A DNA stretch of 64,000 nucleotides from Chryseobacterium taiwanense (GTDB taxonomy: Bacteria > Bacteroidota > Bacteroidia > Flavobacteriales > Weeksellaceae). Below, piece after piece: positions 1-64,000 of the stretch. The notes under the pieces are model-generated. The model was not told where the DNA came from. It searched no databases and saw only the letters and a list, made by a program, of their open reading frames with translations. The translations under genes were made by a program, and so were the position numbers. Numbering within the stretch: the stretch's first letter is position 1; every line of letters starts with the position of its first letter. The stretch covers positions 452,091-516,090 of the forward strand of contig NZ_JWTA01000005.1 of the NCBI RefSeq assembly GCF_000813825.1, written 5' to 3'.

Positions 1-579
1 AAATATATCAAAAGAGACGTTGAGCCAGAAGATGCTGAAAGATACCAAACAATCTACGCAAAAGTAGAAGGAGCGGTTGCTGCACCTACAGCAGGTCTTC
101 ACTTCTCAAAACACTTGATGAAGAGATTAGAAATCAAAGGAATCGATTTTGCTGAAGTTACTCTTCACGTTGGTTTAGGAACTTTCAACCCGATTGAAGT
201 TGAAGATCTTTCTAAGCATAAAATGGAGTCTGAAGAAATCTTCATCGACGAGAAAAATGCTCAGATCATCAACAATGCGGTAGAAGCAAACAGAAGAGTT
301 TGTGCTGTTGGAACAACAACAATGAGAACTCTTGAAACTTCAGTTTCTTCAAACAAGAAAATCTCTGCATTCCACGGATGGACGAATAAATTCATTTATC
401 CTCCACACGATTTCGGAGTTGCAAACTGTATGATCACCAACTTCCACACGCCAAAATCTACATTAATTATGATGATTGCAGCGTTTGCGGGAAGAGATTT
501 CATTATGCATGCTTATGAAGAAGCCGTAAAAGAGAAATATAAATTCTACTCTTACGGAGATGCAATGTTAATTATTTAA
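1..579 (+). CDS. queA: S-adenosylmethionine:tRNA ribosyltransferase-isomerase, 3' part
   Basis: QueA transfers and isomerises the ribosyl group of S-adenosylmethionine onto 7-aminomethyl-7-deazaguanine in tRNA, giving epoxyqueuosine. The reading frame is already open at base 1, so the N-terminal half lies outside the window; 192 C-terminal residues remain. The family motif [12 protein letters not shown] is at fragment residues 24-35. It is followed by [10 protein letters not shown] and, near the end, [17 protein letters not shown], all typical of QueA. A four-helix-bundle gene and then rlmN, another RNA modification gene, follow on the same strand. No defect is visible in the part present. 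Confidence 0.96.
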
Positions 580-585
580 TAAAAT

Positions 586-619
586 AAGTAAAAAGAACCA
601 GGTTAAAAGTAAAAAGTAC
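586..619 (+). repeat. left inverted flank of the four-helix-bundle cassette
   Basis: An A-rich tract with core AAAAGAACCAGGTTAAAAGT begins just after the queA stop. Its reverse complement recurs at 979-1012 on the other side of the next gene, with two mismatches in the core, and a solo copy lies at 30373-30405. The inverted arrangement around one small gene suggests a cassette boundary. Transposition itself is inferred. Confidence 0.6.
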
Positions 620-627
620 AAGTCGAG

Positions 628-975
628 ATGAAAGAAAATGATTTACTTACAAGAACTTTTACATTTGGAGTGAATTGTCTTAAGTTTTTAAGATCACTTC
701 CCAATGATCCTGAAAGTAAATTAATAAGATTTCAACTTGGAAAATCAGCGACTTCAATAGGAGCTAACTATGAAGAATCGCAAGCGGGATCTTCTAAAGC
801 TGATTTTAAAAATAAAGTGAAAATTGCTTTAAGAGAAGCCAGAGAAAGTAATTTTTGGCTTCGGATTTTAGAAAAATTAGAAGGATATGATTCTGAAGAA
901 TTTAAAGCTTTATTAAATGAAAGCGCTGAATTGAAGAACATTTTGGCTGCAATTGTTAATAATACCAAACTTTAA
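628..975 (+). CDS. four helix bundle protein (S23 / Avd-like family)
   Basis: This 115-residue helical protein belongs to the family named after ORFs in 23S rRNA intervening sequences, which is also related to the accessory protein Avd of diversity-generating retroelements. Seen in sequence: FGVNCLKFLRSLP near the start, then SKLIRFQLGKSATSIGANYEE and the ALREARESNFWLRIL helix that marks the family. The biochemical role of stand-alone members is not established. It sits between queA and rlmN and is bounded by inverted repeats at 586-619 and 979-1012, as if inserted as a unit. No reverse transcriptase or variable-repeat target is visible nearby, so a retroelement role is not supported here. 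Confidence 0.85.
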   Translation: MKENDLLTRTFTFGVNCLKFLRSLPNDPESKLIRFQLGKSATSIGANYEESQAGSSKADFKNKVKIALREARESNFWLRILEKLEGYDSEEFKALLNESAELKNILAAIVNNTKL

Positions 976-978
976 AAA

Positions 979-1012
979 CTTTTTAATTTTTACTTTTAAC
1001 TTGGCTCTTTAA
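979..1012 (-). repeat. right inverted flank of the four-helix-bundle cassette
   Basis: Read on the minus strand this is AAAGAGCCAAGTTAAAAGTA followed by an A-rich run. It matches the tract at 586-619 in opposite orientation and the solo copy at 30373-30405. It lies between the stop of the four-helix-bundle gene and the start of rlmN. Confidence 0.6.
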
Positions 1013-1017
1013 ATAAT

Positions 1018-2052
1018 ATGAAAGATATCAGAACTTTATCACTAGACCAGCTTAAAGACTATTTTGTGTCTTTAGGAGAAAAACCGTTTCGTGCGAAGCA
1101 GGTGTATGACTGGTTGTGGAGTAAAAATCTCCACTCTATTGAGGAGATGACGAATCTTTCAAAACAGCTTCGAGATAGAATCTCTGAAGAATATACCATA
1201 AACCCCGTTTCTGTTGATTTACTTCAAAAAAGTTCGGACGGAACCATTAAAAACGGTGTGAAACTTCACGATGGCTTATTGGTAGAATCTGTTTTAATTC
1301 CTACAGAAACTAGAACAACAGCTTGTGTTTCTTCGCAGGTTGGATGTTCATTAAACTGCGAATTTTGTGCAACAGCTCGTCTGAAAAGAATGAGAAATCT
1401 TGAAGTTGCCGAGATTGTAGATCAGGTCGCTTTAATTGACAGCCAAAGTAAAATGTATTTCGACAGACCGCTTACCAACATTGTTTTTATGGGAATGGGG
1501 GAGCCGATGATGAATTACAAAAATGTGGTTGAAGCGATTAGAAAAATAACACAACCGGAAGGTTTAGGAATGTCTCCGAGAAGAATCACTGTTTCTACTT
1601 CGGGAATTCCAAAAATGATCAAAATGTTGGCTGATGATGAATTACGGGTGAAATTAGCATTGTCATTGCATTCTGCTATAGAATCTAAACGTAACGAAAT
1701 CATGCCGTTTTCTGATAAATTTCCTTTAACGGATATTATGGAGGCACTTCAATATTGGTATAAAAAAACAGGCTCTGTGATTACCTTCGAATATTGCGTT
1801 TGGAAAGGAATTAATGACGGAGACGAAGATATCAAAGCTTTAATCAAGTACTGTAAACAGGTTCCTTCTAAAGTGAATCTTATCCAATACAATCCGATTG
1901 GTGACGGTAAATACGACCAATGCAACAAACAGGCAGAAGAAAACTATGTTCGTCAGCTTGAAAATGCAGGAATTACGGTAATGATCCGTAAAAGCCGTGG
2001 TGGTGATATTGATGCAGCTTGCGGTCAGCTTGCCAATAAAACGGTAGATTAA
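1018..2052 (+). CDS. rlmN: 23S rRNA (adenine(2503)-C(2))-methyltransferase
   Basis: RlmN is a radical SAM enzyme that methylates C2 of A2503 in 23S rRNA, and A37 in some tRNAs. The 344-residue protein has an N-terminal HhH-like domain, then the cluster motif CSLNCEFC with cysteines at 110, 114 and 117. The Cys in RTTACVSSQ and the C-terminal Cys in DIDAACGQL correspond to the two catalytic cysteines of the family. GMGEPMMNY is the usual SAM-contact GEP motif. Length is close to the family norm and the ATG start at 1018 fits. It is co-directional with queA, both acting on RNA; they are now separated by the four-helix-bundle cassette. Confidence 0.97.
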   Translation: MKDIRTLSLDQLKDYFVSLGEKPFRAKQVYDWLWSKNLHSIEEMTNLSKQLRDRISEEYTINPVSVDLLQKSSDGTIKNGVKLHDGLLVESVLIPTETRTTACVSSQVGCSLNCEFCATARLKRMRNLEVAEIVDQVALIDSQSKMYFDRPLTNIVFMGMGEPMMNYKNVVEAIRKITQPEGLGMSPRRITVSTSGIPKMIKMLADDELRVKLALSLHSAIESKRNEIMPFSDKFPLTDIMEALQYWYKKTGSVITFEYCVWKGINDGDEDIKALIKYCKQVPSKVNLIQYNPIGDGKYDQCNKQAEENYVRQLENAGITVMIRKSRGGDIDAACGQLANKTVD

Positions 2053-2101
2053 AATTTCATTAAAAAAATCAAAAAATACTCTTAACGATCTCTTAAAATT
2101 C

Positions 2102-2109
2102 TAAATTTG
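2102..2109 (+). promoter_or_regulatory. -7 box (TAAATTTG)
   Basis: Exact match to the Bacteroidota -7 consensus TAnnTTTG, 17 bases before the ATG of the sterol desaturase gene. The leader would be very short. No convincing -33 TTG is seen. Confidence 0.45.
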
Positions 2110-2126
2110 TACTAAACTAGTAGCAA

Positions 2127-3068
2127 ATGATGGATTATTTTATGAGCGAAAATGGACTAGAAAGTGTATATGCTTGGGCTATTCCTGTTCACGCTGCGGT
2201 TATTTTGGCGGAAATGATTTACAGCAGTATCGCGCAGGCACATTTGTACAATCGAAAAGATTTACTGACCAATATATATCTTGCACTGATGAACTTTGGG
2301 TTGGATCTTGTGATGAAGACTTTCGCAATGGGCGTAATGTTCTTTTTCTATAGTTTCAGACTGTTCGATTTTGATATGAGCACTTGGTATTATTGGGTGC
2401 TGTGTTTCTTGGTGACAGATTTAGCGTATTATTTTCATCATTTCGTTGATCATAAATCAAGAGCTTTTTGGGCGGTGCATATTACCCATCATAATTCTGA
2501 ATATTTTAATTTAACGACAGGTTTTCGAAGTCCGGTTTTCCAGCCTTTGTATCGTTATCTGTTCTTTTCTCCTTTAGCATTTTTAGGTTTTAATCCTTGG
2601 ACGATCATGGTTTGCTATGCTGTTGGACAGGTTTACGGAACTTGGGTACATACACAAACAGTGAAAAAAATGGGATTTTTAGAATATATTTTAGTGACAC
2701 CTTCTCATCACCGTGTTCATCATGGATGTAATATCAAGTATCTTGACAGAAATATGGGAATGGTTTTCATATTTTGGGATAAAATTTTCGGAACTTTTGA
2801 ACCTGAAGATCCTAAAGTTCCTGTTAAATTTGGAATTTACCCTAAAATGCCGGATGACGGACCCATCACAACACTACTTTACGAATGGCAAAAAATTGCA
2901 AAAGACCTTAAACAACCCAATCTTACCATTAAAGATCGATTTAATTATATATTCAATTCTCCGGGATGGCGACACGATGGGAAAGGAAAAACGGTGAAAG
3001 ATTATCAAAGGGAATATTGGGAGAAAAAAAATAGAAAAAAAGAAAAGATTCACGAAAAATCTGCATAA
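2127..3068 (+). CDS. sterol desaturase / fatty acid hydroxylase family membrane protein
   Basis: A di-iron membrane oxidase of the fatty acid hydroxylase superfamily, 313 residues. Several hydrophobic segments span the first 170 residues. The histidine clusters that bind the metal are clear: HHFVDH at 104-109, HITHH about 12 residues later, and HHRVHH before the C-terminal part. The substrate cannot be told from sequence; in this superfamily members hydroxylate or desaturate sterols, fatty acids or carotenoids. The C-terminus is long, basic and soluble. The gene appears to form its own unit, with a -7 box just upstream and a hairpin terminator after it. Confidence 0.88.
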   Translation: MMDYFMSENGLESVYAWAIPVHAAVILAEMIYSSIAQAHLYNRKDLLTNIYLALMNFGLDLVMKTFAMGVMFFFYSFRLFDFDMSTWYYWVLCFLVTDLAYYFHHFVDHKSRAFWAVHITHHNSEYFNLTTGFRSPVFQPLYRYLFFSPLAFLGFNPWTIMVCYAVGQVYGTWVHTQTVKKMGFLEYILVTPSHHRVHHGCNIKYLDRNMGMVFIFWDKIFGTFEPEDPKVPVKFGIYPKMPDDGPITTLLYEWQKIAKDLKQPNLTIKDRFNYIFNSPGWRHDGKGKTVKDYQREYWEKKNRKKEKIHEKSA

Positions 3069-3070
3069 TC

Positions 3071-3100
3071 AAAGATGAGCTTTTGCTCATCTTTTGTTTT
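3071..3100 (+). terminator. intrinsic terminator
   Basis: Perfect 10-bp stem AAAGATGAGC / GCTCATCTTT around a TTTT loop, followed by a T-rich run, directly after the sterol desaturase gene. Confidence 0.85.
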
Positions 3101-3146
3101 TAGAGTATTTGTAGCGGTACTTACATAAAAACCTTAATTTTACGTT

Positions 3147-4055
3147 ATGAAAAAGTTTTTCCTAGTCGTTTCTCTCTCTATTTCTACAATTTTATTCTCT
3201 CAACAAACTGATTTTCTAAAGATCAGAAAATACAGAGTGAATTATTTAGAGGCAAAAGTTCAAGAAACATCGGGATTAAGTCTACTGAATGGAAAACTTT
3301 ATACTTTCAATGACAGTGGCAATACTCCTGATCTTTTTGAACTCAATAAAGAGAATGGTGAAGTTGCCCGAGTCCTTAAAACCAACTTAATCAATACCGA
3401 TTGGGAAGCTTTGACAAATGATGGAGAAAACTTTTATATAGGAGACTTTGGGAATAATGCAGGTGCTAGAAAAGACCTTGTCATTTATAAAGTTCCTTAT
3501 GGAAATTTTAATCAGATCAATACCGATAAAGTTTCAGGATCTGAAAGAGCTTTAGATGGTATTTCAATTCCGTTTTTCTATCCCGAACAAACTGATTTTA
3601 CCCCAAAGAATCTAAAAACTGACTTTGATGCAGAAGCAATGATTTATTTGAATGGGAAAATTCATCTGTTTACTAAAGAATGGGCTTCAAAATCAACAAC
3701 ACATTATACTATAGATCCCGAAATTTCAGAAAAACAGGAAGCTAAAAAAATAGAATCTTTCAAGACCGATTTTGTTGTGACGGATGCTGCTTATTTTGAC
3801 AATAAGCTTTATTTAGTAGGTTATACCAAGAAAACAGAAGTCTTCTTAAATATTTTCAAAGAAACAGAGCCGGGAATATTTTTAAAAGAAGATCCAGAGC
3901 ATTATTATTTGGGAACTGCTCTTTCAATCGGGCAGATCGAAGGAGTAGCAGTAGATGAGCTGGGTGTCTATATTTCTGGAGAGAAATTCCATTCTCCTGT
4001 GGGAGGGGCAAAACAAAGCTTATATTTTATTCCAAAAGATAAACTCAAAGATTAA
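3147..4055 (+). CDS. secreted protein, propeller-like, function unknown
   Basis: A 302-residue protein with a signal peptide (MKKFFLVVSLSISTILFSQQ). The mature part has short beta-strand units such as GLSLLNGKLYTFNDSG, NTDWEALTNDGENFYIGDFGNN and IEGVAVDELGVYISGE, the style of a beta-propeller. The conserved W-E-A-L-T and E-G-V-A-V spacing resembles SdiA-regulated or esterase-like phytase-type propellers, but no catalytic set is clear. It has no T9SS tail and no lipobox, so the periplasm is the likely location. It lies alone between a terminator and the polyprenyl synthase promoter. Confidence 0.75.
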   Translation: MKKFFLVVSLSISTILFSQQTDFLKIRKYRVNYLEAKVQETSGLSLLNGKLYTFNDSGNTPDLFELNKENGEVARVLKTNLINTDWEALTNDGENFYIGDFGNNAGARKDLVIYKVPYGNFNQINTDKVSGSERALDGISIPFFYPEQTDFTPKNLKTDFDAEAMIYLNGKIHLFTKEWASKSTTHYTIDPEISEKQEAKKIESFKTDFVVTDAAYFDNKLYLVGYTKKTEVFLNIFKETEPGIFLKEDPEHYYLGTALSIGQIEGVAVDELGVYISGEKFHSPVGGAKQSLYFIPKDKLKD

Positions 4056-4082
4056 TTTCCCTTAAAATTAACTTAAAAAAAT

Positions 4083-4090
4083 TATCTTTG
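4083..4090 (+). promoter_or_regulatory. -7 box (TATCTTTG)
   Basis: Exact TAnnTTTG match 37 bases before the GTG start of the polyprenyl synthetase gene. Confidence 0.5.
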
Positions 4091-4127
4091 TGAGAATTAA
4101 TAATTATTTATCCATCATTCGCAGATT

Positions 4128-5105
4128 GTGGCAAACATCGTAGAAGAAATCAAGCAACCGATCAATGAGGAAATGAAACTTTTCGAGCAGAAGTTTTATG
4201 AATCAATGCAGAGCAAAGTACCTTTATTAGATAAAGTCACTCGTTTTATCGTTACAACAAAAGGAAAGCAGATGCGTCCAATGTTTGTTTTTCTTTGTGC
4301 TAAGCTTATCGGAGATGTCAATGAAAAAACGTATCGTGGAGCTTCTATGATCGAATTGATTCATACCGCGACTTTGGTTCATGATGATGTGGTGGATGAA
4401 AGTTTTAAAAGACGTAATTTCTTCTCAATCAATGCATTGTGGAAAAATAAAATTGCGGTTTTGGTAGGAGACTTCCTATTGTCAAAAGCTGTTTTACTTT
4501 CTACGGATCATAAAGATTATGATTTGCTTGCCGTAATTTCAAGAACGATCCGTGAAATGTCCGAAGGAGAGCTTCTTCAATTAGAGAAAGCAAGAAAACT
4601 GGATATCACGGAGGATGTTTACTATGAAATTATCCGTCAGAAAACTGCTACTTTAATTGCTGCTTGTTGTGAGATCGGAGTACTATCAAATAACGCTGAT
4701 GAACAATTGGCAAAAAAAATGATGGATTTCGGAACTTACACAGGAATGGCGTTTCAGATTAAAGATGACCTTTTCGATTACTTAAGTTCAAATGTCATCG
4801 GAAAACCTGTAGGAATTGATATTAAAGAGCAAAAAATGACATTGCCTTTAATTCATACCTTAAAAATAGCTAACGAAAAAGATAAAAAATACTATTTTAA
4901 TACGATAAAACGTTATAATAATGATCAAAAACGTGTTAAAGAGTTGATAAATTTCGTGAAATCTTCTGGTGGACTTGATTATGCTATTTCTGTGATGAAA
5001 GATTTTCAGCAGAAAGCAAAAGATATTCTTAATGAATTTCCTGATTCTGAGCCTAAAAAAGCTTTACATCTGATGCTAGATTATGTAATTGAGAGAAAAT
5101 TTTAA
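4128..5105 (+). CDS. polyprenyl diphosphate synthase (IspB-like)
   Basis: A trans-isoprenyl diphosphate synthase that condenses isopentenyl diphosphate units into the long side chain used for menaquinone. The 325-residue protein has both Asp-rich Mg-binding motifs: DDVVDE at 86-91 and KDDLFD in the C-terminal half, plus GKQMRP for substrate binding. Residues before the first motif are small or aliphatic, which fits a long-chain product, but exact chain length cannot be read off. The start is GTG at 4128; there is no nearby in-frame ATG that would keep the conserved N-terminus. It converges with the small membrane-protein gene at 5106, and the stop codons abut with no spacer. Confidence 0.93.
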   Translation: MANIVEEIKQPINEEMKLFEQKFYESMQSKVPLLDKVTRFIVTTKGKQMRPMFVFLCAKLIGDVNEKTYRGASMIELIHTATLVHDDVVDESFKRRNFFSINALWKNKIAVLVGDFLLSKAVLLSTDHKDYDLLAVISRTIREMSEGELLQLEKARKLDITEDVYYEIIRQKTATLIAACCEIGVLSNNADEQLAKKMMDFGTYTGMAFQIKDDLFDYLSSNVIGKPVGIDIKEQKMTLPLIHTLKIANEKDKKYYFNTIKRYNNDQKRVKELINFVKSSGGLDYAISVMKDFQQKAKDILNEFPDSEPKKALHLMLDYVIERKF

Positions 5106-5399
5106 TTAAATAATTCTCATTGTTACAATAATAACGGCTAAAACAATGCAAAATAAAGCGGTTAAAAATAAATAATCCGCAATGGTTTCAAACTTGGTTG
5201 CACGCTTTTCGTTCATTGATCTGATGGATAGGAAAGAGAAGAAGCAACTGAATGCAAAGCATAGACATGCTACTCCTGCAAATTCGTCCAAATGTGTACT
5301 ATGACTCATTTTAGTGATCTTTAATGAGGTGATGATCACCAATGAAAACCCTAAAAGATTACTCGATGCGTTCAGTATATGTGTTGACTTTTTTTCCAT
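5106..5399 (-). CDS. small membrane protein, unknown
   Basis: A 97-residue protein with about three hydrophobic segments (residues 14-28, 40-62 and 75-95) separated by short polar loops. No known domain was recognised. Its stop codon abuts the stop codon of the polyprenyl synthase on the other strand, so the two 3' ends are packed without a spacer and no terminator separates them. Coding is supported by length, sensible amino-acid composition and an ATG start, but there is no functional clue. Confidence 0.6.
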   Translation of the reverse strand: MEKKSTHILNASSNLLGFSLVIITSLKITKMSHSTHLDEFAGVACLCFAFSCFFSFLSIRSMNEKRATKFETIADYLFLTALFCIVLAVIIVTMRII

Positions 5400-5490
5400 C
5401 TATACAAATTTATCCAAAATAAAACACAATTTTTTTTATTATCAAATTTTTAAAAAAGATTAATAAAAATTAAAATTAATTTAAAAAGTG

Positions 5491-5498
5491 TATATTAG
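5491..5498 (+). promoter_or_regulatory. -7-like box (TATATTAG)
   Basis: Seven of eight matches to TAnnTTTG, 38 bases before the E1 start, in a very A/T-rich leader. Confidence 0.3.
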
Positions 5499-5536
5499 CA
5501 AAATACTTCGAGAATTTAAAAATTTTATATTTGGCT

Positions 5537-7969
5537 ATGCAAACAACCTATATTGAAACACAGCAAATTTCTTTCCAAGATTTTAAAAATCAAATACTTG
5601 GAGACTACAAGTTGGGGAGGGTTTCTCGTGAAATGTCCTATTTAGGAAGAAGAGAAGTTCTTACAGGAAAAGCTAAGTTTGGTATTTTTGGGGATGGTAA
5701 AGAGCTTCCTCAGTTGGCAATGGCGAAAGTTTTCAAAAATGGAGACTTCCGTTCAGGATATTATAGAGATCAGACTTTTGCATTGGCTGTAGATGCCTTG
5801 ACCGTAGAGAGTTTCTTTGCTCAGTTATATGCAGATACAAGTGTTGAAAGAGAACCTGCGTCAGCTGGAAGACAGATGAACGGTCACTTCGCCACAAGAA
5901 GTTTGAATGAAGACGGAAGTTGGAAAGATTTGACGGCTCAGAAAAATATTTCTTCAGATATTTCTCCTACAGCAGGACAAATGCCGAGATTATTAGGATT
6001 AGCTCAGGCTTCAAAAATATATAAATCAGTTAAATTCGATGGTTCTGAAAAATTCTCAAAAGACGGTAACGAAATCGCTTTTGGAACAATTGGAGATGCT
6101 TCTACAGCGGAAGGGCATTTCTGGGAAACTTTGAATGCTGCTTGTGCACTTCAGGTTCCTATGGTGGTTTCAATTTGGGATGATGGTTACGGAATTTCGG
6201 TACCTACAAAAAATCAGAGAGCAAAAGCGGATATTGCAGAAATGTTGAGCGGTTTCCAAAGAAAAGAAGGAGAAGCTCAAGGTTGTGAAATCATTCAGGT
6301 GAAAGCTTGGGATTATGCAGCATTATTGGATGCCTATGCAAGAGCAGAACAATTTGCAAGAATGGAATCTGTACCTGTTGTGGTTCACGTAATTGAAGTG
6401 ACACAGCCACAAGGTCACTCTACTTCAGGATCTCACGAAAGATATAAGAATGAAGAGCGTTTAGCTTGGGAATCTCAGTTTGATGGCTTGGTGAAATTCA
6501 AAGAATGGATTTTAAACTATTCAATAGAAATCGATGGTAAAGAAGAAGTTTTAGCAACTGCTGAAGAATTGGATTCTATCGATGAAGAAGCTAAGAAGAC
6601 TGTAAAAGCAGGACAAAAACAGGCTTGGGAAAGCTATCAGAAAACAATTATAGATTTAATCAGTTCAGTGTTACCTTTAGTTGAAAATATTAAAGGACAA
6701 AATACTGAAATTGAAAACTATATTAATCAGTTCAATAAATTAGTTTCAAAAGCTAAGAAAGATGTTTTCCATTTGGTAAGAAAATCTTTATTGGCTACAA
6801 GAGGAACAAATTCTGCGGAAAGAAACCAATTGATGCAGAAATACAATGAGATTTTTGAGGTTGAAAAAGACAATTATTCTTCTCATTTATACTCTCAGTC
6901 TCAGTGGAAAGCGGAGAATGTACAGGAAATCAAACCAATCTATTCTGATGCTTCGGAAGATGTAGACGGAAGAGTAGTGGTAAGAAATAACTTTGACAAG
7001 ATTTTCGAAAAATACCCTGAAACTTTAGTATTTGGTGAAGATGCCGGAAATATTGGTGACGTAAACCAAGGTCTTGAAGGAATGCAGGAAAAGTATGGCG
7101 AGGTTCGTGTTGCCGATACGGGAATCCGTGAAGCTACGATTCTTGGACAAGGTATTGGGATGGCAATGAGAGGGTTGAGACCTATCGCTGAAATCCAGTA
7201 TTTAGATTATATTTTATACTGTTTACAGGGAATGAGCGATGACTTAGCTACCGTTCAGTACAGAACTAAAGGAGGTCAAAAGTCACCTGTAATTATCAGA
7301 ACGAGAGGTCACAGATTGGAAGGAGTTTGGCATTCCGGTTCTCCAATGGCGGGAATTCTAAACCTTTCTAAAGGTATTTTGGTATTAGTTCCAAGAAACT
7401 TGACAAAAGCAGCCGGATTCTATAACACAATGCTTCAAAGCGACGATCCTGCTGTGATTGTTGAATGTTTGAACGGATACAGATTAAAAGAAAAACAGCC
7501 GGATAACTTAGGTGAATTCACGGTTCCTGTTGGAAAAATTGAAGTGACCAAAGAAGGAGCTGATGTTACATTGGTAACGTACGGTTCAACTTGGAGAATT
7601 GTAATGGAAGCTGCGGAAGAATTAGAAAAACTTGGGATTTCTGCGGAAGTTATTGATGTTCAGTCATTAATTCCTTTCGATTTAACTCACGAAATTGCTG
7701 AGTCTGTGAAGAAAACCAACAGATTAGTCGTAATCGACGAAGATGTGGAAGGCGGAACCTCAGCGTTTATTTTGCAACAGATTTTAGAAAAGCAAAAAGC
7801 GTTCAGATTCTTGGATTCTGACCCATTAACAATTTCAGCAAATGATCACAGACCTGCGTATGCAAGTGACGGAGATTATTTCTCTAAACCATCTACAGAT
7901 GATATGGTAGAAAAAATCTACGCGATGTTTAATGAAACAAATCCTCAGAAATATCCTGCGATATTTTAA
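5537..7969 (+). CDS. 2-oxoacid dehydrogenase E1, fused alpha and beta subunits
   Basis: This is the thiamine diphosphate-dependent E1 of a branched-chain or pyruvate-type 2-oxoacid dehydrogenase complex, with alpha and beta chains in one polypeptide of about 810 residues. The alpha half holds the ThDP site (GDASTAEGHFWETLNAA and later DGYGIS). A helical linker covers roughly residues 330-450. The beta half has FGEDAGNIGDVNQG, ADTGIREATILGQGIGMA and the transketolase C-terminal domain. An in-frame TTG two codons upstream (5531) is possible, but the ATG at 5537 is preferred. E2 is not in the window; a lipoamide dehydrogenase (E3) is at 36481. A strong terminator follows. Which 2-oxoacid is used cannot be decided from sequence. 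Confidence 0.93.
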   Translation: MQTTYIETQQISFQDFKNQILGDYKLGRVSREMSYLGRREVLTGKAKFGIFGDGKELPQLAMAKVFKNGDFRSGYYRDQTFALAVDALTVESFFAQLYADTSVEREPASAGRQMNGHFATRSLNEDGSWKDLTAQKNISSDISPTAGQMPRLLGLAQASKIYKSVKFDGSEKFSKDGNEIAFGTIGDASTAEGHFWETLNAACALQVPMVVSIWDDGYGISVPTKNQRAKADIAEMLSGFQRKEGEAQGCEIIQVKAWDYAALLDAYARAEQFARMESVPVVVHVIEVTQPQGHSTSGSHERYKNEERLAWESQFDGLVKFKEWILNYSIEIDGKEEVLATAEELDSIDEEAKKTVKAGQKQAWESYQKTIIDLISSVLPLVENIKGQNTEIENYINQFNKLVSKAKKDVFHLVRKSLLATRGTNSAERNQLMQKYNEIFEVEKDNYSSHLYSQSQWKAENVQEIKPIYSDASEDVDGRVVVRNNFDKIFEKYPETLVFGEDAGNIGDVNQGLEGMQEKYGEVRVADTGIREATILGQGIGMAMRGLRPIAEIQYLDYILYCLQGMSDDLATVQYRTKGGQKSPVIIRTRGHRLEGVWHSGSPMAGILNLSKGILVLVPRNLTKAAGFYNTMLQSDDPAVIVECLNGYRLKEKQPDNLGEFTVPVGKIEVTKEGADVTLVTYGSTWRIVMEAAEELEKLGISAEVIDVQSLIPFDLTHEIAESVKKTNRLVVIDEDVEGGTSAFILQQILEKQKAFRFLDSDPLTISANDHRPAYASDGDYFSKPSTDDMVEKIYAMFNETNPQKYPAIF

Positions 7970-7991
7970 TTGAGCTTTTAAATAAATTTTG

Positions 7992-8021
7992 AAACCGCTT
8001 CTTTTTGGGAGCGGTTTTTTT
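7992..8021 (+). terminator. intrinsic terminator
   Basis: Perfect 8-bp stem AAACCGCT / AGCGGTTT with a 10-base loop and a T run, 22 bases after the E1 stop. Confidence 0.9.
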
Positions 8022-8074
8022 GTTATAAAATGTCTTAAAATTTGTAAATTGTTTAAAATTAATAACTAATACAA

Positions 8075-8563
8075 ATGATTGTCAAATCGAGCCGTGAAAA
8101 TTTTATTAAAGAGAATTTTTTTGAATTGTCTTTTCGAGATGAAAAACCAGATTTTGAAAAATTTAAGACATTAAGCTCTGTCGAACTTCATTATCTTGTT
8201 GATATTTATAATTGGGATGATGGTGTTGAAGTTTTATTGTGGATTGTGAACTCTAACAAATGTGATAAAGCAACTGCTTTGATGATTTTTTGGAGAGCTT
8301 GTCCAGATTATTATCTTGAAAAAGAAGAAAACGAATTAGATGTTTATGAAAGAGAAATTAATCATTTATTGAAAACAATTATAGAATCTTTCAAATCCAA
8401 TAAATTTAAAAGATCAATATTTAGCTACAATCCTCAAGAAGATTTTGAAATTGAGGAGGATCAAATCTTAAATTGGGGTATTCCAGTCGAGATGACAAAA
8501 ATGATAAAAGGTCTTAAACCAATTTATTTAGGTACAATACTAAAATTTCTTAAAAATCAATAG
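8075..8563 (+). CDS. DUF4274 domain protein
   Basis: A 162-residue cytoplasmic protein with the DUF4274 signature: LHYLVDIYNWDDGVEVLLWIVN followed by CDKATALMIFWRACPDYY. The rest is acidic and helical. The function of the domain is unknown; in other genomes it often appears in small stand-alone genes. There is no signal peptide or membrane segment. The gene stands alone between the E1 terminator and the bidirectional terminator at 8627, so no operon partner helps. Confidence 0.8.
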   Translation: MIVKSSRENFIKENFFELSFRDEKPDFEKFKTLSSVELHYLVDIYNWDDGVEVLLWIVNSNKCDKATALMIFWRACPDYYLEKEENELDVYEREINHLLKTIIESFKSNKFKRSIFSYNPQEDFEIEEDQILNWGIPVEMTKMIKGLKPIYLGTILKFLKNQ

Positions 8564-8626
8564 TGGACTTTGAAACTCAATTACTTTGTAAAACCGTAGC
8601 ATTCGGAGAATTTTTGAAATAAATAG

Positions 8627-8656
8627 AAAAGGCTGTCAAACAACAGCCTTTTTTAT
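8627..8656. terminator. bidirectional terminator
   Basis: Ten-base stem AAAAGGCTGT / ACAGCCTTTT with loop CAAACA. It serves the DUF4274 gene on the plus strand and the HxlR regulator on the minus strand, whose stop codon (8636-8638) lies inside the hairpin. Confidence 0.85.
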
Positions 8657-9025
8657 ATTCTTTTGTTCTAAAAGAGTTTTACAATCTTTCTCTTTTTCCG
8701 GATCATATATATGATATTTCTTCTCCCATTCTTCTAATTGATACAGAATAGGTAATAATGCTAATCCTTTCTCCGTTAACGAATATTCAACTCTTGGAGG
8801 AATTTCTTTAAACTCTTCACGGATCACCAATCCGTCGGCTTCCATTTCACGTAATTGATCGGTTAAAACCTTTCTTGAGATTACATTAATGCGCACCGCA
8901 AGTTCTCCAAAACGTAATTTTCGGTCTTTGATCACCAATACAATAATCGGTTTCCATTTGCTTCCTAAGGCAGACATTGCTTTTCCTAAAGGGCAACTGT
9001 ATGCCATTAATTCATTTTGCTTCAT
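8636..9025 (-). CDS. HxlR-family transcriptional regulator (winged helix)
   Basis: A 129-residue winged-helix regulator of the HxlR/YodB type. The N-terminal CPLGKAMSALGSKWKPIIV is the family hallmark, with Cys11 at the position used as a redox or electrophile sensor in YodB, HypR and QorR. The recognition helix region is RVISRKVLTDQLREMEADGLV-like, and the wing (RVEYSLTEKG) follows. It is divergent from an Old Yellow Enzyme gene. The shared intergenic region holds four GTTAC direct repeats over its own promoter and a GTTAC/GTAAC palindrome over the reductase promoter, which suggests that it represses both itself and the reductase. Electrophile or quinone sensing is inferred from the conserved Cys and the neighbour. 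Confidence 0.92.
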   Translation of the reverse strand: MKQNELMAYSCPLGKAMSALGSKWKPIIVLVIKDRKLRFGELAVRINVISRKVLTDQLREMEADGLVIREEFKEIPPRVEYSLTEKGLALLPILYQLEEWEKKYHIYDPEKEKDCKTLLEQKNIKKAVV

Positions 9026-9027
9026 AT

Positions 9028-9067
9028 GTTACTTTTACGTTACTAATGTAGGTTACTGCAAAGTTAC
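9028..9067. promoter_or_regulatory. tandem operator candidate for HxlR regulator (4 x GTTAC)
   Basis: GTTAC occurs at 9028, 9039, 9052 and 9063, that is two copies of GTTAC-N6-GTTAC repeated with a period of 24. The second pair overlaps a perfect minus-strand -7 box (TAACTTTG, 9059-9066) for the regulator gene. B. subtilis HxlR is known to use two tandem sites of about 25 bp, so the layout fits the family. Confidence 0.65.
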
Positions 9068-9109
9068 CACTTTTTTAAATTCAAAAGATACAAAAGTGAA
9101 CTATTATTA

Positions 9110-9124
9110 GTTACTTTGTGTAAC
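9110..9124. promoter_or_regulatory. palindromic operator candidate GTTAC-N5-GTAAC
   Basis: Inverted GTTAC / GTAAC overlapping the likely -7 element (TTACTTTG, 9111-9118) of the ene-reductase gene, 23 bases before its ATG. Probably bound by the divergent HxlR-type regulator. Confidence 0.6.
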
Positions 9125-9147
9125 AATTATAAAATATAGAGATAAAA

Positions 9148-10209
9148 ATGAGCACAGAATCATTATTTAAGCCTTTTAAATATAAGAATTTAGAACTAAA
9201 AAATAGAATTGTAATGGCTCCGATGACCAGGGCACAATCTGATAACGGAGTCCCGACTCAACAAATTACAGAGTATTATGCAAGAAGAGCGGCTTCAGAG
9301 GTTGGATTAATTCTTTCTGAAGGAACTGTAATCAACAGACCGGGTTCAAAAAATATGCAGAATATCCCTGATTTCTATGGAACTGAGGCATTAAACGGAT
9401 GGAAAAACGTTATTGATGCCGTTCATGAAAATGGTGGAAAAATGGGTCCTCAAATCTGGCATGTTGGAGATACAAGAAGTTCTGCAGACTATCCTTTGGT
9501 AGATATGGAAAAAGCTTCTACCATGACATTGGAAGATATTCAGGATACGATTGCTCAGTTTGCAGCTTCTGCAAAATCTGCAAAAGATCTTGGATTTGAT
9601 GTTGTTGAGATTCACGGAGCGCATGGCTATTTGATCGATCAGTTTTTCTGGGAAGTAACAAACACAAGAACAGATGAATACGGTGGGAAAACATTAAAAG
9701 AAAGAAGCAAATTTGCAGTAGATATTGTAAAAGCAATCAGAGCGGCAGTAGGAGAGGATTTTACCATTATTATCCGGCTTTCTCAATGGAAACAGCAGGA
9801 TTATTCAACAAAATTGGCGAACACACCGGAAGAAATGGAAGAATGGTTATTGCCATTAAAAGAAGCCGGAGTTGATATTTTCCACTGTTCACAAAGACGT
9901 TTCTGGGAAGCGGAATTCGAAGGCTCTGATTTAAACTTCGCAGGTTGGGCAAAGAAAATTACAGGTCAGCCAACAATCACGGTAGGTTCTGTAGGTCTTG
10001 AAGGAGATTTTATGGGAGCATTTTCAGGACAAGGAACTGAGAAAGCTGATTTAACCGAATTAACTAAAAGATTAGAAAGAGGCGACTTTGATTTGGTTGC
10101 TGTAGGAAGAGCTCTTTTACAGGATCCGGAATGGGTGAGAAAAGTAAAAGAAGGAAAAACAGAAGATCTTTTAGATTTCAAGGCTGAAAGTATGGCTGTT
10201 TTATTTTAA
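9148..10209 (+). CDS. Old Yellow Enzyme family alkene reductase
   Basis: An FMN-dependent ene-reductase that reduces electron-poor C=C bonds such as those of enones, maleimides or nitro compounds with NAD(P)H. The 353-residue TIM barrel has the FMN-site start NRIVMAPMTRAQSDNGVP, the catalytic pair in IHGAHGYLIDQF and the phosphate-binding end (TVGSVG, AVGRALLQDPEWV). It is most like the NemA / 12-oxophytodienoate reductase branch. It is divergent from an HxlR regulator with operator-like repeats between them, a common arrangement for electrophile detoxification. It is monocistronic and ends at the terminator near 10350. Confidence 0.95.
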   Translation: MSTESLFKPFKYKNLELKNRIVMAPMTRAQSDNGVPTQQITEYYARRAASEVGLILSEGTVINRPGSKNMQNIPDFYGTEALNGWKNVIDAVHENGGKMGPQIWHVGDTRSSADYPLVDMEKASTMTLEDIQDTIAQFAASAKSAKDLGFDVVEIHGAHGYLIDQFFWEVTNTRTDEYGGKTLKERSKFAVDIVKAIRAAVGEDFTIIIRLSQWKQQDYSTKLANTPEEMEEWLLPLKEAGVDIFHCSQRRFWEAEFEGSDLNFAGWAKKITGQPTITVGSVGLEGDFMGAFSGQGTEKADLTELTKRLERGDFDLVAVGRALLQDPEWVRKVKEGKTEDLLDFKAESMAVLF

Positions 10210-10337
10210 AAATCAATGATCAATGGTGAATTTGCTGCGTTTTCAGTTTGTATTTACTTGACAATTAATTATTCACTTACACAGTAAAGTTCTCTTTTGA
10301 CTTTAATATATTTTTACCTATCAATTATTTTACACGG

Positions 10338-10372
10338 AACCGCTTCAGGATAATTACTTGAGGCGGTTTTTT
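10338..10372 (+). terminator. intrinsic terminator
   Basis: Ten-base stem AACCGCTTCA / TGAGGCGGTT with one T-G wobble, then T6. It lies about 130 bases after the ene-reductase stop. Confidence 0.8.
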
Positions 10373-10387
10373 ATGATAGATGATATT

Positions 10388-10516
10388 TTGAACCGTTAAG
10401 ATTTATTTTAAGGAGTTTAGATTTGTTAAGTTGGGCTTCGCTTTTAGATTAAAACTTAAAAATCAATTTGATTTTTCTTAATTAAACTTCATTTCTTAAT
10501 TTCCTTAATGGTTCAA
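10388..10516. repeat. intergenic element with inverted ends TTGAACCGTTAAG
   Basis: Part of the 395-base gene-free stretch 10210-10604. A 129-base block starts with TTGAACCGTTAAG and ends with CTTAATGGTTCAA, which is its inverted copy with one mismatch. The interior is A/T-rich with repeated TTAAG units. No ORF was found. It looks like a small non-coding repeat of the genus; copy number elsewhere could not be checked. Confidence 0.5.
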
Positions 10517-10525
10517 ATAAAAATA

Positions 10526-10556
10526 AAACCGTTCTCAAAATTTGAAAACGGTTTCT
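10526..10556 (-). terminator. terminator of the C1 peptidase gene
   Basis: Fourteen-base stem AAACCGTTCTCAAA / TTTGAAAACGGTTT with one mismatch. On the minus strand it is followed by a T-rich run and lies about 50 bases after the peptidase stop. Confidence 0.7.
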
Positions 10557-10604
10557 TTAACAGATTTAAATATCTAAATTGCCTGTAAAGGCAAAAAGTG
10601 ATTC

Positions 10605-11807
10605 TTATAAACCAATGTTCTTAGTAGGCTTCAATTGCTTTTTAATAGACTTTGGAAGCGCATTTTTGTGAACAAGAATTGCTGTTGATTTGTACTCAAC
10701 ATATGGTCTTGTTACATAGATATACCCTTCAAAATCATTCGTCACACCCCAAGAATTCTTTACCATATAATATTCTTTACCAGACTGATCTTTTGCCAAT
10801 CCTACGATGTGCATTCCGTGATCATCTGTTGTAGAAAGGTTGTTCAAAGCCTTCTGACGCATATCTTCAGTGATCGTTTTGTCTTTTTTAGGCTCTGTAA
10901 ATAAAGTTCCTTTGTTGTCTTTAGTGATTTGATCTAAATCCATATCCGGAACATAAGCCACTCCGTTTTTATAAGAGAAATATGGTTCTGAAACGTCTGT
11001 TGCCCAACCGATAGAATATCCTTTATCTACAGCATTATCAATAATTGCTGTTAAGTCTTTCATTGGTACATTCCAGTCAGAATCGTGGCTCCAGTTATCA
11101 GGAATTGGAACTACAAATTTTTGATAATAAGGATAATCTTTGTAAGAAGAGATTTCTACATAATCTTCAGGATTGATCCCTACCACTTCTTTAGCAAATG
11201 TTTGCGGAGTATAAGATTTTCCTTCATACGTAAAGTTGGTTGGAACTTTTCCTAAATATTCATCCAAAATAGCATCTACAGAAGCCATCCAGTTATCAGT
11301 TAACTTTCCTTTTGAAGCTGCCTGAACCAAACTGTCCAAAACTGGTTTTAATTTACCTTGCATTTCAGAGAAATTGTTTAATGTTTGTCCGGATTTTAAT
11401 CCTGTGTAAACATCTTGTGGAACTGCTCCGTATTTTTTGTACATGTTAATAACGTCGTGCAATTCTCCTCCGTCTCCCCAACTGATGGCTCCATTATTTA
11501 AAACATATAATTTTGCTTTATCATGATAAGAATTTCTTGCAGTGAATATTTCCGCCAAATCAACAGGCTTTTTACCCATTCTCTGCATTTCAGATTCTAG
11601 GAAAGAATTCCCTGAATAGCTCCAGCAAGTTCCTGAAGAACCTTGGTTTTTTACCGAAGTCGCTCCTACGTCTTTCAACGTTGTAAACTGGAAATTAGCA
11701 TTTTGAGACTGATTGTTTTTTAGCTTATTGATTAAGTCATCCTGAGCAAACATCATACTTCCTGCAGACAAAACAAAAAGTAATGACGCAATTTTGGTAT
11801 TTTTCAT
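10605..11807 (-). CDS. secreted C1 family cysteine peptidase (bleomycin hydrolase type)
   Basis: A papain-fold peptidase of 400 residues, related to aminopeptidase C / bleomycin hydrolase, with a signal peptide (MKNTKIASLLFVLSAGSMMFAQ). The catalytic set is visible: QGSSGTCW with Cys61, His333 in DDHGMHIVG and Asn351 in VKNSWG. Cytoplasmic bleomycin hydrolases lack a signal sequence, so this one is likely periplasmic or exported. There is no T9SS tail or lipobox. The gene is monocistronic with its own terminator. Confidence 0.92.
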   Translation of the reverse strand: MKNTKIASLLFVLSAGSMMFAQDDLINKLKNNQSQNANFQFTTLKDVGATSVKNQGSSGTCWSYSGNSFLESEMQRMGKKPVDLAEIFTARNSYHDKAKLYVLNNGAISWGDGGELHDVINMYKKYGAVPQDVYTGLKSGQTLNNFSEMQGKLKPVLDSLVQAASKGKLTDNWMASVDAILDEYLGKVPTNFTYEGKSYTPQTFAKEVVGINPEDYVEISSYKDYPYYQKFVVPIPDNWSHDSDWNVPMKDLTAIIDNAVDKGYSIGWATDVSEPYFSYKNGVAYVPDMDLDQITKDNKGTLFTEPKKDKTITEDMRQKALNNLSTTDDHGMHIVGLAKDQSGKEYYMVKNSWGVTNDFEGYIYVTRPYVEYKSTAILVHKNALPKSIKKQLKPTKNIGL

Positions 11808-11996
11808 TACTATAAAAAGATTATTTATATGAATAGTCGTTCATATTAAAGATTTGTTACAAAGGGAAAAGTTAAATTTAAAATTGAATTTTATGATTTA
11901 ATTTTTATCCTGCAATAAATGTTTTTATAAGATCTGATTACCTATTCATTATGATTTTATAAGTTGAAAAAGAGCAGAATTTTATTACAAAAAAAA

Positions 11997-12014
11997 TGCT
12001 CTCCGAAGAGAGCA
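11997..12014 (-). terminator. terminator of the T9SS cargo gene
   Basis: Seven-base stem TGCTCTC / GAGAGCA with a CGAA tetraloop. On the minus strand a run of T follows, 28 bases beyond the stop of the gene at 12042. Confidence 0.75.
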
Positions 12015-12041
12015 GTATATGATAAGGTTGTGTAAATGGAA

Positions 12042-13904
12042 TTATTTTTTTACAATTTTTTCTGTGACAGTAGAAGATTGGGTTTTAAGTTTTATGTAAT
12101 ATATTCCTGTTGAAAAAGAGGATAGGACTATATTCTCCTGTGTTGAACTAAAACTACCTTGTTTTATAAATTGTCCTGTTGCTCCATAAATTTCATAAGA
12201 AACCAATGGTTCTTTACTTTTAATATGCAAAATATCCTGTACAGGATTTGGATATAATTGAATTCCTGCATTAGCTGCAGTTTCTTCTACAGACATCTGG
12301 CTACATGCTGATTTAGCGTATTTTGTGAAAAAAGACTGGGACTTTCCTCCTGCTACATTAACCGCCATTGTGTTGACGTTATCATTAGGATCTGTAAATA
12401 ATTGATCATGGAAAAAGCCTCCCACTATATAGTTACCATCTTGATCTGCTGCAATAGCTGTAAATTCATCTATAAATCCATAAGGACTAACAATCTCTGC
12501 AGCTCCTATTACAGCTCCGGTATCTTTATTAAGGCGAACTAATAAAGGGTCGGAACGATCTCCGTTAGAGCGAGTCATTGTATAGCTACCCCAGATATCA
12601 GACCAGCTTCCTTTTGCAAATGCTATTTCATTTCCATTAATAGCAATTGTTCCTTTGGTAAAGCGATATCCAAACTGAAGACCAGACATTGCTTCCGGAG
12701 TTCTTGCCCACTGTACGGTACCCGAAGCATTGATCTTCATAACAAACGGAACAGCTTCAACATAATTTCTTAATGGAAAAGTATAGCTTCCAAAGGTTGC
12801 AGGGACGGTTATTCCATTAAAATAACGTCCTGAAATGTAAATATCTGAAGTAGTTGGATCTTTTATAATAGAATGAATTTCATCATCCGTAGCTGTGGAA
12901 CCATTGTTAATTTCTCTTCTCCATACCTCAGCTCCGGTACTCCCATCAAAAGCCAGCACATAAGCTTCTTTTATAAACGGAACATTATTGTAGGAAAGAT
13001 CAGCCATGTAACCGAATCCCGGAGACATTCTTTTACCTGCCAGATAATAGCGATTTAAACTTTCATCGTAGACTAAATTAACTGTCCCTTCTCTTCCTAC
13101 AATATTTATTGCATCTCCGGTAATAGGAAGAAGTAAGGGAGTGGCAAGTGTCATATTACCATTGTCATAATTAAACTTTACAGCATAATACTGATAGCTT
13201 GATGTATAGGTGGAAGGTACAGTAATCAATCCATTTAAATGTGTTCCAGCTCTGAAGCCCATAACAGCATGAATGTTTTTGGAAGAATCCATATACATCA
13301 TTTGAACATCGCACATACGGGAAAAATAATTAACATCCCCCTGTAAAGATTTACTCCACGCTAACGTACCGTCCGAAGTATTATATTTTAATAGGAAAGC
13401 TGCTTTGTGAGCGGGCTCTATGGTTTGATCATAATAGGTATACAGAGGCTGTGTATGGGTGTCATCGAAATGTACCGGAACTGCATTAGGATCCCCGACA
13501 TACGAATTGTTATAAATCGTAGCCAGAATATATAATCCCCCGTTATTATCCACTTTAATATGCCATGCATTTTCTCCGTCTCCTGTACCTCCGATTGGTC
13601 TTGTCCATCTAATATTTCCTGAACAATCAGTTGAGAAGAGAAAAAGATCACTAAGACCGTAATTGGTTACAGGTGTACCATTCAGGTTTTGTTCCTGTTG
13701 GCGCATTGTTGCAAGATAGTAGGTATTATTGTTATTGTCCACTACAATATCTCTTATAGATTCGTCAAATACATAATGAAACCCCGGATCAGCAGAGCCT
13801 GTTAATCCTCCTGCCTGTTTTCCCCATTGCCATTGATATGTCTGACTACAATATAATACGGGTAATAGTAAAAAAAGTACCCATCCTTTTTTATTCTGAG
13901 CCAT
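12042..13904 (-). CDS. T9SS type A sorting domain protein with repeat propeller
   Basis: A secreted protein of about 620 residues. The frame is open upstream to 14027, but the hydrophobic signal peptide (MAQNKKGWVLFLLLPVLYCS) starts at the ATG ending at 13904, so that start is preferred. The body carries repeated beta units that report values (GNIRWTRPIGGTGDG, DGTLAWSKSLQGD, GAEVWRREINNGS, GTVQWARTPEA), the pattern of SBBP / PQQ-like propellers. The last 75 residues (IQLYPNPVQDILHI to TEKIVKK) form a type A sorting domain for type IX secretion, so the product is expected on the cell surface or outside. The ligand is unknown. Confidence 0.88.
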   Translation of the reverse strand: MAQNKKGWVLFLLLPVLYCSQTYQWQWGKQAGGLTGSADPGFHYVFDESIRDIVVDNNNNTYYLATMRQQEQNLNGTPVTNYGLSDLFLFSTDCSGNIRWTRPIGGTGDGENAWHIKVDNNGGLYILATIYNNSYVGDPNAVPVHFDDTHTQPLYTYYDQTIEPAHKAAFLLKYNTSDGTLAWSKSLQGDVNYFSRMCDVQMMYMDSSKNIHAVMGFRAGTHLNGLITVPSTYTSSYQYYAVKFNYDNGNMTLATPLLLPITGDAINIVGREGTVNLVYDESLNRYYLAGKRMSPGFGYMADLSYNNVPFIKEAYVLAFDGSTGAEVWRREINNGSTATDDEIHSIIKDPTTSDIYISGRYFNGITVPATFGSYTFPLRNYVEAVPFVMKINASGTVQWARTPEAMSGLQFGYRFTKGTIAINGNEIAFAKGSWSDIWGSYTMTRSNGDRSDPLLVRLNKDTGAVIGAAEIVSPYGFIDEFTAIAADQDGNYIVGGFFHDQLFTDPNDNVNTMAVNVAGGKSQSFFTKYAKSACSQMSVEETAANAGIQLYPNPVQDILHIKSKEPLVSYEIYGATGQFIKQGSFSSTQENIVLSSFSTGIYYIKLKTQSSTVTEKIVKK

Positions 13905-14187
13905 TATGAAAGTATTTATTCTATTGCAATATTTCATGAAAAATAATATTTTATCTAAAACTTGAGGCTGAAAAAAAGGTTTAATAAAATTCCTCTGTAG
14001 GATTTTGTTAGAATGAATACTTTTCATGATTATTTGATGTTATTATTTTTTTCGAAAGTAATCAATTAAAAAATATAAAATCATAATTCAGTGAAATAAT
14101 TGTGTTTTTAGTAGCAATTGCCTTTACATATTGTGAATTCATAAACTAATTACTTAGAAAAGAAATTTCATATTTTTAAAAAAAAGT

Positions 14188-14235
14188 TTTACATGTTTCC
14201 AACCCAATCCAACACTTCTGCATCTATTAGAGTAT
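14188..14235 (+). promoter_or_regulatory. possible ECF-type promoter of the sigma factor operon
   Basis: The region before the sigma gene has no TAnnTTTG box but contains GTTTCCAACCCAATCCAAC and, about 20 bases on, GCATCTATT. This spacing is like a -35 AAC / -10 CGTC-type ECF promoter, which would mean autoregulation. Weak evidence. Confidence 0.25.
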
Positions 14236-14246
14236 AAAGCGAACCT

Positions 14247-14765
14247 ATGGAATACGAATTACTAATAGGATGTCAACGGAATGACCGCAATGCACAGCGG
14301 AAGGTTTACGAAAAGATGGCGGGTAAACTTTACTCAGTTTGCAAACGTTACCTGAAAAATGATGAAGATATAGAAGAAGTATTGGCCGATACTTTCTATA
14401 AGATCTTTACGAAACTTAATCAGCTACAAAATCCCGAGATTTTTGAAGCGTGGGCAAAAAAAATTACGGTGAATGAATGTTTACAGAAACTGAGAGCGAT
14501 GAAAGCACTTCATATTTCTCTGGATGAAAACCTGATTGAGTCCTCAGATATTCCTGTAGAAAGTCTTTCTTTCGAAAAAGATATTCTCAAACTACTCAAC
14601 TTTCTTCCGGAAGGTTGCAGAGCGATTTTTAATCTTTTTGCGATTGAAGGATATCCGCACAAGGAAATTGCTACCATGCTTTCAATCAGTGAAGGAACTT
14701 CAAAATCACAGCTGAATTTTGCAAGAAAAAAGCTTCAGGAACTTTTGGTTAATCACAACATTTAA
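14247..14765 (+). CDS. ECF-type RNA polymerase sigma factor
   Basis: A 172-residue sigma-70 factor with only regions 2 and 4. Region 2 includes KRYLKNDEDIEEVLADTFYKIF; region 4 has LPEGCRAIFNLFAIEGYPHKEIATMLSISEGTSKSQLNFARKKLQELL with the usual helix-turn-helix. It directs RNA polymerase to a regulon that probably includes the genes after it. The next gene begins 12 bases later and encodes a membrane-anchored protein whose first 46 residues look like the cytoplasmic tail of an anti-sigma factor. No other anti-sigma gene is present. Confidence 0.93.
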   Translation: MEYELLIGCQRNDRNAQRKVYEKMAGKLYSVCKRYLKNDEDIEEVLADTFYKIFTKLNQLQNPEIFEAWAKKITVNECLQKLRAMKALHISLDENLIESSDIPVESLSFEKDILKLLNFLPEGCRAIFNLFAIEGYPHKEIATMLSISEGTSKSQLNFARKKLQELLVNHNI

Positions 14766-14777
14766 AACTTTACAACA

Positions 14778-17129
14778 ATGGAAAATAATCACGATATCGA
14801 TAAAAAATTCAATGAGGCTTCTAAAGCGGAAGAACCAGCGACTTTTCCTGGTTTTGATAAAGTTTGGGCTCAAGTTGAAGAAAAATTAGAGACAAAAGAA
14901 AATAAAAAAAGGATCATCCCGATCTGGCTTCCTTATGGAGTTGCAGCGAGCTTAATTATTGGATTGGGAGCATTCTATTTTATTAATAAAAATGATGTTT
15001 CGGAAATTCAAAAACCTGCAATTGCTCACAACACGGTTTCTTCTAAAGTGAATTCAAATGTTCAGACAATTGATAGTACGGTAAAGTCTAATATTGAAAA
15101 AGAAGATAATGGTTTAAAAGAGCATCAAAATCAAAAAATATTAGCTTATGAAGATGCAAAAAGATTGTATAATCCTGAATCAGGTTTTGTTTTTGAAGAA
15201 AAACCATTAATAAATCGCATTAAAAATTATAAAATAAAACCAATAGCAATTAATAAAGAAGTTGCTTATGTTCCTGTAGACAGTGGCTACAAAGAAAAAA
15301 ATATTGAAGAAGTTGTAGTGCTTGGATACAGTAAAACAGTAACCAGATATAAATCTGTATCATCAACTTCAACTGTAAGTGGAAATCTTATTGCTAGTAA
15401 TTCATCAAGTGTAGGATTTTTAAATTCTTTAAGTGGAGAAGCTCCAGGGTTATCAATCAGTTCTGGTTCAGGTAGTCCGGGTTCTTCTAAAAACGCTATT
15501 CGTATTCGAGGAGTTGCTTCAATTAAAGAAAGTTCAGAACCTTTATATATTATTAACGGTGAAATCGCAAACGGAGAAAAATTCAAAAAACTAAAACCTG
15601 AGAATATCAAGGAAGTTTCAGTGATAAAAGATGCTGCTGCAACTTCTGTATATGGAAGCAGAGCGGCAAATGGAGTTATTGTAATTTCTACTAAAGATGC
15701 ATCAAAATCAAAAAATAAAAAGTTTGATAAGTTTCTGAAAAAACTTTTCCCAAAAGCAAAAACAGATATTATAGATAAGGCGGAAGAAAAAGAAGAAATA
15801 CTTCCAAAAGCCGGACAACTTACTGCGGGAGAAGCAAATGATTTTTCTAAATGGAATTACTGGATGGATATTGCCGTACCCACTTTGGAAAGATATAAAA
15901 ATGAATGGAAATTTTTCCCTGAAAGAAGAGTATCTGTACAATTGGTTAATAAAAATAAAAAACCAATCGTAGGAGAAAAACTAAAATTAGTTAATGACAA
16001 AAATGAAGTTATCTGGGAAGCCATTACCGATAATCTGGGGAATGCAGAGTTATGGATTGATCCACTTACTAGCTCTGAACAAAAAATTGGGAAATATATT
16101 TTGACAGATCGCTCAAATAATATTATCAGCAATCAGCCTAAAGAATTCAAAAACGGACAAAACCTTATTATTCTTGATAAACCATGTACTGAAAAAAGAG
16201 CTTTAGATCTTGCATTTGTAGTTGATGCAACAGGCTCGATGGGAGATGAAATCGCCTATTTGCAGTCTGAGCTTCTGGACGTTCTTAAAAAAGTTGAATC
16301 TAACCTGAAAAATACTGAGGTAAGATATGGTTCTGTTTTTTACAGAGATCAAGGAGATGAATATGTGACCAAAAAGTTTGATTTTAATGACAATGCCGAT
16401 CAGCTTTTGAAATTTATTAAAGAGCAAAATGCTGCAGGTGGCGGTGATTTTCCTGAAGCTGTAGTTGAAGCAATGGACGTGTCTGTAAATGAACTGAAAT
16501 GGAGCACAGAAAATTCTACCAAAATCATATTTTTAATTCTTGATGCACCGCCACATCAATCGGAAGAAAATATTGACAAGCTTTTTAAATATATAAAAAC
16601 CGCATCTCAGAAAGGAATAACTGTTATTCCTCTATCCGCAAGTGATATTGATAAGCAGACAGAATATCTGATGAGAACTTTTGCTCTAATGACGAACGGG
16701 ACTTACATTTTTCTTACCAACCACAGCGGAATCGGAAACAATCATATTGAACCTACAGTAGAATCTTATGAGGTAGAAAAATTGAATGATCTTCTTCTGA
16801 GACTTATTTTGCAACGCGCAACACTTACCGAATGCAACAAAAATACTTCTCAAAATTATCTGAATAAAAAACTGGAAACAGAAGCAGATGTCAACGCTGA
16901 ACATCAAATCAAATTATTTCCGAATCCTACTAAAGGTTCGGTAAGCATTATTTCAGATTTTCCGATTGATGAACTGTATGTATATGATTTGGCAGGAAAA
17001 ATTATCATGAAAAAGGAAAAACTTTCAGGAAAAAGTATTATTGATATTTCATCTTATCCTCAAAGTGTTTATCTCATCAGAGCCAGAACAGAAAAAGGAT
17101 GGGAAACCTTTAAAGTCATTAAAAACTAA
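14778..17129 (+). CDS. membrane-anchored vWA protein with SusC-type plug and T9SS tail
   Basis: A 783-residue mosaic. Residues 1-46 are a charged cytoplasmic segment (FDKVWAQVEEKLETKENKK) like anti-sigma N-termini; 47-70 form one membrane helix. Residues 176-308 are a TonB-dependent receptor plug of SusC/RagA style: IEEVVVLGYSKTVT, then AIRIRGVASI and AATSVYGSRAANGVIVIS. A small beta domain spans about 380-460. A von Willebrand factor A domain starts near 476 with the metal-binding DATGSMG. The last 73 residues (from IKLFPNPTKG) are a type A T9SS sorting domain. Position after an ECF sigma gene suggests a sensor or anti-sigma role; that is inference. An inner-membrane anchor and a T9SS tail are hard to reconcile in one topology unless the N-terminus is cleaved. 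Confidence 0.85.
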   Translation: MENNHDIDKKFNEASKAEEPATFPGFDKVWAQVEEKLETKENKKRIIPIWLPYGVAASLIIGLGAFYFINKNDVSEIQKPAIAHNTVSSKVNSNVQTIDSTVKSNIEKEDNGLKEHQNQKILAYEDAKRLYNPESGFVFEEKPLINRIKNYKIKPIAINKEVAYVPVDSGYKEKNIEEVVVLGYSKTVTRYKSVSSTSTVSGNLIASNSSSVGFLNSLSGEAPGLSISSGSGSPGSSKNAIRIRGVASIKESSEPLYIINGEIANGEKFKKLKPENIKEVSVIKDAAATSVYGSRAANGVIVISTKDASKSKNKKFDKFLKKLFPKAKTDIIDKAEEKEEILPKAGQLTAGEANDFSKWNYWMDIAVPTLERYKNEWKFFPERRVSVQLVNKNKKPIVGEKLKLVNDKNEVIWEAITDNLGNAELWIDPLTSSEQKIGKYILTDRSNNIISNQPKEFKNGQNLIILDKPCTEKRALDLAFVVDATGSMGDEIAYLQSELLDVLKKVESNLKNTEVRYGSVFYRDQGDEYVTKKFDFNDNADQLLKFIKEQNAAGGGDFPEAVVEAMDVSVNELKWSTENSTKIIFLILDAPPHQSEENIDKLFKYIKTASQKGITVIPLSASDIDKQTEYLMRTFALMTNGTYIFLTNHSGIGNNHIEPTVESYEVEKLNDLLLRLILQRATLTECNKNTSQNYLNKKLETEADVNAEHQIKLFPNPTKGSVSIISDFPIDELYVYDLAGKIIMKKEKLSGKSIIDISSYPQSVYLIRARTEKGWETFKVIKN

Positions 17130-17145
17130 TACAAAAGAAGGTTTC

Positions 17146-17182
17146 AAAAAAAGAAATTTCTCCGGGGATTTCTTTTTTTTCT
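17146..17182 (+). terminator. A/T-rich hairpin with T run inside the operon
   Basis: Twelve-base A/T stem (AAAAAAAGAAAT / ATTTCTTTTTTT) with loop TTCTCCGGGG, followed by T residues. It lies between the vWA gene and the barrel gene and may attenuate transcription. A -7-like box TATTTTTA (17184-17191) follows at once. Confidence 0.55.
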
Positions 17183-17206
17183 CTATTTTTAGAAATATTA
17201 TCAAGG

Positions 17207-19972
17207 ATGAAAAAAGTTTATCTGTTATTGCCTGTATTTGTGGTGCAGTTTGCCTTTGCGCAGGATTCTCAGGGTTATTTTTCGGGAACATTTTATAATG
17301 AAAAAAAGAAACCTCAAAATTTTCTAAAGATTTTTAATAAAAATAAAGGTGTTTATGAACTAACCGATGAGAAAGGCTTTGCGATTATTCAGGCTAATGT
17401 AAGTGATACTTTGGTTTGGAATAACGGAAAAAATATTCAGGTGATTTATAGTGTTTATGAATTAAAAAATATTCTTGAAAGCAGAATAAATAGAAGATAT
17501 GTTGAAAACATCAGTTCTAAAGATTATGACAATCTGATAAAAAAGACTGAAGCAGATGAATTTAGTATTGAGAATTCTTACGATTCTTTAAGACAGAATG
17601 CAGGATATAATATTTCGGATGTCAGAAAATTAAAATTAAAGTCAGATTCTACCTACAAACTCAAAAGTCAGCCGACAAAATATCTTGTTTTTAATGGAAG
17701 TTTCAGCTCATCATTAGATATAAAAAATAGAAACAGAATTCCCAAAACTCAAAACAGATATGTTCAGGGAAGATGTGAAAACGGTTCGTTGGTTTGGAAA
17801 GGTCCTGAAACAGGCGAAATGTTCAGCTTCGGCCCCGATATTTCAACTTTAGGTTACAACGGACAACCTTATGAATATGATAGTAATGGACAATTGGTCA
17901 ATTTATCAAACGGAATTTCTCCTGCAAAATCTTACAATAACAATCTCTTCAAAACGACAGTCGGTTACAGCAATCAGTTGAATGTAAATGCAATCATTAG
18001 AAGTGGCGGTTACAATGAAGATGCACGACTTTTATTAAGTATGGGGCAACAAAAAGACCAGATGTATTTTATAGATCAGTTTGATATTGTAAATTTTTTT
18101 AAAGCTAAATTCAGTACGGAAATTTTAAAATTTAAAATCAATGCAGGATTTAATTATGAAGAAAATAAAGCAACCAATACCAATAGAATAGGGCTTTTCA
18201 ATCGAGCTTATCAGAATTCTCTTCTTACTCCCGTATCATTTTCAAATCAGCAAAATGCTTATCTGAATAATGGTTTGCAGAGAAGTTACAGTTTGTTTGC
18301 GGACAATCCGGAATTTCTTTTTAAGCAGGAAAATAAGTACAATTATTGCGAAAATGTAAGACAGCTTAATTTTGATCTGAGTAGACAATGGAGAGGTTTT
18401 AAATTCAATATTAGTCAGGCTTATGATAATCAGGGTATGATGCATCGAGATGTTTACAAGGTTTCAACAACTGGTTTTCAAAACGGACTTTATAATGTCA
18501 GAAATCAGCAAAATGAATTTTATAATTCAAATATTTCGGCGACTTACGAGTTACAAGGTGGCGATTTAACGAATAAATTCAGTTTAAATCATATTTTAAA
18601 TGATAGAAAAATCAATGTGAGTCATAGTTTAGACAGAAATTATTTTTATCAACGAACTTCACAGGATTATATTTTTAATTATAATTTGGATTACGAAGAT
18701 TATGATGACATCGAATTTGGAGTAAACCTTGGAAACTCATTTTACATCTCAAATACTTCTCTGAAAAACAATTATTGGTTACCAAAAGCAAACAGCTATT
18801 TTACTTTTAAAGACATCTTTGGTTGGAATAATACAGACTTTCAGGTTTTGGGAGCTTACACACAGTTAGCAGCCGAACCTGAGATTTCAAAATCATATTC
18901 TTCGTATGCAACAACTCAGTTTTCTGCTCAGAATGCCCAATTTTATTTTCCTTTAAAAGAGGTTGAAACATTTAAAAATCTTTCGAATATTAATGTGAAA
19001 GAATGGAAAACGGGATTTAAATTTATTATCAACCATAAAATGAATTTGACTGCGGAATACTTTAACCGTAAAATTTCTGACGATGTATTTCCTGTATTTG
19101 AAAATCAGAATTTAGTATTAAAAAATTTAGCAGAACATACTTATGATGGTTATGAAGTTAATTTCAATTATGATAATATTTATCGCAGATACAATTTTGC
19201 TATCGGTAGCAAAGCTTCATTTTTTAAATACCAAGATATTGTGAACCGTGTAAATTCAGGATATAATAATCTGATGATTTCTGGTTTTAATGATATTTAT
19301 AAAACACTATCCGAAGGTCAGGTTTTAGGCGCAGTTGTGGGAAGTTATTATGAAAGAAATGCAGAAGGAAAAGTAGTTATTGATGATAATGGTTATCCAA
19401 TTAAAGCTTCCGGAACGAAAATTATTGCAGATCCAACTCCTGATTTTGTGATAAAATTTTCGCATAACATTACTTATAAAATGTTTGCTTTAGACATCAA
19501 TTGGGAATGGAAAAAAGGCGGACAAGTCTGGAATGGAACTCAGGCTGTTCTCGATTATTACGGTCGTTCTCAAACTTCGGGAGATGAAAGAAATATTAAA
19601 AATTATGTTTTTGAAGGCGTCAATTCTAACGGCAATATCAATCAGATTCCTGTTGATTTTTACAATCCTAATCAGGCAGTAAGTGAAAATCGATGGACGA
19701 GATATGGCTTGCTTGGTGTTGGTGAAAACTATGTGCAAAAATCTGATTACATAAGGATTAATGATATTACACTTTCCGCATATTTTGATATAGGGAATTT
19801 CAGAAGAGCTTTAGGTGTAAGTTTTTATGTAAACAATATTTTCCTTTGGCAGGCAAACAGGGGGGTAGATTCTAATCAGAATTTTTATGATTTTGACGAC
19901 AGCAGAGGTTTGGATTTTTTCAATCTGCCGTCTTTTAAAACCTATGGTTGCACAGTTTCTTTTAAATTTTAA
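17207..19972 (+). CDS. SusC/RagA-type outer-membrane barrel lacking the plug domain
   Basis: A 921-residue protein with signal peptide MKKVYLLLPVFVVQFAFAQ. Residues 23-90 form a small carboxypeptidase-regulatory-like beta domain. From about 150 onward the sequence is a SusC-type barrel: many alternating strands, the late segment GQVLGAVVGSYYERNAEGK, IIADPTPDFVIKFSHNITYK, YIRINDITLSAYF and the closing DFFNLPSFKTYGCTVSFKF. Normal SusC proteins carry a plug between these parts (with an IRG motif and a YGxxxxNGVIxI end). I find no such motif here, although the protein is otherwise intact. Free plug domains are encoded by the genes on both sides. It probably forms an outer-membrane pore; the substrate is unknown and no SusD gene is present. 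Confidence 0.85.
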   Translation: MKKVYLLLPVFVVQFAFAQDSQGYFSGTFYNEKKKPQNFLKIFNKNKGVYELTDEKGFAIIQANVSDTLVWNNGKNIQVIYSVYELKNILESRINRRYVENISSKDYDNLIKKTEADEFSIENSYDSLRQNAGYNISDVRKLKLKSDSTYKLKSQPTKYLVFNGSFSSSLDIKNRNRIPKTQNRYVQGRCENGSLVWKGPETGEMFSFGPDISTLGYNGQPYEYDSNGQLVNLSNGISPAKSYNNNLFKTTVGYSNQLNVNAIIRSGGYNEDARLLLSMGQQKDQMYFIDQFDIVNFFKAKFSTEILKFKINAGFNYEENKATNTNRIGLFNRAYQNSLLTPVSFSNQQNAYLNNGLQRSYSLFADNPEFLFKQENKYNYCENVRQLNFDLSRQWRGFKFNISQAYDNQGMMHRDVYKVSTTGFQNGLYNVRNQQNEFYNSNISATYELQGGDLTNKFSLNHILNDRKINVSHSLDRNYFYQRTSQDYIFNYNLDYEDYDDIEFGVNLGNSFYISNTSLKNNYWLPKANSYFTFKDIFGWNNTDFQVLGAYTQLAAEPEISKSYSSYATTQFSAQNAQFYFPLKEVETFKNLSNINVKEWKTGFKFIINHKMNLTAEYFNRKISDDVFPVFENQNLVLKNLAEHTYDGYEVNFNYDNIYRRYNFAIGSKASFFKYQDIVNRVNSGYNNLMISGFNDIYKTLSEGQVLGAVVGSYYERNAEGKVVIDDNGYPIKASGTKIIADPTPDFVIKFSHNITYKMFALDINWEWKKGGQVWNGTQAVLDYYGRSQTSGDERNIKNYVFEGVNSNGNINQIPVDFYNPNQAVSENRWTRYGLLGVGENYVQKSDYIRINDITLSAYFDIGNFRRALGVSFYVNNIFLWQANRGVDSNQNFYDFDDSRGLDFFNLPSFKTYGCTVSFKF

Positions 19973-20011
19973 TTGAATTTATCCGTAACCAAAAAGTATT
20001 TCAAACTTAAA

Positions 20012-23000
20012 ATGAAACCCATGAAATTCAAATTTTTATACTATATCGTTCTTTTCTTTATTTTGTTTTCAAGTTCGTTTTGTAAAGCACAAAATAAATT
20101 CAATGATTTCAAAAAAGAAAAAACATACGTACAAACCAATCATGTTTTTTACAAGCCTGGAGAGGAAATATATTTTAAAATTTATGTTGTTCAGGCTGAA
20201 AATCAACTTCCAACCGAGCAATCTAAAGTTGTCAATTTTGAACTTGTTGATCCGAGCGGAACTGTAGTGAAAAAATCGAAGTATGAAATTAAAAATGGTC
20301 ATGCAGAAGGCTATTTCTACTTTGGAGATGACATGAAAGGTGGAATTTACAAAGTCAGAGCGTTTACAGCCTGGATGCAGAATGAAGCTGGAAAAAACGT
20401 TTTTGAAAAAGAAATTACGCTTCAGAAAATTGTATCTCCAAGAATTTTAATGAAACTCGATTTCCCTAAAAAAGGCTATGGAGCCGGAGATGAGGTTTTG
20501 GCTGATTTCTCAATGAGAAGTTTAAGCAATCTTCCGATTCCTTATTATGAGGCATATTTTACGGTAATGCATCAAGGTGAAAAAATTACGGAAGGCAATT
20601 TAATTACCGATAAAGAAGGAAAATATCTGCTGAAATTTAAACTTCCTGAAGTTTTGAAATCTTCTGATGCTCTTTTGAATATAAAAGTCAATTTTGATGG
20701 TTTCACGGAATCTATTTCTAGAAATATTCCGATTGTTTTGAATAATCTGGACTTAAAATTTATGCCCGAAGGCGGAACTATGATTAACGGAATCGAGCAA
20801 AATATCGCTTTTAAAGTTTTGGATGAATTTGAAAAACCGGTAGATGCCGTTTTAGGAATTTATAATCAGAATCATCAGAAAATAACGGAGGTTTCAGCTT
20901 ACAATTTCGGAATGGGAAGTTTTTATTTAACTCCAAAAAATAGTGAAACATATTATGTAAAAGTTTTAAAACCGGAAAATATCAGTCAGATTTACCAGCT
21001 TCCTGTTGCAAAAAATGAAGGAATTGTTTTTAATCTAAAAAAGGAAAATCAAGACATCACTTTATTCATCAACTCCACTTCGGAAAGAAACGTTGTAATC
21101 TCTGGTAATTTCCGTGAAAAAGAGATTTATTCTAAAAATTTAAGTGTAAAAAAAGGTTTAAATCAAGTCGAAATCTCAGAAAAAGAACTTCCAATCGGGA
21201 TTTGCAGGTTTACGGTTTCAGAAAATAATATCCCGCTTGCAGAGAGAATTCTTTTCACGAATGAAAATAAGCAGATGAAAGTAAAAGTCACTCTGGTTAA
21301 GAAAAATTATTTACCGAGAGAAAAAGCGGTTGTCAATATCGAAACAACCGATGAAAATAACAAACCAATTCCTGCAAATCTTGCTATAAGTGTTTTTGAT
21401 GATAAATTATGGACGTATGCAGATGATAAACAGAATCATATTCTTTCTTGGTTTTTAATGGATTCAGAATTAAGAGGAAAAATTGAAAGACTACCGTTTT
21501 ATTTTGATAAAAAAGAAGAAAAAGCTACAAAAAGTTTAGATCTAGTCATGCTGACAAACGGTTATCGTTACTTTGAAATGAATCCTGAAGTTGAAAAAAC
21601 AGGAAACTACAAATATCTTCCGGAAAAGAAAAACCCAATCTACGGAATTGTTGAAGATGAAAACAAAAAACCTGTAAAAGCTGAAGTTTATTTAATCGGA
21701 AGCAATTCTAAAATTAAAAAACAGTTGACCTCAGAAAATGGATTGTTTTATTATTCAGATTTAAATAGAAATGAATATTACTCTGTTATTGCTAAATCTG
21801 TAGATAAAAAACAGAAAGTGAATGTAAGAATGCTTTCTTATAAGCTTAATATAAATCCTTTAGCAAAACAGTCTTTAGAAAATATCGATTTGGAAGAGAT
21901 TATTAAAGAAGCGGAGATTAAAGAGAAAAAGTTCTCAATTTCAAATGAAAGAAAAAAATTACCTTCTGTTAATTCAAATTCAGATACAATTTCTAGAAAT
22001 ACACAGATTGAAGAGGTTGTTGTTTTAGGTTATTCAAAAACTGTTACAAAAAAAAACTCAGTAGTTGCATCAAATACGATTACAGATAATTATTTTGAAA
22101 ATAGACCAAATGTTTCTGTTTTAAGTGCTCTGCAAGGTTCTGCACCTGGTGTTATTATGAATTCTGCATCAGGTTCTCCTGGCTCAGCAAAGTTTTCTTT
22201 ACTAATACGTGGTACAAGTTCAATCAGTGGTAATACAGAACCATTGATTATAATAGATAATACACCTTCAAATGCATTTCATTATAGACAGTTGAATCCT
22301 AATGATATTAATACCTTGACAATACTGAAAGATGCGGCCGCAACATCAATTTATGGTAATCGTGGCTCAAATGGAGTTATAATTATTAATACTAAAAAAG
22401 GTAGAAACTCAAATCTAAAAATTAACATCACTCCCAAAAACTATTTTGCTGTAAAAAATATTCCAAATGATAGCTTAGTCAGTTATGAGTATTCACGTCA
22501 GTTTTCTTATCCGGTTTATGAGTCGACAAATACAGCGTACCGACACGATTATCGTGAAGCATTATATTGGAATCCGGTTGTTGAAACCGATAAAAACGGA
22601 AAAGCTCAGATAGAATTCTATCAGTCTGATGCTAATTCAGCGTTTAGAATTATGACGGAAGGTATTTCTTCTTATGGACTTATAGGAAGAGATGAAACTA
22701 CGTATGCAGCTCAAAGCTTGATTTCTATTGATGCTAAAATCCCACAATATTTAACACGAACAGACCAAATGACAATTCCGGTCGTCATTAAAAATAATTC
22801 ACCAGAAACCCGAACTTTAACGATGGATGTCATTGTTCCGAATTATATAAAACTGATGAAAGCTGATAGTACAATTACTTTAAAACCTCTGGAATCGGAA
22901 AGATTATTTGTAACCATGCAGACTGATAAACTGATTAGCTCTAATATTCAATTCGCTGTAAAATCTGGAGAATTTAGAGAAACAATGATTTTACCTTTGA

Positions 23001-24556
23001 AAGTTGAAGAAAAGGGTTTTCCACATCAATTTTCAATCATTAATAATAAAAATGAAAATTTCAAAATCAATATTCCAGAATATATCAACGGAAGTTTGAT
23101 ATCTTCATATTACGTATACGAAAATTCTGCGTTGCAGATGTTTGAAGATTTGGAAAGATTGAAAAGAGAACCTTATGGATGTTTTGAGCAACTTTCTTCA
23201 ACGGTTTATCCCAATATTTTTATTTTGGATTATTTAAAATCAACAAAAAAAATCGATGTAAATACTGAATCTAACGTTATCCGAAATATGAAAAAAGGAT
23301 ATCAAAAAATGTTATCCTACAAAAATAAAGATGGCGGTTTTTCCTATTTTGGAGGAAACGAATCCGATGTTGCACTTTCTGCATTTGCTTTACTGGAATT
23401 TAAAGATTTGAAAAAATATGTGAATGTAGACCCAAAATTAATTCAGAATTTAAGCGCATTTATTTTATCTAAAAAAAATGCAAACGGACTTTTTGAAGTA
23501 AGAAAAAACTATGAAATGAGAGCCAATTATTCCGAATATTCATGGTCAAGAAATATGTATGTTTTGTATGTGCTTTCTAAAATTGGTTTTAAAAACGAAT
23601 TGCTTCAAAACTATGACTACAGCTTAAAAAGAGTTTTAGTGACAAAAGATTCTTATCAATTGTCTTTGATGGCAAATACCGCAAAAAATCTTGAGAAAAT
23701 TGAAGATTACAATAATTTAGTTTCGATTCTTAACGAACAATATTCCGGGAAAAATATTAAAACGAAAGCAACTTTTACAGGTTCTAGTGGAATTTCCGCC
23801 AATGCAGAAACGCTTTCACTTTACATAATGGCTTTGCAAAAAAATGAATCTTCAAATCAATTGAAAATCGCTGAGGTTGCTGATGAATTAATCAATTACA
23901 ATGGGTATTACGGTTTTGGTTCCACTCAGGCAACAGCTTTAGCTCTGGAAACATTATCCAACTTCTTTGCAAAAAATGAGAAGCTGTATGGAACTGATAA
24001 ACCTACAATTAAAGTAAATAATGTCGCCGTTTTAGATAAAAATAACAGTTTTGCTTCGGCTTTCAGAAAAGGAGAAAATGATGTGACAGTTGAATATTTA
24101 CATAAAAAAGGTTTACCGTATAAATTAGATTATCAGTATTACACTTTAGAAGCTCCTAAAAGTGAAAATATCTCTGTTAGATTGGAAACGAAATTAAAAT
24201 CTCAATCCTCAAAAGTAGGAGAGACAAACCGATTGACTGTTACTGTTAAAAATACGGTTAATGCACAATTACCTATGACAACCGTAAAAATCGGAATTCC
24301 TGCTGGTTTAACTTTACAAAATGCGTTGTTAAAAGATATGGTCGACAAAAAGCAGGTTTCTTATTATGAAATTTTCGATAATTATCTAGTCTTGTATTGG
24401 GAACATTTTGACGCTAATGAAACGAAAACCATTAATCTTGATCTAAAAGTTGAATTTGCCGGTGAATACACAGGAAAGGCGAGTAATGTTTATCTCTATT
24501 ATATGCCTGAAGCTAAGTTTTGGAATGAGGGAATTAAAGCGTTAATAAATCCGTGA
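20012..24556 (+). CDS. alpha-2-macroglobulin-like protein with embedded TonB plug domain
   Basis: About 1514 residues. The frame opens at a TTG at 19973, but the ATG at 20012 gives a proper signal peptide (MKPMKFKFLYYIVLFFILFS). Macroglobulin-type beta domains fill residues 30-600 (KTYVQTNHVFYKPGEEIYFK, LDLKFMPEGGTMINGIEQ). A complete SusC-style plug lies at about 666-797 (IEEVVVLGYSKTVT, LLIRGTSSI, AATSIYGNRGSNGVIIIN). Then come the A2M bait-side domain (LYWNPVVETDKNGKAQIEF) and an alpha-toroid thioester domain with GCFEQ, Cys1057 and Gln1060 in the CxEQ spacing needed for the thioester. Bacterial macroglobulins trap proteases in the periplasm; a plug inside one is unusual. It follows the plug-less barrel gene by 39 bases. 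Confidence 0.87.
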   Translation: MKPMKFKFLYYIVLFFILFSSSFCKAQNKFNDFKKEKTYVQTNHVFYKPGEEIYFKIYVVQAENQLPTEQSKVVNFELVDPSGTVVKKSKYEIKNGHAEGYFYFGDDMKGGIYKVRAFTAWMQNEAGKNVFEKEITLQKIVSPRILMKLDFPKKGYGAGDEVLADFSMRSLSNLPIPYYEAYFTVMHQGEKITEGNLITDKEGKYLLKFKLPEVLKSSDALLNIKVNFDGFTESISRNIPIVLNNLDLKFMPEGGTMINGIEQNIAFKVLDEFEKPVDAVLGIYNQNHQKITEVSAYNFGMGSFYLTPKNSETYYVKVLKPENISQIYQLPVAKNEGIVFNLKKENQDITLFINSTSERNVVISGNFREKEIYSKNLSVKKGLNQVEISEKELPIGICRFTVSENNIPLAERILFTNENKQMKVKVTLVKKNYLPREKAVVNIETTDENNKPIPANLAISVFDDKLWTYADDKQNHILSWFLMDSELRGKIERLPFYFDKKEEKATKSLDLVMLTNGYRYFEMNPEVEKTGNYKYLPEKKNPIYGIVEDENKKPVKAEVYLIGSNSKIKKQLTSENGLFYYSDLNRNEYYSVIAKSVDKKQKVNVRMLSYKLNINPLAKQSLENIDLEEIIKEAEIKEKKFSISNERKKLPSVNSNSDTISRNTQIEEVVVLGYSKTVTKKNSVVASNTITDNYFENRPNVSVLSALQGSAPGVIMNSASGSPGSAKFSLLIRGTSSISGNTEPLIIIDNTPSNAFHYRQLNPNDINTLTILKDAAATSIYGNRGSNGVIIINTKKGRNSNLKINITPKNYFAVKNIPNDSLVSYEYSRQFSYPVYESTNTAYRHDYREALYWNPVVETDKNGKAQIEFYQSDANSAFRIMTEGISSYGLIGRDETTYAAQSLISIDAKIPQYLTRTDQMTIPVVIKNNSPETRTLTMDVIVPNYIKLMKADSTITLKPLESERLFVTMQTDKLISSNIQFAVKSGEFRETMILPLKVEEKGFPHQFSIINNKNENFKINIPEYINGSLISSYYVYENSALQMFEDLERLKREPYGCFEQLSSTVYPNIFILDYLKSTKKIDVNTESNVIRNMKKGYQKMLSYKNKDGGFSYFGGNESDVALSAFALLEFKDLKKYVNVDPKLIQNLSAFILSKKNANGLFEVRKNYEMRANYSEYSWSRNMYVLYVLSKIGFKNELLQNYDYSLKRVLVTKDSYQLSLMANTAKNLEKIEDYNNLVSILNEQYSGKNIKTKATFTGSSGISANAETLSLYIMALQKNESSNQLKIAEVADELINYNGYYGFGSTQATALALETLSNFFAKNEKLYGTDKPTIKVNNVAVLDKNNSFASAFRKGENDVTVEYLHKKGLPYKLDYQYYTLEAPKSENISVRLETKLKSQSSKVGETNRLTVTVKNTVNAQLPMTTVKIGIPAGLTLQNALLKDMVDKKQVSYYEIFDNYLVLYWEHFDANETKTINLDLKVEFAGEYTGKASNVYLYYMPEAKFWNEGIKALINP

Positions 24557-24577
24557 TATTAAAAATTAGTTAATAGT

Positions 24578-24618
24578 AAATGGTTGTTTTTTATTTTGAT
24601 AAAATCAACCATTTTTAA
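24578..24618 (+). terminator. terminator of the sigma/plug operon
   Basis: Nine-base stem AAATGGTTG / CAACCATTT with an A/T loop and trailing T/A run, 22 bases after the macroglobulin stop. Confidence 0.65.
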
Positions 24619-24634
24619 AATAAGATTAAAATTT

Positions 24635-24658
24635 AATTTTCAATAATTATTGAAAATT
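24635..24658. promoter_or_regulatory. 24-bp perfect palindrome, operator candidate for GbsR-type regulator
   Basis: The central 20 bases are TTTTCAATAATTATTGAAAA, extended by one AA/TT pair at each end. It overlaps the -33 TTG (24650-24652) of a promoter whose -7 box TACATTTG (24672-24679) is 19 bases away. Occupancy would block the promoter. Close relatives occur at 25242 and 26901. Confidence 0.7.
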
Positions 24659-24679
24659 CAAAAATTATAATTACATTTG
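24650..24679 (+). promoter_or_regulatory. promoter: -33 TTG and -7 TACATTTG
   Basis: Canonical Bacteroidota elements with 19-base spacing, ending 26 bases before the ATG of the regulator gene. Confidence 0.65.
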
Positions 24680-24705
24680 TATTAGAAATTTAAAAGAAGA
24701 AGGAA

Positions 24706-25206
24706 ATGCAACTTTCAGAAGCAAAAGAAAAGTATATTCAGACTTGGGGAACTTTGGCGACAAATTGGGGGATTAACCGTACCATGGCGCAGGTTCACGC
24801 TTTACTTTTGGCGGAAGGGAAGCCTCTTTCTACTGATGAGGTGATGGAAATGCTTGCAATTTCAAGAGGAAATGCCAATATGAATCTCCGAAACTTAATG
24901 GATTGGGGACTGGTACGAAAGGAATTGATGAAAGGAGACCGAAAAGAATATTTTTTTGCAGAAAGAGATATGTGGTATCTATTCAAACAGTTGGTAAAAG
25001 AACGTAAGAAAAGAGAGATCGAACCCGTTTTAAATTCAATCTCCGAATTAAAAAATGTAGATGAAAACACCGAAGAAGCTCAAAGATTTACCGCTTTAAT
25101 GGAGGAAATGGAAAATGTGACGGGAAAAGTATTCAACATTATGGATCTGGCAATTAAGAGTGATGATCACTGGTTGGTCGGAAAGATCACTAACTTATTA
25201 AAATAG
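24706..25206 (+). CDS. GbsR/MarR family transcriptional regulator
   Basis: A 166-residue winged-helix protein of the GbsR branch. The segment WGINRTMAQVHALLLAEGKPLSTDEVMEMLAISRGNANMNLRNLMDWGLVRK covers helices and wing; the C-terminal part is a helical dimerisation region. GbsR-type proteins mostly repress membrane or osmolyte genes. The upstream palindrome sits on its own -33 element, which suggests autorepression. Two similar palindromes in front of later genes of the block (25242, 26901) suggest that those are its targets. A weak hairpin (25207-25226) after its stop may partly separate it from the next gene. Confidence 0.92.
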   Translation: MQLSEAKEKYIQTWGTLATNWGINRTMAQVHALLLAEGKPLSTDEVMEMLAISRGNANMNLRNLMDWGLVRKELMKGDRKEYFFAERDMWYLFKQLVKERKKREIEPVLNSISELKNVDENTEEAQRFTALMEEMENVTGKVFNIMDLAIKSDDHWLVGKITNLLK

Positions 25207-25241
25207 AAAGGACTTTAAAATCCTTTTTTATTTCAAACAAA

Positions 25242-25261
25242 CTTTCAAAAATTACTGAAAA
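25242..25261. promoter_or_regulatory. second operator-like palindrome (CTTTCAAAAATTACTGAAAA)
   Basis: Seventeen of 20 bases match the perfect palindrome at 24637-24656. It lies 18 bases before the ATG of the membrane/SRPBCC gene. Confidence 0.6.
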
Positions 25262-25279
25262 TATAAAACTTATAATATC

Positions 25280-26227
25280 ATGAAAAATTGCTTTAAAAAA
25301 TATCCTTATATTACAAGTGTTATTGTTATTTTGATTATAATTCTGGCATGGTTTCATCTTATTACAGATGGAGAATATGGAATTACTTTGTTTTTAACAA
25401 TTCCGGGAACAATTGGTCTAATTTGGGGTTATAATACCGAATACGATAAAAATCATGCATCCAAGAAAATTGCTTTGAACCTATTTTTAGTTCTCTTAGG
25501 ACTTTCTGCAGTCAGTGGGTTATTAATTATGATAGGAGCCGAAGGTGCAATTTGTATTCTCATGGCAATGCCTTTTATTTTTATTCCTTTGTATGTAATG
25601 TTTCTGATAGGGATGATTGCAGGATATTACGACAGGAAAAAAACACTCAACAGTATTTTGATTTTTATATTTTTTGTGAATCCGGCTTCTTATATTTTTG
25701 ACAGTTATATAAAACCTATTCAGGATACCGTAACCACAGAAATTATAGTTAATTCTTCTCAGGAAAATGTCTGGAAATTATTAAGTTCAGAAATTTTATT
25801 TAATGATCCTGAATTTATTTTATTTGAAAAAGGAGTAAGTTATCCTAAAAGCATTGAGTTGATTAATACAAATGGTAAAATGATGTATCAATGTAAAACC
25901 AATAATGACAAAATCAATTTAAATATTGATGAATTTGTGAAAAATAAAACGGTAAAGTTCTCATTGGCTAATCAGACCGTACCGATGAAAGAAATGACGC
26001 CTTATGAAGATATTGATGCAAAACATTTACATGATTATTTTATTGTAGATTACGGACAAATTTCTTTAGAAAAAATCACTGAAAATAAAACGAAAATTAT
26101 TGCAAAAACCCAATACAGCTATAGAATTGCTCCAAAATGGTACTGGAAAAAATGGTCAAATTATATTTTAGACAGAATGCAATACCAGGTTTTAAATTCA
26201 ATAAAAACACAATCTGAAAATGACTGA
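25280..26227 (+). CDS. membrane protein with C-terminal SRPBCC-like domain
   Basis: A 315-residue protein. The first 150 residues hold four to five hydrophobic segments (ITSVIVILIIILAWFH, ITLFLTIPGTIGLIWGY and others). From about residue 155 a START/SRPBCC-type domain begins (TVTTEIIVNSSQENVWKLLSSE), a fold that binds hydrophobic ligands. The specific function is unknown. It overlaps the methyltransferase gene by 8 bases, so they are translationally coupled. A GbsR-type operator candidate lies in its leader. Confidence 0.8.
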   Translation: MKNCFKKYPYITSVIVILIIILAWFHLITDGEYGITLFLTIPGTIGLIWGYNTEYDKNHASKKIALNLFLVLLGLSAVSGLLIMIGAEGAICILMAMPFIFIPLYVMFLIGMIAGYYDRKKTLNSILIFIFFVNPASYIFDSYIKPIQDTVTTEIIVNSSQENVWKLLSSEILFNDPEFILFEKGVSYPKSIELINTNGKMMYQCKTNNDKINLNIDEFVKNKTVKFSLANQTVPMKEMTPYEDIDAKHLHDYFIVDYGQISLEKITENKTKIIAKTQYSYRIAPKWYWKKWSNYILDRMQYQVLNSIKTQSEND

Positions 26228-26882
26228 TCTTCAACAATACTTCGACAAACTTCAGCCAAAGTATTACATTAATGAAATTGCTTCTTGTGGTTTTACAAAG
26301 CTGTTCAGAAAAATTGCCGTAAGAAAGATTGATAATTATGGTAATAAAAGAGTTCTCGACTTAATGAGCGGACAAGGTGAAAACCTTAGATTTTTACAAA
26401 AACACAATGAAAAAACAAAAATTATCACTTTAGATTTTTCTTCTGTGATGAACAAAAAATTATTGTCATTATATAAAAATTTATTTTCGATCGAGCAGAT
26501 TCAGAGTGATTTTTTTGATAATAAAATTCAAGATCAATCGGCAGATATTATACTTTGTTCTTACGGAACAAAAACTATAGAAGACGAAAAAATGATTCTT
26601 TTTGCCAATGAATTATCAAGAATAATTGATAAAAACGGGGAAATTATCATTGTGGAATTTGTAAAGCCAAAAACCAAATGGAGGTTGCATTGTGTAAAAT
26701 GGTATATTGAAGTTCTGGTGACTAAATTATTTGGAAAAGAATTTAAAGAATTGTTTCATTACATAGATAAAAACAAAAGTTTATTCAGCTTGAAAAGGCA
26801 GTTTTTTAATAATGATTTGTCAATTTTATCTCACAAAAGATACTTGGATATGGTTGAAATCTTGCATGTAAAAAGAAATTGA
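26220..26882 (+). CDS. class I SAM-dependent methyltransferase
   Basis: A 220-residue Rossmann-type methyltransferase. Motif I is RVLDLMSGQGENLRFL, followed by IITLDFSSVMNKKLL (acidic residue at the end of strand 2) and DIILCSYGTKTI (motif IV region). It resembles UbiE-like or lipid methyltransferases, but the substrate is not clear. It overlaps the gene before it by 8 bases. The operator-like repeat at 26901 follows its stop. Confidence 0.85.
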   Translation: MTDLQQYFDKLQPKYYINEIASCGFTKLFRKIAVRKIDNYGNKRVLDLMSGQGENLRFLQKHNEKTKIITLDFSSVMNKKLLSLYKNLFSIEQIQSDFFDNKIQDQSADIILCSYGTKTIEDEKMILFANELSRIIDKNGEIIIVEFVKPKTKWRLHCVKWYIEVLVTKLFGKEFKELFHYIDKNKSLFSLKRQFFNNDLSILSHKRYLDMVEILHVKRN

Positions 26883-26900
26883 TTTTTTATTTGATAATGA

Positions 26901-26920
26901 ATTTCAAAAATTACTGAAAA
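26901..26920. promoter_or_regulatory. third operator-like palindrome (ATTTCAAAAATTACTGAAAA)
   Basis: Shares 26 consecutive bases with the copy before 25280, running on into TATAAAA, and has 17 of 20 matches to the 24637 palindrome. It precedes a tiny ORF (26940-27011, 23 codons) and the gene at 27023. Confidence 0.6.
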
Positions 26921-26939
26921 TATAAAATTAACTATAATT

Positions 26940-27011
26940 ATGAAAAATTTAATCATTCATTTATTCCTGATTTTTTACTTCAGTGGGAAAAATAAAAAAG
27001 TAACTTTTTAA
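26940..27011 (+). other. tiny leader ORF, 23 codons
   Basis: ATG at 26940 opens a 23-residue reading frame (starts MKNLIIHLFLIFYFSGKN) that ends 11 bases before the next gene. Its start context (ATGAAAAATT after the operator repeat) copies that of the gene at 25280. It may be a remnant of a duplicated gene start or a leader peptide. Coding is not proven. Confidence 0.3.
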
Positions 27012-27022
27012 AATTTATAACC

Positions 27023-27394
27023 ATGAAAGCATTCTTGAAATATGATTTTTATTTTCAGTCCACAATTTTCATTGCATATATCATTGGATGGCTTGTTATT
27101 GAACATTATGACTTAATTTTTGAAAATTACTTTCTGCTATTTTATCATGTAATGGGAGGAATTCAATTATTAAGTTATTTAATTCGCCTAGGATTAAAAT
27201 ATCCTAAAAATCTGATGTACATTTTATATGGAATCTTTATTATCCCTGTTTGGTTAATATATTTCTATGACTCTCAAATTGAAAAAGTTGGCGAAATATT
27301 TTTCTACATACTTTTCTTTGGATTCATTTACAGTCCGTTTCTTGCAATTTCTTATATCATTTATACTTACATAGCTTACAAATCTCAAAAATAA
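27023..27394 (+). CDS. small integral membrane protein, unknown
   Basis: A 123-residue protein with four hydrophobic segments (FYFQSTIFIAYIIGWLVI, FLLFYHVMGGIQLLSYLI, YILYGIFIIPVWLIYF, FFYILFFGFIYSPFLAISYI). No catalytic motif or known family was recognised. It sits 5 bases before the DCC-type gene, so it is probably part of the same transcript. Its place in a block of membrane-lipid genes hints at a membrane role. Confidence 0.65.
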   Translation: MKAFLKYDFYFQSTIFIAYIIGWLVIEHYDLIFENYFLLFYHVMGGIQLLSYLIRLGLKYPKNLMYILYGIFIIPVWLIYFYDSQIEKVGEIFFYILFFGFIYSPFLAISYIIYTYIAYKSQK

Positions 27395-27399
27395 ACACA

Positions 27400-28212
27400 A
27401 TGAAAACTCTTAAAAATCACACCCTCATCTACGACAATGAATGCCCAATGTGCAAAATCTATTCAAAAGGTTTCATAAAATCCGGAATGTTGGATAAAAA
27501 TGGTAGAGAAGCCTTTACAGAACTGAGTTTAAAAAATAAAGCATTGATTGATGTTCATCGTGCAAAAAACGAAATTGCTTTGGTAGATCATAATGAAAAT
27601 AGAGTAGTTTACGGATTGGATTCTTTGCTTTTAATTATAGGGAATTCATTTCCGTTACTAGAAAAAATAGCAAGAATAGCACCTTTATATTGGTTTTTCA
27701 AAAAGCTGTATTCTTTCGTTTCCTATAACAGAAAACAGATTATCCCTTCAGCGAAAGATCAGACGGAAGAAGCCTGTGTTCCTGATTTTAACTTCAAGTA
27801 TAGAGTTGCTTACATGGTTTTTGTAGTCATTTTATCAGGATATATTTTAAGTTTATTTTCAACAAAATTAGGTTTGGGCTTAAGTCAGAATTTTTGGAGA
27901 GAATTTACAATCTGTGCAGGACAAATCGTTTGGCAGACTCTATTTTTAAAATCTTATTTAAAAGATAAAACATGGAATTATTTAGGAAATATGATGACAG
28001 TTTCTCTCATTGGAACTCTGTTGTTAATTCCCGGATTATTTTTAAATCTAAATTCAATCTCATCAATGATCTACTTTGGAATTGTAGTATTGATCATGTT
28101 TTTGGAACATATCAGAAGATGTAGAATTTTAAAACTAAACTTTCTGCCGACACTTTCATGGATGATTTTCAGAATCATTGTTTTAATAACATTAATTTGG
28201 ATTACTCTCTAA
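27400..28212 (+). CDS. DCC-type (DUF393) thiol-disulfide protein with membrane tail
   Basis: A 270-residue protein. The N-terminal 120 residues match the DUF393 / DCC1-like family: LIYDNECPMCKIYSKGF with Cys15 and Cys18, and later YGLDSLLLIIG plus FPLLEKIARIAPLYWFFKKLYSFVSYNR. This family is thioredoxin-like and is often called thiol-disulfide oxidoreductase; no enzyme activity has been firmly assigned. The C-terminal 140 residues add about four membrane helices, which is not usual for the family. Starts 5 bases after the preceding gene and is followed 11 bases later by a desaturase. Confidence 0.85.
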   Translation: MKTLKNHTLIYDNECPMCKIYSKGFIKSGMLDKNGREAFTELSLKNKALIDVHRAKNEIALVDHNENRVVYGLDSLLLIIGNSFPLLEKIARIAPLYWFFKKLYSFVSYNRKQIIPSAKDQTEEACVPDFNFKYRVAYMVFVVILSGYILSLFSTKLGLGLSQNFWREFTICAGQIVWQTLFLKSYLKDKTWNYLGNMMTVSLIGTLLLIPGLFLNLNSISSMIYFGIVVLIMFLEHIRRCRILKLNFLPTLSWMIFRIIVLITLIWITL

Positions 28213-28223
28213 AAAACTAAAAA

Positions 28224-29006
28224 ATGAAACATACAGAATTAATAAAAAAAGTGGAATGGAAAGATTTAAAATACCTTTCTACAAAGGAAATGTTGGTTGA
28301 AAATAACATCAGTCTACCTTGGTTTTTCATCTCCTTATTTCTAGCTTATAAAGGATATTATTGGGTGGCACTTCCGTTTTCCGGATTTTATTTTCTGACC
28401 GCTTTGAGACAGGTTCACAATGGTTTTCACAACTCATTGGGAACAGGGAAATTTCTCACTTGGTTGTCAATGTATTTAAATAGTATTTCAATGATGGCGT
28501 CGATTCATGCGGTGAAATTCAATCATATCAGACATCATAAATACTGTCTTTCCGAAGAAGATTATGAGGGGAAATCAGCTTCCATGAAATGGTACGAAGC
28601 GATTTTGTATGGACCGAAACATATGTTTTTGATTCATTGGATTACTTTCAAAAAAGCTAATAAATACTACAAAAGAGATATGGCTTTTGAGCTGATTTCA
28701 ATTTTAGTATTTGCCTTTATTGTGTTTTATTTTCAGATTAATTTTCTGAAGTATCATATTTTAGTTATGTTTTTCGGAGAACTTTTAATGGCATTTTTTG
28801 CAGTCTGGACAGTTCATCATGATACCCATGAAAATCCAAACATAGCAAGAACTCAACGCGGATTTTGGAAAAATAAATTAACATTCAGTATGTTTTATCA
28901 TATGGAACACCATCTTTTTCCGGCTGTTCCCACCATAAAACTTCCAAAATTGGCAGAAAGAATCGACAACGTTTTACCTGAATTGAATAAGAAGCAAACC
29001 TTTTAA
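28224..29006 (+). CDS. fatty acid desaturase
   Basis: A membrane di-iron desaturase of 260 residues. Histidine clusters: HNGFH near residue 70, HIRHH around 95, HHDTHE near 195 and EHHLFP near 230, in the order of acyl-lipid or carotenoid-type desaturases. Hydrophobic stretches flank the clusters. It probably introduces a double bond into membrane acyl chains; regiospecificity cannot be read. Located in the GbsR-type block, with an REP-like repeat after it. Confidence 0.88.
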   Translation: MKHTELIKKVEWKDLKYLSTKEMLVENNISLPWFFISLFLAYKGYYWVALPFSGFYFLTALRQVHNGFHNSLGTGKFLTWLSMYLNSISMMASIHAVKFNHIRHHKYCLSEEDYEGKSASMKWYEAILYGPKHMFLIHWITFKKANKYYKRDMAFELISILVFAFIVFYFQINFLKYHILVMFFGELLMAFFAVWTVHHDTHENPNIARTQRGFWKNKLTFSMFYHMEHHLFPAVPTIKLPKLAERIDNVLPELNKKQTF

Positions 29007-29030
29007 ATAAGCCTTGATAAAAAATAGTAG

Positions 29031-29060
29031 AGATGTCATGCTGAGCTTGTCGAAGCATCT
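29031..29060 (+). repeat. REP-like intergenic repeat, copy 1
   Basis: TGTCATGCTGAGCTTGTCGA followed by AGCATCT. ATGCT/AGCAT and GCTT/AAGC can form a small hairpin. Related copies are at 29602, 30451 and, as an inverted pair, at 53037-53087. Confidence 0.7.
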
Positions 29061-29083
29061 TTATTAAACAAAATTTTAAAAAA

Positions 29084-29560
29084 ATGTCCAGAATCCATTT
29101 AAGTACAATAATCGAAGCGGATATTCAAACTGTTTTCGACCTATCTAGAAATATTGATTTACACCAAATGTCAACTTCTAAAACCAATGAAAAAGCAATT
29201 GCAGGACGAACTTCAGGATTAATAGAACAAGGCGAAACTGTAACCTGGAGAGCAAAACATTTAGGAGTTTATCAGACATTAACTACCAAAATTATTAGTA
29301 TGAATAAACCACATCATTTTGTAGATGTAATGCAGAAAGGAGCTTTTAAATCAATGAAACATCAACATATTTTCACGCAGGAAGGTAAAAACACAATCAT
29401 GACAGATATTTTTGAATTTGAATCCCCTTTCGGAATGATCGGAAAAATGTTCAACAAATTTTTTCTTACAAATTATATGAAAAACTTTCTTTTAGAACGA
29501 AATAAATTGATAAAAACTCTGGCAGAAAATAGGGAGAATGAGATTAGAAAAATAGGATAA
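29084..29560 (+). CDS. SRPBCC family protein
   Basis: A 158-residue START-like protein (polyketide cyclase / ligand-binding fold). Typical features: the opening strand IHLSTIIEADIQTVFDLSRNIDLH, and the later GPFGMIGKM-type segment (ESPFGMIGKMFNKFFLTNYM) before the long C-terminal helix. No ligand can be named. The same fold occurs fused to a membrane domain at 25280 in this block. Flanked on both sides by REP-like repeats. Confidence 0.87.
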   Translation: MSRIHLSTIIEADIQTVFDLSRNIDLHQMSTSKTNEKAIAGRTSGLIEQGETVTWRAKHLGVYQTLTTKIISMNKPHHFVDVMQKGAFKSMKHQHIFTQEGKNTIMTDIFEFESPFGMIGKMFNKFFLTNYMKNFLLERNKLIKTLAENRENEIRKIG

Positions 29561-29601
29561 AAACGCGAGCGAAGCGAGCGTCAAAACTTAGTATTAGAAA
29601 T

Positions 29602-29630
29602 ATGTCATGTTGAGCCTGTCGAAGCATCTC
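29602..29630 (+). repeat. REP-like intergenic repeat, copy 2
   Basis: ATGTCATGTTGAGCCTGTCG then AAGCATCTC. Differs from copy 1 by two substitutions in the core. A short GC-rich direct repeat (GCGAGCGAAGCGAGCG, 29565-29580) precedes it. Confidence 0.7.
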
Positions 29631-29667
29631 AGCATAAAAATCAAGAATTAATTAAAAAACAAACACA

Positions 29668-30372
29668 ATGAACTTCCTAAAAGCCGAATGGCGAAAACTA
29701 GCCATCATTAATTACGAAATCAATCCAGAAATCTTAGAAAAATATCTTCCAATTGGTACAGAACTCGATTTCTATCAAGGAAAATGTTACGTAAGTCTTG
29801 TTGGTTTTATGTTTTTAAATACAAAACTATTAGGTCTTCCGATTCCTTTTCATCGAAACTTTGAAGAAGTTAATTTAAGATTTTACGTAAAGAAAAAAGA
29901 AGGAAACGAATGGAAAAGAGGGGTGGTTTTCATCAAAGAAATTGTACCAAAACAGGCTTTAAGTTTTGTTGCCAATTCTATCTATAAAGAAAATTATAAA
30001 ACAATGCCAATGAAAAATACAATTGATCAAAATGATAAAGAGTTACTAATAAAATACTCGTGGAAAGATAAAACATGGCATTCTATTGAAATTAAAGCTG
30101 AGAATGAACCCTTAAAAATGGAACCCCATTCCGAATTTGAATTCATTACAGAACATTATTACGGCTTTACAAAAAAAGAAAATAAAACTTCAGAATATGA
30201 AGTCTGCCATCCAAAATGGGAGTATTATTTAGTTAAAAATCATCAATTAGAAATCGATTTTAAAGCCATTTACGGAAATGATTTTGAATATTTAAATCAT
30301 CAGAAACCAATTTCCGTGATGCTAGCAGAAGGCTCTGAAATTGAAGTGAAAACTAAGAAATATTTAGTTTGA
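29668..30372 (+). CDS. DUF2071 (YqjF family) protein
   Basis: A 234-residue member of the DUF2071 family (B. subtilis YqjF-like). Seen: INYEINPEILEKYLPIGTELDFYQGKCYVSLVGFMF, IPFHRNFEEVNLRFYV and, near the C-terminus, EYEVCHPKWEYYLVKN. The fold is related to acetoacetate decarboxylase-like beta barrels; function is unknown. DUF2071, SRPBCC, DUF393 and TIGR01777 genes tend to lie near each other in Bacteroidota, and all are present here. A solo copy of the cassette repeat begins at its stop codon. Confidence 0.87.
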   Translation: MNFLKAEWRKLAIINYEINPEILEKYLPIGTELDFYQGKCYVSLVGFMFLNTKLLGLPIPFHRNFEEVNLRFYVKKKEGNEWKRGVVFIKEIVPKQALSFVANSIYKENYKTMPMKNTIDQNDKELLIKYSWKDKTWHSIEIKAENEPLKMEPHSEFEFITEHYYGFTKKENKTSEYEVCHPKWEYYLVKNHQLEIDFKAIYGNDFEYLNHQKPISVMLAEGSEIEVKTKKYLV

Positions 30373-30405
30373 AAGTAAAAAGAGCCAAGTAAAAAGTAAA
30401 AAGTT
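30373..30405 (+). repeat. solo copy of the S23-cassette flank repeat
   Basis: AAGTAAAAAGAGCCAAGTAA followed by AAAGTAAAAAGT, nearly the same as the flanks at 586-619 and 979-1012, but without a four-helix-bundle gene next to it. It may be an excision scar or a target sequence. Confidence 0.55.
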
Positions 30406-30450
30406 TTGGATCATTTTTTTTGTTAAGCAATTAAAGAGATAAGTTTTAGC

Positions 30451-30481
30451 GATGTCATGCTGAGCGAAGTCGAAGCATCTC
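30451..30481 (+). repeat. REP-like intergenic repeat, copy 3
   Basis: GATGTCATGCTGAGCGAAGT then CGAAGCATCTC. Third copy within 1.5 kb; each lies in a successive gap between genes of the same block. Confidence 0.7.
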
Positions 30482-30519
30482 ATGTAAAATTTTAACAATA
30501 AATCATTAAACAAAATACC

Positions 30520-31419
30520 ATGAAAATAATCATCGCTGCCGGAACGGGCTTTTTAGGAAAAAACCTCGAAAGATATTTTACAGAAAAAGGAAATCAGGTG
30601 TTTATTTTAACCCGAAATCCAAAACGTGAAAATGAAATTTATTGGGATGCAAAAACTCTAGGTGATTGGGGAAGTTTGATTGAAGGTTCAGATGTTCTTA
30701 TCAATCTTACCGGAAAATCTGTTGATTGCAGATACAACGAAAAGAATAAGGAGGAAATTTATTCTTCAAGAATCGAAAGTACAAAAGTTCTCCAACAATC
30801 AATCGATCAATGTATCAATAAACCTAGAATCTGGTTAAATGCAAGTTCGGCAACTATTTATGTTCATTCTGAAAATCATTTAAATACAGAAGAAAACGGA
30901 ATCATTGGCGATGATTTTTCAATGAATATCTGTAAAAGTTGGGAAAACGAATTTTTTAAAACAAAAACAGAAAATATACGAAAAGTAGCTTTGCGAACTT
31001 CTATTGTTTTAGGTAACAATGGCGGAGCTTTTCCTAAACTAAAGATGATGACAAAATTTGGTTTGGGTGGAAAGCAGGGAAGAGGAAATCAAAACATAAG
31101 TTGGATTCACATTGATGATTTTTGCAAGGCTATAGAATTTATAATTTACAATGAAAATATTTCAGGAGAAATCAATATTACGGCTCCCAAGCCTTTGCCT
31201 AATGAAGAATTTATGAAGGAATTAAGAAAGCAAATGAAGGTTCCATTTGGATTAAATGCACCAGTCTGGCAATTGGAAATCGCTTCCTTATTTTTAAATA
31301 CTGAAACGGAATTATTATTAAAAAGTAGAAATGTTTATCCAGATAAATTAATGAATAGTGGTTTTAAATTCTCTTATTCTGAAATCGATTCTGCATTTGA
31401 AAATTTAATAAAAGTATGA
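30520..31419 (+). CDS. TIGR01777 family NAD-dependent epimerase-like protein
   Basis: A 299-residue extended-SDR protein of the TIGR01777/DUF1731 family. The Rossmann motif is AGTGFLGKNL at the N-terminus; DVLINLTGKSVDCRYN is a family signature, and SWIHIDDF follows in the middle. The C-terminal DUF1731 part (VPFGLNAPVWQLEIASLFLNTETELLLKS) is present. Members act on unknown substrates; related to cell-division protein SulA-like annotations that are not well supported. It is the last gene of the block that begins with the GbsR regulator. Confidence 0.9.
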   Translation: MKIIIAAGTGFLGKNLERYFTEKGNQVFILTRNPKRENEIYWDAKTLGDWGSLIEGSDVLINLTGKSVDCRYNEKNKEEIYSSRIESTKVLQQSIDQCINKPRIWLNASSATIYVHSENHLNTEENGIIGDDFSMNICKSWENEFFKTKTENIRKVALRTSIVLGNNGGAFPKLKMMTKFGLGGKQGRGNQNISWIHIDDFCKAIEFIIYNENISGEINITAPKPLPNEEFMKELRKQMKVPFGLNAPVWQLEIASLFLNTETELLLKSRNVYPDKLMNSGFKFSYSEIDSAFENLIKV

Positions 31420-31549
31420 TAAGGGTGTTTTTGTGAATTTGTAAATGTTTTTTGATTTATCTTAATTTAAATCTCAACCTTAGCCTAAAATATTTAAGCT
31501 TTTTGCGATTTTAATAAATGATGATTAAATTAGCAAAAACTAAACTTCA

Positions 31550-32992
31550 ATGTCAATCAGACCAAAAACGAAAACCTTATTTTTCTCATCATTACTCATA
31601 TCATCAACATTTTTTTCTCAGGCACATAATGTTTCAGAAGGCTATCAAAAACCGACAGATCCGCTTGTTGTTCAGAATCTTGAAAACTGGCAGGATTTAA
31701 AATTCGGACTTTTTATGCATTGGGGGACATACAGTCAATGGGGAATTGTCGAAAGTTGGAGTTTATGTCCGGAAGATGAAGATTGGACGAAAAGAAAATC
31801 TGAACACGGAAAATCTTACTACGAATACGTGAAAAACTATGAAAATCTTCAGACGACTTTCAATCCGACTCAGTTCAATCCACAAAAATGGGCAGATGCA
31901 GCCAAAAAAGCTGGAATGAAGTATGTGGTTTTTACCACAAAACACCACGATGGTTTTGCGATGTTCGATACGCAACAGTCTGACTATAAAATAACTTCTT
32001 CGAAAACACCTTTCTCCAAAAATCCAAAAGCGGATGTGGTGAAAGAAGTTTTTAATACATTCCGAAAAGACGGTTTCAAAATCGGAGCTTATTTTTCAAA
32101 ACCCGATTGGCATTCAGATGATTATTGGTGGTCATATTTTCCGCCGAAAGACCGAAATGTAAATTACGATCCTAAAAAGTACCCTGAAAGATGGAATAAT
32201 TTCAAGAATTTCACCTTTAATCAATTAAATGAAATCACTTCAAACTACGGTAAAGTTGATATTCTTTGGTTAGATGGAGGTTGGGTTCGTCCGTTTCACA
32301 CCATTGATCCGAATGTTGAATGGCAAAGAACCATCAAGGTTGAACAGGATATCGACATGGATAAAATCGGAACGATGGCTCGAAAAAATCAACCCGGAAT
32401 TATCATTGTAGACCGTACCGTTCCCGGAAAGTGGGAAAATTATGTAACACCCGAACAAGCCGTTCCGGAAAAAGTGCTTTCTATTCCTTGGGAGAGCTGC
32501 ATTACGATGGGAGATTCGTTTTCGTATGTTCCGAATGACAATTATAAATCGTCTCAAAAAATCATCGAAACTTTAATTAAAATTATTTCGAGAGGTGGAA
32601 ATTATCTGATGAATATTGCTCCCGGACCAAACGGAGATTACGATCCAATTGTGTATGAAAGATTAAATGAAATTTCAGGTTGGATGGATAAAAACCAGTC
32701 GGCAGTTTTTGCGACGAGAAGTATTGCTCCTTATCATGACGGAAACTTTTATTACACACAAAGCAAAGACGGTAAAACAGTAAATGTTTTTCACTTGGAT
32801 GAAAAAACAAATTATGAATCTCCATCAACATTAAGTTTTACAATTCCGGATAATTTTAAACCAAAATCTGTGAAAATTTTAGGATTATCAAACAAAATTC
32901 AATGGAAAAAATCAGGAAATTCAATTGAACTCAATTTACCAAAAGAAAGAACTCAATTAAAATATTCAACCGTAATACAAATTACACAGTAA
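31550..32992 (+). CDS. alpha-L-fucosidase, GH29
   Basis: A 480-residue secreted glycosidase. The ATG at 31550 gives a signal-like N-terminus (MSIRPKTKTLFFSSLLISST). GH29 features: FGLFMHWGTYSQWGIVESW, YVVFTTKHHDGFAMFDT, and the nucleophile Asp242 in DILWLDGGWV. A small beta-rich C-terminal domain closes the protein. It removes alpha-linked fucose from glycans, in periplasm or outside. It is followed by a GH3 enzyme on the same strand, which suggests shared use on a host or plant glycan, although no SusCD pair or regulator is next to them. Confidence 0.93.
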   Translation: MSIRPKTKTLFFSSLLISSTFFSQAHNVSEGYQKPTDPLVVQNLENWQDLKFGLFMHWGTYSQWGIVESWSLCPEDEDWTKRKSEHGKSYYEYVKNYENLQTTFNPTQFNPQKWADAAKKAGMKYVVFTTKHHDGFAMFDTQQSDYKITSSKTPFSKNPKADVVKEVFNTFRKDGFKIGAYFSKPDWHSDDYWWSYFPPKDRNVNYDPKKYPERWNNFKNFTFNQLNEITSNYGKVDILWLDGGWVRPFHTIDPNVEWQRTIKVEQDIDMDKIGTMARKNQPGIIIVDRTVPGKWENYVTPEQAVPEKVLSIPWESCITMGDSFSYVPNDNYKSSQKIIETLIKIISRGGNYLMNIAPGPNGDYDPIVYERLNEISGWMDKNQSAVFATRSIAPYHDGNFYYTQSKDGKTVNVFHLDEKTNYESPSTLSFTIPDNFKPKSVKILGLSNKIQWKKSGNSIELNLPKERTQLKYSTVIQITQ

Positions 32993-33039
32993 CTATAAAC
33001 TGTCTTTAAAACGACTTAGGAAATCGAAGCGTTAAGAAA

Positions 33040-33155
33040 ATTAAAACTTAATCCGTTAAGAAATTCCCATTGTTTGAAGCGCGACACGAATATTGAACCG
33101 AAGAATGAATATTGAATTCGCGCAAGTTTTGGGAATTTTAGGATTAAATTTTAAT
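33040..33155. repeat. long imperfect inverted repeat between glycosidase genes
   Basis: Outer arms ATTAAAACTTAATCC (33040-33054) and GGATTAAATTTTAAT (33141-33155) pair with one mismatch. Inner parts AAATTCCCA / TGGGAATTT and a GCGCG block also pair in part. No ORF is present. Confidence 0.5.
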
Positions 33156-33188
33156 TTTTAGTGGAGAGTTCCAAGTCTTGAATTTTTG

Positions 33189-33214
33189 GTTCTTTTGCTT
33201 CAAGGCAAAAGAAC
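33189..33214. repeat. perfect 10-bp hairpin before GH3 gene
   Basis: GTTCTTTTGC / GCAAAAGAAC with loop TTCAAG, ending 25 bases before the GH3 start. It is not followed by a T run, so it may be a leader structure or a repeat rather than a terminator. Confidence 0.5.
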
Positions 33215-33239
33215 ATCATTAAAATAAAATTATTTTGCT

Positions 33240-35903
33240 ATGCATTTTAAACTTAGATTTAAAATTACAGTAATTTCATTATTGAGCACTACATTTATTG
33301 TCGCTCAAAAACCTTTATACAAAGACCCAAAACAACCTATAGAAGCAAGGGTTCAGGATTTGCTGAAACGTATGACCCCGGAAGAGAAATTCTGGCAATG
33401 CTTCATGATTCCAGGAGATTTGGATAATGTTCCGAAAGGTCAATATGCTCACGGAATTTTCGGATTGCAGGTGAGCGCAGGAAATCAGGGTGGTGGAGTT
33501 GCCGGACAATTGTTGAAATACAATGCGAATGAAGATGCGGAAAGATTGGCGAAAAAAATCAATGCAATTCAGAAATATTTTGTGGAAGAATCTCGATTGG
33601 GAATCCCAATTATCCCTTTTGATGAGGCTTTGCACGGATTGATGCGTGAAGGTGCGACAGCTTTTCCACAGGCGATTGGTTTGTCGGCAACCTTCAATCC
33701 TGAGTTGATGAAACAAGTTTCGACAGCCATTGCAAAAGAATCTAAATTGAGAGGAATTCGTCAGATTTTGACTCCGGTTGTGAATTTGGCGAGCGATGTT
33801 CGATGGGGAAGAACCGAAGAAACTTACGGTGAAGATCCTTTTTTGACTTCCGTGATGGGTGTGAATTTCGTTATTTCTTTTGAAAATCAGGGAATTATTA
33901 CAACTCCAAAGCATTTTTTAGCGAATGTTGGGGAAGGCGGAAGAGATTCATATCCGATTCATTGGAGCAAAAGATATTTGGAAGAAACTCATTTAATTCC
34001 TTTTCAAAAGGCTTTTAATCAAGGGAAAAGTCATTCGGTGATGACTTCTTATAATTTATTGGATGGAAGACCTTCTACAGCAAATCATTGGTTATTGACC
34101 GAAAAATTAAAAAATGAATGGAATTTCAAAGGTTTTGTGATCAGCGATGCAAGTGCGGTTGGCGGTGCAAATGTTCTGCATTTTACGGCGAAAGATTACG
34201 ATGATGCTTCTGCACAGGCAATTAATGCAGGACTTGATGTGATTTTCCAAACCGAATATCAACATTATAAGTTGTTTATTCCGCCGTTTTTGGATGGAAG
34301 AATTTCACAGGAAAGAATTGATGATGCGGTGGTAAGAGTTTTAAGAGCGAAATTTGAATTAGGATTGTTTGAAAACCCTTATGTTTCGACTAAAAATATT
34401 GAAGAATTAAAGAAAATCAATCATAAACCTTTAGCGGAAAAAACGGCTGTTGAATCTTTTGTTTTGCTTCAAAATAATAACAAGACGCTTCCTATTTCTG
34501 AAAATTATAAAAAGATTTTGGTGGTTGGAACCGATGCTGTTGATGCGAGATTAGGCGGTTATTCCGGGCCGGGAAATAAGAAGGTGAGTATTTTGGATGG
34601 AATTAAAAATTTCGCTAAAAATAAAAATATCGAAGTCAATTATTCAAAAGGAATTGATTGGAGTTTGAAGCAATTTGTAACAGTTCCGACCGAGTTTTTA
34701 TCTTCGGATAATCAAAAAGGGTTGGAAGGAAATTATTTTTCCAATTCCGATTTAAAAGGAAATCCTGCTTTTGAAAAACAGGATGAGCAGTTAAATTTTA
34801 AATGGACTTTATATTCTCCAAATCCTGAAAAACTGCAGCCCGACAATTACAGTGTGCGTTGGACTGGAAAACTGGAAGCTCCGAATTCCGGAAAATATCA
34901 ATTGGGACTTCGTGGAAATGATGGTTTCAGATTGTATTTAAATGGAAAATTATTGATTGATAATTGGGAAAAATTGAGTTATTCAACAAAAACAGTTGCA
35001 GTTGATTTTGTTAAAGGTCAAAAATCTGATATTGTCATTGAATTTCATGAAAATAGAGGAGAAGCAAACATCGAATTAATCTGGAATTATGGTCTGAATG
35101 ACTATAAAAAAGAATTTAATGATGCTTTAAAGTTGGCTCAAAATGCAGATTACATCATCGTTACAGCTGGAATTCATGAAGGTGAATTTCAGGATCGTTC
35201 TTCGTTGAGTCTTCCAGGAAACCAGGAACAATTTATTCAGGAAGTTTCAAAATTAAATAAGCCAACAGCAGTTGTTTTGGTGGGCGGTTCTGCGATCAAA
35301 ACAACGGATTGGAAAGATAAAGTAGGAGCGATTTTAGACGTTTGGTATCCTGGAGAAGAAGGCGGAAATGCCGTAGCAAAAGTGCTTTTCGGTGTAGAAA
35401 ATCCTTCAGGGAAATTACCGATTACGTTCCCAATTGAGGAAGGACAATTGCCTTTGACGTACAATCATCATCCGACAGGAAGAGGAAACGATTACCATGA
35501 TTTGAGTGGAGAACCATTGTATCCTTTCGGTTTTGGACTGAGTTATACGACTTTCGAAATTTCTGATTTACAATTAAATAAAACAAAATATTCTGAAAAC
35601 GATACGATCATTGCAAAAGTGAATGTGAAAAATACAGGTTCAAAAGCTGGAAGCGAAGTCGTACAATTATATGTAAAAGATTTATTGGCTTCAGTTTCAA
35701 GACCGATTATTGAGTTGAAAGGTTTCCAAAAAGTGGAGTTGAAACCTGGTGAATCAAAGCAAATTTCAATTGAAGTTCCTGTGAAAGAATTACAGTTTTT
35801 AGACGAGAAAAAGAACTGGATCGTGGAAAAAGGAATGTACAGAATTTTTGTTGGAAATTATTCTAAAAATCTGCCTTTGAAGCAAAATATTGAAATAGAA
35901 TAA
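33240..35903 (+). CDS. GH3 beta-glucosidase with inserted PA14 domain
   Basis: An 887-residue secreted glycoside hydrolase family 3 enzyme. A short signal-like segment precedes the barrel. The catalytic nucleophile is Asp303 in GFVISDASAVGG. The C-terminal alpha/beta sandwich is interrupted near residues 490-620 by a PA14 domain (GNYFSNSDLKG, GLRGNDGFRLYLNGKLLIDNW), which in this family shapes the active-site entrance or binds sugar. A fibronectin III-like tail ends the protein (FGFGLSYTTFEIS onward). Likely cleaves beta-linked glucose or xylose from oligosaccharides in the periplasm. Partner of the GH29 gene before it. Confidence 0.93.
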   Translation: MHFKLRFKITVISLLSTTFIVAQKPLYKDPKQPIEARVQDLLKRMTPEEKFWQCFMIPGDLDNVPKGQYAHGIFGLQVSAGNQGGGVAGQLLKYNANEDAERLAKKINAIQKYFVEESRLGIPIIPFDEALHGLMREGATAFPQAIGLSATFNPELMKQVSTAIAKESKLRGIRQILTPVVNLASDVRWGRTEETYGEDPFLTSVMGVNFVISFENQGIITTPKHFLANVGEGGRDSYPIHWSKRYLEETHLIPFQKAFNQGKSHSVMTSYNLLDGRPSTANHWLLTEKLKNEWNFKGFVISDASAVGGANVLHFTAKDYDDASAQAINAGLDVIFQTEYQHYKLFIPPFLDGRISQERIDDAVVRVLRAKFELGLFENPYVSTKNIEELKKINHKPLAEKTAVESFVLLQNNNKTLPISENYKKILVVGTDAVDARLGGYSGPGNKKVSILDGIKNFAKNKNIEVNYSKGIDWSLKQFVTVPTEFLSSDNQKGLEGNYFSNSDLKGNPAFEKQDEQLNFKWTLYSPNPEKLQPDNYSVRWTGKLEAPNSGKYQLGLRGNDGFRLYLNGKLLIDNWEKLSYSTKTVAVDFVKGQKSDIVIEFHENRGEANIELIWNYGLNDYKKEFNDALKLAQNADYIIVTAGIHEGEFQDRSSLSLPGNQEQFIQEVSKLNKPTAVVLVGGSAIKTTDWKDKVGAILDVWYPGEEGGNAVAKVLFGVENPSGKLPITFPIEEGQLPLTYNHHPTGRGNDYHDLSGEPLYPFGFGLSYTTFEISDLQLNKTKYSENDTIIAKVNVKNTGSKAGSEVVQLYVKDLLASVSRPIIELKGFQKVELKPGESKQISIEVPVKELQFLDEKKNWIVEKGMYRIFVGNYSKNLPLKQNIEIE

Positions 35904-35998
35904 TGTTTATCAATCCTTGTATCTAAAGCAAAATTCAATATTGGTATGATATCTGTAATATTTATAGGGTAACCTAAGTGAAATAAAAAATAAATATT

Positions 35999-36250
35999 AT
36001 GAAAAAGTTATTCATATCAATCGTATTGTTATTAGGTTTATCTATGAATGTTCTTGCTCAGGAGCTGCCGCCACATCCTACGAAAAAGGAACTTATCGCT
36101 CATAAAAGACAAGAACTGGATAAAAGATATAACGCAGAAAGAAAAGCAATTTTAAATCACCCGTTGGCAACGAAAAAAATGAAAAGAGATCAGCTGAAAG
36201 CGTTGGATGAAAAATATCAAAGTCAGAAAAAATTGCTTAAACAGTTATAA
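35999..36250 (+). CDS. small secreted basic helical protein
   Basis: An 83-residue protein with signal peptide MKKLFISIVLLLGLSMNVLAQ. The mature 60 residues are highly charged and helical (KKELIAHKRQELDKRYNAERKAILNHP), likely a short coiled coil. No family was recognised. It resembles small periplasmic stress proteins in composition only. It is a single gene with its own terminator. Confidence 0.75.
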   Translation: MKKLFISIVLLLGLSMNVLAQELPPHPTKKELIAHKRQELDKRYNAERKAILNHPLATKKMKRDQLKALDEKYQSQKKLLKQL

Positions 36251-36343
36251 TAATCATATATTTTTTAGAAATAGTAAAATCGAAATCGATTAATTCTATA
36301 CTTTCGGTTTTATGAAATTTTTAAATTAAAGTAAAATTTATTG

Positions 36344-36375
36344 AAAGAGAATGCTTTTTGTGTTCTCTTTTTTGT
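36344..36375 (+). terminator. intrinsic terminator
   Basis: Eight-base stem AAAGAGAA / TTCTCTTT with an 11-base loop and a T run, after the small secreted protein gene. It falls inside the open frame upstream of the lpdA ATG, which supports the later start chosen for that gene. Confidence 0.7.
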
Positions 36376-36480
36376 TTAAAATTAAATGAAAGTAGTAATT
36401 GTTATGCATTGCTTCACGTTTTTCCAGAAACGTGCTTCATCCAATATTTTTCCTTAAATTCGCATAAAAATTTTAAACTA

Positions 36481-37869
36481 ATGAATTACGATATTATTGT
36501 CATCGGAAGTGGTCCTGGTGGATATGTTACTGCAATTAGAGCGGCACAATTGGGTTTCAAAACTGCAATTATCGAAAAAGAAAATTTAGGAGGAATTTGC
36601 CTTAACTGGGGATGTATTCCAACTAAAGCTTTGTTGAAGTCTGCTCAGGTTTTTCATTATATTAACCATGCTGAAGATTATGGTTTGAACAAAGTGGAAG
36701 CAAGCTTTGAGTTTCCAAACGTAATTCAGAGAAGCCGTGGTGTTGCATCTAAAATGAGCAAAGGGATTGAATTCTTGATGAAAAAGAACAAAATCGACGT
36801 TATTTTAGGAACTGCAAAAGTACAAAAAGGTAAAAAAGTTTCTGTTACAGATAAAGATGGAAAAGTAACTGAATATACAGGTACTCATATCATTATCGCT
36901 ACAGGAGCTCGTTCTAGAGAATTGCCAAACTTACCTCAAGACGGTAAAAAAGTAATCGGATACAGACAAGCATTATCTCTTCCTGAGCAGCCAAAATCTA
37001 TGATCGTTGTAGGTTCTGGAGCTATCGGAGTAGAATTTGCTGATTTCTATAATACAATGGGTACTAAAGTAACTGTTGTTGAATTTATGCCAAATATCGT
37101 TCCTGTAGAAGACGAGGAAATCTCTAAACACTTAGAGAAATCTTTGAAAAAATCAGGGATCGAAATTATGACCAATGCTTCTGTAGAAAGTGTTGACACA
37201 AGCGGAGAAGGAGTGAAAGCTACTGTAAAAACTGCTAAAGGAAACATCGTTCTTGAAGCTGATATCTTATTATCTGCTGTTGGTATTGCTGCAAACATCG
37301 AGAACATCGGTCTTGAAGAAGTAGGAATTCAGACAGATAAAGGAAGAGTTTTAGTAAACGAATGGTACGAAACTTCAGTTCCTGGATATTATGCAATCGG
37401 AGATTTGATTCCTACTCAAGCTTTAGCACACGTTGCTTCTGCTGAAGGAATTACTTGTGTTGAAAAAATCAAAGGAATGCACGTTGAGAAAATCGACTAT
37501 GGCAATATTCCTGGATGTACGTACTGTCACCCAGAAGTTGCTTCTGTAGGTCTTACAGAAAAGCAGGCTAAAGAAAAAGGGTACGAAATCAAAGTGGGTA
37601 AATTCCCTCTTTCTGCAAGTGGAAAAGCAACGGCAAACGGAAATACAGATGGTTTCATCAAAGTTATTTTTGATGCTAAATATGGTGAATGGTTAGGTTG
37701 TCACATGATCGGAGAAGGAGTTACAGATATGGTTGCTGAAGCTGTTGTTGCTAGAAAACTAGAAACTACAGGTCATGAAATCATTAAGTCAATTCACCCG
37801 CATCCGACAGTTTCTGAAGCTATCATGGAAGCTGCAGCTGCTGCTTACGGAGAAGTGATCCACATTTAA
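36481..37869 (+). CDS. lpdA: dihydrolipoyl dehydrogenase (E3)
   Basis: A 462-residue flavoprotein that reoxidises dihydrolipoamide of 2-oxoacid dehydrogenase complexes with NAD. Features: MNYDIIVIGSGPGGYVTAIR (FAD), the redox disulfide CLNWGC (Cys40 and Cys45), VVGSGAIGVEFA (NAD), AIGDL and the C-terminal HPHPTVSEA with the catalytic His. The frame is open back to 36358, but the FAD motif begins at the ATG at 36481 and a terminator lies upstream, so that start is used. It would serve the fused E1 at 5537. Monocistronic, with a strong terminator. Confidence 0.96.
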   Translation: MNYDIIVIGSGPGGYVTAIRAAQLGFKTAIIEKENLGGICLNWGCIPTKALLKSAQVFHYINHAEDYGLNKVEASFEFPNVIQRSRGVASKMSKGIEFLMKKNKIDVILGTAKVQKGKKVSVTDKDGKVTEYTGTHIIIATGARSRELPNLPQDGKKVIGYRQALSLPEQPKSMIVVGSGAIGVEFADFYNTMGTKVTVVEFMPNIVPVEDEEISKHLEKSLKKSGIEIMTNASVESVDTSGEGVKATVKTAKGNIVLEADILLSAVGIAANIENIGLEEVGIQTDKGRVLVNEWYETSVPGYYAIGDLIPTQALAHVASAEGITCVEKIKGMHVEKIDYGNIPGCTYCHPEVASVGLTEKQAKEKGYEIKVGKFPLSASGKATANGNTDGFIKVIFDAKYGEWLGCHMIGEGVTDMVAEAVVARKLETTGHEIIKSIHPHPTVSEAIMEAAAAAYGEVIHI

Positions 37870-37896
37870 TTTGATATAATCAATTTTAAATATATT

Positions 37897-37926
37897 AAAA
37901 CCACAGATTTTGTCTGTGGTTTTTTC
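37897..37926 (+). terminator. intrinsic terminator
   Basis: Eleven-base stem AAAACCACAGA / TCTGTGGTTTT with a 5-base loop and T run, after lpdA. The same stem recurs after the PH-domain gene (38904). Confidence 0.9.
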
Positions 37927-37985
37927 ATTTTGTAAGAGTCTATTTAAATTTGATATTTAAAATTTTTATGGCTCTATTATTTTTA

Positions 37986-38142
37986 AACGCAAAGTTTTTA
38001 TTCAGCTATATGGGTTATTTTTAGGAAGCAAAGGCAAATAAAATTTGCCTCGCGAAGCTTGAAAACCCAGCTTCATCTAATCAACTTGTTGATTCTTCTT
38101 TGCTCACTTAAATAATTAAGTCTTTAGACAAAATCTTTGCGT
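37986..38142. repeat. intergenic element bounded by ACGCAAAG / CTTTGCGT
   Basis: This fills most of the 399-base gene-free stretch 37870-38268. It opens with AACGCAAAG and ends with CTTTGCGT. Inside are smaller inverted pieces (GCAAAG / CTTTGC; AAGCTTGAAAACCCAGCTT; AATCAACTTGTTGATT). No ORF is present. It looks like a degenerate non-autonomous repeat. Confidence 0.45.
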
Positions 38143-38268
38143 CAAAAAATGAATGATAATTTTAATATCTAATGAAATTTAAACAGGCACTAAGATAATT
38201 TTTTTCGATTTTATCTCAGTTATTTTCTTAATTTTAGCCACTTAATAAAATACAAATTAAAATAAATT

Positions 38269-38883
38269 ATGTTTAAGAAATTAGCTGCAGAAGCTTTAGG
38301 ATTGGGAGATATAGGTAAGATTATTCCTTCTCAGGATTATGATAAAGTTGATTCAGACGATTATATTTTATCTGAAGATCAGGAGAAAATATTTTTCCTG
38401 ATTAAATCTAAAAGAGACGAATATTGTTTTACCAACAGAGCTTTGATCCACATCGACGGAGCAAGTGCTTTGGATAAAAAGAGAATATTAAAGAGATACG
38501 AATATTATCAGTTTCCTTTCTCAAATATTGCTTTGCAAACTGCGGGAACAATCGATTTGGATGTTGAGATTTCATTTAATATAGGGAATGTTCCCATGAT
38601 GATCAGTGTTGCAAAAGGTCAGATCGATCAGTTAAAAGATCTTTATAAAGCGCTTTTAGCCATTCAGCAAGAGGTTCATCACAACCATTCTTTGTTGAAT
38701 TTTTCTAATGACAGCATACAAAAAGCAATCACAACAGTGGCTTCCGGAAAACAGGAGAATGTTTCGAAAAGTCAGGAGCTAAGAGCGATCAACGAATATA
38801 TTTTTGACTGGAACATTAATAGTTTCGAAAAATATAATCAGAAAGATTTCTCAAGAATTTTTGAAAAGTATATTAATAATTAA
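38269..38883 (+). CDS. PH domain-containing protein (YvbH-like)
   Basis: A 204-residue cytoplasmic protein with a bacterial pleckstrin-homology domain at about 20-130: EDQEKIFFLIKSKRDEYCFTNRALIHIDG, then RYEYYQFPFSNIALQTAGTIDLDVEISF. The C-terminal third (SQELRAINEYIFDWNINSFEKYN) matches the YvbH-like oligomerisation tail. Function is unknown; family members are thought to act in envelope stress. Monocistronic with its own terminator. Confidence 0.85.
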   Translation: MFKKLAAEALGLGDIGKIIPSQDYDKVDSDDYILSEDQEKIFFLIKSKRDEYCFTNRALIHIDGASALDKKRILKRYEYYQFPFSNIALQTAGTIDLDVEISFNIGNVPMMISVAKGQIDQLKDLYKALLAIQQEVHHNHSLLNFSNDSIQKAITTVASGKQENVSKSQELRAINEYIFDWNINSFEKYNQKDFSRIFEKYINN

Positions 38884-38903
38884 GAGTTACCCTCTACATA
38901 TTA

Positions 38904-38932
38904 AAAACCACAGATGTTGTCTGTGGTTTTTT
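38904..38932 (+). terminator. intrinsic terminator
   Basis: Stem AAAACCACAGA / TCTGTGGTTTT with loop TGTTG and T run, 20 bases after the PH-domain gene. Nearly the same hairpin as after lpdA. Confidence 0.88.
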
Positions 38933-39004
38933 GCTGTAAAGAATTAACAAAATATTTAGAATATTTAAATGCGTTGTGTAATGATGTTTTCTTACATTTA
39001 TTCA

Positions 39005-39805
39005 ATGAATTTTGAAAAAACAGGATTGGTCTTATCGGGCGGTGGTACTAAAGGTATTGCTCATGCGGGAGTTTTAAAATTTCTACATGAAAAAAATGTT
39101 GATATAGATATTTTGTCTTGTTGTAGTGCAGGTTCTATTGTGGGATGTCTATATGCTGTAGGCAAAACTCCTGAGGAAATCCTTGATTTTTTTCAGTCGG
39201 TTTATTTCTTTAACTGGAAACATTTTACGTTCAATCAGCCGGGATTAGTTTCTTCGGTTATTTTTAACAATTACCTAAAGCCGATTTTTCAGGATATGAA
39301 GATTGGAGATTTAGACAAGGAAGTACGTATTGTCGCTACAGAATTAGTTTCCGGAACAGAGAAGATCTTTGACAAAGATTTTTTAGTTACTGATGCCATT
39401 ATAGCTTCCTGTTCTATTCCGGGAATTACGACTCCTTATATTTTACAGGAGGAAATGTTTTGTGACGGAGGGGTACTTAATAATTTTCCTGCAGATATTA
39501 TTCGTGACGATTGTGATAAGCTAATCGGTGTTTTTGTTTCCCCACCTCATGATACTAAAATTGATGATTTAAAATCAATTAAAGCTATTGTTTCACGTTC
39601 GTATGATCTTCTTTCTTATAGAATTGAGAAGGTGAAATTTGACTATTGTGACTGGTTTATTTCCTCTCAACAACTATCCAGTTTTGGAACGTTTGAACGA
39701 AAAAGAGACCGTCTTGAACAGATTTTCAATATTGGGTATAATGCTGCCAAAGACAGTTTTTATGAAAGTCATTTTTATACAGAACTAAGGAAATCGGGAA
39801 CATAA
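39005..39805 (+). CDS. patatin-like phospholipase family protein
   Basis: A 266-residue cytoplasmic patatin-fold lipase. The frame opens at 38969, but the conserved N-terminus (MNFEKTGLVLSGGGTKGIAHAGVL) starts at the ATG at 39005. The oxyanion GGGTKG is present and the catalytic Asp is in CDGGVLNNFP. The nucleophile elbow reads CCSAGS, so the first Gly of the usual GxSxG is a Cys; the Ser itself is kept. It probably hydrolyses phospholipid or acyl esters. A bidirectional terminator follows. Confidence 0.9.
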   Translation: MNFEKTGLVLSGGGTKGIAHAGVLKFLHEKNVDIDILSCCSAGSIVGCLYAVGKTPEEILDFFQSVYFFNWKHFTFNQPGLVSSVIFNNYLKPIFQDMKIGDLDKEVRIVATELVSGTEKIFDKDFLVTDAIIASCSIPGITTPYILQEEMFCDGGVLNNFPADIIRDDCDKLIGVFVSPPHDTKIDDLKSIKAIVSRSYDLLSYRIEKVKFDYCDWFISSQQLSSFGTFERKRDRLEQIFNIGYNAAKDSFYESHFYTELRKSGT

Positions 39806-39836
39806 AAAAACTCTGGCGTTTACCAGAGTGATTTTA
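39804..39836. terminator. bidirectional terminator
   Basis: Seven-base stem ACTCTGG / CCAGAGT with A7 before and T-rich sequence after. It is shared by the patatin gene (plus) and the secreted-protein gene (minus). Confidence 0.8.
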
Positions 39837-40277
39837 TTATTGTTTAACGACATATGCGTCTTGTTTTACTACTGTATCTCCTTTATCGTTAATCACAACG
39901 AGCGTATAAGGAGCTTTTTTAGCTGAATCTGTAAGGTAATTTCTCCAGACCTGATAAATATATCCGTTGTTATTGAACTCATAATAGTAATTTCCGCCAG
40001 ATCCATCCGGAGTTAATTCTCCATTGCTGATGATCATATTCGGTTTTGCCGTTATTTTTGTATTGGCTCCCCACGATTGATACAGGTAATTTCCGTTAGG
40101 TTGTTTATCAATTCTTACCTTGAATTTCTTGGTTTTAATAATAACTGTTTTTGGAACGTTTTGAGTGTATCCCTTATTGTTTGTTGTATAATAAGGTTTG
40201 GGATCAAAATTATTGGCAGAAACCAACGATACCGGAACAATGCAGAGTGCGATTCCGAATAAAAGGTTTTTAATCAT
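39837..40277 (-). CDS. secreted hypothetical protein
   Basis: A 146-residue protein with signal peptide (MIKNLLFGIALCIVPVSLVSA). The mature part is rich in Tyr, Asn and Gly, with likely beta strands (KKFKVRIDKQPNGNYLYQSWG, GNYYYEFNNNGYIYQVWRNYL). No domain was recognised. It has neither a lipobox nor a T9SS tail. It shares a terminator with the patatin gene in convergent orientation. Confidence 0.7.
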   Translation of the reverse strand: MIKNLLFGIALCIVPVSLVSANNFDPKPYYTTNNKGYTQNVPKTVIIKTKKFKVRIDKQPNGNYLYQSWGANTKITAKPNMIISNGELTPDGSGGNYYYEFNNNGYIYQVWRNYLTDSAKKAPYTLVVINDKGDTVVKQDAYVVKQ

Positions 40278-40724
40278 TTTTTTAATGTTTTGTTGTTGAT
40301 GTTAAACTTCATCAAATTTAAAGCCAATTTTTAAATTTAAACAAGAATATAGGGTGCTGAAAAAGAGGTTTTTAAAGGTATTAAATGTTTGTGTTAGAAA
40401 ATAATAATATTGATTTTCAATTTATTATGATAATGTTGATAAAATATCGCCAGCATCTGAAACAACGGATTACTTTTCTTGTGTACATTTGTATCACCAA
40501 AGGATCTCGTTCCTTTACTATTGAAATGAAACTAATTAACTTTAAGTTTTTTCTATTAAAAGTATCAGAAATCATCTTCACGATTTTTAATACATCTCCT
40601 CCTTCAATCTCTTAATTTTTTCGAAAGAATTATCACATAATTCGTACTCTGCTTTTTCGTATTCCGAAGAAATAGAGCACAATCCCTGTTTTCAAATTTA
40701 ATCAAAACAAAAAACAAAAAAACT
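40278..40724. other. gene-free stretch
   Basis: 447 bases between divergent genes. A 76-codon open frame (40385-40615) has no family features and unlikely composition, and was not accepted. It must hold the promoters of the SPFH gene and of the secreted-protein gene, but no exact TAnnTTTG box was seen near either start. Confidence 0.5.
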
Positions 40725-42662
40725 ATGGAATTAGCTTTTCATGGCTGGATGGTTCCGGCCGTAATTGCACTTTTGTGCGTATTTTTCTACAAATTCATTT
40801 TGAGAATTTTCTTTGGATTAATTATTGTTCCCCAAGACAGAATAGGACTGGTTACCAAGAAATTTGTATTGGTGGGTAAACAGGAACTTCCCGAAGGAAG
40901 GATTATTGCCACCAACGGTGAAGCAGGTTTTCAGGCACAGACATTAGCTCCCGGAGTCTATTTTGGGAAATGGATTTGGCAGTATTCTATCGATTTTCAG
41001 CCTTTTACTGTAATCCCAACCGGGAAAATAGGATTGTTATTGGCTAAAGACGGTATGGAGCTGGAAACCGGAAGGATTTTAGGAAGAAAAGTCGATTGCG
41101 ATTCTTTTCAGGATGCGGAAGCTTTTTTAAAGAACGGAGGAAGAAAAGGCCGCCAGACTGCAATCATTGCACCGGGATCTTACAGAATCAATACCTTATT
41201 GTTTGAAATGGAATTAACTGATATGACTCAGATTCCGGATAATGCAGTGGGAATTATTACAACAATGGAAGGAAGTCCTTTGGAAGAAGGGCAGATTGCC
41301 GGGAAAATTATTAACGATCATAATAAATTTCAGGATGTTGATACTTTTTTAAATAACGGAGGATATAAAGGTCTTCAGGAGCAGGTGATTTTGGCAGGTT
41401 CTTATTTCTTAAACCCTTGGTTTACAAAAGTTGAAATGGTGAGAATGACGGAAATTCCAATTGGTCATGTTGGGGTGATTATCAGCTATGTAGGAGAAGA
41501 AGGTAAAGATTTGAGCGGTGTTGATTTTAAACATGGAAATATTGTTGAAAAAGGTCATAAAGGAGTTTGGGCAGAACCTATTGGTCCCGGAAAATATCCG
41601 ATCAATCCTTATATTATGAAAGTAGAACTTGTTCCTACGACCAATTTGGTACTGAACTGGGCTTATGAAAGAAGTGAATCTCACCAACTGGATAAAAACC
41701 TTTCTACCATTACGGTAAGAAGTAAAGACGGTTTCCCTTTCAATCTTGACGTGTCACAAATCATCCATATCCCGACTTATGAAGCTCCAAAAGTGATTGC
41801 CCGTTTCGGGAATATGATCAATCTTGTCAGTCAGGTGTTAGAACCCACCATTGGAAATTATTTCAGAAATTCTGCTCAGGATAGTGATGTCATTGCATTT
41901 TTAGGAACTCGTAAAGAAAGACAGCAGTCGGCGAAAGATCATATCAGCAGTGTTTTGGAACAGTATAATGTAAATGCGGTTGATACGTTGATCGGGGCAA
42001 TTGTTCCTCCTGAAAGTTTGATGAAAACCTTAACAGACAGAAAATTGGCGGAAGAACAAAAAATCACCTACGAAACCGAAATGTTGGCTCAGGAAACACG
42101 TCAGGCTTTAGAAAAAGAAACCGCTGTTGCTGATATGCAGAAAGAAATCGTAAAAGCAGATCAAGGGGTTGTAATTGCAGAGAGAATTGCTGATGCATCC
42201 GTTAAAAAAGCCACGGGAGACGCAAATTCCGTAAGATTACAGGCAAATGCAGAAGGAGACAGATTGAAGCTCTTAGCAACCGGTGAAGCCGAAAAAACAA
42301 GACTTCTTGCAAAAGCAGAAGCCGAGAAAATAGAGTTGTTAGCAAAAGCCAGTGCGGAACAGATTTCATTAACAGGTAATGCTGAAGCAGAAAAAATCCT
42401 GGCAATCGGTAAATCGAATGCGGAATCTTACAAATTATCTGTGGAAGCAATGGGTGGAAATAATTTTACCCAATTGAAAATCATGGAAAATATTGCCAAT
42501 CAGAATGTGAGAATTATGCCTGAAGTGTTGATCGGAGGGAATGGTGATTCTGCGAATGGTGGAATTAGTGGGCTTTTGGGACTTCAGCTTTTAGAACAGG
42601 TTCAAAAGAAAAGCGTTGAAAGTGCTCCTGTAAGTAATGAAAACACGGATGAAAACTCTTAA
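40725..42662 (+). CDS. flotillin-like SPFH protein with vault-like repeats
   Basis: A 645-residue membrane-associated protein. An N-terminal hydrophobic segment (VIALLCVFFYKFILRIFFGLII) is followed by four related units of about 70 residues. Each starts with an IP..x-VG/IG turn (VPQDRIGLV, IPTGKIGLLL, IPDNAVGIIT, IPIGHVGVII); three end in an APG-Y-xNP-like motif (LAPGVYF, IAPGSYRIN, GPGKYPINP). An SPFH/band 7 domain then runs to about 430 (ITVRSKDGFPFNLDVSQIIHI). A long Ala/Glu coiled coil follows (EAEKTRLLAKAEAEKIELL), and a Gly-rich end. The repeats resemble those of major vault protein. It probably assembles into large membrane scaffolds. Confidence 0.87.
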   Translation: MELAFHGWMVPAVIALLCVFFYKFILRIFFGLIIVPQDRIGLVTKKFVLVGKQELPEGRIIATNGEAGFQAQTLAPGVYFGKWIWQYSIDFQPFTVIPTGKIGLLLAKDGMELETGRILGRKVDCDSFQDAEAFLKNGGRKGRQTAIIAPGSYRINTLLFEMELTDMTQIPDNAVGIITTMEGSPLEEGQIAGKIINDHNKFQDVDTFLNNGGYKGLQEQVILAGSYFLNPWFTKVEMVRMTEIPIGHVGVIISYVGEEGKDLSGVDFKHGNIVEKGHKGVWAEPIGPGKYPINPYIMKVELVPTTNLVLNWAYERSESHQLDKNLSTITVRSKDGFPFNLDVSQIIHIPTYEAPKVIARFGNMINLVSQVLEPTIGNYFRNSAQDSDVIAFLGTRKERQQSAKDHISSVLEQYNVNAVDTLIGAIVPPESLMKTLTDRKLAEEQKITYETEMLAQETRQALEKETAVADMQKEIVKADQGVVIAERIADASVKKATGDANSVRLQANAEGDRLKLLATGEAEKTRLLAKAEAEKIELLAKASAEQISLTGNAEAEKILAIGKSNAESYKLSVEAMGGNNFTQLKIMENIANQNVRIMPEVLIGGNGDSANGGISGLLGLQLLEQVQKKSVESAPVSNENTDENS

Positions 42663-42704
42663 TTTTAAACAAAATTGAATGGTTAAATTTTTAGTAATAT
42701 TAAA

Positions 42705-43139
42705 ATGATTTATGTAGTTCTGTTTATTATAGCGATTCTAACTGTTAGTTTTATTATTTTCTCTATTGTTGGAATTTATTGTAAAATTATTAAAAAAGAA
42801 TCTAAAGCTTTCTTGGGTATGGTTATGAGTCTCATTTTACTTTTTTTAATGATGAATGTTCGTAATCATTTAGTTAAAAATGAACTGGTGAAAAATATTA
42901 AAACGGCAACAATGATTCAGAAGAGTTCAAATTTTTCAAAAAAAGAATTAGTAAACATACATTTTGCAAGTGAGAAAATAAGAGTAATAGGTTCTGATAT
43001 ACATGTTGTGCTTTTGCCTCGAAAAGATACTGTTTACTTGAATCAAGATCTTAGAAATAGAAATAAATTTTGGATTCATTATAAAAAATATGAATTTTTA
43101 AAGCTTACAGCCCCAATTGGATATATAATGAAAGAATAA
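42705..43139 (+). CDS. small membrane protein, unknown
   Basis: A 144-residue protein with two N-terminal membrane helices (YVVLFIIAILTVSFIIFSIV and FLGMVMSLILLFLMM) and a C-terminal domain of about 95 residues that may face the periplasm. No family was recognised. It starts 42 bases after the SPFH gene with no terminator in between, so the two may be co-transcribed. Many SPFH genes are paired with small membrane proteins such as NfeD, but this one has no NfeD features. Confidence 0.65.
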   Translation: MIYVVLFIIAILTVSFIIFSIVGIYCKIIKKESKAFLGMVMSLILLFLMMNVRNHLVKNELVKNIKTATMIQKSSNFSKKELVNIHFASEKIRVIGSDIHVVLLPRKDTVYLNQDLRNRNKFWIHYKKYEFLKLTAPIGYIMKE

Positions 43140-43140
43140 A

Positions 43141-43167
43141 AAAATGCCCGAAATTTTCGGGCATTTT
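43141..43167. terminator. bidirectional terminator
   Basis: Thirteen-base arms around one base: AAAATGCCCGAAA / TTTCGGGCATTTT. It serves the small membrane protein gene (plus) and the ABC ATPase gene (minus). Confidence 0.92.
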
Positions 43168-43171
43168 CATT

Positions 43172-43867
43172 TTATGCGGTATAACTTGCAAAAGCTTCTT
43201 CTAAACTTTCAAATTTGCCTTTAAATTCATCAATAGGGCAATCCTGGAGAATGTTTCCTTTGTGGATAAGGATTACACGGGAGCAAAGTGCTTCTACTTC
43301 TTGCATGATGTGTGTAGAAAGCAAAACTGTTTTTTGTTGACCAATTTCCTTTACCACATTTCTGATCTCAATGATTTGGTTGGGATCAAGACCATTGGTT
43401 GGTTCATCCAGAATCAATAAATCAGGTTGGTGAATGATGGCTTGTGCAAGACCTACTCTTTGTTTATATCCTTTGGAAAGTTGTCCTATTTTTTTAGATT
43501 TTTCAGGAGTGATTCCTACCAGCTCGATCACCTCATCGACTCTTGAAGAAGGAATTTTGTGAATGTTGGCAACAAATTGTAAATATTCTTTTACATACAT
43601 CTCCAGATACAACGGATTGTTTTCAGGAAGGAAACCTATTTTTTTCTTACTTTCAATTTCCTGTTCTGTGATGTTTTTTCCGTTGAAAATAATTTCGCCC
43701 TCATCTATTGTAAGTGCACCAACAATAGATTTCATAAGTGTAGATTTTCCGGCTCCGTTGGGACCTAGAAGACCAATGATTTCGTTTTTATCAATTGAAA
43801 TATTAATATTGTTAAGTGCAGTTTGTTCTGCAAACTTTTTCGTTAAATTAGTTATTTGAAGAGACAT
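43172..43867 (-). CDS. ABC transporter ATP-binding protein, GldA-like
   Basis: A 231-residue ABC ATPase. Walker A is GPNGAGKST, the signature is LSKGYKQR and Walker B is LLILDEP with the D-loop GLDPNQ; the switch His is in STHIMQEVEALC. Sequence style (IGFLPENNPLYLEMYVKEYLQFVA) is that of GldA, the ATPase of the gliding-motility-associated exporter GldAFG. It is about 70 residues shorter than Flavobacterium GldA, lacking the C-terminal extension, so it may be a paralogue. No gldF or gldG is adjacent. Confidence 0.85.
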   Translation of the reverse strand: MSLQITNLTKKFAEQTALNNINISIDKNEIIGLLGPNGAGKSTLMKSIVGALTIDEGEIIFNGKNITEQEIESKKKIGFLPENNPLYLEMYVKEYLQFVANIHKIPSSRVDEVIELVGITPEKSKKIGQLSKGYKQRVGLAQAIIHQPDLLILDEPTNGLDPNQIIEIRNVVKEIGQQKTVLLSTHIMQEVEALCSRVILIHKGNILQDCPIDEFKGKFESLEEAFASYTA

Positions 43868-43906
43868 AATCTGATGGGAATCTTTTTTACAAAAATAAAA
43901 ATAAAA

Positions 43907-43929
43907 AACTCATCCGGATAGAATGAGTT
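43907..43929 (-). terminator. terminator of the secreted-protein gene at 43942
   Basis: Seven-base stem AACTCAT / ATGAGTT with a 9-base loop. On the minus strand it is followed by a T-rich run. Confidence 0.65.
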
Positions 43930-43941
43930 GAGTATTATTGA

Positions 43942-44496
43942 TTATTTTTTTGATTTCTTGCCTTTCGTAGAGGATGCCTTTGGTGTGTCCGGAGCAGGCA
44001 TTGGATTGACAGGAGTTAAATTCGCATGTGCAGTCGGCTTATATAAAGCTGTTTTTGCAGTTCCGACTCCGAAAATTTTATCGATCTGTTTTTTATTTAA
44101 AAACTGCGATTTTCCTACGTATTTTCTATTCTTATTGATGTACTGAATAAACTGAACGGTAGGTTGCCCGTAGTTTTTTTCATAATGTAGCTCAATAATG
44201 TCATTAGGCAATTCCAATGTGATATTCCCCGAAGGCTGGTCTATAAAACCATCTGTGATTAATTTATATAAGCCCTGTACATCTCCATTTACATCTAAAA
44301 AAGAAAATGACCTGAACGTATTGAGGTTACTGGTATTGAGATCCTGATAATTAATAGTGAATTTATCGTCTTTTTTGAATAAACCTACAGAATTATCTTT
44401 TCCAATCTCTACTAAAGTCTCGTTCTTTAGTACTTTGATTTGTGAGAAAACCGAAATACCGAACGTACAAGTAAGGAGTAGAATTATTTTTTTCAT
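43942..44496 (-). CDS. secreted hypothetical protein with basic tail
   Basis: About 184 residues. The frame is open to 44565, but the signal peptide (MKKIILLLTCTFGISVFSQ) begins at the ATG ending at 44496. The mature part has mixed beta segments (IKVLKNETLVEIGKDNSVGLF, FRSFSFLDVNGDVQGLYKLI) and ends in a Pro/Lys-rich tail (PMPAPDTPKASSTKGKKSKK). No domain was recognised. It lies upstream of the GldA-like ATPase on the same strand, with a terminator between. Confidence 0.65.
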   Translation of the reverse strand: MKKIILLLTCTFGISVFSQIKVLKNETLVEIGKDNSVGLFKKDDKFTINYQDLNTSNLNTFRSFSFLDVNGDVQGLYKLITDGFIDQPSGNITLELPNDIIELHYEKNYGQPTVQFIQYINKNRKYVGKSQFLNKKQIDKIFGVGTAKTALYKPTAHANLTPVNPMPAPDTPKASSTKGKKSKK

Positions 44497-44703
44497 TTGA
44501 GTGAATTTTAATATTTCATAAATTGGTATGTCTAATTTAATAATAAATATGTTATTAAACAACATTTACAATTTCTCACAAAAATAGTACTTTTTTTGAT
44601 ACTTCTATTTTAAATAATCGTATACGACGACGATACAAAGATTTGTAGTTGATTTTAAATGCTTTAATTTCTCAAAATCTGTAATTAAATTAATTTTTAA
44701 ACT

Positions 44704-45513
44704 TTAGGAAATGCTACTGAGTTGACTGGGAGCCAATCCAAATTGTTTCTTGAAGGCAAAAGAAAAATGGGAAAGATTCTCAAATCCTACTTCATAACAG
44801 ACTTCCAGAGGTTTTTTCTTATTTTCCGTAAGCTGATAATAGGCAAGCTCCAGCCGTTTATGAGTTAGCCACCGTTGTGGAGTCATAGTGAAGGCCTTTT
44901 TAAAATCGCGTTTGAATGTGGTAAGACTTCTGCCTGTAAGATAACCAAACTTTTCGAGGGGAAGATTAAACATAAAATTTTTTTCCATGTAGTCAACCAG
45001 ATTAATTTTCCCGGGTTCTTCAAAATTAGCGAGTACATGATCGATCTCTTGATCTAATGTTCTGAGGATGCTTATGGCTTCTGTAATTTTAATCGAGGCA
45101 ATGTCTTCAGGGAGATCTTTCATCTCAAAATAGGGGATGAGTGATGCTAAACAGCTTTCTAACAATGGGTGATTATTAAAACTAAAAATCTTCTGCGATT
45201 TTTGTGGTTGCGGATTGATATTTTTGTTGGCATAGAACTTCTTCAGTGTTTCCAATGATAAATGCATGACTACGGTTTTGTGCGGTTCACCATCTTTAGG
45301 ATAGTTGATAATTGTTGCCAATTGATTTCTCGGGATCAAAAAAATATCGCCTTTTCCGAAGAAATACGTAGCATCTGCCTGCACGATCTTAGTTTCACCG
45401 GAAAGAAACCATACCAACATATGCTGATCAAACATGATGTCTGACTTGAAAAACTTGTCCTCATAGCTGGAAAGCTTTATATCTTCGGTGATGTATCGTG
45501 CTTGGTATTCCAT
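44704..45513 (-). CDS. AraC family transcriptional regulator
   Basis: A 269-residue regulator with an N-terminal cupin-like sensing domain (ARYITEDIKLSSYEDKFFKSDIMFDQHMLVWFLSGETKIV) and a C-terminal double helix-turn-helix (FGYLTGRSLTTFKRDFKKAF and PLEVCYEVGFENLSHFSFAFKKQFG). A 14-base motif at 45573-45586 in its leader matches two tandem copies before the SDR gene. It probably activates the SDR gene and itself. The SDR and alcohol dehydrogenase genes lie upstream on the same strand. Confidence 0.92.
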   Translation of the reverse strand: MEYQARYITEDIKLSSYEDKFFKSDIMFDQHMLVWFLSGETKIVQADATYFFGKGDIFLIPRNQLATIINYPKDGEPHKTVVMHLSLETLKKFYANKNINPQPQKSQKIFSFNNHPLLESCLASLIPYFEMKDLPEDIASIKITEAISILRTLDQEIDHVLANFEEPGKINLVDYMEKNFMFNLPLEKFGYLTGRSLTTFKRDFKKAFTMTPQRWLTHKRLELAYYQLTENKKKPLEVCYEVGFENLSHFSFAFKKQFGLAPSQLSSIS

Positions 45514-45547
45514 GATTTTTGCTTTTTTATAAAGGAAATCAATAAAG

Positions 45548-45586
45548 TAAAGATAAGAAATAACATGAATTGACTTTGTTTAAAGG
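45548..45586 (-). promoter_or_regulatory. AraC gene promoter with operator-like box
   Basis: ACTTTGTTTAAAGG at 45573-45586 matches the SDR boxes. A minus-strand -7-like TATCTTTA lies at 45548-45555, 17 bases away, so the box sits at the -33 position. Confidence 0.5.
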
Positions 45587-45685
45587 ATCATCTTTTGAAA
45601 GTAAGAAAGGCGAAATCTCAGTTTGCCTTTCTTCTTAATGCATGAATTAGTTTTGCTAGAACTCCATTATTCATATTGTATGAGT

Positions 45686-46678
45686 TTATGGATTGAATTG
45701 AATACCCGTCATTTCTTCCGTTAATTTCCAGAGTTTTTTTGCATTGGTTTTGTCTAAGGAGTAAGGATTAACTCCTTTTTGAGAGGCTATATCCGATGAG
45801 AGTTCAGCAATGTCCCCATCTTCACAATATACTCCTCCAATATGGTCTAATAAAGGGCTCGTTGCACACCATACTGTTGTAGATGCTCCCTGAGGAATGG
45901 TCTTTAATGATGCCGCAACTTCTGGTAACATATTGCCTTGTTCATCCACAAAACCCATTTTTTGAAATAATTCTAGCGGAGCTTCTCTGCCAAGCTCTGT
46001 TCCGCCAATAGAACCTGGATGAACAGCATAACTTCTGATATTTGAAGATTGTCCACGCACATCCAGTTCCATTGAAAAAAGATTTAAAGCGGTTTTAGAT
46101 TGTCCATACCCCTGTAAAGTTTCGTATTCTCTATTCATAAAATTGGGGTCATCAAAGTTGAAGGGGGCAAAATGATGTCCATGGGAAGAAACATTAACTA
46201 CTCGTGCTCCATTGGCCTTTTTTAATGCAGTCCACAATTTGGAGGTGAGTTGAAAGGGGGCTAAATAATTGGTAGCAAGTTGTGATTCTATGCCACGTTC
46301 ATCTCTGCGTAATGGTACCCACATGATACCCGCGTTGTTGATCAATAGGTGTAAAGGTCTTTCTGAAGCGATAAAATGTTTTGCGAATTCATCAATAGAT
46401 GCAGGAGATAGTAAATCCATTGAGGCAATTTCTACATTGGTAATGCCTTCCATATTTTTCTTTGCTTTTTCTACATCTCGAGCGGGTACAATTACTGTAG
46501 CTCCGGCTGCTGCTAATACTCGTGTCGTTTCTAATCCTATTCCTGTGTTTCCACCAGTGACGATGGCTATTTTCCCGGTAAGATCAATATTTTCAATGAC
46601 TTCGCTTGCTGTTGATTTTGAATTAAAGCCTGAACCGATTGGGAATTGTTTTGCTCCCTGATAATTATTGTTTTCCAT
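45686..46678 (-). CDS. SDR family oxidoreductase
   Basis: A 330-residue short-chain dehydrogenase/reductase. NAD(P) motif TGGNTGIG, then NNAGIMW, and the catalytic Ser-Tyr-Lys with Tyr and Lys in GYGQSKTALN. The sequence resembles the WW-domain oxidoreductase / retinol dehydrogenase-like branch. The substrate is unknown. Two 16-base boxes shared with the AraC leader lie just upstream, so it is the best target of that regulator. Confidence 0.92.
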   Translation of the reverse strand: MENNNYQGAKQFPIGSGFNSKSTASEVIENIDLTGKIAIVTGGNTGIGLETTRVLAAAGATVIVPARDVEKAKKNMEGITNVEIASMDLLSPASIDEFAKHFIASERPLHLLINNAGIMWVPLRRDERGIESQLATNYLAPFQLTSKLWTALKKANGARVVNVSSHGHHFAPFNFDDPNFMNREYETLQGYGQSKTALNLFSMELDVRGQSSNIRSYAVHPGSIGGTELGREAPLELFQKMGFVDEQGNMLPEVAASLKTIPQGASTTVWCATSPLLDHIGGVYCEDGDIAELSSDIASQKGVNPYSLDKTNAKKLWKLTEEMTGIQFNP

Positions 46679-46708
46679 TTTAAATAAATTTACGTGTTAT
46701 TTATAGGA

Positions 46709-46716
46709 CAAAATTA
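46709..46716 (-). promoter_or_regulatory. -7 box of the SDR gene (TAATTTTG)
   Basis: Exact TAnnTTTG on the minus strand, 30 bases before the SDR ATG. No -33 TTG is present; instead the tandem AraC-type boxes occupy that position. Confidence 0.6.
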
Positions 46717-46735
46717 GAGTGGATTCAAGTGTTTC

Positions 46736-46774
46736 ACTTTGTTCAAAAGGCTTAATTAACTTTGTTTAAAAGGC
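46736..46774. promoter_or_regulatory. tandem operator candidate for AraC regulator
   Basis: ACTTTGTTCAAAAGGC (46736-46751) and ACTTTGTTTAAAAGGC (46759-46774): two direct repeats differing at one base, with a 23-base period. They begin 19 bases upstream of the SDR -7 box, the layout of an activator covering the -33 region. Confidence 0.65.
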
Positions 46775-46807
46775 CGATTGATTTTTATAAAGAGATGAGA
46801 AGAAATA

Positions 46808-46846
46808 AAAAAGCCGGAAGTAAATATTTACCTCCGGCTTTTTATT
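46808..46846. terminator. bidirectional terminator-type hairpin
   Basis: Seventeen-base arms AAAAAGCCGGAAGTAAA / TTTACCTCCGGCTTTTT with one mismatch and loop TAT. It follows the alcohol dehydrogenase gene on the minus strand and isolates it from the SDR gene. Confidence 0.9.
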
Positions 46847-46864
46847 TTTTTATGAGTTATGATC

Positions 46865-47890
46865 TTATGGAATAAGTACGGCTCTTCCTTTTATTTTTCC
46901 GTTTCTCATTCGATCATAAACTTCATTGGCCTGATCTAATTTATATTTTTCAATTTCGATATGAATCTTTTTCTGACGGGCTAATCCTACCACCTCCATC
47001 AATTCCACTCTTGATCCCCAATACGGATTGGTCATACTTACCCCAAACGGAAGCCCCGACATACTGTATTGATAATGTCCGCCGCCTAATCCAACAATCG
47101 TAAGATCACCATCTAAGCTTACGATTTTAGTCCCAAGTTCAATTGTGGAAGTAGCTCCTACAAAGTCAATCACTACTTTAGCTTTTTTAATTCCTGTGAT
47201 TTTTTGAATCTGTTCCGCAGCATTTTCGTCTTTAGAATTGATTGTATGTGAAGCACCTAGTTCTTTTGCAAAAGCGAGTTTCTCTTCTGTTACATCACAT
47301 GCAATGATCGTACTGGAACTAATTTCTCTTAGAATCTGTAACGCGACATGTCCTAAACCTCCAACACCAATAACTACGACATATTCATCAGGGGTTAATT
47401 TGCTGATTGATCTTTTAATGGCAGAATAAGGGGTAAGTGCAGCATCGGTGAGCGGAGCGGCAATTACAGGATCTAAATCATGAATAGGAACCAAAAGGCG
47501 CGAAGAAGGAACAAGCATATATTCAGCCATACCTCCGTCAAGTCCTAAACCTCCTCCGTAAGCCATTTCAGATTGGTGATCGCAATAGTTTTCTTTAGAC
47601 TGTTGGCAAGGTTTGCAGTGTCCGCATCCCCAAGGTCCGTAAACCAAAACAGCATCGCCTTTCTTATATCCCTGAACATCGCTGCCCATCTCTTCTATCC
47701 AACCTGCATTTTCATGTCCTAATGTAAATACAGAACCGCCTACCGTTCCTTCATCAATGATATGAAGATCGGAGTGACAAACACCGGCTCCTCCGATTTT
47801 CAATAAAACTTCATCTCCTTTTGGGGTAGGTTTTTCCATATCGGTTACTACACGGACATCTTTATGTCCAAAAAAACGTACTGCTTTCAT
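46865..47890 (-). CDS. zinc-dependent alcohol dehydrogenase
   Basis: A 341-residue medium-chain dehydrogenase. Catalytic zinc ligands: GVCHSD and GHENAGWI. The structural zinc lobe is CGHCKPCQQSKENYC. The cofactor motif VIGVGGLGHVA follows. It oxidises alcohols or reduces aldehydes with NAD(P). A terminator separates it from the SDR gene, so it is its own unit; a -7-like box (TATTTTAG, minus strand, 47918-47925) lies in its leader. Whether the AraC regulator also controls it is unclear, since its leader has no ACTTTGTTTAAAAGG box. Confidence 0.95.
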   Translation of the reverse strand: MKAVRFFGHKDVRVVTDMEKPTPKGDEVLLKIGGAGVCHSDLHIIDEGTVGGSVFTLGHENAGWIEEMGSDVQGYKKGDAVLVYGPWGCGHCKPCQQSKENYCDHQSEMAYGGGLGLDGGMAEYMLVPSSRLLVPIHDLDPVIAAPLTDAALTPYSAIKRSISKLTPDEYVVVIGVGGLGHVALQILREISSSTIIACDVTEEKLAFAKELGASHTINSKDENAAEQIQKITGIKKAKVVIDFVGATSTIELGTKIVSLDGDLTIVGLGGGHYQYSMSGLPFGVSMTNPYWGSRVELMEVVGLARQKKIHIEIEKYKLDQANEVYDRMRNGKIKGRAVLIP

Positions 47891-48013
47891 AAGCTTAATT
47901 TTTGTGATTTATGCTTACTAAAATACGAAATATTCAATGAAAAAGAGGTGTGAGATAAGGATTAATTCTAAATTAATTTGTTGTTTTTTGTAAGATAATG
48001 AATAGAATAAAAA

Positions 48014-48039
48014 AGACATCAAGAAAAAACTTGATGTCT
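48014..48039 (-). terminator. terminator of the macroglobulin-like/plug gene
   Basis: Ten-base stem AGACATCAAG / CTTGATGTCT with loop A6. T-rich sequence follows on the minus strand. Confidence 0.7.
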
Positions 48040-48085
48040 GTAATGAAGTAAGATAATATTGTTTTCTAATTTTTTCTTAGAAAAA

Positions 48086-50485
48086 TTATTTTAAGATTTC
48101 CTGCTCATAAAGTAAATTATCATCTTCGTCAAAACTTATGATAAGTACTTTGTATTGTTTTGCGCTATCATTATTAAAGAATTTAATTCTTGGAGGAACA
48201 TAATCACTGTCAAATAGATTCGGATTCCAATAAAGGGTTTCCCTGCTATCATTTTCGATTTTCACAGGAGAATCATTATCAATCATTTCAATAGGGAATT
48301 CCGAAGGTTTATCATATCCTTTTATGATCGCTAAATTATTACTTGGGGCTGCTTTTTCATTACTTTTAGATTTCATATTCCCTTTCATGGTGTAAATTAA
48401 TACGGCATCACCAATTAATCCAGCTCCTTTGATAATTTTTACCATGGCAATGTTGGTTACCGGAAGACTTGCAATCATACTAGCATCGCTTTGTACTTCA
48501 TCTAAGTAAACTTTAGCTTGGCTGTTGCGGATGTAAGGAACGTTCACTCCTGAATTATCTCTTTGAAATGTTAATCCGGCCGCTCTTCCCTGTAGCCAGT
48601 CAAAAATATTATTCGATCCTGAAACGTGCTGGTCTTCATTGACGAAGTCAAAGATGGTAGAATTGATCGAACTAAACATTCCGGTGGAAAGCTGTTTGTC
48701 CAATTCTTCTTTCGGATCCTTTTTCTTTCCTACTAATTTTACCTCTTCAATTTGTACATCAACGTTCTCTGTTTTTTTAGTGTTTTTCTGAGTGTTGATG
48801 GCTCTGGAAATGGAAGGAGATAGTTTCCTGTTCTCTGTAGCTTTCACCAATTTGTATTTTGTACCGGGGAAATTGCCTTTAAACTCTGTAGGATTTATCA
48901 AAGGTTCTGCTGTAACAAATAGATTATCAGTATTTGATTCCTTTCCCTTTTCTGCATTTACAAATAACGAAACACTCAAAGGTTCATTAAAGTTAAGATT
49001 ATCTAAATACACATAGCCATTTTGATCCGTTTTAAACAGATTAATCTCAGGTGGATTGTTACCTAACTTTAAGGCTAAAGTTACAGCAGCATCTCTAACT
49101 ATTGCGTTATCTTTAATGGGTTTTATCCTGTAAGAAAGAAATTTTGGCGAATTATTTTTAATGGCAGGTACAGATCCGCTAAGGACAGAATTCCAGTCAA
49201 ATCTTTTCCATTTTTCAGAAATAAGTAAAGCATCTAAAGCTTCACTATTGGTATTTTTAGAAAAATATTGTGCCGGTGCATCTATTTTTGTAGTAAAATC
49301 TCCTGTTAACCAAAGTCCACTAAGTAAATTTTCTTCTTCAGCATTGTTGTTGCCATCATCTTCACTTACCAAAACCGTATAATTTTTAAAATAAGATTCT
49401 GGAGAAAGATCAATACTATTGAAAGATCGTGGGGTTGTTTTTAAACTTTGAGCAATAATATCTGCTTTCTCAATTTTTAAATTGTTGGGCTTTATAAAGC
49501 AAAGTCTTTGTGCAACTAAATTATCTTGGTCATCAAAAATAGCTAATTGTAAAACAGCGTTGGCTCCATTGCTGATTTTTGTAGGAATAAGGCTTGAAGC
49601 TTCATTAGTTAACTGATTGATATTGGCTCTGTAAGCTAGATGATTGCTTATGGTTCCTACAATTTTATAATTTTGGAGTTGTTGTTTTAAGTTAACACCT
49701 TTTAAACTGTATTTAATCCCATCTTTAGAACTGGAAACTTCTAAACTAAGACCGCTGTTTGCCACTTCCGGTAAATCTATTGTCTGCTTTTTTCCTGCAT
49801 TATCCTGAATGATCGCCTGGTATTTTTTACCTAACGCCGGAGTTATGGTAAAAGATGCAACATTTTTATCAAAAGATTTAAAGGTAGTTATAGAAACATT
49901 TGGATTTTGCGAGTCTATTATTTTCCCACTCCAGTTTTCAGGTAAAGACGTATTGCTTGATAATCTTACCGCAAATTTCGTTGGAATTCCATTAATGAAA
50001 GTTCCTCCTTCAGGAAAAGCTTTTGCAGACCAATCAGAACTTTTAGAGATTTCTAATGACTCCGTTGAGTTTGGATTGTAAATCGGAATAGCTTTAACAA
50101 TCTGAAAATCTTCACTAAAATTGGTCATGTAAGGAGTGTAGGCTCTTACAAAATAAATTTGTTCTGGAAGATTCTCTTTCAGTTTAAAATCTCCGCAGCC
50201 TTCACCATTGGTAAGAAGTATCGTTTTCCAGTCTATTAATTTTTTATCAGCATCATACAATTCGACAAATAGGGTAGTAGACAGTTCAGAACGATTGTAA
50301 CCGTCAAAAACAAAACTTTTGAACCAGATTTGATCACCCGCTGCATATTGAGTTTTGTCGGTAAGGAGGTATACTTTTTCTTGTTCGTAATTATTCTCAA
50401 GATTTGTTATTGCTTTTTCTAGTTTGGTTTGTGAAAATACCGGTTGTACTGTTGAAATAAGCAATAAAAAGAAAATATTTTTCAT
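48086..50485 (-). CDS. macroglobulin-like (MG) protein with C-terminal TonB plug domain
   Basis: A 799-residue secreted protein (signal MKNIFFLLLISTVQPVFSQ). Its N-terminal half has macroglobulin-type domains (EKVYLLTDKTQYAAGDQIWFKSFVF, KAFPEGGTFINGIPTKFAVRL), which align with the same motifs in the 1514-residue protein at 20012. A plug domain is at about 600-740: IEEVKLVGKKK, GRAAGLTFQRDNSGVNVPYIRN, VKIIKGAGLIGDAVLIYTMKG. It ends with a short beta segment (LYWNPNLFDSDYVPPRIKFF) like the A2M middle domain and lacks the thioester domain. There is no barrel gene next to it. Likely periplasmic; its function and partner barrel are unknown. Confidence 0.85.
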   Translation of the reverse strand: MKNIFFLLLISTVQPVFSQTKLEKAITNLENNYEQEKVYLLTDKTQYAAGDQIWFKSFVFDGYNRSELSTTLFVELYDADKKLIDWKTILLTNGEGCGDFKLKENLPEQIYFVRAYTPYMTNFSEDFQIVKAIPIYNPNSTESLEISKSSDWSAKAFPEGGTFINGIPTKFAVRLSSNTSLPENWSGKIIDSQNPNVSITTFKSFDKNVASFTITPALGKKYQAIIQDNAGKKQTIDLPEVANSGLSLEVSSSKDGIKYSLKGVNLKQQLQNYKIVGTISNHLAYRANINQLTNEASSLIPTKISNGANAVLQLAIFDDQDNLVAQRLCFIKPNNLKIEKADIIAQSLKTTPRSFNSIDLSPESYFKNYTVLVSEDDGNNNAEEENLLSGLWLTGDFTTKIDAPAQYFSKNTNSEALDALLISEKWKRFDWNSVLSGSVPAIKNNSPKFLSYRIKPIKDNAIVRDAAVTLALKLGNNPPEINLFKTDQNGYVYLDNLNFNEPLSVSLFVNAEKGKESNTDNLFVTAEPLINPTEFKGNFPGTKYKLVKATENRKLSPSISRAINTQKNTKKTENVDVQIEEVKLVGKKKDPKEELDKQLSTGMFSSINSTIFDFVNEDQHVSGSNNIFDWLQGRAAGLTFQRDNSGVNVPYIRNSQAKVYLDEVQSDASMIASLPVTNIAMVKIIKGAGLIGDAVLIYTMKGNMKSKSNEKAAPSNNLAIIKGYDKPSEFPIEMIDNDSPVKIENDSRETLYWNPNLFDSDYVPPRIKFFNNDSAKQYKVLIISFDEDDNLLYEQEILK

Positions 50486-50696
50486 AGAAATCTTAACGCA
50501 TTTTTAATCCAACGCTAAATTACTCAATAAAAAGCTTCTAAATCTTTTAATTTCAAAAATTAAGGAGATTTTAACTAAATGTGAGAGGTACTACTTATTT
50601 AAAAGTTGTATCTAAAGTAATATGATCAAAAATTGATTTGAGAGAAATAAAATTTATTATTGACACTATGTATTTAAGCTCTTGAGAAACGTTGTT

Positions 50697-51356
50697 CTAC
50701 TTTGTCATGATTTGTTGTAAACGAATATTCCTAAAATCAATAGCAGAACCTTCATAATTTAATGAAATCCTACCTTCTACAGAAGATGCTTCCACGCATT
50801 CGTTCACGAGTTTTTCATTCAAAAATTGGGTGATTTTTCCATTAATGGATTTGATTGTGATCGAATTCCATTCCCCATAAGGTTTTTCATTTTCTAAAAA
50901 TTTAGGAGAAGTAACACTTGCTCCCGGCTCAACAAGCTTTCCATTTACCTTTGCCGTAACCTGATCCAGAAAAATAAAATCTCCGGTCGTATTTTCTTTG
51001 ATTTGAAACTGAATTCCCTTTGGCCAGATTTTATCGGGTGAATCTGTCGGGATATTATACATAACTCCACTGTTCTTCTTGCCTTTTCCTTTGTTATATT
51101 TCTCATCCATATTCCATCTGTATTCAAGAGAAAGTTCAAAATTCGTATAGCTTTTTTTAGTCATCAGATACCCAATATTTTCGCCATGCATTCTGATCAT
51201 TTTATCAGAAAACTCGTATACTTTTGAAGGTTCCTGTTTTTCGGAATTCGTTTTTGTATAGGCATACCAATCACTTTCAGAGCTGATTTTTTGCTGAACA
51301 CCGCATGAATTTAAAATAAAAAGAAAGGCAAAAACAAGAATAATTTTTTTAGACAT
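50697..51356 (-). CDS. DUF1080 lipoprotein
   Basis: A 219-residue lipoprotein: lipobox FILNSC with Cys18. The rest is a DUF1080 (3-keto-disaccharide hydrolase) beta-sandwich related to LamG/concanavalin folds: NFELSLEYRWNMDEKYNKGKG, SGVMYNIPTD, EWNSITIKSINGKITQFLN and IDFRNIRLQQI. Some DUF1080 proteins cleave or bind sugar rings, but the specificity here is unknown. Probably in the periplasm or outer membrane. It is a single gene. Confidence 0.9.
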   Translation of the reverse strand: MSKKIILVFAFLFILNSCGVQQKISSESDWYAYTKTNSEKQEPSKVYEFSDKMIRMHGENIGYLMTKKSYTNFELSLEYRWNMDEKYNKGKGKKNSGVMYNIPTDSPDKIWPKGIQFQIKENTTGDFIFLDQVTAKVNGKLVEPGASVTSPKFLENEKPYGEWNSITIKSINGKITQFLNEKLVNECVEASSVEGRISLNYEGSAIDFRNIRLQQIMTK

Positions 51357-51619
51357 AAACGAAACTTTAAAAGAAGTGTATTATAAAGACGCAGTAAAAG
51401 TAATTATTAGATTTCGTATTTAAAGGAAAAAGGAGATAGGATTTAAACTAAATGTGAACTTGCGTACAGTAATAAAACTTTAAACCGGTTTGCAATAAAC
51501 CTTAAGAGGTATTGGAATCATAAATTTAATACATAATTAATGCTGACGTGATCCAAATGAAAAGAGAATCAGATAGTTTCGAAATCAATTTAAAAACTAT
51601 TAAAAAACATTAATTAATC

Positions 51620-52870
51620 ATGAGTCAAAGACAAAAATTCATTGGATGGATGCTTATGCTTGCAGTCACGTGCATCGGGTGCCAAAATGAGGAAATTTCT
51701 TCTGTTACAAAGGAAGAAGAGCTTTCACCAAAACTTAACGCCAATAAATTGGCTTCGGAAATCAGTGTAAATGCTTATGTTGATACAAGTAGCTACATCA
51801 ATTCTGGTTTTAGTTTTCTAAACCCATCTCAACTCGACAAAAACCGTCAGGCAATAGGCGGAAGTGCTTACACCGAAGTTTATGGATTCAATATTCCTGA
51901 AGAAAACAGAGTAAGAGGAATTCGTTGGAATACCGATGATGAAACTACATCGATCTGGAGACCACAAGGGATTGCAGGTTTTACTAAAGATGGCGTTCGC
52001 TATCTGTTGGTAAGTTGGTATGCAAAAGATGATGCTGAATTTAAAGGTTCCCGAATTACTCTGATTGATATTAGCCCAAGTTCAAGTACTTATCTTACCT
52101 ATCGTCATATTCTGTTGGTACAGCCTGATGTTCCGGCAAATGTAACAACCTATTCACAATATGGCTTTTACGCTCCACTGAATGTACATGCCGGTGGAAT
52201 TGCCTATTTTAATGGTAAAATATATCTCAGCAGCACGAATTTAGGGGTTCGTGTATTCGATTTGAATAAAATAATTGAAGTAAGTACGGGTGATACAACC
52301 AATGATAAATGTGGTAAAGACACAAGCGGTAATTTATACGCCTTTAATTATAGATATATATTGCCTCAAATAGGATATCAAAAGATCAATGATGCAGATC
52401 CTTTCTCCACGATACAGGTCAATGAAGAAGGAACTCAGCTCTGGACAGGACAATATTATGCAGGAAGTGCGGATGCAAGCATTGTTCCTCAAGTATTTGG
52501 TTTCCCTATTGATGCAAATGGAATGCTTCAAAATACAGGGATTGTTGCTGTAACTCCAAAGAATAGTCTTTTCACAGATAGTCACGCTCATGGAATACAA
52601 GGGGTGTTCAGAAAAGGAAACAGAACATGGCTTTCGTGTACAGGATCTCCAAGCAATTCTTATGGTTCGAATGCAAGATTAGCCCGTTATACCGATGGAG
52701 CTGATGATACTGTACGTTACCGATGGCCATATGGAGCAGAATCTCTTTACTATGAATCTCAATATAATTATCTGTGGAGCTTAACGGAATATGAACCTAA
52801 TGCTGGTGCACAGAATGGAAGCCAGGTCAATCGATGTATTTTTGCGGTTGATTTTTCTAAATATGAATAG
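51620..52870 (+). CDS. lipoprotein, propeller-like, function unknown
   Basis: A 416-residue lipoprotein with lipobox TCIGC (Cys21). The mature part has beta-rich units (QGIAGFTKDGVRYLLVSWYAKDD, HAGGIAYFNGKIYLSSTNLGVRVFDL, HAHGIQGVFRKGNRTWLSCTG), the style of a propeller; His residues in HAGG and HAHG may be functional. Similar secreted proteins occur in Actinobacteria and Bacteroidota without a known role. Monocistronic, convergent with the serine hydrolase gene, with a nested inverted-repeat element between the two stops. Confidence 0.75.
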   Translation: MSQRQKFIGWMLMLAVTCIGCQNEEISSVTKEEELSPKLNANKLASEISVNAYVDTSSYINSGFSFLNPSQLDKNRQAIGGSAYTEVYGFNIPEENRVRGIRWNTDDETTSIWRPQGIAGFTKDGVRYLLVSWYAKDDAEFKGSRITLIDISPSSSTYLTYRHILLVQPDVPANVTTYSQYGFYAPLNVHAGGIAYFNGKIYLSSTNLGVRVFDLNKIIEVSTGDTTNDKCGKDTSGNLYAFNYRYILPQIGYQKINDADPFSTIQVNEEGTQLWTGQYYAGSADASIVPQVFGFPIDANGMLQNTGIVAVTPKNSLFTDSHAHGIQGVFRKGNRTWLSCTGSPSNSYGSNARLARYTDGADDTVRYRWPYGAESLYYESQYNYLWSLTEYEPNAGAQNGSQVNRCIFAVDFSKYE

Positions 52871-53011
52871 TAGAAATACTCAGTGAAAATTAAAATAGGC
52901 AGTCTTTTTGAGATCGCCTATTTTTTTAATAATATCTTCTGAAGCTGTTTCCTTTTTTTACTTAGCTTTCTTTGTCTTGTAATATTAAAAGTTTAAATTA
53001 ATTTTGATGAC

Positions 53012-53137
53012 TATATACAATTTTACACTATTGTCCTTCTGACGAAGGAAGAATCTAAGATATCATGAGATTCTTCCTTCGTCAGAATGACAGAGTTATA
53101 ATAATAAGATAGCAGGATTAATGTAAAATTGTATATA
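53012..53137. repeat. nested inverted-repeat element (MITE/REP-like)
   Basis: Outer arms TATATACAATTTTACA (53012-53027) and its perfect inverse (53122-53137). Inner arms TTCTGACGAAGGAAGAATCT (53037-53056) and its perfect inverse (53068-53087) around an 11-base loop. The inner arm belongs to the same family as the REP-like copies near 29-30 kb (TGTCAT-CTGA-CGAAG-ATCT). It lies between convergent genes and could also act as a transcription end. Confidence 0.75.
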
Positions 53138-53143
53138 ATTACT

Positions 53144-54655
53144 TTAATTTTTAGTCGAGAGAATTTTATTGATTTTCAGAATCATTTCCTTCGCATTGTG
53201 ATTGGTAGGATCAAGTTCCAAAGATTTCTGATAATCGCTTTTTGATAATGCATATTCTTTTTTATTAAAATAAACTTCACCACGGCTGTCGTAAACATTC
53301 CCTGAATTCGGAAACTCATTGACATTTAAAGTGAAAATCTTAAGTGCTGCATCTAGTTGACTATCTCTTAAAAATTCGTAGCCAAGCTCGTTCAGTTCAT
53401 TTTCATTGTTGAAGTTATAGCCTTTTGGATTATTCTTTTTCAGTTCTTTGTACAGCGCAATTCCTTTGTCAACATTTTTTAAACATTCTTTTCTGATGGT
53501 TAAACCGATAGATTCTTTTTGTGGCTCGATAGGATAATTCTTCCATTGATTCAAGCTGGCAATACTTAAAAGGATTTCATCTATTAATTTAAAATTATTA
53601 CCGTTGGTCATCACTGCCAAACCATTTCCATCTTCAAGACTTCCAATATAATAACATACGAAACCTTCATTTCCACCACTGTGTCCGAAATATTTTGTGC
53701 CTTTAAAATCGTTCAGAAATACACCGTAATTATTTTCAATTCTCTTTACAGACATTTCTTTGGATAGAACTTTATTCGATTTCCCTACTAATGATAACTG
53801 GGTTTCGATGATATATTTTGCCAAATCATTTGGATTAGTCCATAAACCGGCTGCAGCTTTTTCAGGATAAATATGATATTTACCTTTTACTTCTTTTCCA
53901 TTGTTATAAGCTGTTGCGAGTAGTTTTGCTTTATCCTGAGAAGGGGGCTGATTGTAGGAACTTTCATTCATTCCTAATAGTATCAAAACATTTTTCCACA
54001 TATAATCTTGGTAGTTTTCTCCTGTAGTATTTTCAAGAATTAATTGTGAAATGGTTGTTCCACCGCCTGAATACTGGAATTTAAGATTGGGTTCAAACAC
54101 AGAACGAACTGCAGGAGAATTGGCAGGATTCTGCCCATTAAGAATTTGTATTATGGTTGGTAAATCTTTTCCTTTTTGATAGCCTCCGAAACCATGAACA
54201 GACAGACCTGCTTTATGGCTTAAAAGATTCGCTATGGAGATTTTTTTACCTTTAGAAACAGAGTCGTATGGAAATTTCCAGGTTTTAAGATAGTTATTGA
54301 TGTCATCATCTAAAGTTAATTTTCTTTGTTCAACCAATTTTAAAATACCAAGACTATTGATCGACTTGCTGATCGAAGCCGCTTGAAACAATGTCTGCGG
54401 AGTTGCCTTTCTGTTTTCAGCAACATCTGCATAACCGTAAGCTTTTGACCATTCTACCTTATAATCTTTGATGACCGCAATGCTTACCGCATTCATATTA
54501 TAGAAAGCCATTCTTTCTTTTAAAGTCCATTTTTTGGTTTTCGATGTATCCCAGCCAAGTAGATTGTCTTCAAATGATTTTATTTTATCATTTACATTTT
54601 GTGCAAAAACATTCAGGGATAAAGACAGCAGTAAGATGAGATTTAGTTTTTTCAT
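53144..54655 (-). CDS. serine hydrolase (beta-lactamase fold) with TPR tail
   Basis: A 503-residue secreted protein (signal MKKLNLILLLSLSLNVFAQ). The class C beta-lactamase / D-alanyl carboxypeptidase-type domain has the SxxK motif SISK (Ser94, Lys97), a YSG motif in FQYSGGGT, and HSGG as the third box. The C-terminal 130 residues contain TPR repeats (NEFPNSGNVYDSRGEVYFNKKEYALSKSDYQKSLELDP). It probably cleaves a peptide or ester substrate in the periplasm; antibiotic hydrolysis is not implied. It is in tandem with a paralogue at 54728. Confidence 0.92.
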   Translation of the reverse strand: MKKLNLILLLSLSLNVFAQNVNDKIKSFEDNLLGWDTSKTKKWTLKERMAFYNMNAVSIAVIKDYKVEWSKAYGYADVAENRKATPQTLFQAASISKSINSLGILKLVEQRKLTLDDDINNYLKTWKFPYDSVSKGKKISIANLLSHKAGLSVHGFGGYQKGKDLPTIIQILNGQNPANSPAVRSVFEPNLKFQYSGGGTTISQLILENTTGENYQDYMWKNVLILLGMNESSYNQPPSQDKAKLLATAYNNGKEVKGKYHIYPEKAAAGLWTNPNDLAKYIIETQLSLVGKSNKVLSKEMSVKRIENNYGVFLNDFKGTKYFGHSGGNEGFVCYYIGSLEDGNGLAVMTNGNNFKLIDEILLSIASLNQWKNYPIEPQKESIGLTIRKECLKNVDKGIALYKELKKNNPKGYNFNNENELNELGYEFLRDSQLDAALKIFTLNVNEFPNSGNVYDSRGEVYFNKKEYALSKSDYQKSLELDPTNHNAKEMILKINKILSTKN

Positions 54656-54727
54656 TTAGAAATATTAATTGATTTTGTATTTAATAAGACAATTAAGAAA
54701 TGGATGTTGTTACATTTTGGGACTGGT

Positions 54728-56149
54728 TTACTTGCCCCTTTCTTTCTCGATTTTTTCTATCATTTTTTCTGCATTACCGTTGGTTCCGCCAAGACTGATT
54801 GCTTTTTTATAACTCTCTATTGCTAAATCATATTGCTTATTTGTATAATATGCTTCTCCTAGACTGTCAAATACATTAGCATCTTTAGAAAACTCTTTTG
54901 TAGCTAATTTAAATACTATTATTGATTCATTCATTTTTCCAAGTCTTAATAATTCATATCCTAATTTATTAAGTTCACTTGGGTTTTCAAAGCTATATTC
55001 TTTTTCAGAATTTTTTTTGAGTAAATAATACGTTTCAATACTTTTATTTACATCGTTGAGAGATTCTTTTCTTATCGTTTGATAAATAGATTTTTTAGGA
55101 ATTTCGTACTCTTTTCCTAATATTAAATTGTGAATAATATGTCCTAAATCCCAAACTTTATTTAGATTGTTTGACACTAGAATTATCGTCATATTATTTT
55201 TAAAATCGTTTAAAAAAATGGATTCAAATTTATAAGAAACTCCATTGTGTCTTTGCAATTCATCTTTTTCAAAGTATCTGCCAAGTGATCCGCCTTCGTC
55301 TTTTGCATAGGGATTATTCAATAAGGTTTGAAAGGATTTTTTGGATATTAATCGGTTATGATTCATCGCATCAATCCATTTATAGAGATCATTGATATCT
55401 ACCCAAAGCCAGCCGCTAATAAAGTTCATTTCCGGACATCGGACATTGTCCATATCATAACAAGACGTTCGGTTTTTATAACCCGGTTTTGGGTCAAATA
55501 CCGAATTGGTCATTTTCAAAGGCTTGATGATATTTTTAATGACAAATTCCTCAAATGATATTCCGGTTACCTTTTCAATGATTCTTCTTTGTAAAAATAC
55601 ATTGCCATTATCATATTTGTAACCAGTTCCAGGTTCAAAAAGTAAAGTATTATTACTTCTCAAAATTTTCCAAGCATCATCATCAGTTACCGAACTTAAG
55701 CCTGACTCTATTTTGGGAATACCACTCGCATAATTAATCAAATGTCTAATCGTTACTTTTTCTGCCCATTTTGGTAATCCCAAATTAAATTTGGAAATCG
55801 GGTCATCAAGACTTAGAAGACCACGTTCAACCAAAATCATGATGGAAACTGCATTAAATTCTTTTGCAATAGAACCAATGTTAAAGATTGATTTTTTATT
55901 TAAAGCTGTTTGCTTCGTTTCATCAGTAAAACCAAATGATTTTTGATAGATAATTTTGTTGTTTTTGGCAACAAGGACATTTCCATTGAATAAACCTCTT
56001 TCATAAGATTTTGCCATTAAGGAATCAATTTGATTGGTATGATCTGTTTTTATGTTTTGGGGAGTTATTTTTTGTTTTAATTCAACTTTAGATTGGCTAA
56101 AAGCAGAAATTGATAAAAGCGCAAAAAGTACAAATAGGAAATTTCTCAT
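54728..56149 (-). CDS. serine hydrolase (beta-lactamase fold) with TPR tail, paralogue
   Basis: A 473-residue protein. The frame is open to 56179, but the signal peptide (MRNFLFVLFALLSISAFSQ) starts at the ATG ending at 56149. SxxK is SIAK (Ser93, Lys96) and the second motif is YDNGN. The expected HxG third box is replaced in part (RHNGVS). The TPR tail (EFSKDANVFDSLGEAYYTNKQYDLAIESYKKAISLGG) matches that of the gene at 53144. The two likely arose by tandem duplication and have diverged a lot. Confidence 0.9.
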   Translation of the reverse strand: MRNFLFVLFALLSISAFSQSKVELKQKITPQNIKTDHTNQIDSLMAKSYERGLFNGNVLVAKNNKIIYQKSFGFTDETKQTALNKKSIFNIGSIAKEFNAVSIMILVERGLLSLDDPISKFNLGLPKWAEKVTIRHLINYASGIPKIESGLSSVTDDDAWKILRSNNTLLFEPGTGYKYDNGNVFLQRRIIEKVTGISFEEFVIKNIIKPLKMTNSVFDPKPGYKNRTSCYDMDNVRCPEMNFISGWLWVDINDLYKWIDAMNHNRLISKKSFQTLLNNPYAKDEGGSLGRYFEKDELQRHNGVSYKFESIFLNDFKNNMTIILVSNNLNKVWDLGHIIHNLILGKEYEIPKKSIYQTIRKESLNDVNKSIETYYLLKKNSEKEYSFENPSELNKLGYELLRLGKMNESIIVFKLATKEFSKDANVFDSLGEAYYTNKQYDLAIESYKKAISLGGTNGNAEKMIEKIEKERGK

Positions 56150-56251
56150 ATTGGATTCTGATTTTATAATTTGATGCAAATATGCCTCAGAAAAGCTTAG
56201 GACGCGACCGATTAAAAAAAATCGAACTCATTTTTTGAAAATACTTTGATT

Positions 56252-57388
56252 TTACAAAGCCTCTTTTCTGTAATCAGTTGGTGTTTTTCCTGTATATTTT
56301 TTGAAAGAAGTATTAAACGAAGATTTGGAATTAAAACCAACTTGATATAAAATTTCCAAAACAGTGAGTTCTTTTTGGGAAGGATCTGCAAGAATTTGCA
56401 TTGCTTTTTCAATTCTATATTCGTTTACGAAATCAAAAAAGTGTTTATCCATATACAAGTTAATTAAAGTAGAAAGATCTTTAACGGGCATTTTTACCTG
56501 CTCAGCTAAATCCTGAATGGTTAATGATGAATCCAAATAAGGTTCTTTTTCTATCATAAAGTCTTTTAAGAATTCGATTTCCTTATTTTTTTCTTCATTG
56601 ATTAATGGATTCTTTTTTTGTTTCGGAATAACTTCTGTAATGGGTTTTAGATTGGAATGTACTCCTCGAAAAAAGTCTGGATTGTTTAATGCAGTCAACA
56701 AATACCAACATGTGCAAAATAAAAATGCGAACCCATCAAGCGTTACAATCCAGGCTCGAATCTCGCCCGGACCAAAGATAAAAGTAACCAGCCATCTTAT
56801 TAGGACTATAAAATGTAATAAATAATATAGAATAGTTATTTTGTAAAGTGCGTTGAGGGTAGAAATATTGGGGTTTGTATAATTCTCAAGATAGACCGTT
56901 TTGGATTTTCTGATTACAAGAAATGAAGCAATAAAATATACCTGAAATAGAAATTCGAATAGAAAATAAAAAAATTGTGTGATAGGCATTTTATAGATGC
57001 CGTTTATAAAATGTATTTTCGAGGGTATGTCTACAAAGTAAATCCCCCACATTAAATACAAATTGTAAGCAACAAACGGAATTATGTGCAATGCATGTTT
57101 TGGTTTTAGCCGAAAGTTTGTGTAGCAAACAGACAACACATAAAGATAAAATGATGCCGGAACCAGATAGACAATACTCCAGCGAAATGCCTCAAGGTTG
57201 ATATGATTTACCGGGAGATCTCGCGTAAGAAATTTGATGGCATCTACGGCATTTGTAAAAAGAAAAAAAGCAATCAGCCAATTTGAAAGTCTGTGCTTAG
57301 TTTTTACAGTCATCAAAAACAGGGCAAGCAAAAATACCATGAAAATCCCAATCGCGGAAACGAGATGCAGAAAATTGAACTTGTCCAT
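56252..57388 (-). CDS. AraC-type regulator with N-terminal membrane domain
   Basis: A 378-residue protein. About seven hydrophobic helices fill the first 230 residues (LVSAIGIFMVFLLALFLM and others) and an AraC helix-turn-helix domain ends it (MPVKDLSTLINLYM and TVLEILYQVGFNSKSSFNTSFKKYTGKTPTDYRK). It is a one-component membrane sensor of a kind common in Bacteroidota. It lies upstream of the two serine hydrolase genes on the same strand, so it may control them; no shared operator was found. Confidence 0.92.
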   Translation of the reverse strand: MDKFNFLHLVSAIGIFMVFLLALFLMTVKTKHRLSNWLIAFFLFTNAVDAIKFLTRDLPVNHINLEAFRWSIVYLVPASFYLYVLSVCYTNFRLKPKHALHIIPFVAYNLYLMWGIYFVDIPSKIHFINGIYKMPITQFFYFLFEFLFQVYFIASFLVIRKSKTVYLENYTNPNISTLNALYKITILYYLLHFIVLIRWLVTFIFGPGEIRAWIVTLDGFAFLFCTCWYLLTALNNPDFFRGVHSNLKPITEVIPKQKKNPLINEEKNKEIEFLKDFMIEKEPYLDSSLTIQDLAEQVKMPVKDLSTLINLYMDKHFFDFVNEYRIEKAMQILADPSQKELTVLEILYQVGFNSKSSFNTSFKKYTGKTPTDYRKEAL

Positions 57389-57511
57389 TTTTTTTAATAG
57401 AGATACAAATCTACGATCTAAAGAATTATAAAATCAATAATATTTTTGATTTGGTTAAGCGGGTTTGATGAATATTGCATTATTTTCACTAGGAATTACT
57501 TAGAACATACT

Positions 57512-59212
57512 CTAAGAAATCTGGTGGTTCCGTTTAAGATTACGGATAAAGTCTGTCGGCCGTACGCCATTGATGTCAAAAAAGAGATCTGAAAAATTCT
57601 GCCTGGATGCGATACCACATTCTTGTGCCAAGGTTTCAACGCTATATTTGAGAAAGACCTTATTTTTGTGCAGCTGTTCTGTGATATAACCGATTCTCAA
57701 AGTACCAAGGTATTTATTAAAATTTGTACCCTTGTGTTCGTTGATGATCTGTGAAAGATAATTGACATTGGTCTGTAACTGAGTCGCTAACTTCTGTTGT
57801 GTAAGACCTTTTTGTAGAAAACCTTTCTCTTTTTCAAATGTTTCCAATCTCAATAAAATTTGTTGAGTAATTTCATCAGGGACTTGAAGTTTAGGTTTTT
57901 CAGTTATTTCAGAGGCTGAATCTTTAATAGAATTAAGCTCATTTTCCACCTGTTGCAACTGATTTTTTAATGTAAAATATTCACGTTTGGATTTGCGGTG
58001 CTCCAGCAATTTATAAATACTGAATATGATTGATAATGTCAACAAAACTGCGGTAAAAAGAAGGATGTAAAATGTTCTTGCCTCTTTTTTTATCAATAAT
58101 TCCTGTTGTACTTCCAAAGTATGTTTATCATATTCTTTGTGGATTTTGCCGGAAAGGTACTGGAAATTTCCATTTAAATTTTCATCAACTTTTAAGAGCT
58201 GTCTTGTATAATATAATTCTTCTTTTACGTTGATGTTATTCTGCTGATTTTCCAGAAGATATTCGAAAGCGGGGCGGACTTCGGGAACAACAAATTGATG
58301 TCTGTTGAAAATAGAATCTACTTTCTTAAAGGAATCTAAAGCCAGATGTTTTTGATCGATTTTTTCAAAAAGAAGACCTTGGTAAAAATGAATGATAGAA
58401 ATATTAATGAAATCATCATTTAATATCAATTCAGGGAGCGCTTTATCGAAATAGTTTTGTGCGGCTTTGTAATTGCCTTTCTGTAATTCGGATATGGCTT
58501 TGGATTTATAAAAATAACTTTTTTGTAATTGAATGCTTGAATCGTTTTTTATAAGATGAAGAGCTTTATTAATGTAAATATCTGCCTCTTTAAAGTGATT
58601 CAGTTTTTGAAGACATACAATTGTTTGATGCAGACTGTTTAAATAATCTATAGAAGGAGACTTTGCATTGGCATCATGATCAGCAAAGAAAGCCATACAT
58701 TTTTTAAATAAATGTAAAGCCTCTTCGTTGTATCCCAAATGGGCTTTCATCTCTGCGATATGATAGAGATTTTGATAGGTTAATGCTCTGTTTTTTGATT
58801 TTTCCAGATATTTATAAGCAAAAAGATATTCGTTAAGAGCTTTTTTAAATTGCCTGAAATGATAATAATAAACTACACCTTTCTTGAGATAAGCACTGCC
58901 GATAGTATCTTCGTTTTTGGATAATAATGCGGCCTTTATTGCTTTATTGGCATAACTTAGTTTTTGGTTTTTATCGGTGATGAAAAAGCTTGCATCATCG
59001 TAACCCTGAGCTAATTTTTCGTAATTTTTTTCTTTGGTGGCTTTTGTGATGAAAATATCCAGCCCCTTATCGAAAGCTGTACGGTCATTTTCCGATAGAG
59101 AAAAATATTGTTGTCTCAAAGAGTTATAATCTTGTTCCGGAACAGCTTTTTCCCAAACCAAGCCAAGCACGAGAAAAGAAAACAATACTAAAAATCTGTT
59201 GAATAATTTCAT
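57512..59212 (-). CDS. TPR-containing AraC-type membrane sensor/regulator
   Basis: A 566-residue protein. A signal-anchor-like N-terminus is followed by several TPR units (residues 40-330: KKALNEYLFAYKYLEKSKN, NYKAAQNYFDKALPELI), which should face the periplasm. One membrane helix is at about 375-398 (FYILLFTAVLLTLSIIFSIY), then a coiled coil and a C-terminal AraC HTH domain (LATQLQTNVNYLSQIINEH, SVETLAQECGIASRQNFSDLF). It is divergent from the TonB-dependent barrel gene at 59407, a likely target. Confidence 0.92.
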   Translation of the reverse strand: MKLFNRFLVLFSFLVLGLVWEKAVPEQDYNSLRQQYFSLSENDRTAFDKGLDIFITKATKEKNYEKLAQGYDDASFFITDKNQKLSYANKAIKAALLSKNEDTIGSAYLKKGVVYYYHFRQFKKALNEYLFAYKYLEKSKNRALTYQNLYHIAEMKAHLGYNEEALHLFKKCMAFFADHDANAKSPSIDYLNSLHQTIVCLQKLNHFKEADIYINKALHLIKNDSSIQLQKSYFYKSKAISELQKGNYKAAQNYFDKALPELILNDDFINISIIHFYQGLLFEKIDQKHLALDSFKKVDSIFNRHQFVVPEVRPAFEYLLENQQNNINVKEELYYTRQLLKVDENLNGNFQYLSGKIHKEYDKHTLEVQQELLIKKEARTFYILLFTAVLLTLSIIFSIYKLLEHRKSKREYFTLKNQLQQVENELNSIKDSASEITEKPKLQVPDEITQQILLRLETFEKEKGFLQKGLTQQKLATQLQTNVNYLSQIINEHKGTNFNKYLGTLRIGYITEQLHKNKVFLKYSVETLAQECGIASRQNFSDLFFDINGVRPTDFIRNLKRNHQIS

Positions 59213-59379
59213 TGTTAGAAGTTAATGTATACAAAAATAGACTATTTTTTCAATGAAGCTCAGTGGCTCAGCGCGATGAGTTCGGTATTTATTCTAACAC
59301 ATTGATAAATTAGGACTTTGGTATGGTCTTAATTCATCATTTAGGACGTAAAATGTTTTAGAAATTTTTTATCCAGAGC

Positions 59380-59387
59380 TATATTTG
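59380..59387 (+). promoter_or_regulatory. -7 box (TATATTTG)
   Basis: Exact TAnnTTTG match 19 bases before the start of the barrel gene. No -33 TTG at the proper distance, which would fit activator control by the divergent AraC-type sensor. Confidence 0.5.
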
Positions 59388-59406
59388 GCAAAAATTCAAA
59401 ATTAAT

Positions 59407-61725
59407 ATGAAAAGCATTATTGCGCTTCTCTGTCTGTTTTCAATTAGTCTTTCGGCTCAGAGCTATTTCAGCATTTCAGGTGAGATTCTGGATCAGAGAA
59501 ATCAGAGGTTGGAATTGTCGGAAGTTAATTTATTGGGTGATCAGAATCAAATCATCAAGTCCATAGTTTCGCAAGACGGCACATTTGAATTCAAAAATAT
59601 TGATGCCAATACTTCTTATCATATCCAGGTTGTTAATCATTCACAATTACAGAATGAACCTTCGTTTACTTTAAATGCAGACTATAGGATTAAAATAATT
59701 TTCAATTCTCACATAACAGAACTGGAAGAATTGAAGATCGTTAAAAACAGGAATAGTGTAAAAACAGAAAATGGAAATTTAAATATTGACATTGCCAATT
59801 CTGCTTTAAGCAAAGTGGCAAATCCTACAGATTTGTTATCCCGACTCCCTTTTGTAAGGATAGATCCAAATGGTGAAAATCTCTCTTTTGTTGGCAAAGG
59901 GGTGCCTTTATTGTACATCGATAATCAGAGAGTTGATTTTTCTGTCATAAACACTCTGTCGGTTGATGATATAAAGTCAATAGAACTAATACGAAATCCG
60001 TCTATTAAATATGAAGCTGAAGGAAAAGCTGTTATAAAAATCAATCTAAAAAAAAGTAAAAAGGATGGTCAAAAATTGATACTGACCGAAACAGGGGTTT
60101 TCCAAAAAAAGTACAGTAATTACTTCTCCGGAAATTATCAGGCAAAGAAAAATAAAACGGAGTGGAAATTAAACGCTTCTTACAATCAGATCAATCACTG
60201 GGAAAGCAATGGTTTTGATTATGAGATTGATACAAAAGCAATAGCTTCAGATTATATTATAAAATCAATAACAAAGCGTCCACAATTGATTTTTGGAGCA
60301 AACTTCTATCAGGAATTAGGTAAGGAAGGTGATTATATTTCTTTGGCTATCAATAGCAATATGCGACCGGATAAAGGTAATAATACCACTGTGACCAATT
60401 ATTCTGAAAGTACCATAAATACGAATGTACAAACTTTAAACATACAAGATAGAAATCGTACAACAGTAAATGCAATATTTAATTTTAATAAAAATCTGCC
60501 AAAATTAAATGCCAATATTTTCACAGGCTTCCAATATAAAAGAGAAACAGATCATGTGAACTACAATTTCTATGATAATAAAGATTTTTCGGGTTACGAA
60601 TTCAGTCAGTCCCGAGATCAGCTTTATTCCGGAAACGTTTATTCTGGTCGAATAGATATAGAGAAAAAATTCTCAGATCTTTTTAAAGCTGAATTGGGAG
60701 GAAGCTTTAACAGCGCAGAAACATTTACGGATAATACCACTCAGTTTGGGAGTACTAAAGAGCCGGAACGTTTGGAATACTTTTTCAGAGAATCTAATGC
60801 GGCAACTTATGCGAATTTGGATTTCAATATGGAAAAGTTTGCTCTGAAAACAGGAGTAAGAATGGAAAATACCATTGCAAAAGGTGAAAATAAAGAAACT
60901 GAAGCAGATAATATTACACGCAACTATACAGATTGGTTCCCATCTTTTCAGCTCAGTTTTGAACCAAATGAGCATTTTAACTACAGCTTAGATTATCGGA
61001 AAAGCATCTCAAGACCCAATTATGGTGATCTGGCATCGGGAGGTTTGTATGGAAGTCCTTACATAGAATATAGAGGAAACCCATTGTTATTGCCATCATA
61101 CACAAATACATTTACCCTGAGTGCCAAACTGAAAAAATGGTCAGTTACGGCTTCTTTTTATGAAAGTAAAAATCCGATGGGCTATACTTTGGTTTTTGAT
61201 GAAGCTAAGAATATATCAACATTTAAGATTGTTAATTTTGATAAAGAAATCGGAGGGAATCTGGGTGTAGACTATGAATTGATACTTAAAAAACTGAAAT
61301 CACAGAATAACCTAAGCCTTAATTATGATAAGATTGAAGATGCTATGGCTATATCTAGGAAAAGTACACCTTATCTCTATTTTTCAACCAATAATAGCTA
61401 TAGTTTAAGAAAATATCTCAGTATTTTGCTGGATGCTTCTTATATAAGCAACCGTACTGAAGGTATTTTTGAGTATAATTCAATGTGTCTGGTAAATATG
61501 GGAGTAAATGCTAATTTAGGTCAGTTTGATTTTACTGTAAGGTATAACGATATATTTAAACAAATGGATTATATTCAAAAATTGACTTATAAAAAAATAT
61601 CATCTACAGGTACTTTTTATGGTAATACACCTACCATATCTTTAACTGTAAAATACAACCTTGGTAAAATCAGTAAATCCAATTACAAAGAAAAAGAAGT
61701 CAATGAAAACGCTAACCGTTTATAG
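59407..61725 (+). CDS. TonB-dependent outer-membrane beta-barrel protein
   Basis: A 772-residue outer membrane protein with signal peptide MKSIIALLCLFSISLSAQ. Residues 20-100 are a carboxypeptidase-regulatory-like domain (SISGEILDQRNQRLELSEVNLLG). A plug lies at about 110-220 (LSKVANPTDLLSRLPFVRID, IDNQRVD, DIKSIELIRNPSIKYEAEGKAVIKI). The rest is a barrel of the OMP_b-brl_3 type (DWFPSFQLSFEPNEHFNYSLDYRKSISRPNYGDL). It probably imports peptides, metal chelates or other ligands. Divergent from a TPR-AraC sensor; no lipoprotein partner is seen. Confidence 0.9.
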   Translation: MKSIIALLCLFSISLSAQSYFSISGEILDQRNQRLELSEVNLLGDQNQIIKSIVSQDGTFEFKNIDANTSYHIQVVNHSQLQNEPSFTLNADYRIKIIFNSHITELEELKIVKNRNSVKTENGNLNIDIANSALSKVANPTDLLSRLPFVRIDPNGENLSFVGKGVPLLYIDNQRVDFSVINTLSVDDIKSIELIRNPSIKYEAEGKAVIKINLKKSKKDGQKLILTETGVFQKKYSNYFSGNYQAKKNKTEWKLNASYNQINHWESNGFDYEIDTKAIASDYIIKSITKRPQLIFGANFYQELGKEGDYISLAINSNMRPDKGNNTTVTNYSESTINTNVQTLNIQDRNRTTVNAIFNFNKNLPKLNANIFTGFQYKRETDHVNYNFYDNKDFSGYEFSQSRDQLYSGNVYSGRIDIEKKFSDLFKAELGGSFNSAETFTDNTTQFGSTKEPERLEYFFRESNAATYANLDFNMEKFALKTGVRMENTIAKGENKETEADNITRNYTDWFPSFQLSFEPNEHFNYSLDYRKSISRPNYGDLASGGLYGSPYIEYRGNPLLLPSYTNTFTLSAKLKKWSVTASFYESKNPMGYTLVFDEAKNISTFKIVNFDKEIGGNLGVDYELILKKLKSQNNLSLNYDKIEDAMAISRKSTPYLYFSTNNSYSLRKYLSILLDASYISNRTEGIFEYNSMCLVNMGVNANLGQFDFTVRYNDIFKQMDYIQKLTYKKISSTGTFYGNTPTISLTVKYNLGKISKSNYKEKEVNENANRL

Positions 61726-62140
61726 ATATTTTAAACACTTTTATCTATGATTTGGTACGTGTAAGTCAAATTAAACAAGAATTGCAACGTTCATTTTTAT
61801 GAAGTATTTTTTTATAATTAAAGTTTCTGGCAATCGAGCTCTAAGAATTTAAAATATTCACGTTGAATTTAGAATGAATTTTAGAAATTAAAAAGATAGT
61901 GTGGCTCAGCCATGAATAATGACATCAGTTATCGGATCGTTCAACAATTTCCTTAAACATCATGCTACTGTATAACTTGATTAATTATTCTTACGATAAA
62001 TATGCTAATTCCATGATTTCGTGGACAAAGGTTTTGGTCAGGTCAGATAATGTTCTTAGATTTGATCTTGATTATGTTTGTTAGTATAGATCATTTTAAA
62101 TGACAATATTATTTTACAGCTCTTCAAATTTATCCAAATT
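61726..62140. other. gene-free stretch
   Basis: 415 bases without a credible ORF. The only signal seen is a perfect -7 box TATGTTTG at 62073-62080, 60 bases before the next gene. No repeat or RNA gene was recognised. Confidence 0.5.
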
Positions 62141-62683
62141 ATGAAAAAACAAATCTTTACCGCTGCGCTGTCTCTGGGAGCCATCGCTTTTGGAACGGAC
62201 CGGGTTCTGGCACAAAATTCGGGACAGGTGAGTACATCAGTAAATATTATTTTATCGGATGTTATTGCAATGGACATTGGTACTGTTGCTTCAGAAGGTA
62301 CTGTAGATTTTAATTATGGAACTACAAAAGATTATAATTCGGCAAAAAATGTGACTGTTCCAAACAGTTTGGTCATTATTTCCTCTAAAAATTTTGATGT
62401 AAAAGTAAAGTCTGAAGGTGCGCACTTTGTAAGTGGTGCAAACGTAATTCCAGTAGATATATTAAAGGTGAAAGCAGTACCAGGCGGAAGTGTGACGGGA
62501 ACCCTGAATGAGGTTACCTTATCTACAAATGATCAGGTATTGGTAAGTAATGCAAGTTTAGGTACCAAACAGTCTTTAAATATTGCCTATTCTATTTCAG
62601 CGGAAAAAGCATCCAATGTACTCCTCGGAAAACCACAAGGAACTTACACACAAAAAGTAACTTATACTGCCACTGCATTATAA
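62141..62683 (+). CDS. small secreted beta-rich protein, tandem family member 1
   Basis: A 180-residue protein with signal peptide (MKKQIFTAALSLGAIAFGTDRVLAQ). The mature part is beta-rich: NIILSDVIAMDIGTVASEG, VDFNYGTTKDYNSAKNVTVPNSLVI, SKNFDVKVKSEGAHFVSG and the end GTYTQKVTYTATAL. It resembles a DUF4402-like or pilin-like sandwich, but the family is not certain. The gene at 62888 is a clear paralogue and a fragment of a third copy lies at the window end. Possibly a surface or fibre subunit; that is inference. It ends at a strong terminator. Confidence 0.8.
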   Translation: MKKQIFTAALSLGAIAFGTDRVLAQNSGQVSTSVNIILSDVIAMDIGTVASEGTVDFNYGTTKDYNSAKNVTVPNSLVIISSKNFDVKVKSEGAHFVSGANVIPVDILKVKAVPGGSVTGTLNEVTLSTNDQVLVSNASLGTKQSLNIAYSISAEKASNVLLGKPQGTYTQKVTYTATAL

Positions 62684-62702
62684 ATAAATATTTTTTCCAA
62701 TA

Positions 62703-62746
62703 GAAAAGCCCTCAATACTTTCAAGTGTTGAGGGCTTTTCTTTTTC
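62703..62746 (+). terminator. intrinsic terminator
   Basis: Seventeen-base stem GAAAAGCCCTCAATACT / AGTGTTGAGGGCTTTTC with one wobble and loop TTCA, then T-rich sequence. Confidence 0.93.
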
Positions 62747-62825
62747 AGCCAGATAAATCAACCTTGTAGTTATTTTACTACATGAACTTCCATTTTCAAC
62801 TACAAAGAAACTTTTTTCACCGCTG

Positions 62826-62833
62826 TAGATTTG
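62826..62833 (+). promoter_or_regulatory. -7 box (TAGATTTG)
   Basis: Exact TAnnTTTG, 54 bases before the second family member. The terminator before it shows that the two genes are transcribed separately. Confidence 0.5.
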
Positions 62834-62887
62834 TAATGTCAAAAGAGGACAATTAAATAAGAATAAAAATTAAAAAATAATAATATC

Positions 62888-63433
62888 ATGACAAAACAAA
62901 TCTTAATCACAGCTTTAACTTTCGGAGCAATCATATTAGGAACTAGCAATGTTCAGGCTCAGAACACTACAGCAACTACAACGGTAAACATTACCTTGAA
63001 TGATGTGATCTCTATCGATGCAGGAAGTACAGCAATTGGTAATACAGTTGATTTCAACTATGCTACTGCGGCAGACTATAATTCGGATCAAACAATTACT
63101 AAAGCCAACTCTTTAAAAGTTACTTCAACGAAAAACTTTAATGTTAAAGTAAAAGCAGGAGGTGCTAACTTTATGAATGGAACGAACTTAATCCCTGTAA
63201 ATGTCTTGACGATAAAAGCGGCTACAGCTGCCGGAACAATGGGAGGAACAAAAAGCGCTGTAGTTTTATCTGCGACTGATCAAACCTTAGTATCTAATGC
63301 TCCTCTTGGAAGTGCATTAACACTGAATTTGGACTACACGATTCCAGCAGCTAAATCCTCATCTTCTGATATTTTAGGTAAACCAGCCGGAACTTATACG
63401 CAAACAGTAACTTATACTGCGACAGCTTTATAA
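62888..63433 (+). CDS. small secreted beta-rich protein, tandem family member 2
   Basis: A 181-residue paralogue of the product at 62141. Signal peptide MTKQILITALTFGAIILGTSNVQAQ. Matching segments: NITLNDVISIDAGSTAIGN, VDFNYATAADYNSDQTITKANSL, STKNFNVKVKAGGANFMNGTNLIPVNVL and GTYTQTVTYTATAL. The last 12 residues are almost the same in both, as expected if this strand has a conserved role such as donor-strand assembly or secretion. Function is unknown. A short Cys-rich ORF starts 46 bases later. Confidence 0.8.
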   Translation: MTKQILITALTFGAIILGTSNVQAQNTTATTTVNITLNDVISIDAGSTAIGNTVDFNYATAADYNSDQTITKANSLKVTSTKNFNVKVKAGGANFMNGTNLIPVNVLTIKAATAAGTMGGTKSAVVLSATDQTLVSNAPLGSALTLNLDYTIPAAKSSSSDILGKPAGTYTQTVTYTATAL

Positions 63434-63479
63434 TTGCTGAGCTTTAATAAAACTATTCATTTTTTAAATCAGATATATT

Positions 63480-63668
63480 ATGGAAAAAAATAAAAGTATA
63501 GTGACAGAATGTTTCAAATGTGGAACACGTTATGAGAACTATTTTAAAGCATCACCCTGCTGTAAATCAATTGTTTTGAAAGTAGATGAAAATGGAAACC
63601 GTACAAGTATAACTTTTATCAGCTCATTATCATTACTACGTTCAGAATCTATTCAAGTAAGTAGATAA
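63480..63668 (+). CDS. small zinc-ribbon-like protein
   Basis: A 62-residue ORF with CFKCGTRYENYFKASPCCKS: four cysteines in CxxC-x12-CC spacing, as in a zinc ribbon. There is no signal peptide. It follows the second family member by 46 bases with no terminator between, so it may be co-transcribed. The small size makes coding less certain, but the Cys pattern is unlikely by chance. Confidence 0.5.
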   Translation: MEKNKSIVTECFKCGTRYENYFKASPCCKSIVLKVDENGNRTSITFISSLSLLRSESIQVSR

Positions 63669-63783
63669 TAATATATAAAACATATCTACTGGGATTAAAT
63701 AGTATCAAAAAATTAATTTTATTTGTTAGTAAAATTTATTTAAGTAAAAATTTTTCATATTAATATTTTGTGATTTGGTGTTT

Positions 63784-63814
63784 CAAAGGCTTCCTATAGG
63801 AGGCCTTTGATTTT
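63784..63814 (+). terminator. intrinsic terminator
   Basis: Eleven-base arms CAAAGGCTTCC / GGAGGCCTTTG with one wobble and loop TATA, then a T-rich tail. About 115 bases after the zinc-ribbon ORF. Confidence 0.75.
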
Positions 63815-63876
63815 GTATGTATGATATCGATATGGAGAAAATTCAAAATCCGGGAATAAGTATCTATCAGCTGTAA

Positions 63877-64000
63877 GGTAGAATCTATGTTTTCATTTTA
63901 ATAGATGTAGGAAATGTTGCTTCGGGAGGTGCTGTAGATTTTAAGTATGTGAATACAACAGCCTATAATTCTTCAAAAAGTGTAACGGTGCCAAACCATT
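63877..64000 (+). pseudogene. degenerate third copy of the secreted beta-rich family, 5'-truncated
   Basis: The frame ending the window reads IDVGNVASGGAVDFKYVNTT then AYNSSKSVTVPNH, which matches residues of both upstream paralogues. The signal peptide and first strand are missing: upstream in the same frame is unrelated sequence with a TAA at 63874-63876 and no start codon in between. It continues past the window edge, so a later intact part cannot be excluded. Confidence 0.7.

What the first reader, a model, noticed from the sequence alone, without database searches (positions are those of the whole stretch)
14247..24556. Split SusC system: a plug-less barrel between two genes that carry free plug domains
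Seen in sequence: the SusC-type barrel (17207-19972) has signal peptide, N-terminal beta domain and the full C-terminal SusC ending, but no IRG or YGxxxxNGVIxI plug motifs. The genes on either side each carry a complete SusC-style plug, one fused to a vWA domain and one inside an alpha-2-macroglobulin. An ECF sigma gene leads the operon. Known: in SusC/RagA proteins the plug is always in the same chain and gates the pore. Inference: the plug may be supplied in trans, so that the barrel is gated by proteins that sense a ligand, protease or contact and feed back to the sigma factor.
Basis: partly seen in the sequence, partly recalled or inferred. Interest (0 to 1): 0.87.

Follow-up and report, generated by a model that had tools for sequence, protein, structure and literature searches.

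The report
SusC barrel plugged by separate protein
In Chryseobacterium and some relatives, an outer-membrane SusC barrel that lacks the usual built-in plug sits next to the gene of a protease-trap protein (alpha-2-macroglobulin) that carries a SusC-type plug, and this plug likely closes the barrel from a separate chain, which would be a naturally split TonB-dependent transporter.

Summary
The barrel matches the SusC model only from position 214; its neighbours match 75-210 and 75-245, the missing plug. It is the only barrel-only SusC among 15 intact ones in its genome. Barrel and A2M-plug are a conserved pair: in 50 of 50 loci from three families a plug-less barrel adjoins an A2M with a SusC-type plug. 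Of 39 loci of A2M relatives without that plug, none shows the barrel (one not judgeable). On the A2M tree this is one old gain. The plug lies where relatives have a low-complexity linker, the expected bait region; a different plug (L158, without barrel) and TonB C-terminal domains (L164, L165) entered the same site. A read-through AlphaFold model is compatible with a seated plug, but plug confidence is low and a gene-2 plug was used. Best reading: the A2M plugs, and is tethered by, the barrel in trans. Seating is untested.

The parts
14247..14765 (+). ECF sigma factor gene
   Evidence: Sigma70_r2 and r4_2; a sigma gene is near the barrel in 46 of 50 loci (divergent in L108)
14778..17129 (+). 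gene 2: head, one transmembrane segment, TonB box, SusC-type plug, vWA domain, T9SS type A sorting domain
   Evidence: anti-sigma role inferred from place and topology only, no anti-sigma Pfam hit
15306..15320 (+). TonB box EEVVV of gene 2
   Evidence: sequence (residues 177-181, alignment); label recalled
15351..15677 (+). plug domain of gene 2 (residues 192-300)
   Evidence: PF07715 1.7e-11; TIGR04056 75-210
17207..19972 (+). plug-less SusC-type outer-membrane barrel protein with signal peptide and short N-terminal beta domain
17699..19969 (+). barrel portion (residues 165-921)
19973..24556 (+). alpha-2-macroglobulin-type protein with TonB box and plug; start probably at 20021
   Evidence: MG2, Plug, A2M, TED, bMG10
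22010..22024 (+). TonB box EEVVV of the A2M (residues 680-684)
   Evidence: sequence; a box-like string precedes all 48 A2M plugs printed (read by eye) and those of L127 and L128
22049..22378 (+). plug domain of the A2M (residues 693-802), just before the PF00207 domain (864-950)
   Evidence: PF07715 6.3e-13; TIGR04056 75-243
23180..23191 (+). thioester motif CFEQ within PYGCFEQ
   Evidence: sequence; invariant in the 10 rows of alignment A2

Best explanation
A SusC-type outer-membrane barrel that lacks a plug is encoded directly upstream of an alpha-2-macroglobulin that carries a TonB box and a SusC plug, and this plug likely seats in the barrel in trans, so that the protease trap would be tethered to the inner face of the outer membrane and could be pulled by TonB. 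Shown: complementary domain content, exclusive and long-conserved pairing of barrel and SusC-type A2M plug, plug at the expected bait-region position, a TonB box before every A2M plug read, purifying selection on the barrel, and close kinship of the window's A2M plug to the plug of an ordinary SusC. Inferred: that the plug enters the barrel; that TonB acts on it; that cutting or pulling at the cassette releases the trap or opens the pore. Gene 2 is a separable sigma-linked envelope protein whose own plug may use this barrel where it exists, but does not need it.
For: 1) Domain complementarity in one operon. 2) From the barrel side: 50 of 50 fetched loci have a barrel without plug and an A2M with plug; frames adjacent in 49, and in L026 the A2M is frame-broken; 30 of 30 shorter loci agree on plug-less barrel plus A2M. 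3) From the A2M side, with a profile of the part after the plug: all 19 hits in 346 genomes of the order have the barrel beside them (the window; four; eight; six in 5.8-kb loci, which do not reach the plug; for one of them, G002, one search shows it). 39 loci of relatives without the SusC-type plug show no barrel. 4) In the genus, of 33 barrel-less genomes 31 lack the A2M, G012 keeps a C-terminal remnant, G021 has it at a contig edge. 5) A TonB box before the A2M plug in the 50 loci. 6) The window's A2M plug is nearest to that of an ordinary SusC of the same genome (74% aa, SH-aLRT 99; 73% DNA over 395 bp), while the A2M body is about 90% identical to an orthologue whose plug is 58%: plugs appear to move between SusC and A2M as equivalents. 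7) TonB-system parts entered the same site again elsewhere: another plug in L158, TonB_C in L164 and L165. 8) Read-through model: 47 of 50 listed structures are superposed from model residue 1-17 to 1159; the three exceptions are shorter chains that begin at 210-213. 9) Precedent, read as passages: a soluble FpvAI plug restores a plug-less FpvAI barrel in trans (PMC10994204).
Against: No physical interaction is shown. The pairing arose once on the tree (SH-aLRT 94) and the genes are adjacent, so joint deletion is easy. L158 has an A2M of this clade with another type of plug at the same site (27.7 bits, cut-off 23.9) and no barrel seen in its stretch; my SusC-plug profile had missed it. G003 has an open A2M frame with plug while its barrel is interrupted by an inserted reading frame. 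Twelve loci of shorter macroglobulin-like proteins (L110-L121) carry a plug and show no barrel of this family nearby (only this family's profile was searched). L156 holds 197 bases upstream and cannot be judged. The first structure job did not fold the plug because its alignment was wrong. In the second, plug blocks have pLDDT under 31 for residues 1-50, 40-52 for 51-90 and 53-78 for 91-160; pTM is 0.59, no interface score is given, the aligned ranges begin in the unreliable part, aligned length grows only by tens of residues, the plug is gene 2's, and AlphaFold knows plugged barrels. The A2M plug evolves fast (dN/dS 0.21-0.39).
Confidence: 0.5

Rival explanations
1. The free plug is a TonB-docking or periplasmic interaction module and does not enter the barrel; the barrel is closed otherwise or serves as an open or ligand-gated channel.
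For: Plug-bearing proteins occur without this barrel: L158, L110-L121, the third plug-only protein of the genome at L185, and gene 2 in 28 of 33 barrel-less genus genomes. TonB_C domains at the same A2M site (L164, L165) show that contact with the TonB system, not plugging as such, may be what is selected.
Against: The SusC-type A2M plug was never seen without the barrel where the locus could be read, apart from the interrupted barrel of G003, and the barrel never without that A2M in 50 plus 30 loci. The barrel is the only barrel-only SusC in its genome.
Confidence: 0.28
2. Occupancy switch: A2M plug and gene-2 plug compete for the barrel, so loss of the A2M plug by proteolysis lets gene 2 dock, be cut, and free the sigma factor.
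For: Sigma, second plug protein, barrel and A2M occur together in 45 of 50 loci, counting a half-plug in L128 and a small protein of two half-plugs in L107.
Against: Gene 2 persists without the barrel in 28 of 33 genus genomes; barrel plus A2M occur without gene 2 in five loci; 8 of 11 plug-only gene-2 forms lack a TonB-box-like string.
Confidence: 0.12
3. The barrel exports or displays the A2M or vWA protein, the plug being the handle, as a TonB-dependent transporter is required for PopC secretion in Myxococcus (start of the abstract of PMC6434023).
For: Gene 2 of the window carries a T9SS sorting domain and vWA proteins recur beside the barrel.
Against: A folded A2M of about 1500 residues seems too large for such a barrel (inference); no direct test.
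Confidence: 0.05

Closest known systems
SusC/RagA TonB-dependent transporters (TIGR04056)
   Same: Barrel matches model 214-981; models of two homologues match solved SusC barrels; plugs match 75-245
   Different: Plug and TonB box are on other chains; score far below the family cut-off; no SusD among the four genes
Artificially split TBDTs (FpvAI barrel plus soluble plug, PMC10994204, passages; FhuA reconstitution, Braun 2003, seen only as a reference there)
   Same: Plug works in trans in a laboratory construct
   Different: Here the split is natural and the plug is built into another protein
Bacterial alpha-2-macroglobulins
   Same: MG2, A2M, TED with thioester motif, bMG10
   Different: A TonB box and plug occupy the place of the linker (expected bait region) seen in plug-less relatives
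BamP loop in the BamA barrel (PMC12611786, passages); T9SS SprA with separate Plug or PorV caps (recalled)
   Same: A barrel entered or capped by a separate protein in Bacteroidota
   Different: Unrelated barrels and caps; not compared here
FecA/FecR-type surface signalling (PMC9249621, passages)
   Same: ECF sigma gene next to a membrane-anchored protein and a TonB-dependent-type barrel
   Different: No FecR or STN hit in the four proteins; the sigma unit survives without the barrel

Membership tests
SusC/RagA transporter | NCBIfam TIGR04056 score over curated cut-off | tested here: not met
   52.6 of 368.25 bits; 51.6
SusC/RagA transporter | Plug and TonB box in the same chain as the barrel | tested here: not met
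   no Plug hit in the barrel or in 50 barrels of the family
SusC/RagA transporter | SusC-type barrel fold | tested here: met
SusC/RagA transporter | SusD partner gene adjacent | tested here: not met
   direct neighbours are gene 2 and the A2M
Alpha-2-macroglobulin | TED domain with CxEQ thioester | tested here: met
   PF07678 3.4e-26; CFEQ invariant in A2
Alpha-2-macroglobulin | Exposed protease bait region | tested here: inconclusive
   plug cassette lies at the place of the linker of plug-less relatives (ten shown)
FecR-type anti-sigma factor (gene 2) | FecR or other anti-sigma Pfam domain | tested here: not met
   none at E<=1
T9SS cargo (gene 2) | C-terminal sorting domain | tested here: met
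   PF18962 4.4e-8, TIGR04183 1.9e-11; in 16 of 43 genus loci by the look of the C-terminus
Split TBDT (works like) | Plug physically seated in the barrel in trans | tested here: inconclusive
   superposition spans plug and barrel ranges, low plug confidence, no interface score

The most novel reading that the evidence does not exclude
A naturally split TonB-dependent transporter in which the plug has been moved into the bait site of an alpha-2-macroglobulin: the protease trap is the cork of the outer-membrane pore, TonB can pull it, and a protease that attacks the bait uncorks the barrel, with the sigma-linked plug protein able to take the vacant seat and report it. More widely, this A2M clade is a protease trap wired to the TonB system, by SusC plug, another plug or a TonB C-terminal domain at one and the same site.
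Probability: 0.2. Interest if true: 0.95.

Novelty: new variant of a known kind. Interest (0 to 1): 0.77.

Why it matters
If true, plug and barrel of TonB-dependent transporters need not share a chain in nature, so the plug is an exchangeable gate that other envelope proteins can carry; it would tie protease defence to an outer-membrane pore and give a natural system in which plug exit can be followed as dissociation of two proteins. No paper describing it was found in the open-licence library held: searches returned no paper; others (2 papers; 1; 1; 5; 10 of 19 listed; 8 of 23 listed) none on this subject by title and start of abstract. Subscription papers could not be searched, and a review on Bacteroidetes TBDT domain structures (10.1111/mmi.14683) is not held.

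Tried and rejected
Decayed SusC: rejected, dN/dS about 0.09 and barrel profile matched in 50 of 50 loci. Hidden plug in the barrel: rejected. Gene-2 plug dedicated to this barrel: rejected as stated, because gene 2 persists without it. Defence system: no PADLOC hit for the four proteins. Loss of the TonB box in all plug-only gene-2 forms: my checkpoint note said so; the tally gives a box-like string in 3 of 11, against 15 of 15 forms with sorting domain and 12 of 16 YfbK forms, L026 left out as broken. No plug in any of the 39 A2M relatives: true for my SusC-plug profile, but Pfam finds another plug in one of 39, L158. Phylum search with the plug-containing A2M segment was swamped by ordinary SusC plugs. 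Barrel residues compared with 18 TonB-dependent proteins of the genome: about ten shared positions, among them G648-x-E650, but the alignment is unsure and was not used. First structure job: plug rows misaligned, so it says nothing about the plug. Searches for the barrel scored at most 7 candidates a genome. Papers were read as passages; all others seen as listings or starts of abstracts.

Full report
WHAT IS THERE. The window lies in a Chryseobacterium-like genome (nearest named barrel 88% identical, C. echinoideorum). Four genes run in one direction: an ECF sigma factor; gene 2 with a head, one transmembrane segment, a TonB box, a SusC plug, a vWA domain and a T9SS sorting domain; a barrel; and an alpha-2-macroglobulin (A2M) with TonB box and plug. 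The barrel has no Pfam hit and matches TIGR04056 only from position 214, just where the neighbours' plug matches (75-210 and 75-243) end or pass. In the whole genome 15 proteins over cut-off run from model position 1-75 to the end, this is the only barrel-only protein, and two of three plug-only matches at E<=1e-21 are its neighbours. The A2M is the only TED-domain match of the genome.

CONSERVATION FROM THE BARREL SIDE. The barrel search returned 43 Chryseobacterium and 3 Chitinophagaceae loci. With four loci found later (L107, L108, L127 from family f3 of the same order, L128 from another genus of the window's family) all 50 barrels lack a plug and all 50 A2Ms have one; sigma is near in 46 and a second plug-bearing protein in 45 (a half-plug in L128, two half-plugs in a 162-aa protein in L107). 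TIGR04056 best matches of other barrels begin at 208, 214, 214 and 279 (L108, L127, L011, L128); L107 gave a partial best stretch (634-980) and L042 no match.

CONSERVATION FROM THE A2M SIDE. A profile of the A2M part after the plug (A2) found 19 of 346 genomes of the order, 9 of 395 of the phylum and 37 of 217 of the class. All 19 in the order have the barrel beside the A2M. Outside, 39 loci were fetched: 34 of 35 further class hits (G786, a fragment at a contig end, was left out) and five phylum hits. None shows the SusC-type plug or the barrel by profile; L156 holds only 197 bases upstream, and L139, L146 and L153 1.1-2.9 kb. On the tree of 58 A2Ms (10 of 43 genus loci kept, plus the window) plug-plus is one clade, SH-aLRT 94, one change. 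The linkage is thus one old event kept across three families, not repeated gain.

THE SAME SITE ELSEWHERE. A Pfam scan of the stretch before the PF00207-type domain in those 39 finds a carboxypeptidase-like domain in 32, a plug of another type in one (L158) and a TonB C-terminal domain in two (L164, L165, neighbours on the tree). L158 has no barrel in its stretch by profile or by the frames listed. So parts of the TonB system entered this site more than once. This supports a TonB-linked role of the clade, and it also shows that a plug there can exist without this barrel.

CO-LOSS. Of 70 genus genomes, 34 have a full barrel, three (G001, G003, G062) fragments and 33 none. All 33 were searched for the A2M: 31 none, G012 a remnant, G021 an A2M cut by the contig start. 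G001 and G012 show barrel and A2M removed together with sigma and gene 2 left; G003 has a barrel interrupted by an inserted frame while its A2M and gene 2 frames are open; G062 is 75% complete and fragmentary. Against the switch idea, 28 of the 33 keep gene 2 with a plug beside the sigma gene.

THE PLUG CASSETTE. The A2M plug lies directly before the PF00207 domain. Relatives without it have there, in the ten stretches printed, mostly a carboxypeptidase-like domain and a long low-complexity linker, the expected position of the protease bait region (position recalled). A TonB-box-like string precedes the plug in the 50 A2Ms (by eye). The window's A2M plug is 58% identical to that of its closest orthologue though the rest of the A2M is about 90%, and 74% identical to the plug of an ordinary SusC at G000:C1:150304 (L180), with which and two orthologues it groups at SH-aLRT 99. 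This indicates exchange of the cassette between a SusC and the A2M, and so likeness of the two plugs. A2M plugs are less conserved than the part after them (median 77% against 89% in 62 close pairs).

MECHANISM. Most likely the A2M corks, and is tethered by, the barrel; TonB can probably reach its box. Confidence 0.50 (0.55 before L158 was found). Precedent: plugs work in trans when split in the laboratory (PMC10994204, passages).

Noticed in passing
L164:5087-6289 and L165:5039-6241 (minus strand): A2Ms of the same clade with a TonB C-terminal domain (PF03544, 3.4e-12 and 3.8e-11) at the site where the window's A2M has its plug.
   Followed up: partly
L158:8883-10085: A2M of the same clade with another type of plug at the same site and no barrel seen nearby.
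   Followed up: partly
L185:4336-5052 (own genome, contig C11): Third plug-only SusC match of the genome: 238 aa, Cys-rich head, transmembrane-like segment, TonB box, plug; no barrel among the frames listed around it.
   Followed up: partly
L110-L121: Shorter macroglobulin-like proteins (822-1225 aa) that carry a plug and a stub of the next domain without TED; no barrel of this family nearby.
   Followed up: partly
14778-17129: Gene 2 has both a transmembrane head and a T9SS sorting domain, hard to reconcile in one topology; other species have a YfbK-type vWA instead or end after the plug.
   Followed up: partly
L022:7955-9934, L041:7955-9934, L127:4167-5297: Separate vWA proteins, lipoprotein-like at the N-terminus, stand between gene 2 and barrel or before the barrel (L022 and L127 scanned).
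   Followed up: no
L107:3605-4090: 162-aa protein with signal-like N-terminus made of two half-plugs, between a sigma/anti-sigma-like pair and the barrel.
   Followed up: no
17207-17420: The N-terminal 70 residues of the barrel match the BamP family weakly (23.6 bits, cut-off 230).
   Followed up: no
24706-25206: A TrmB/MarR-type regulator follows the A2M; a relative is found in 42 of 50 loci.
   Followed up: no
L186 (G003): Barrel interrupted by an inserted 295-aa reading frame; neighbours open.
   Followed up: no
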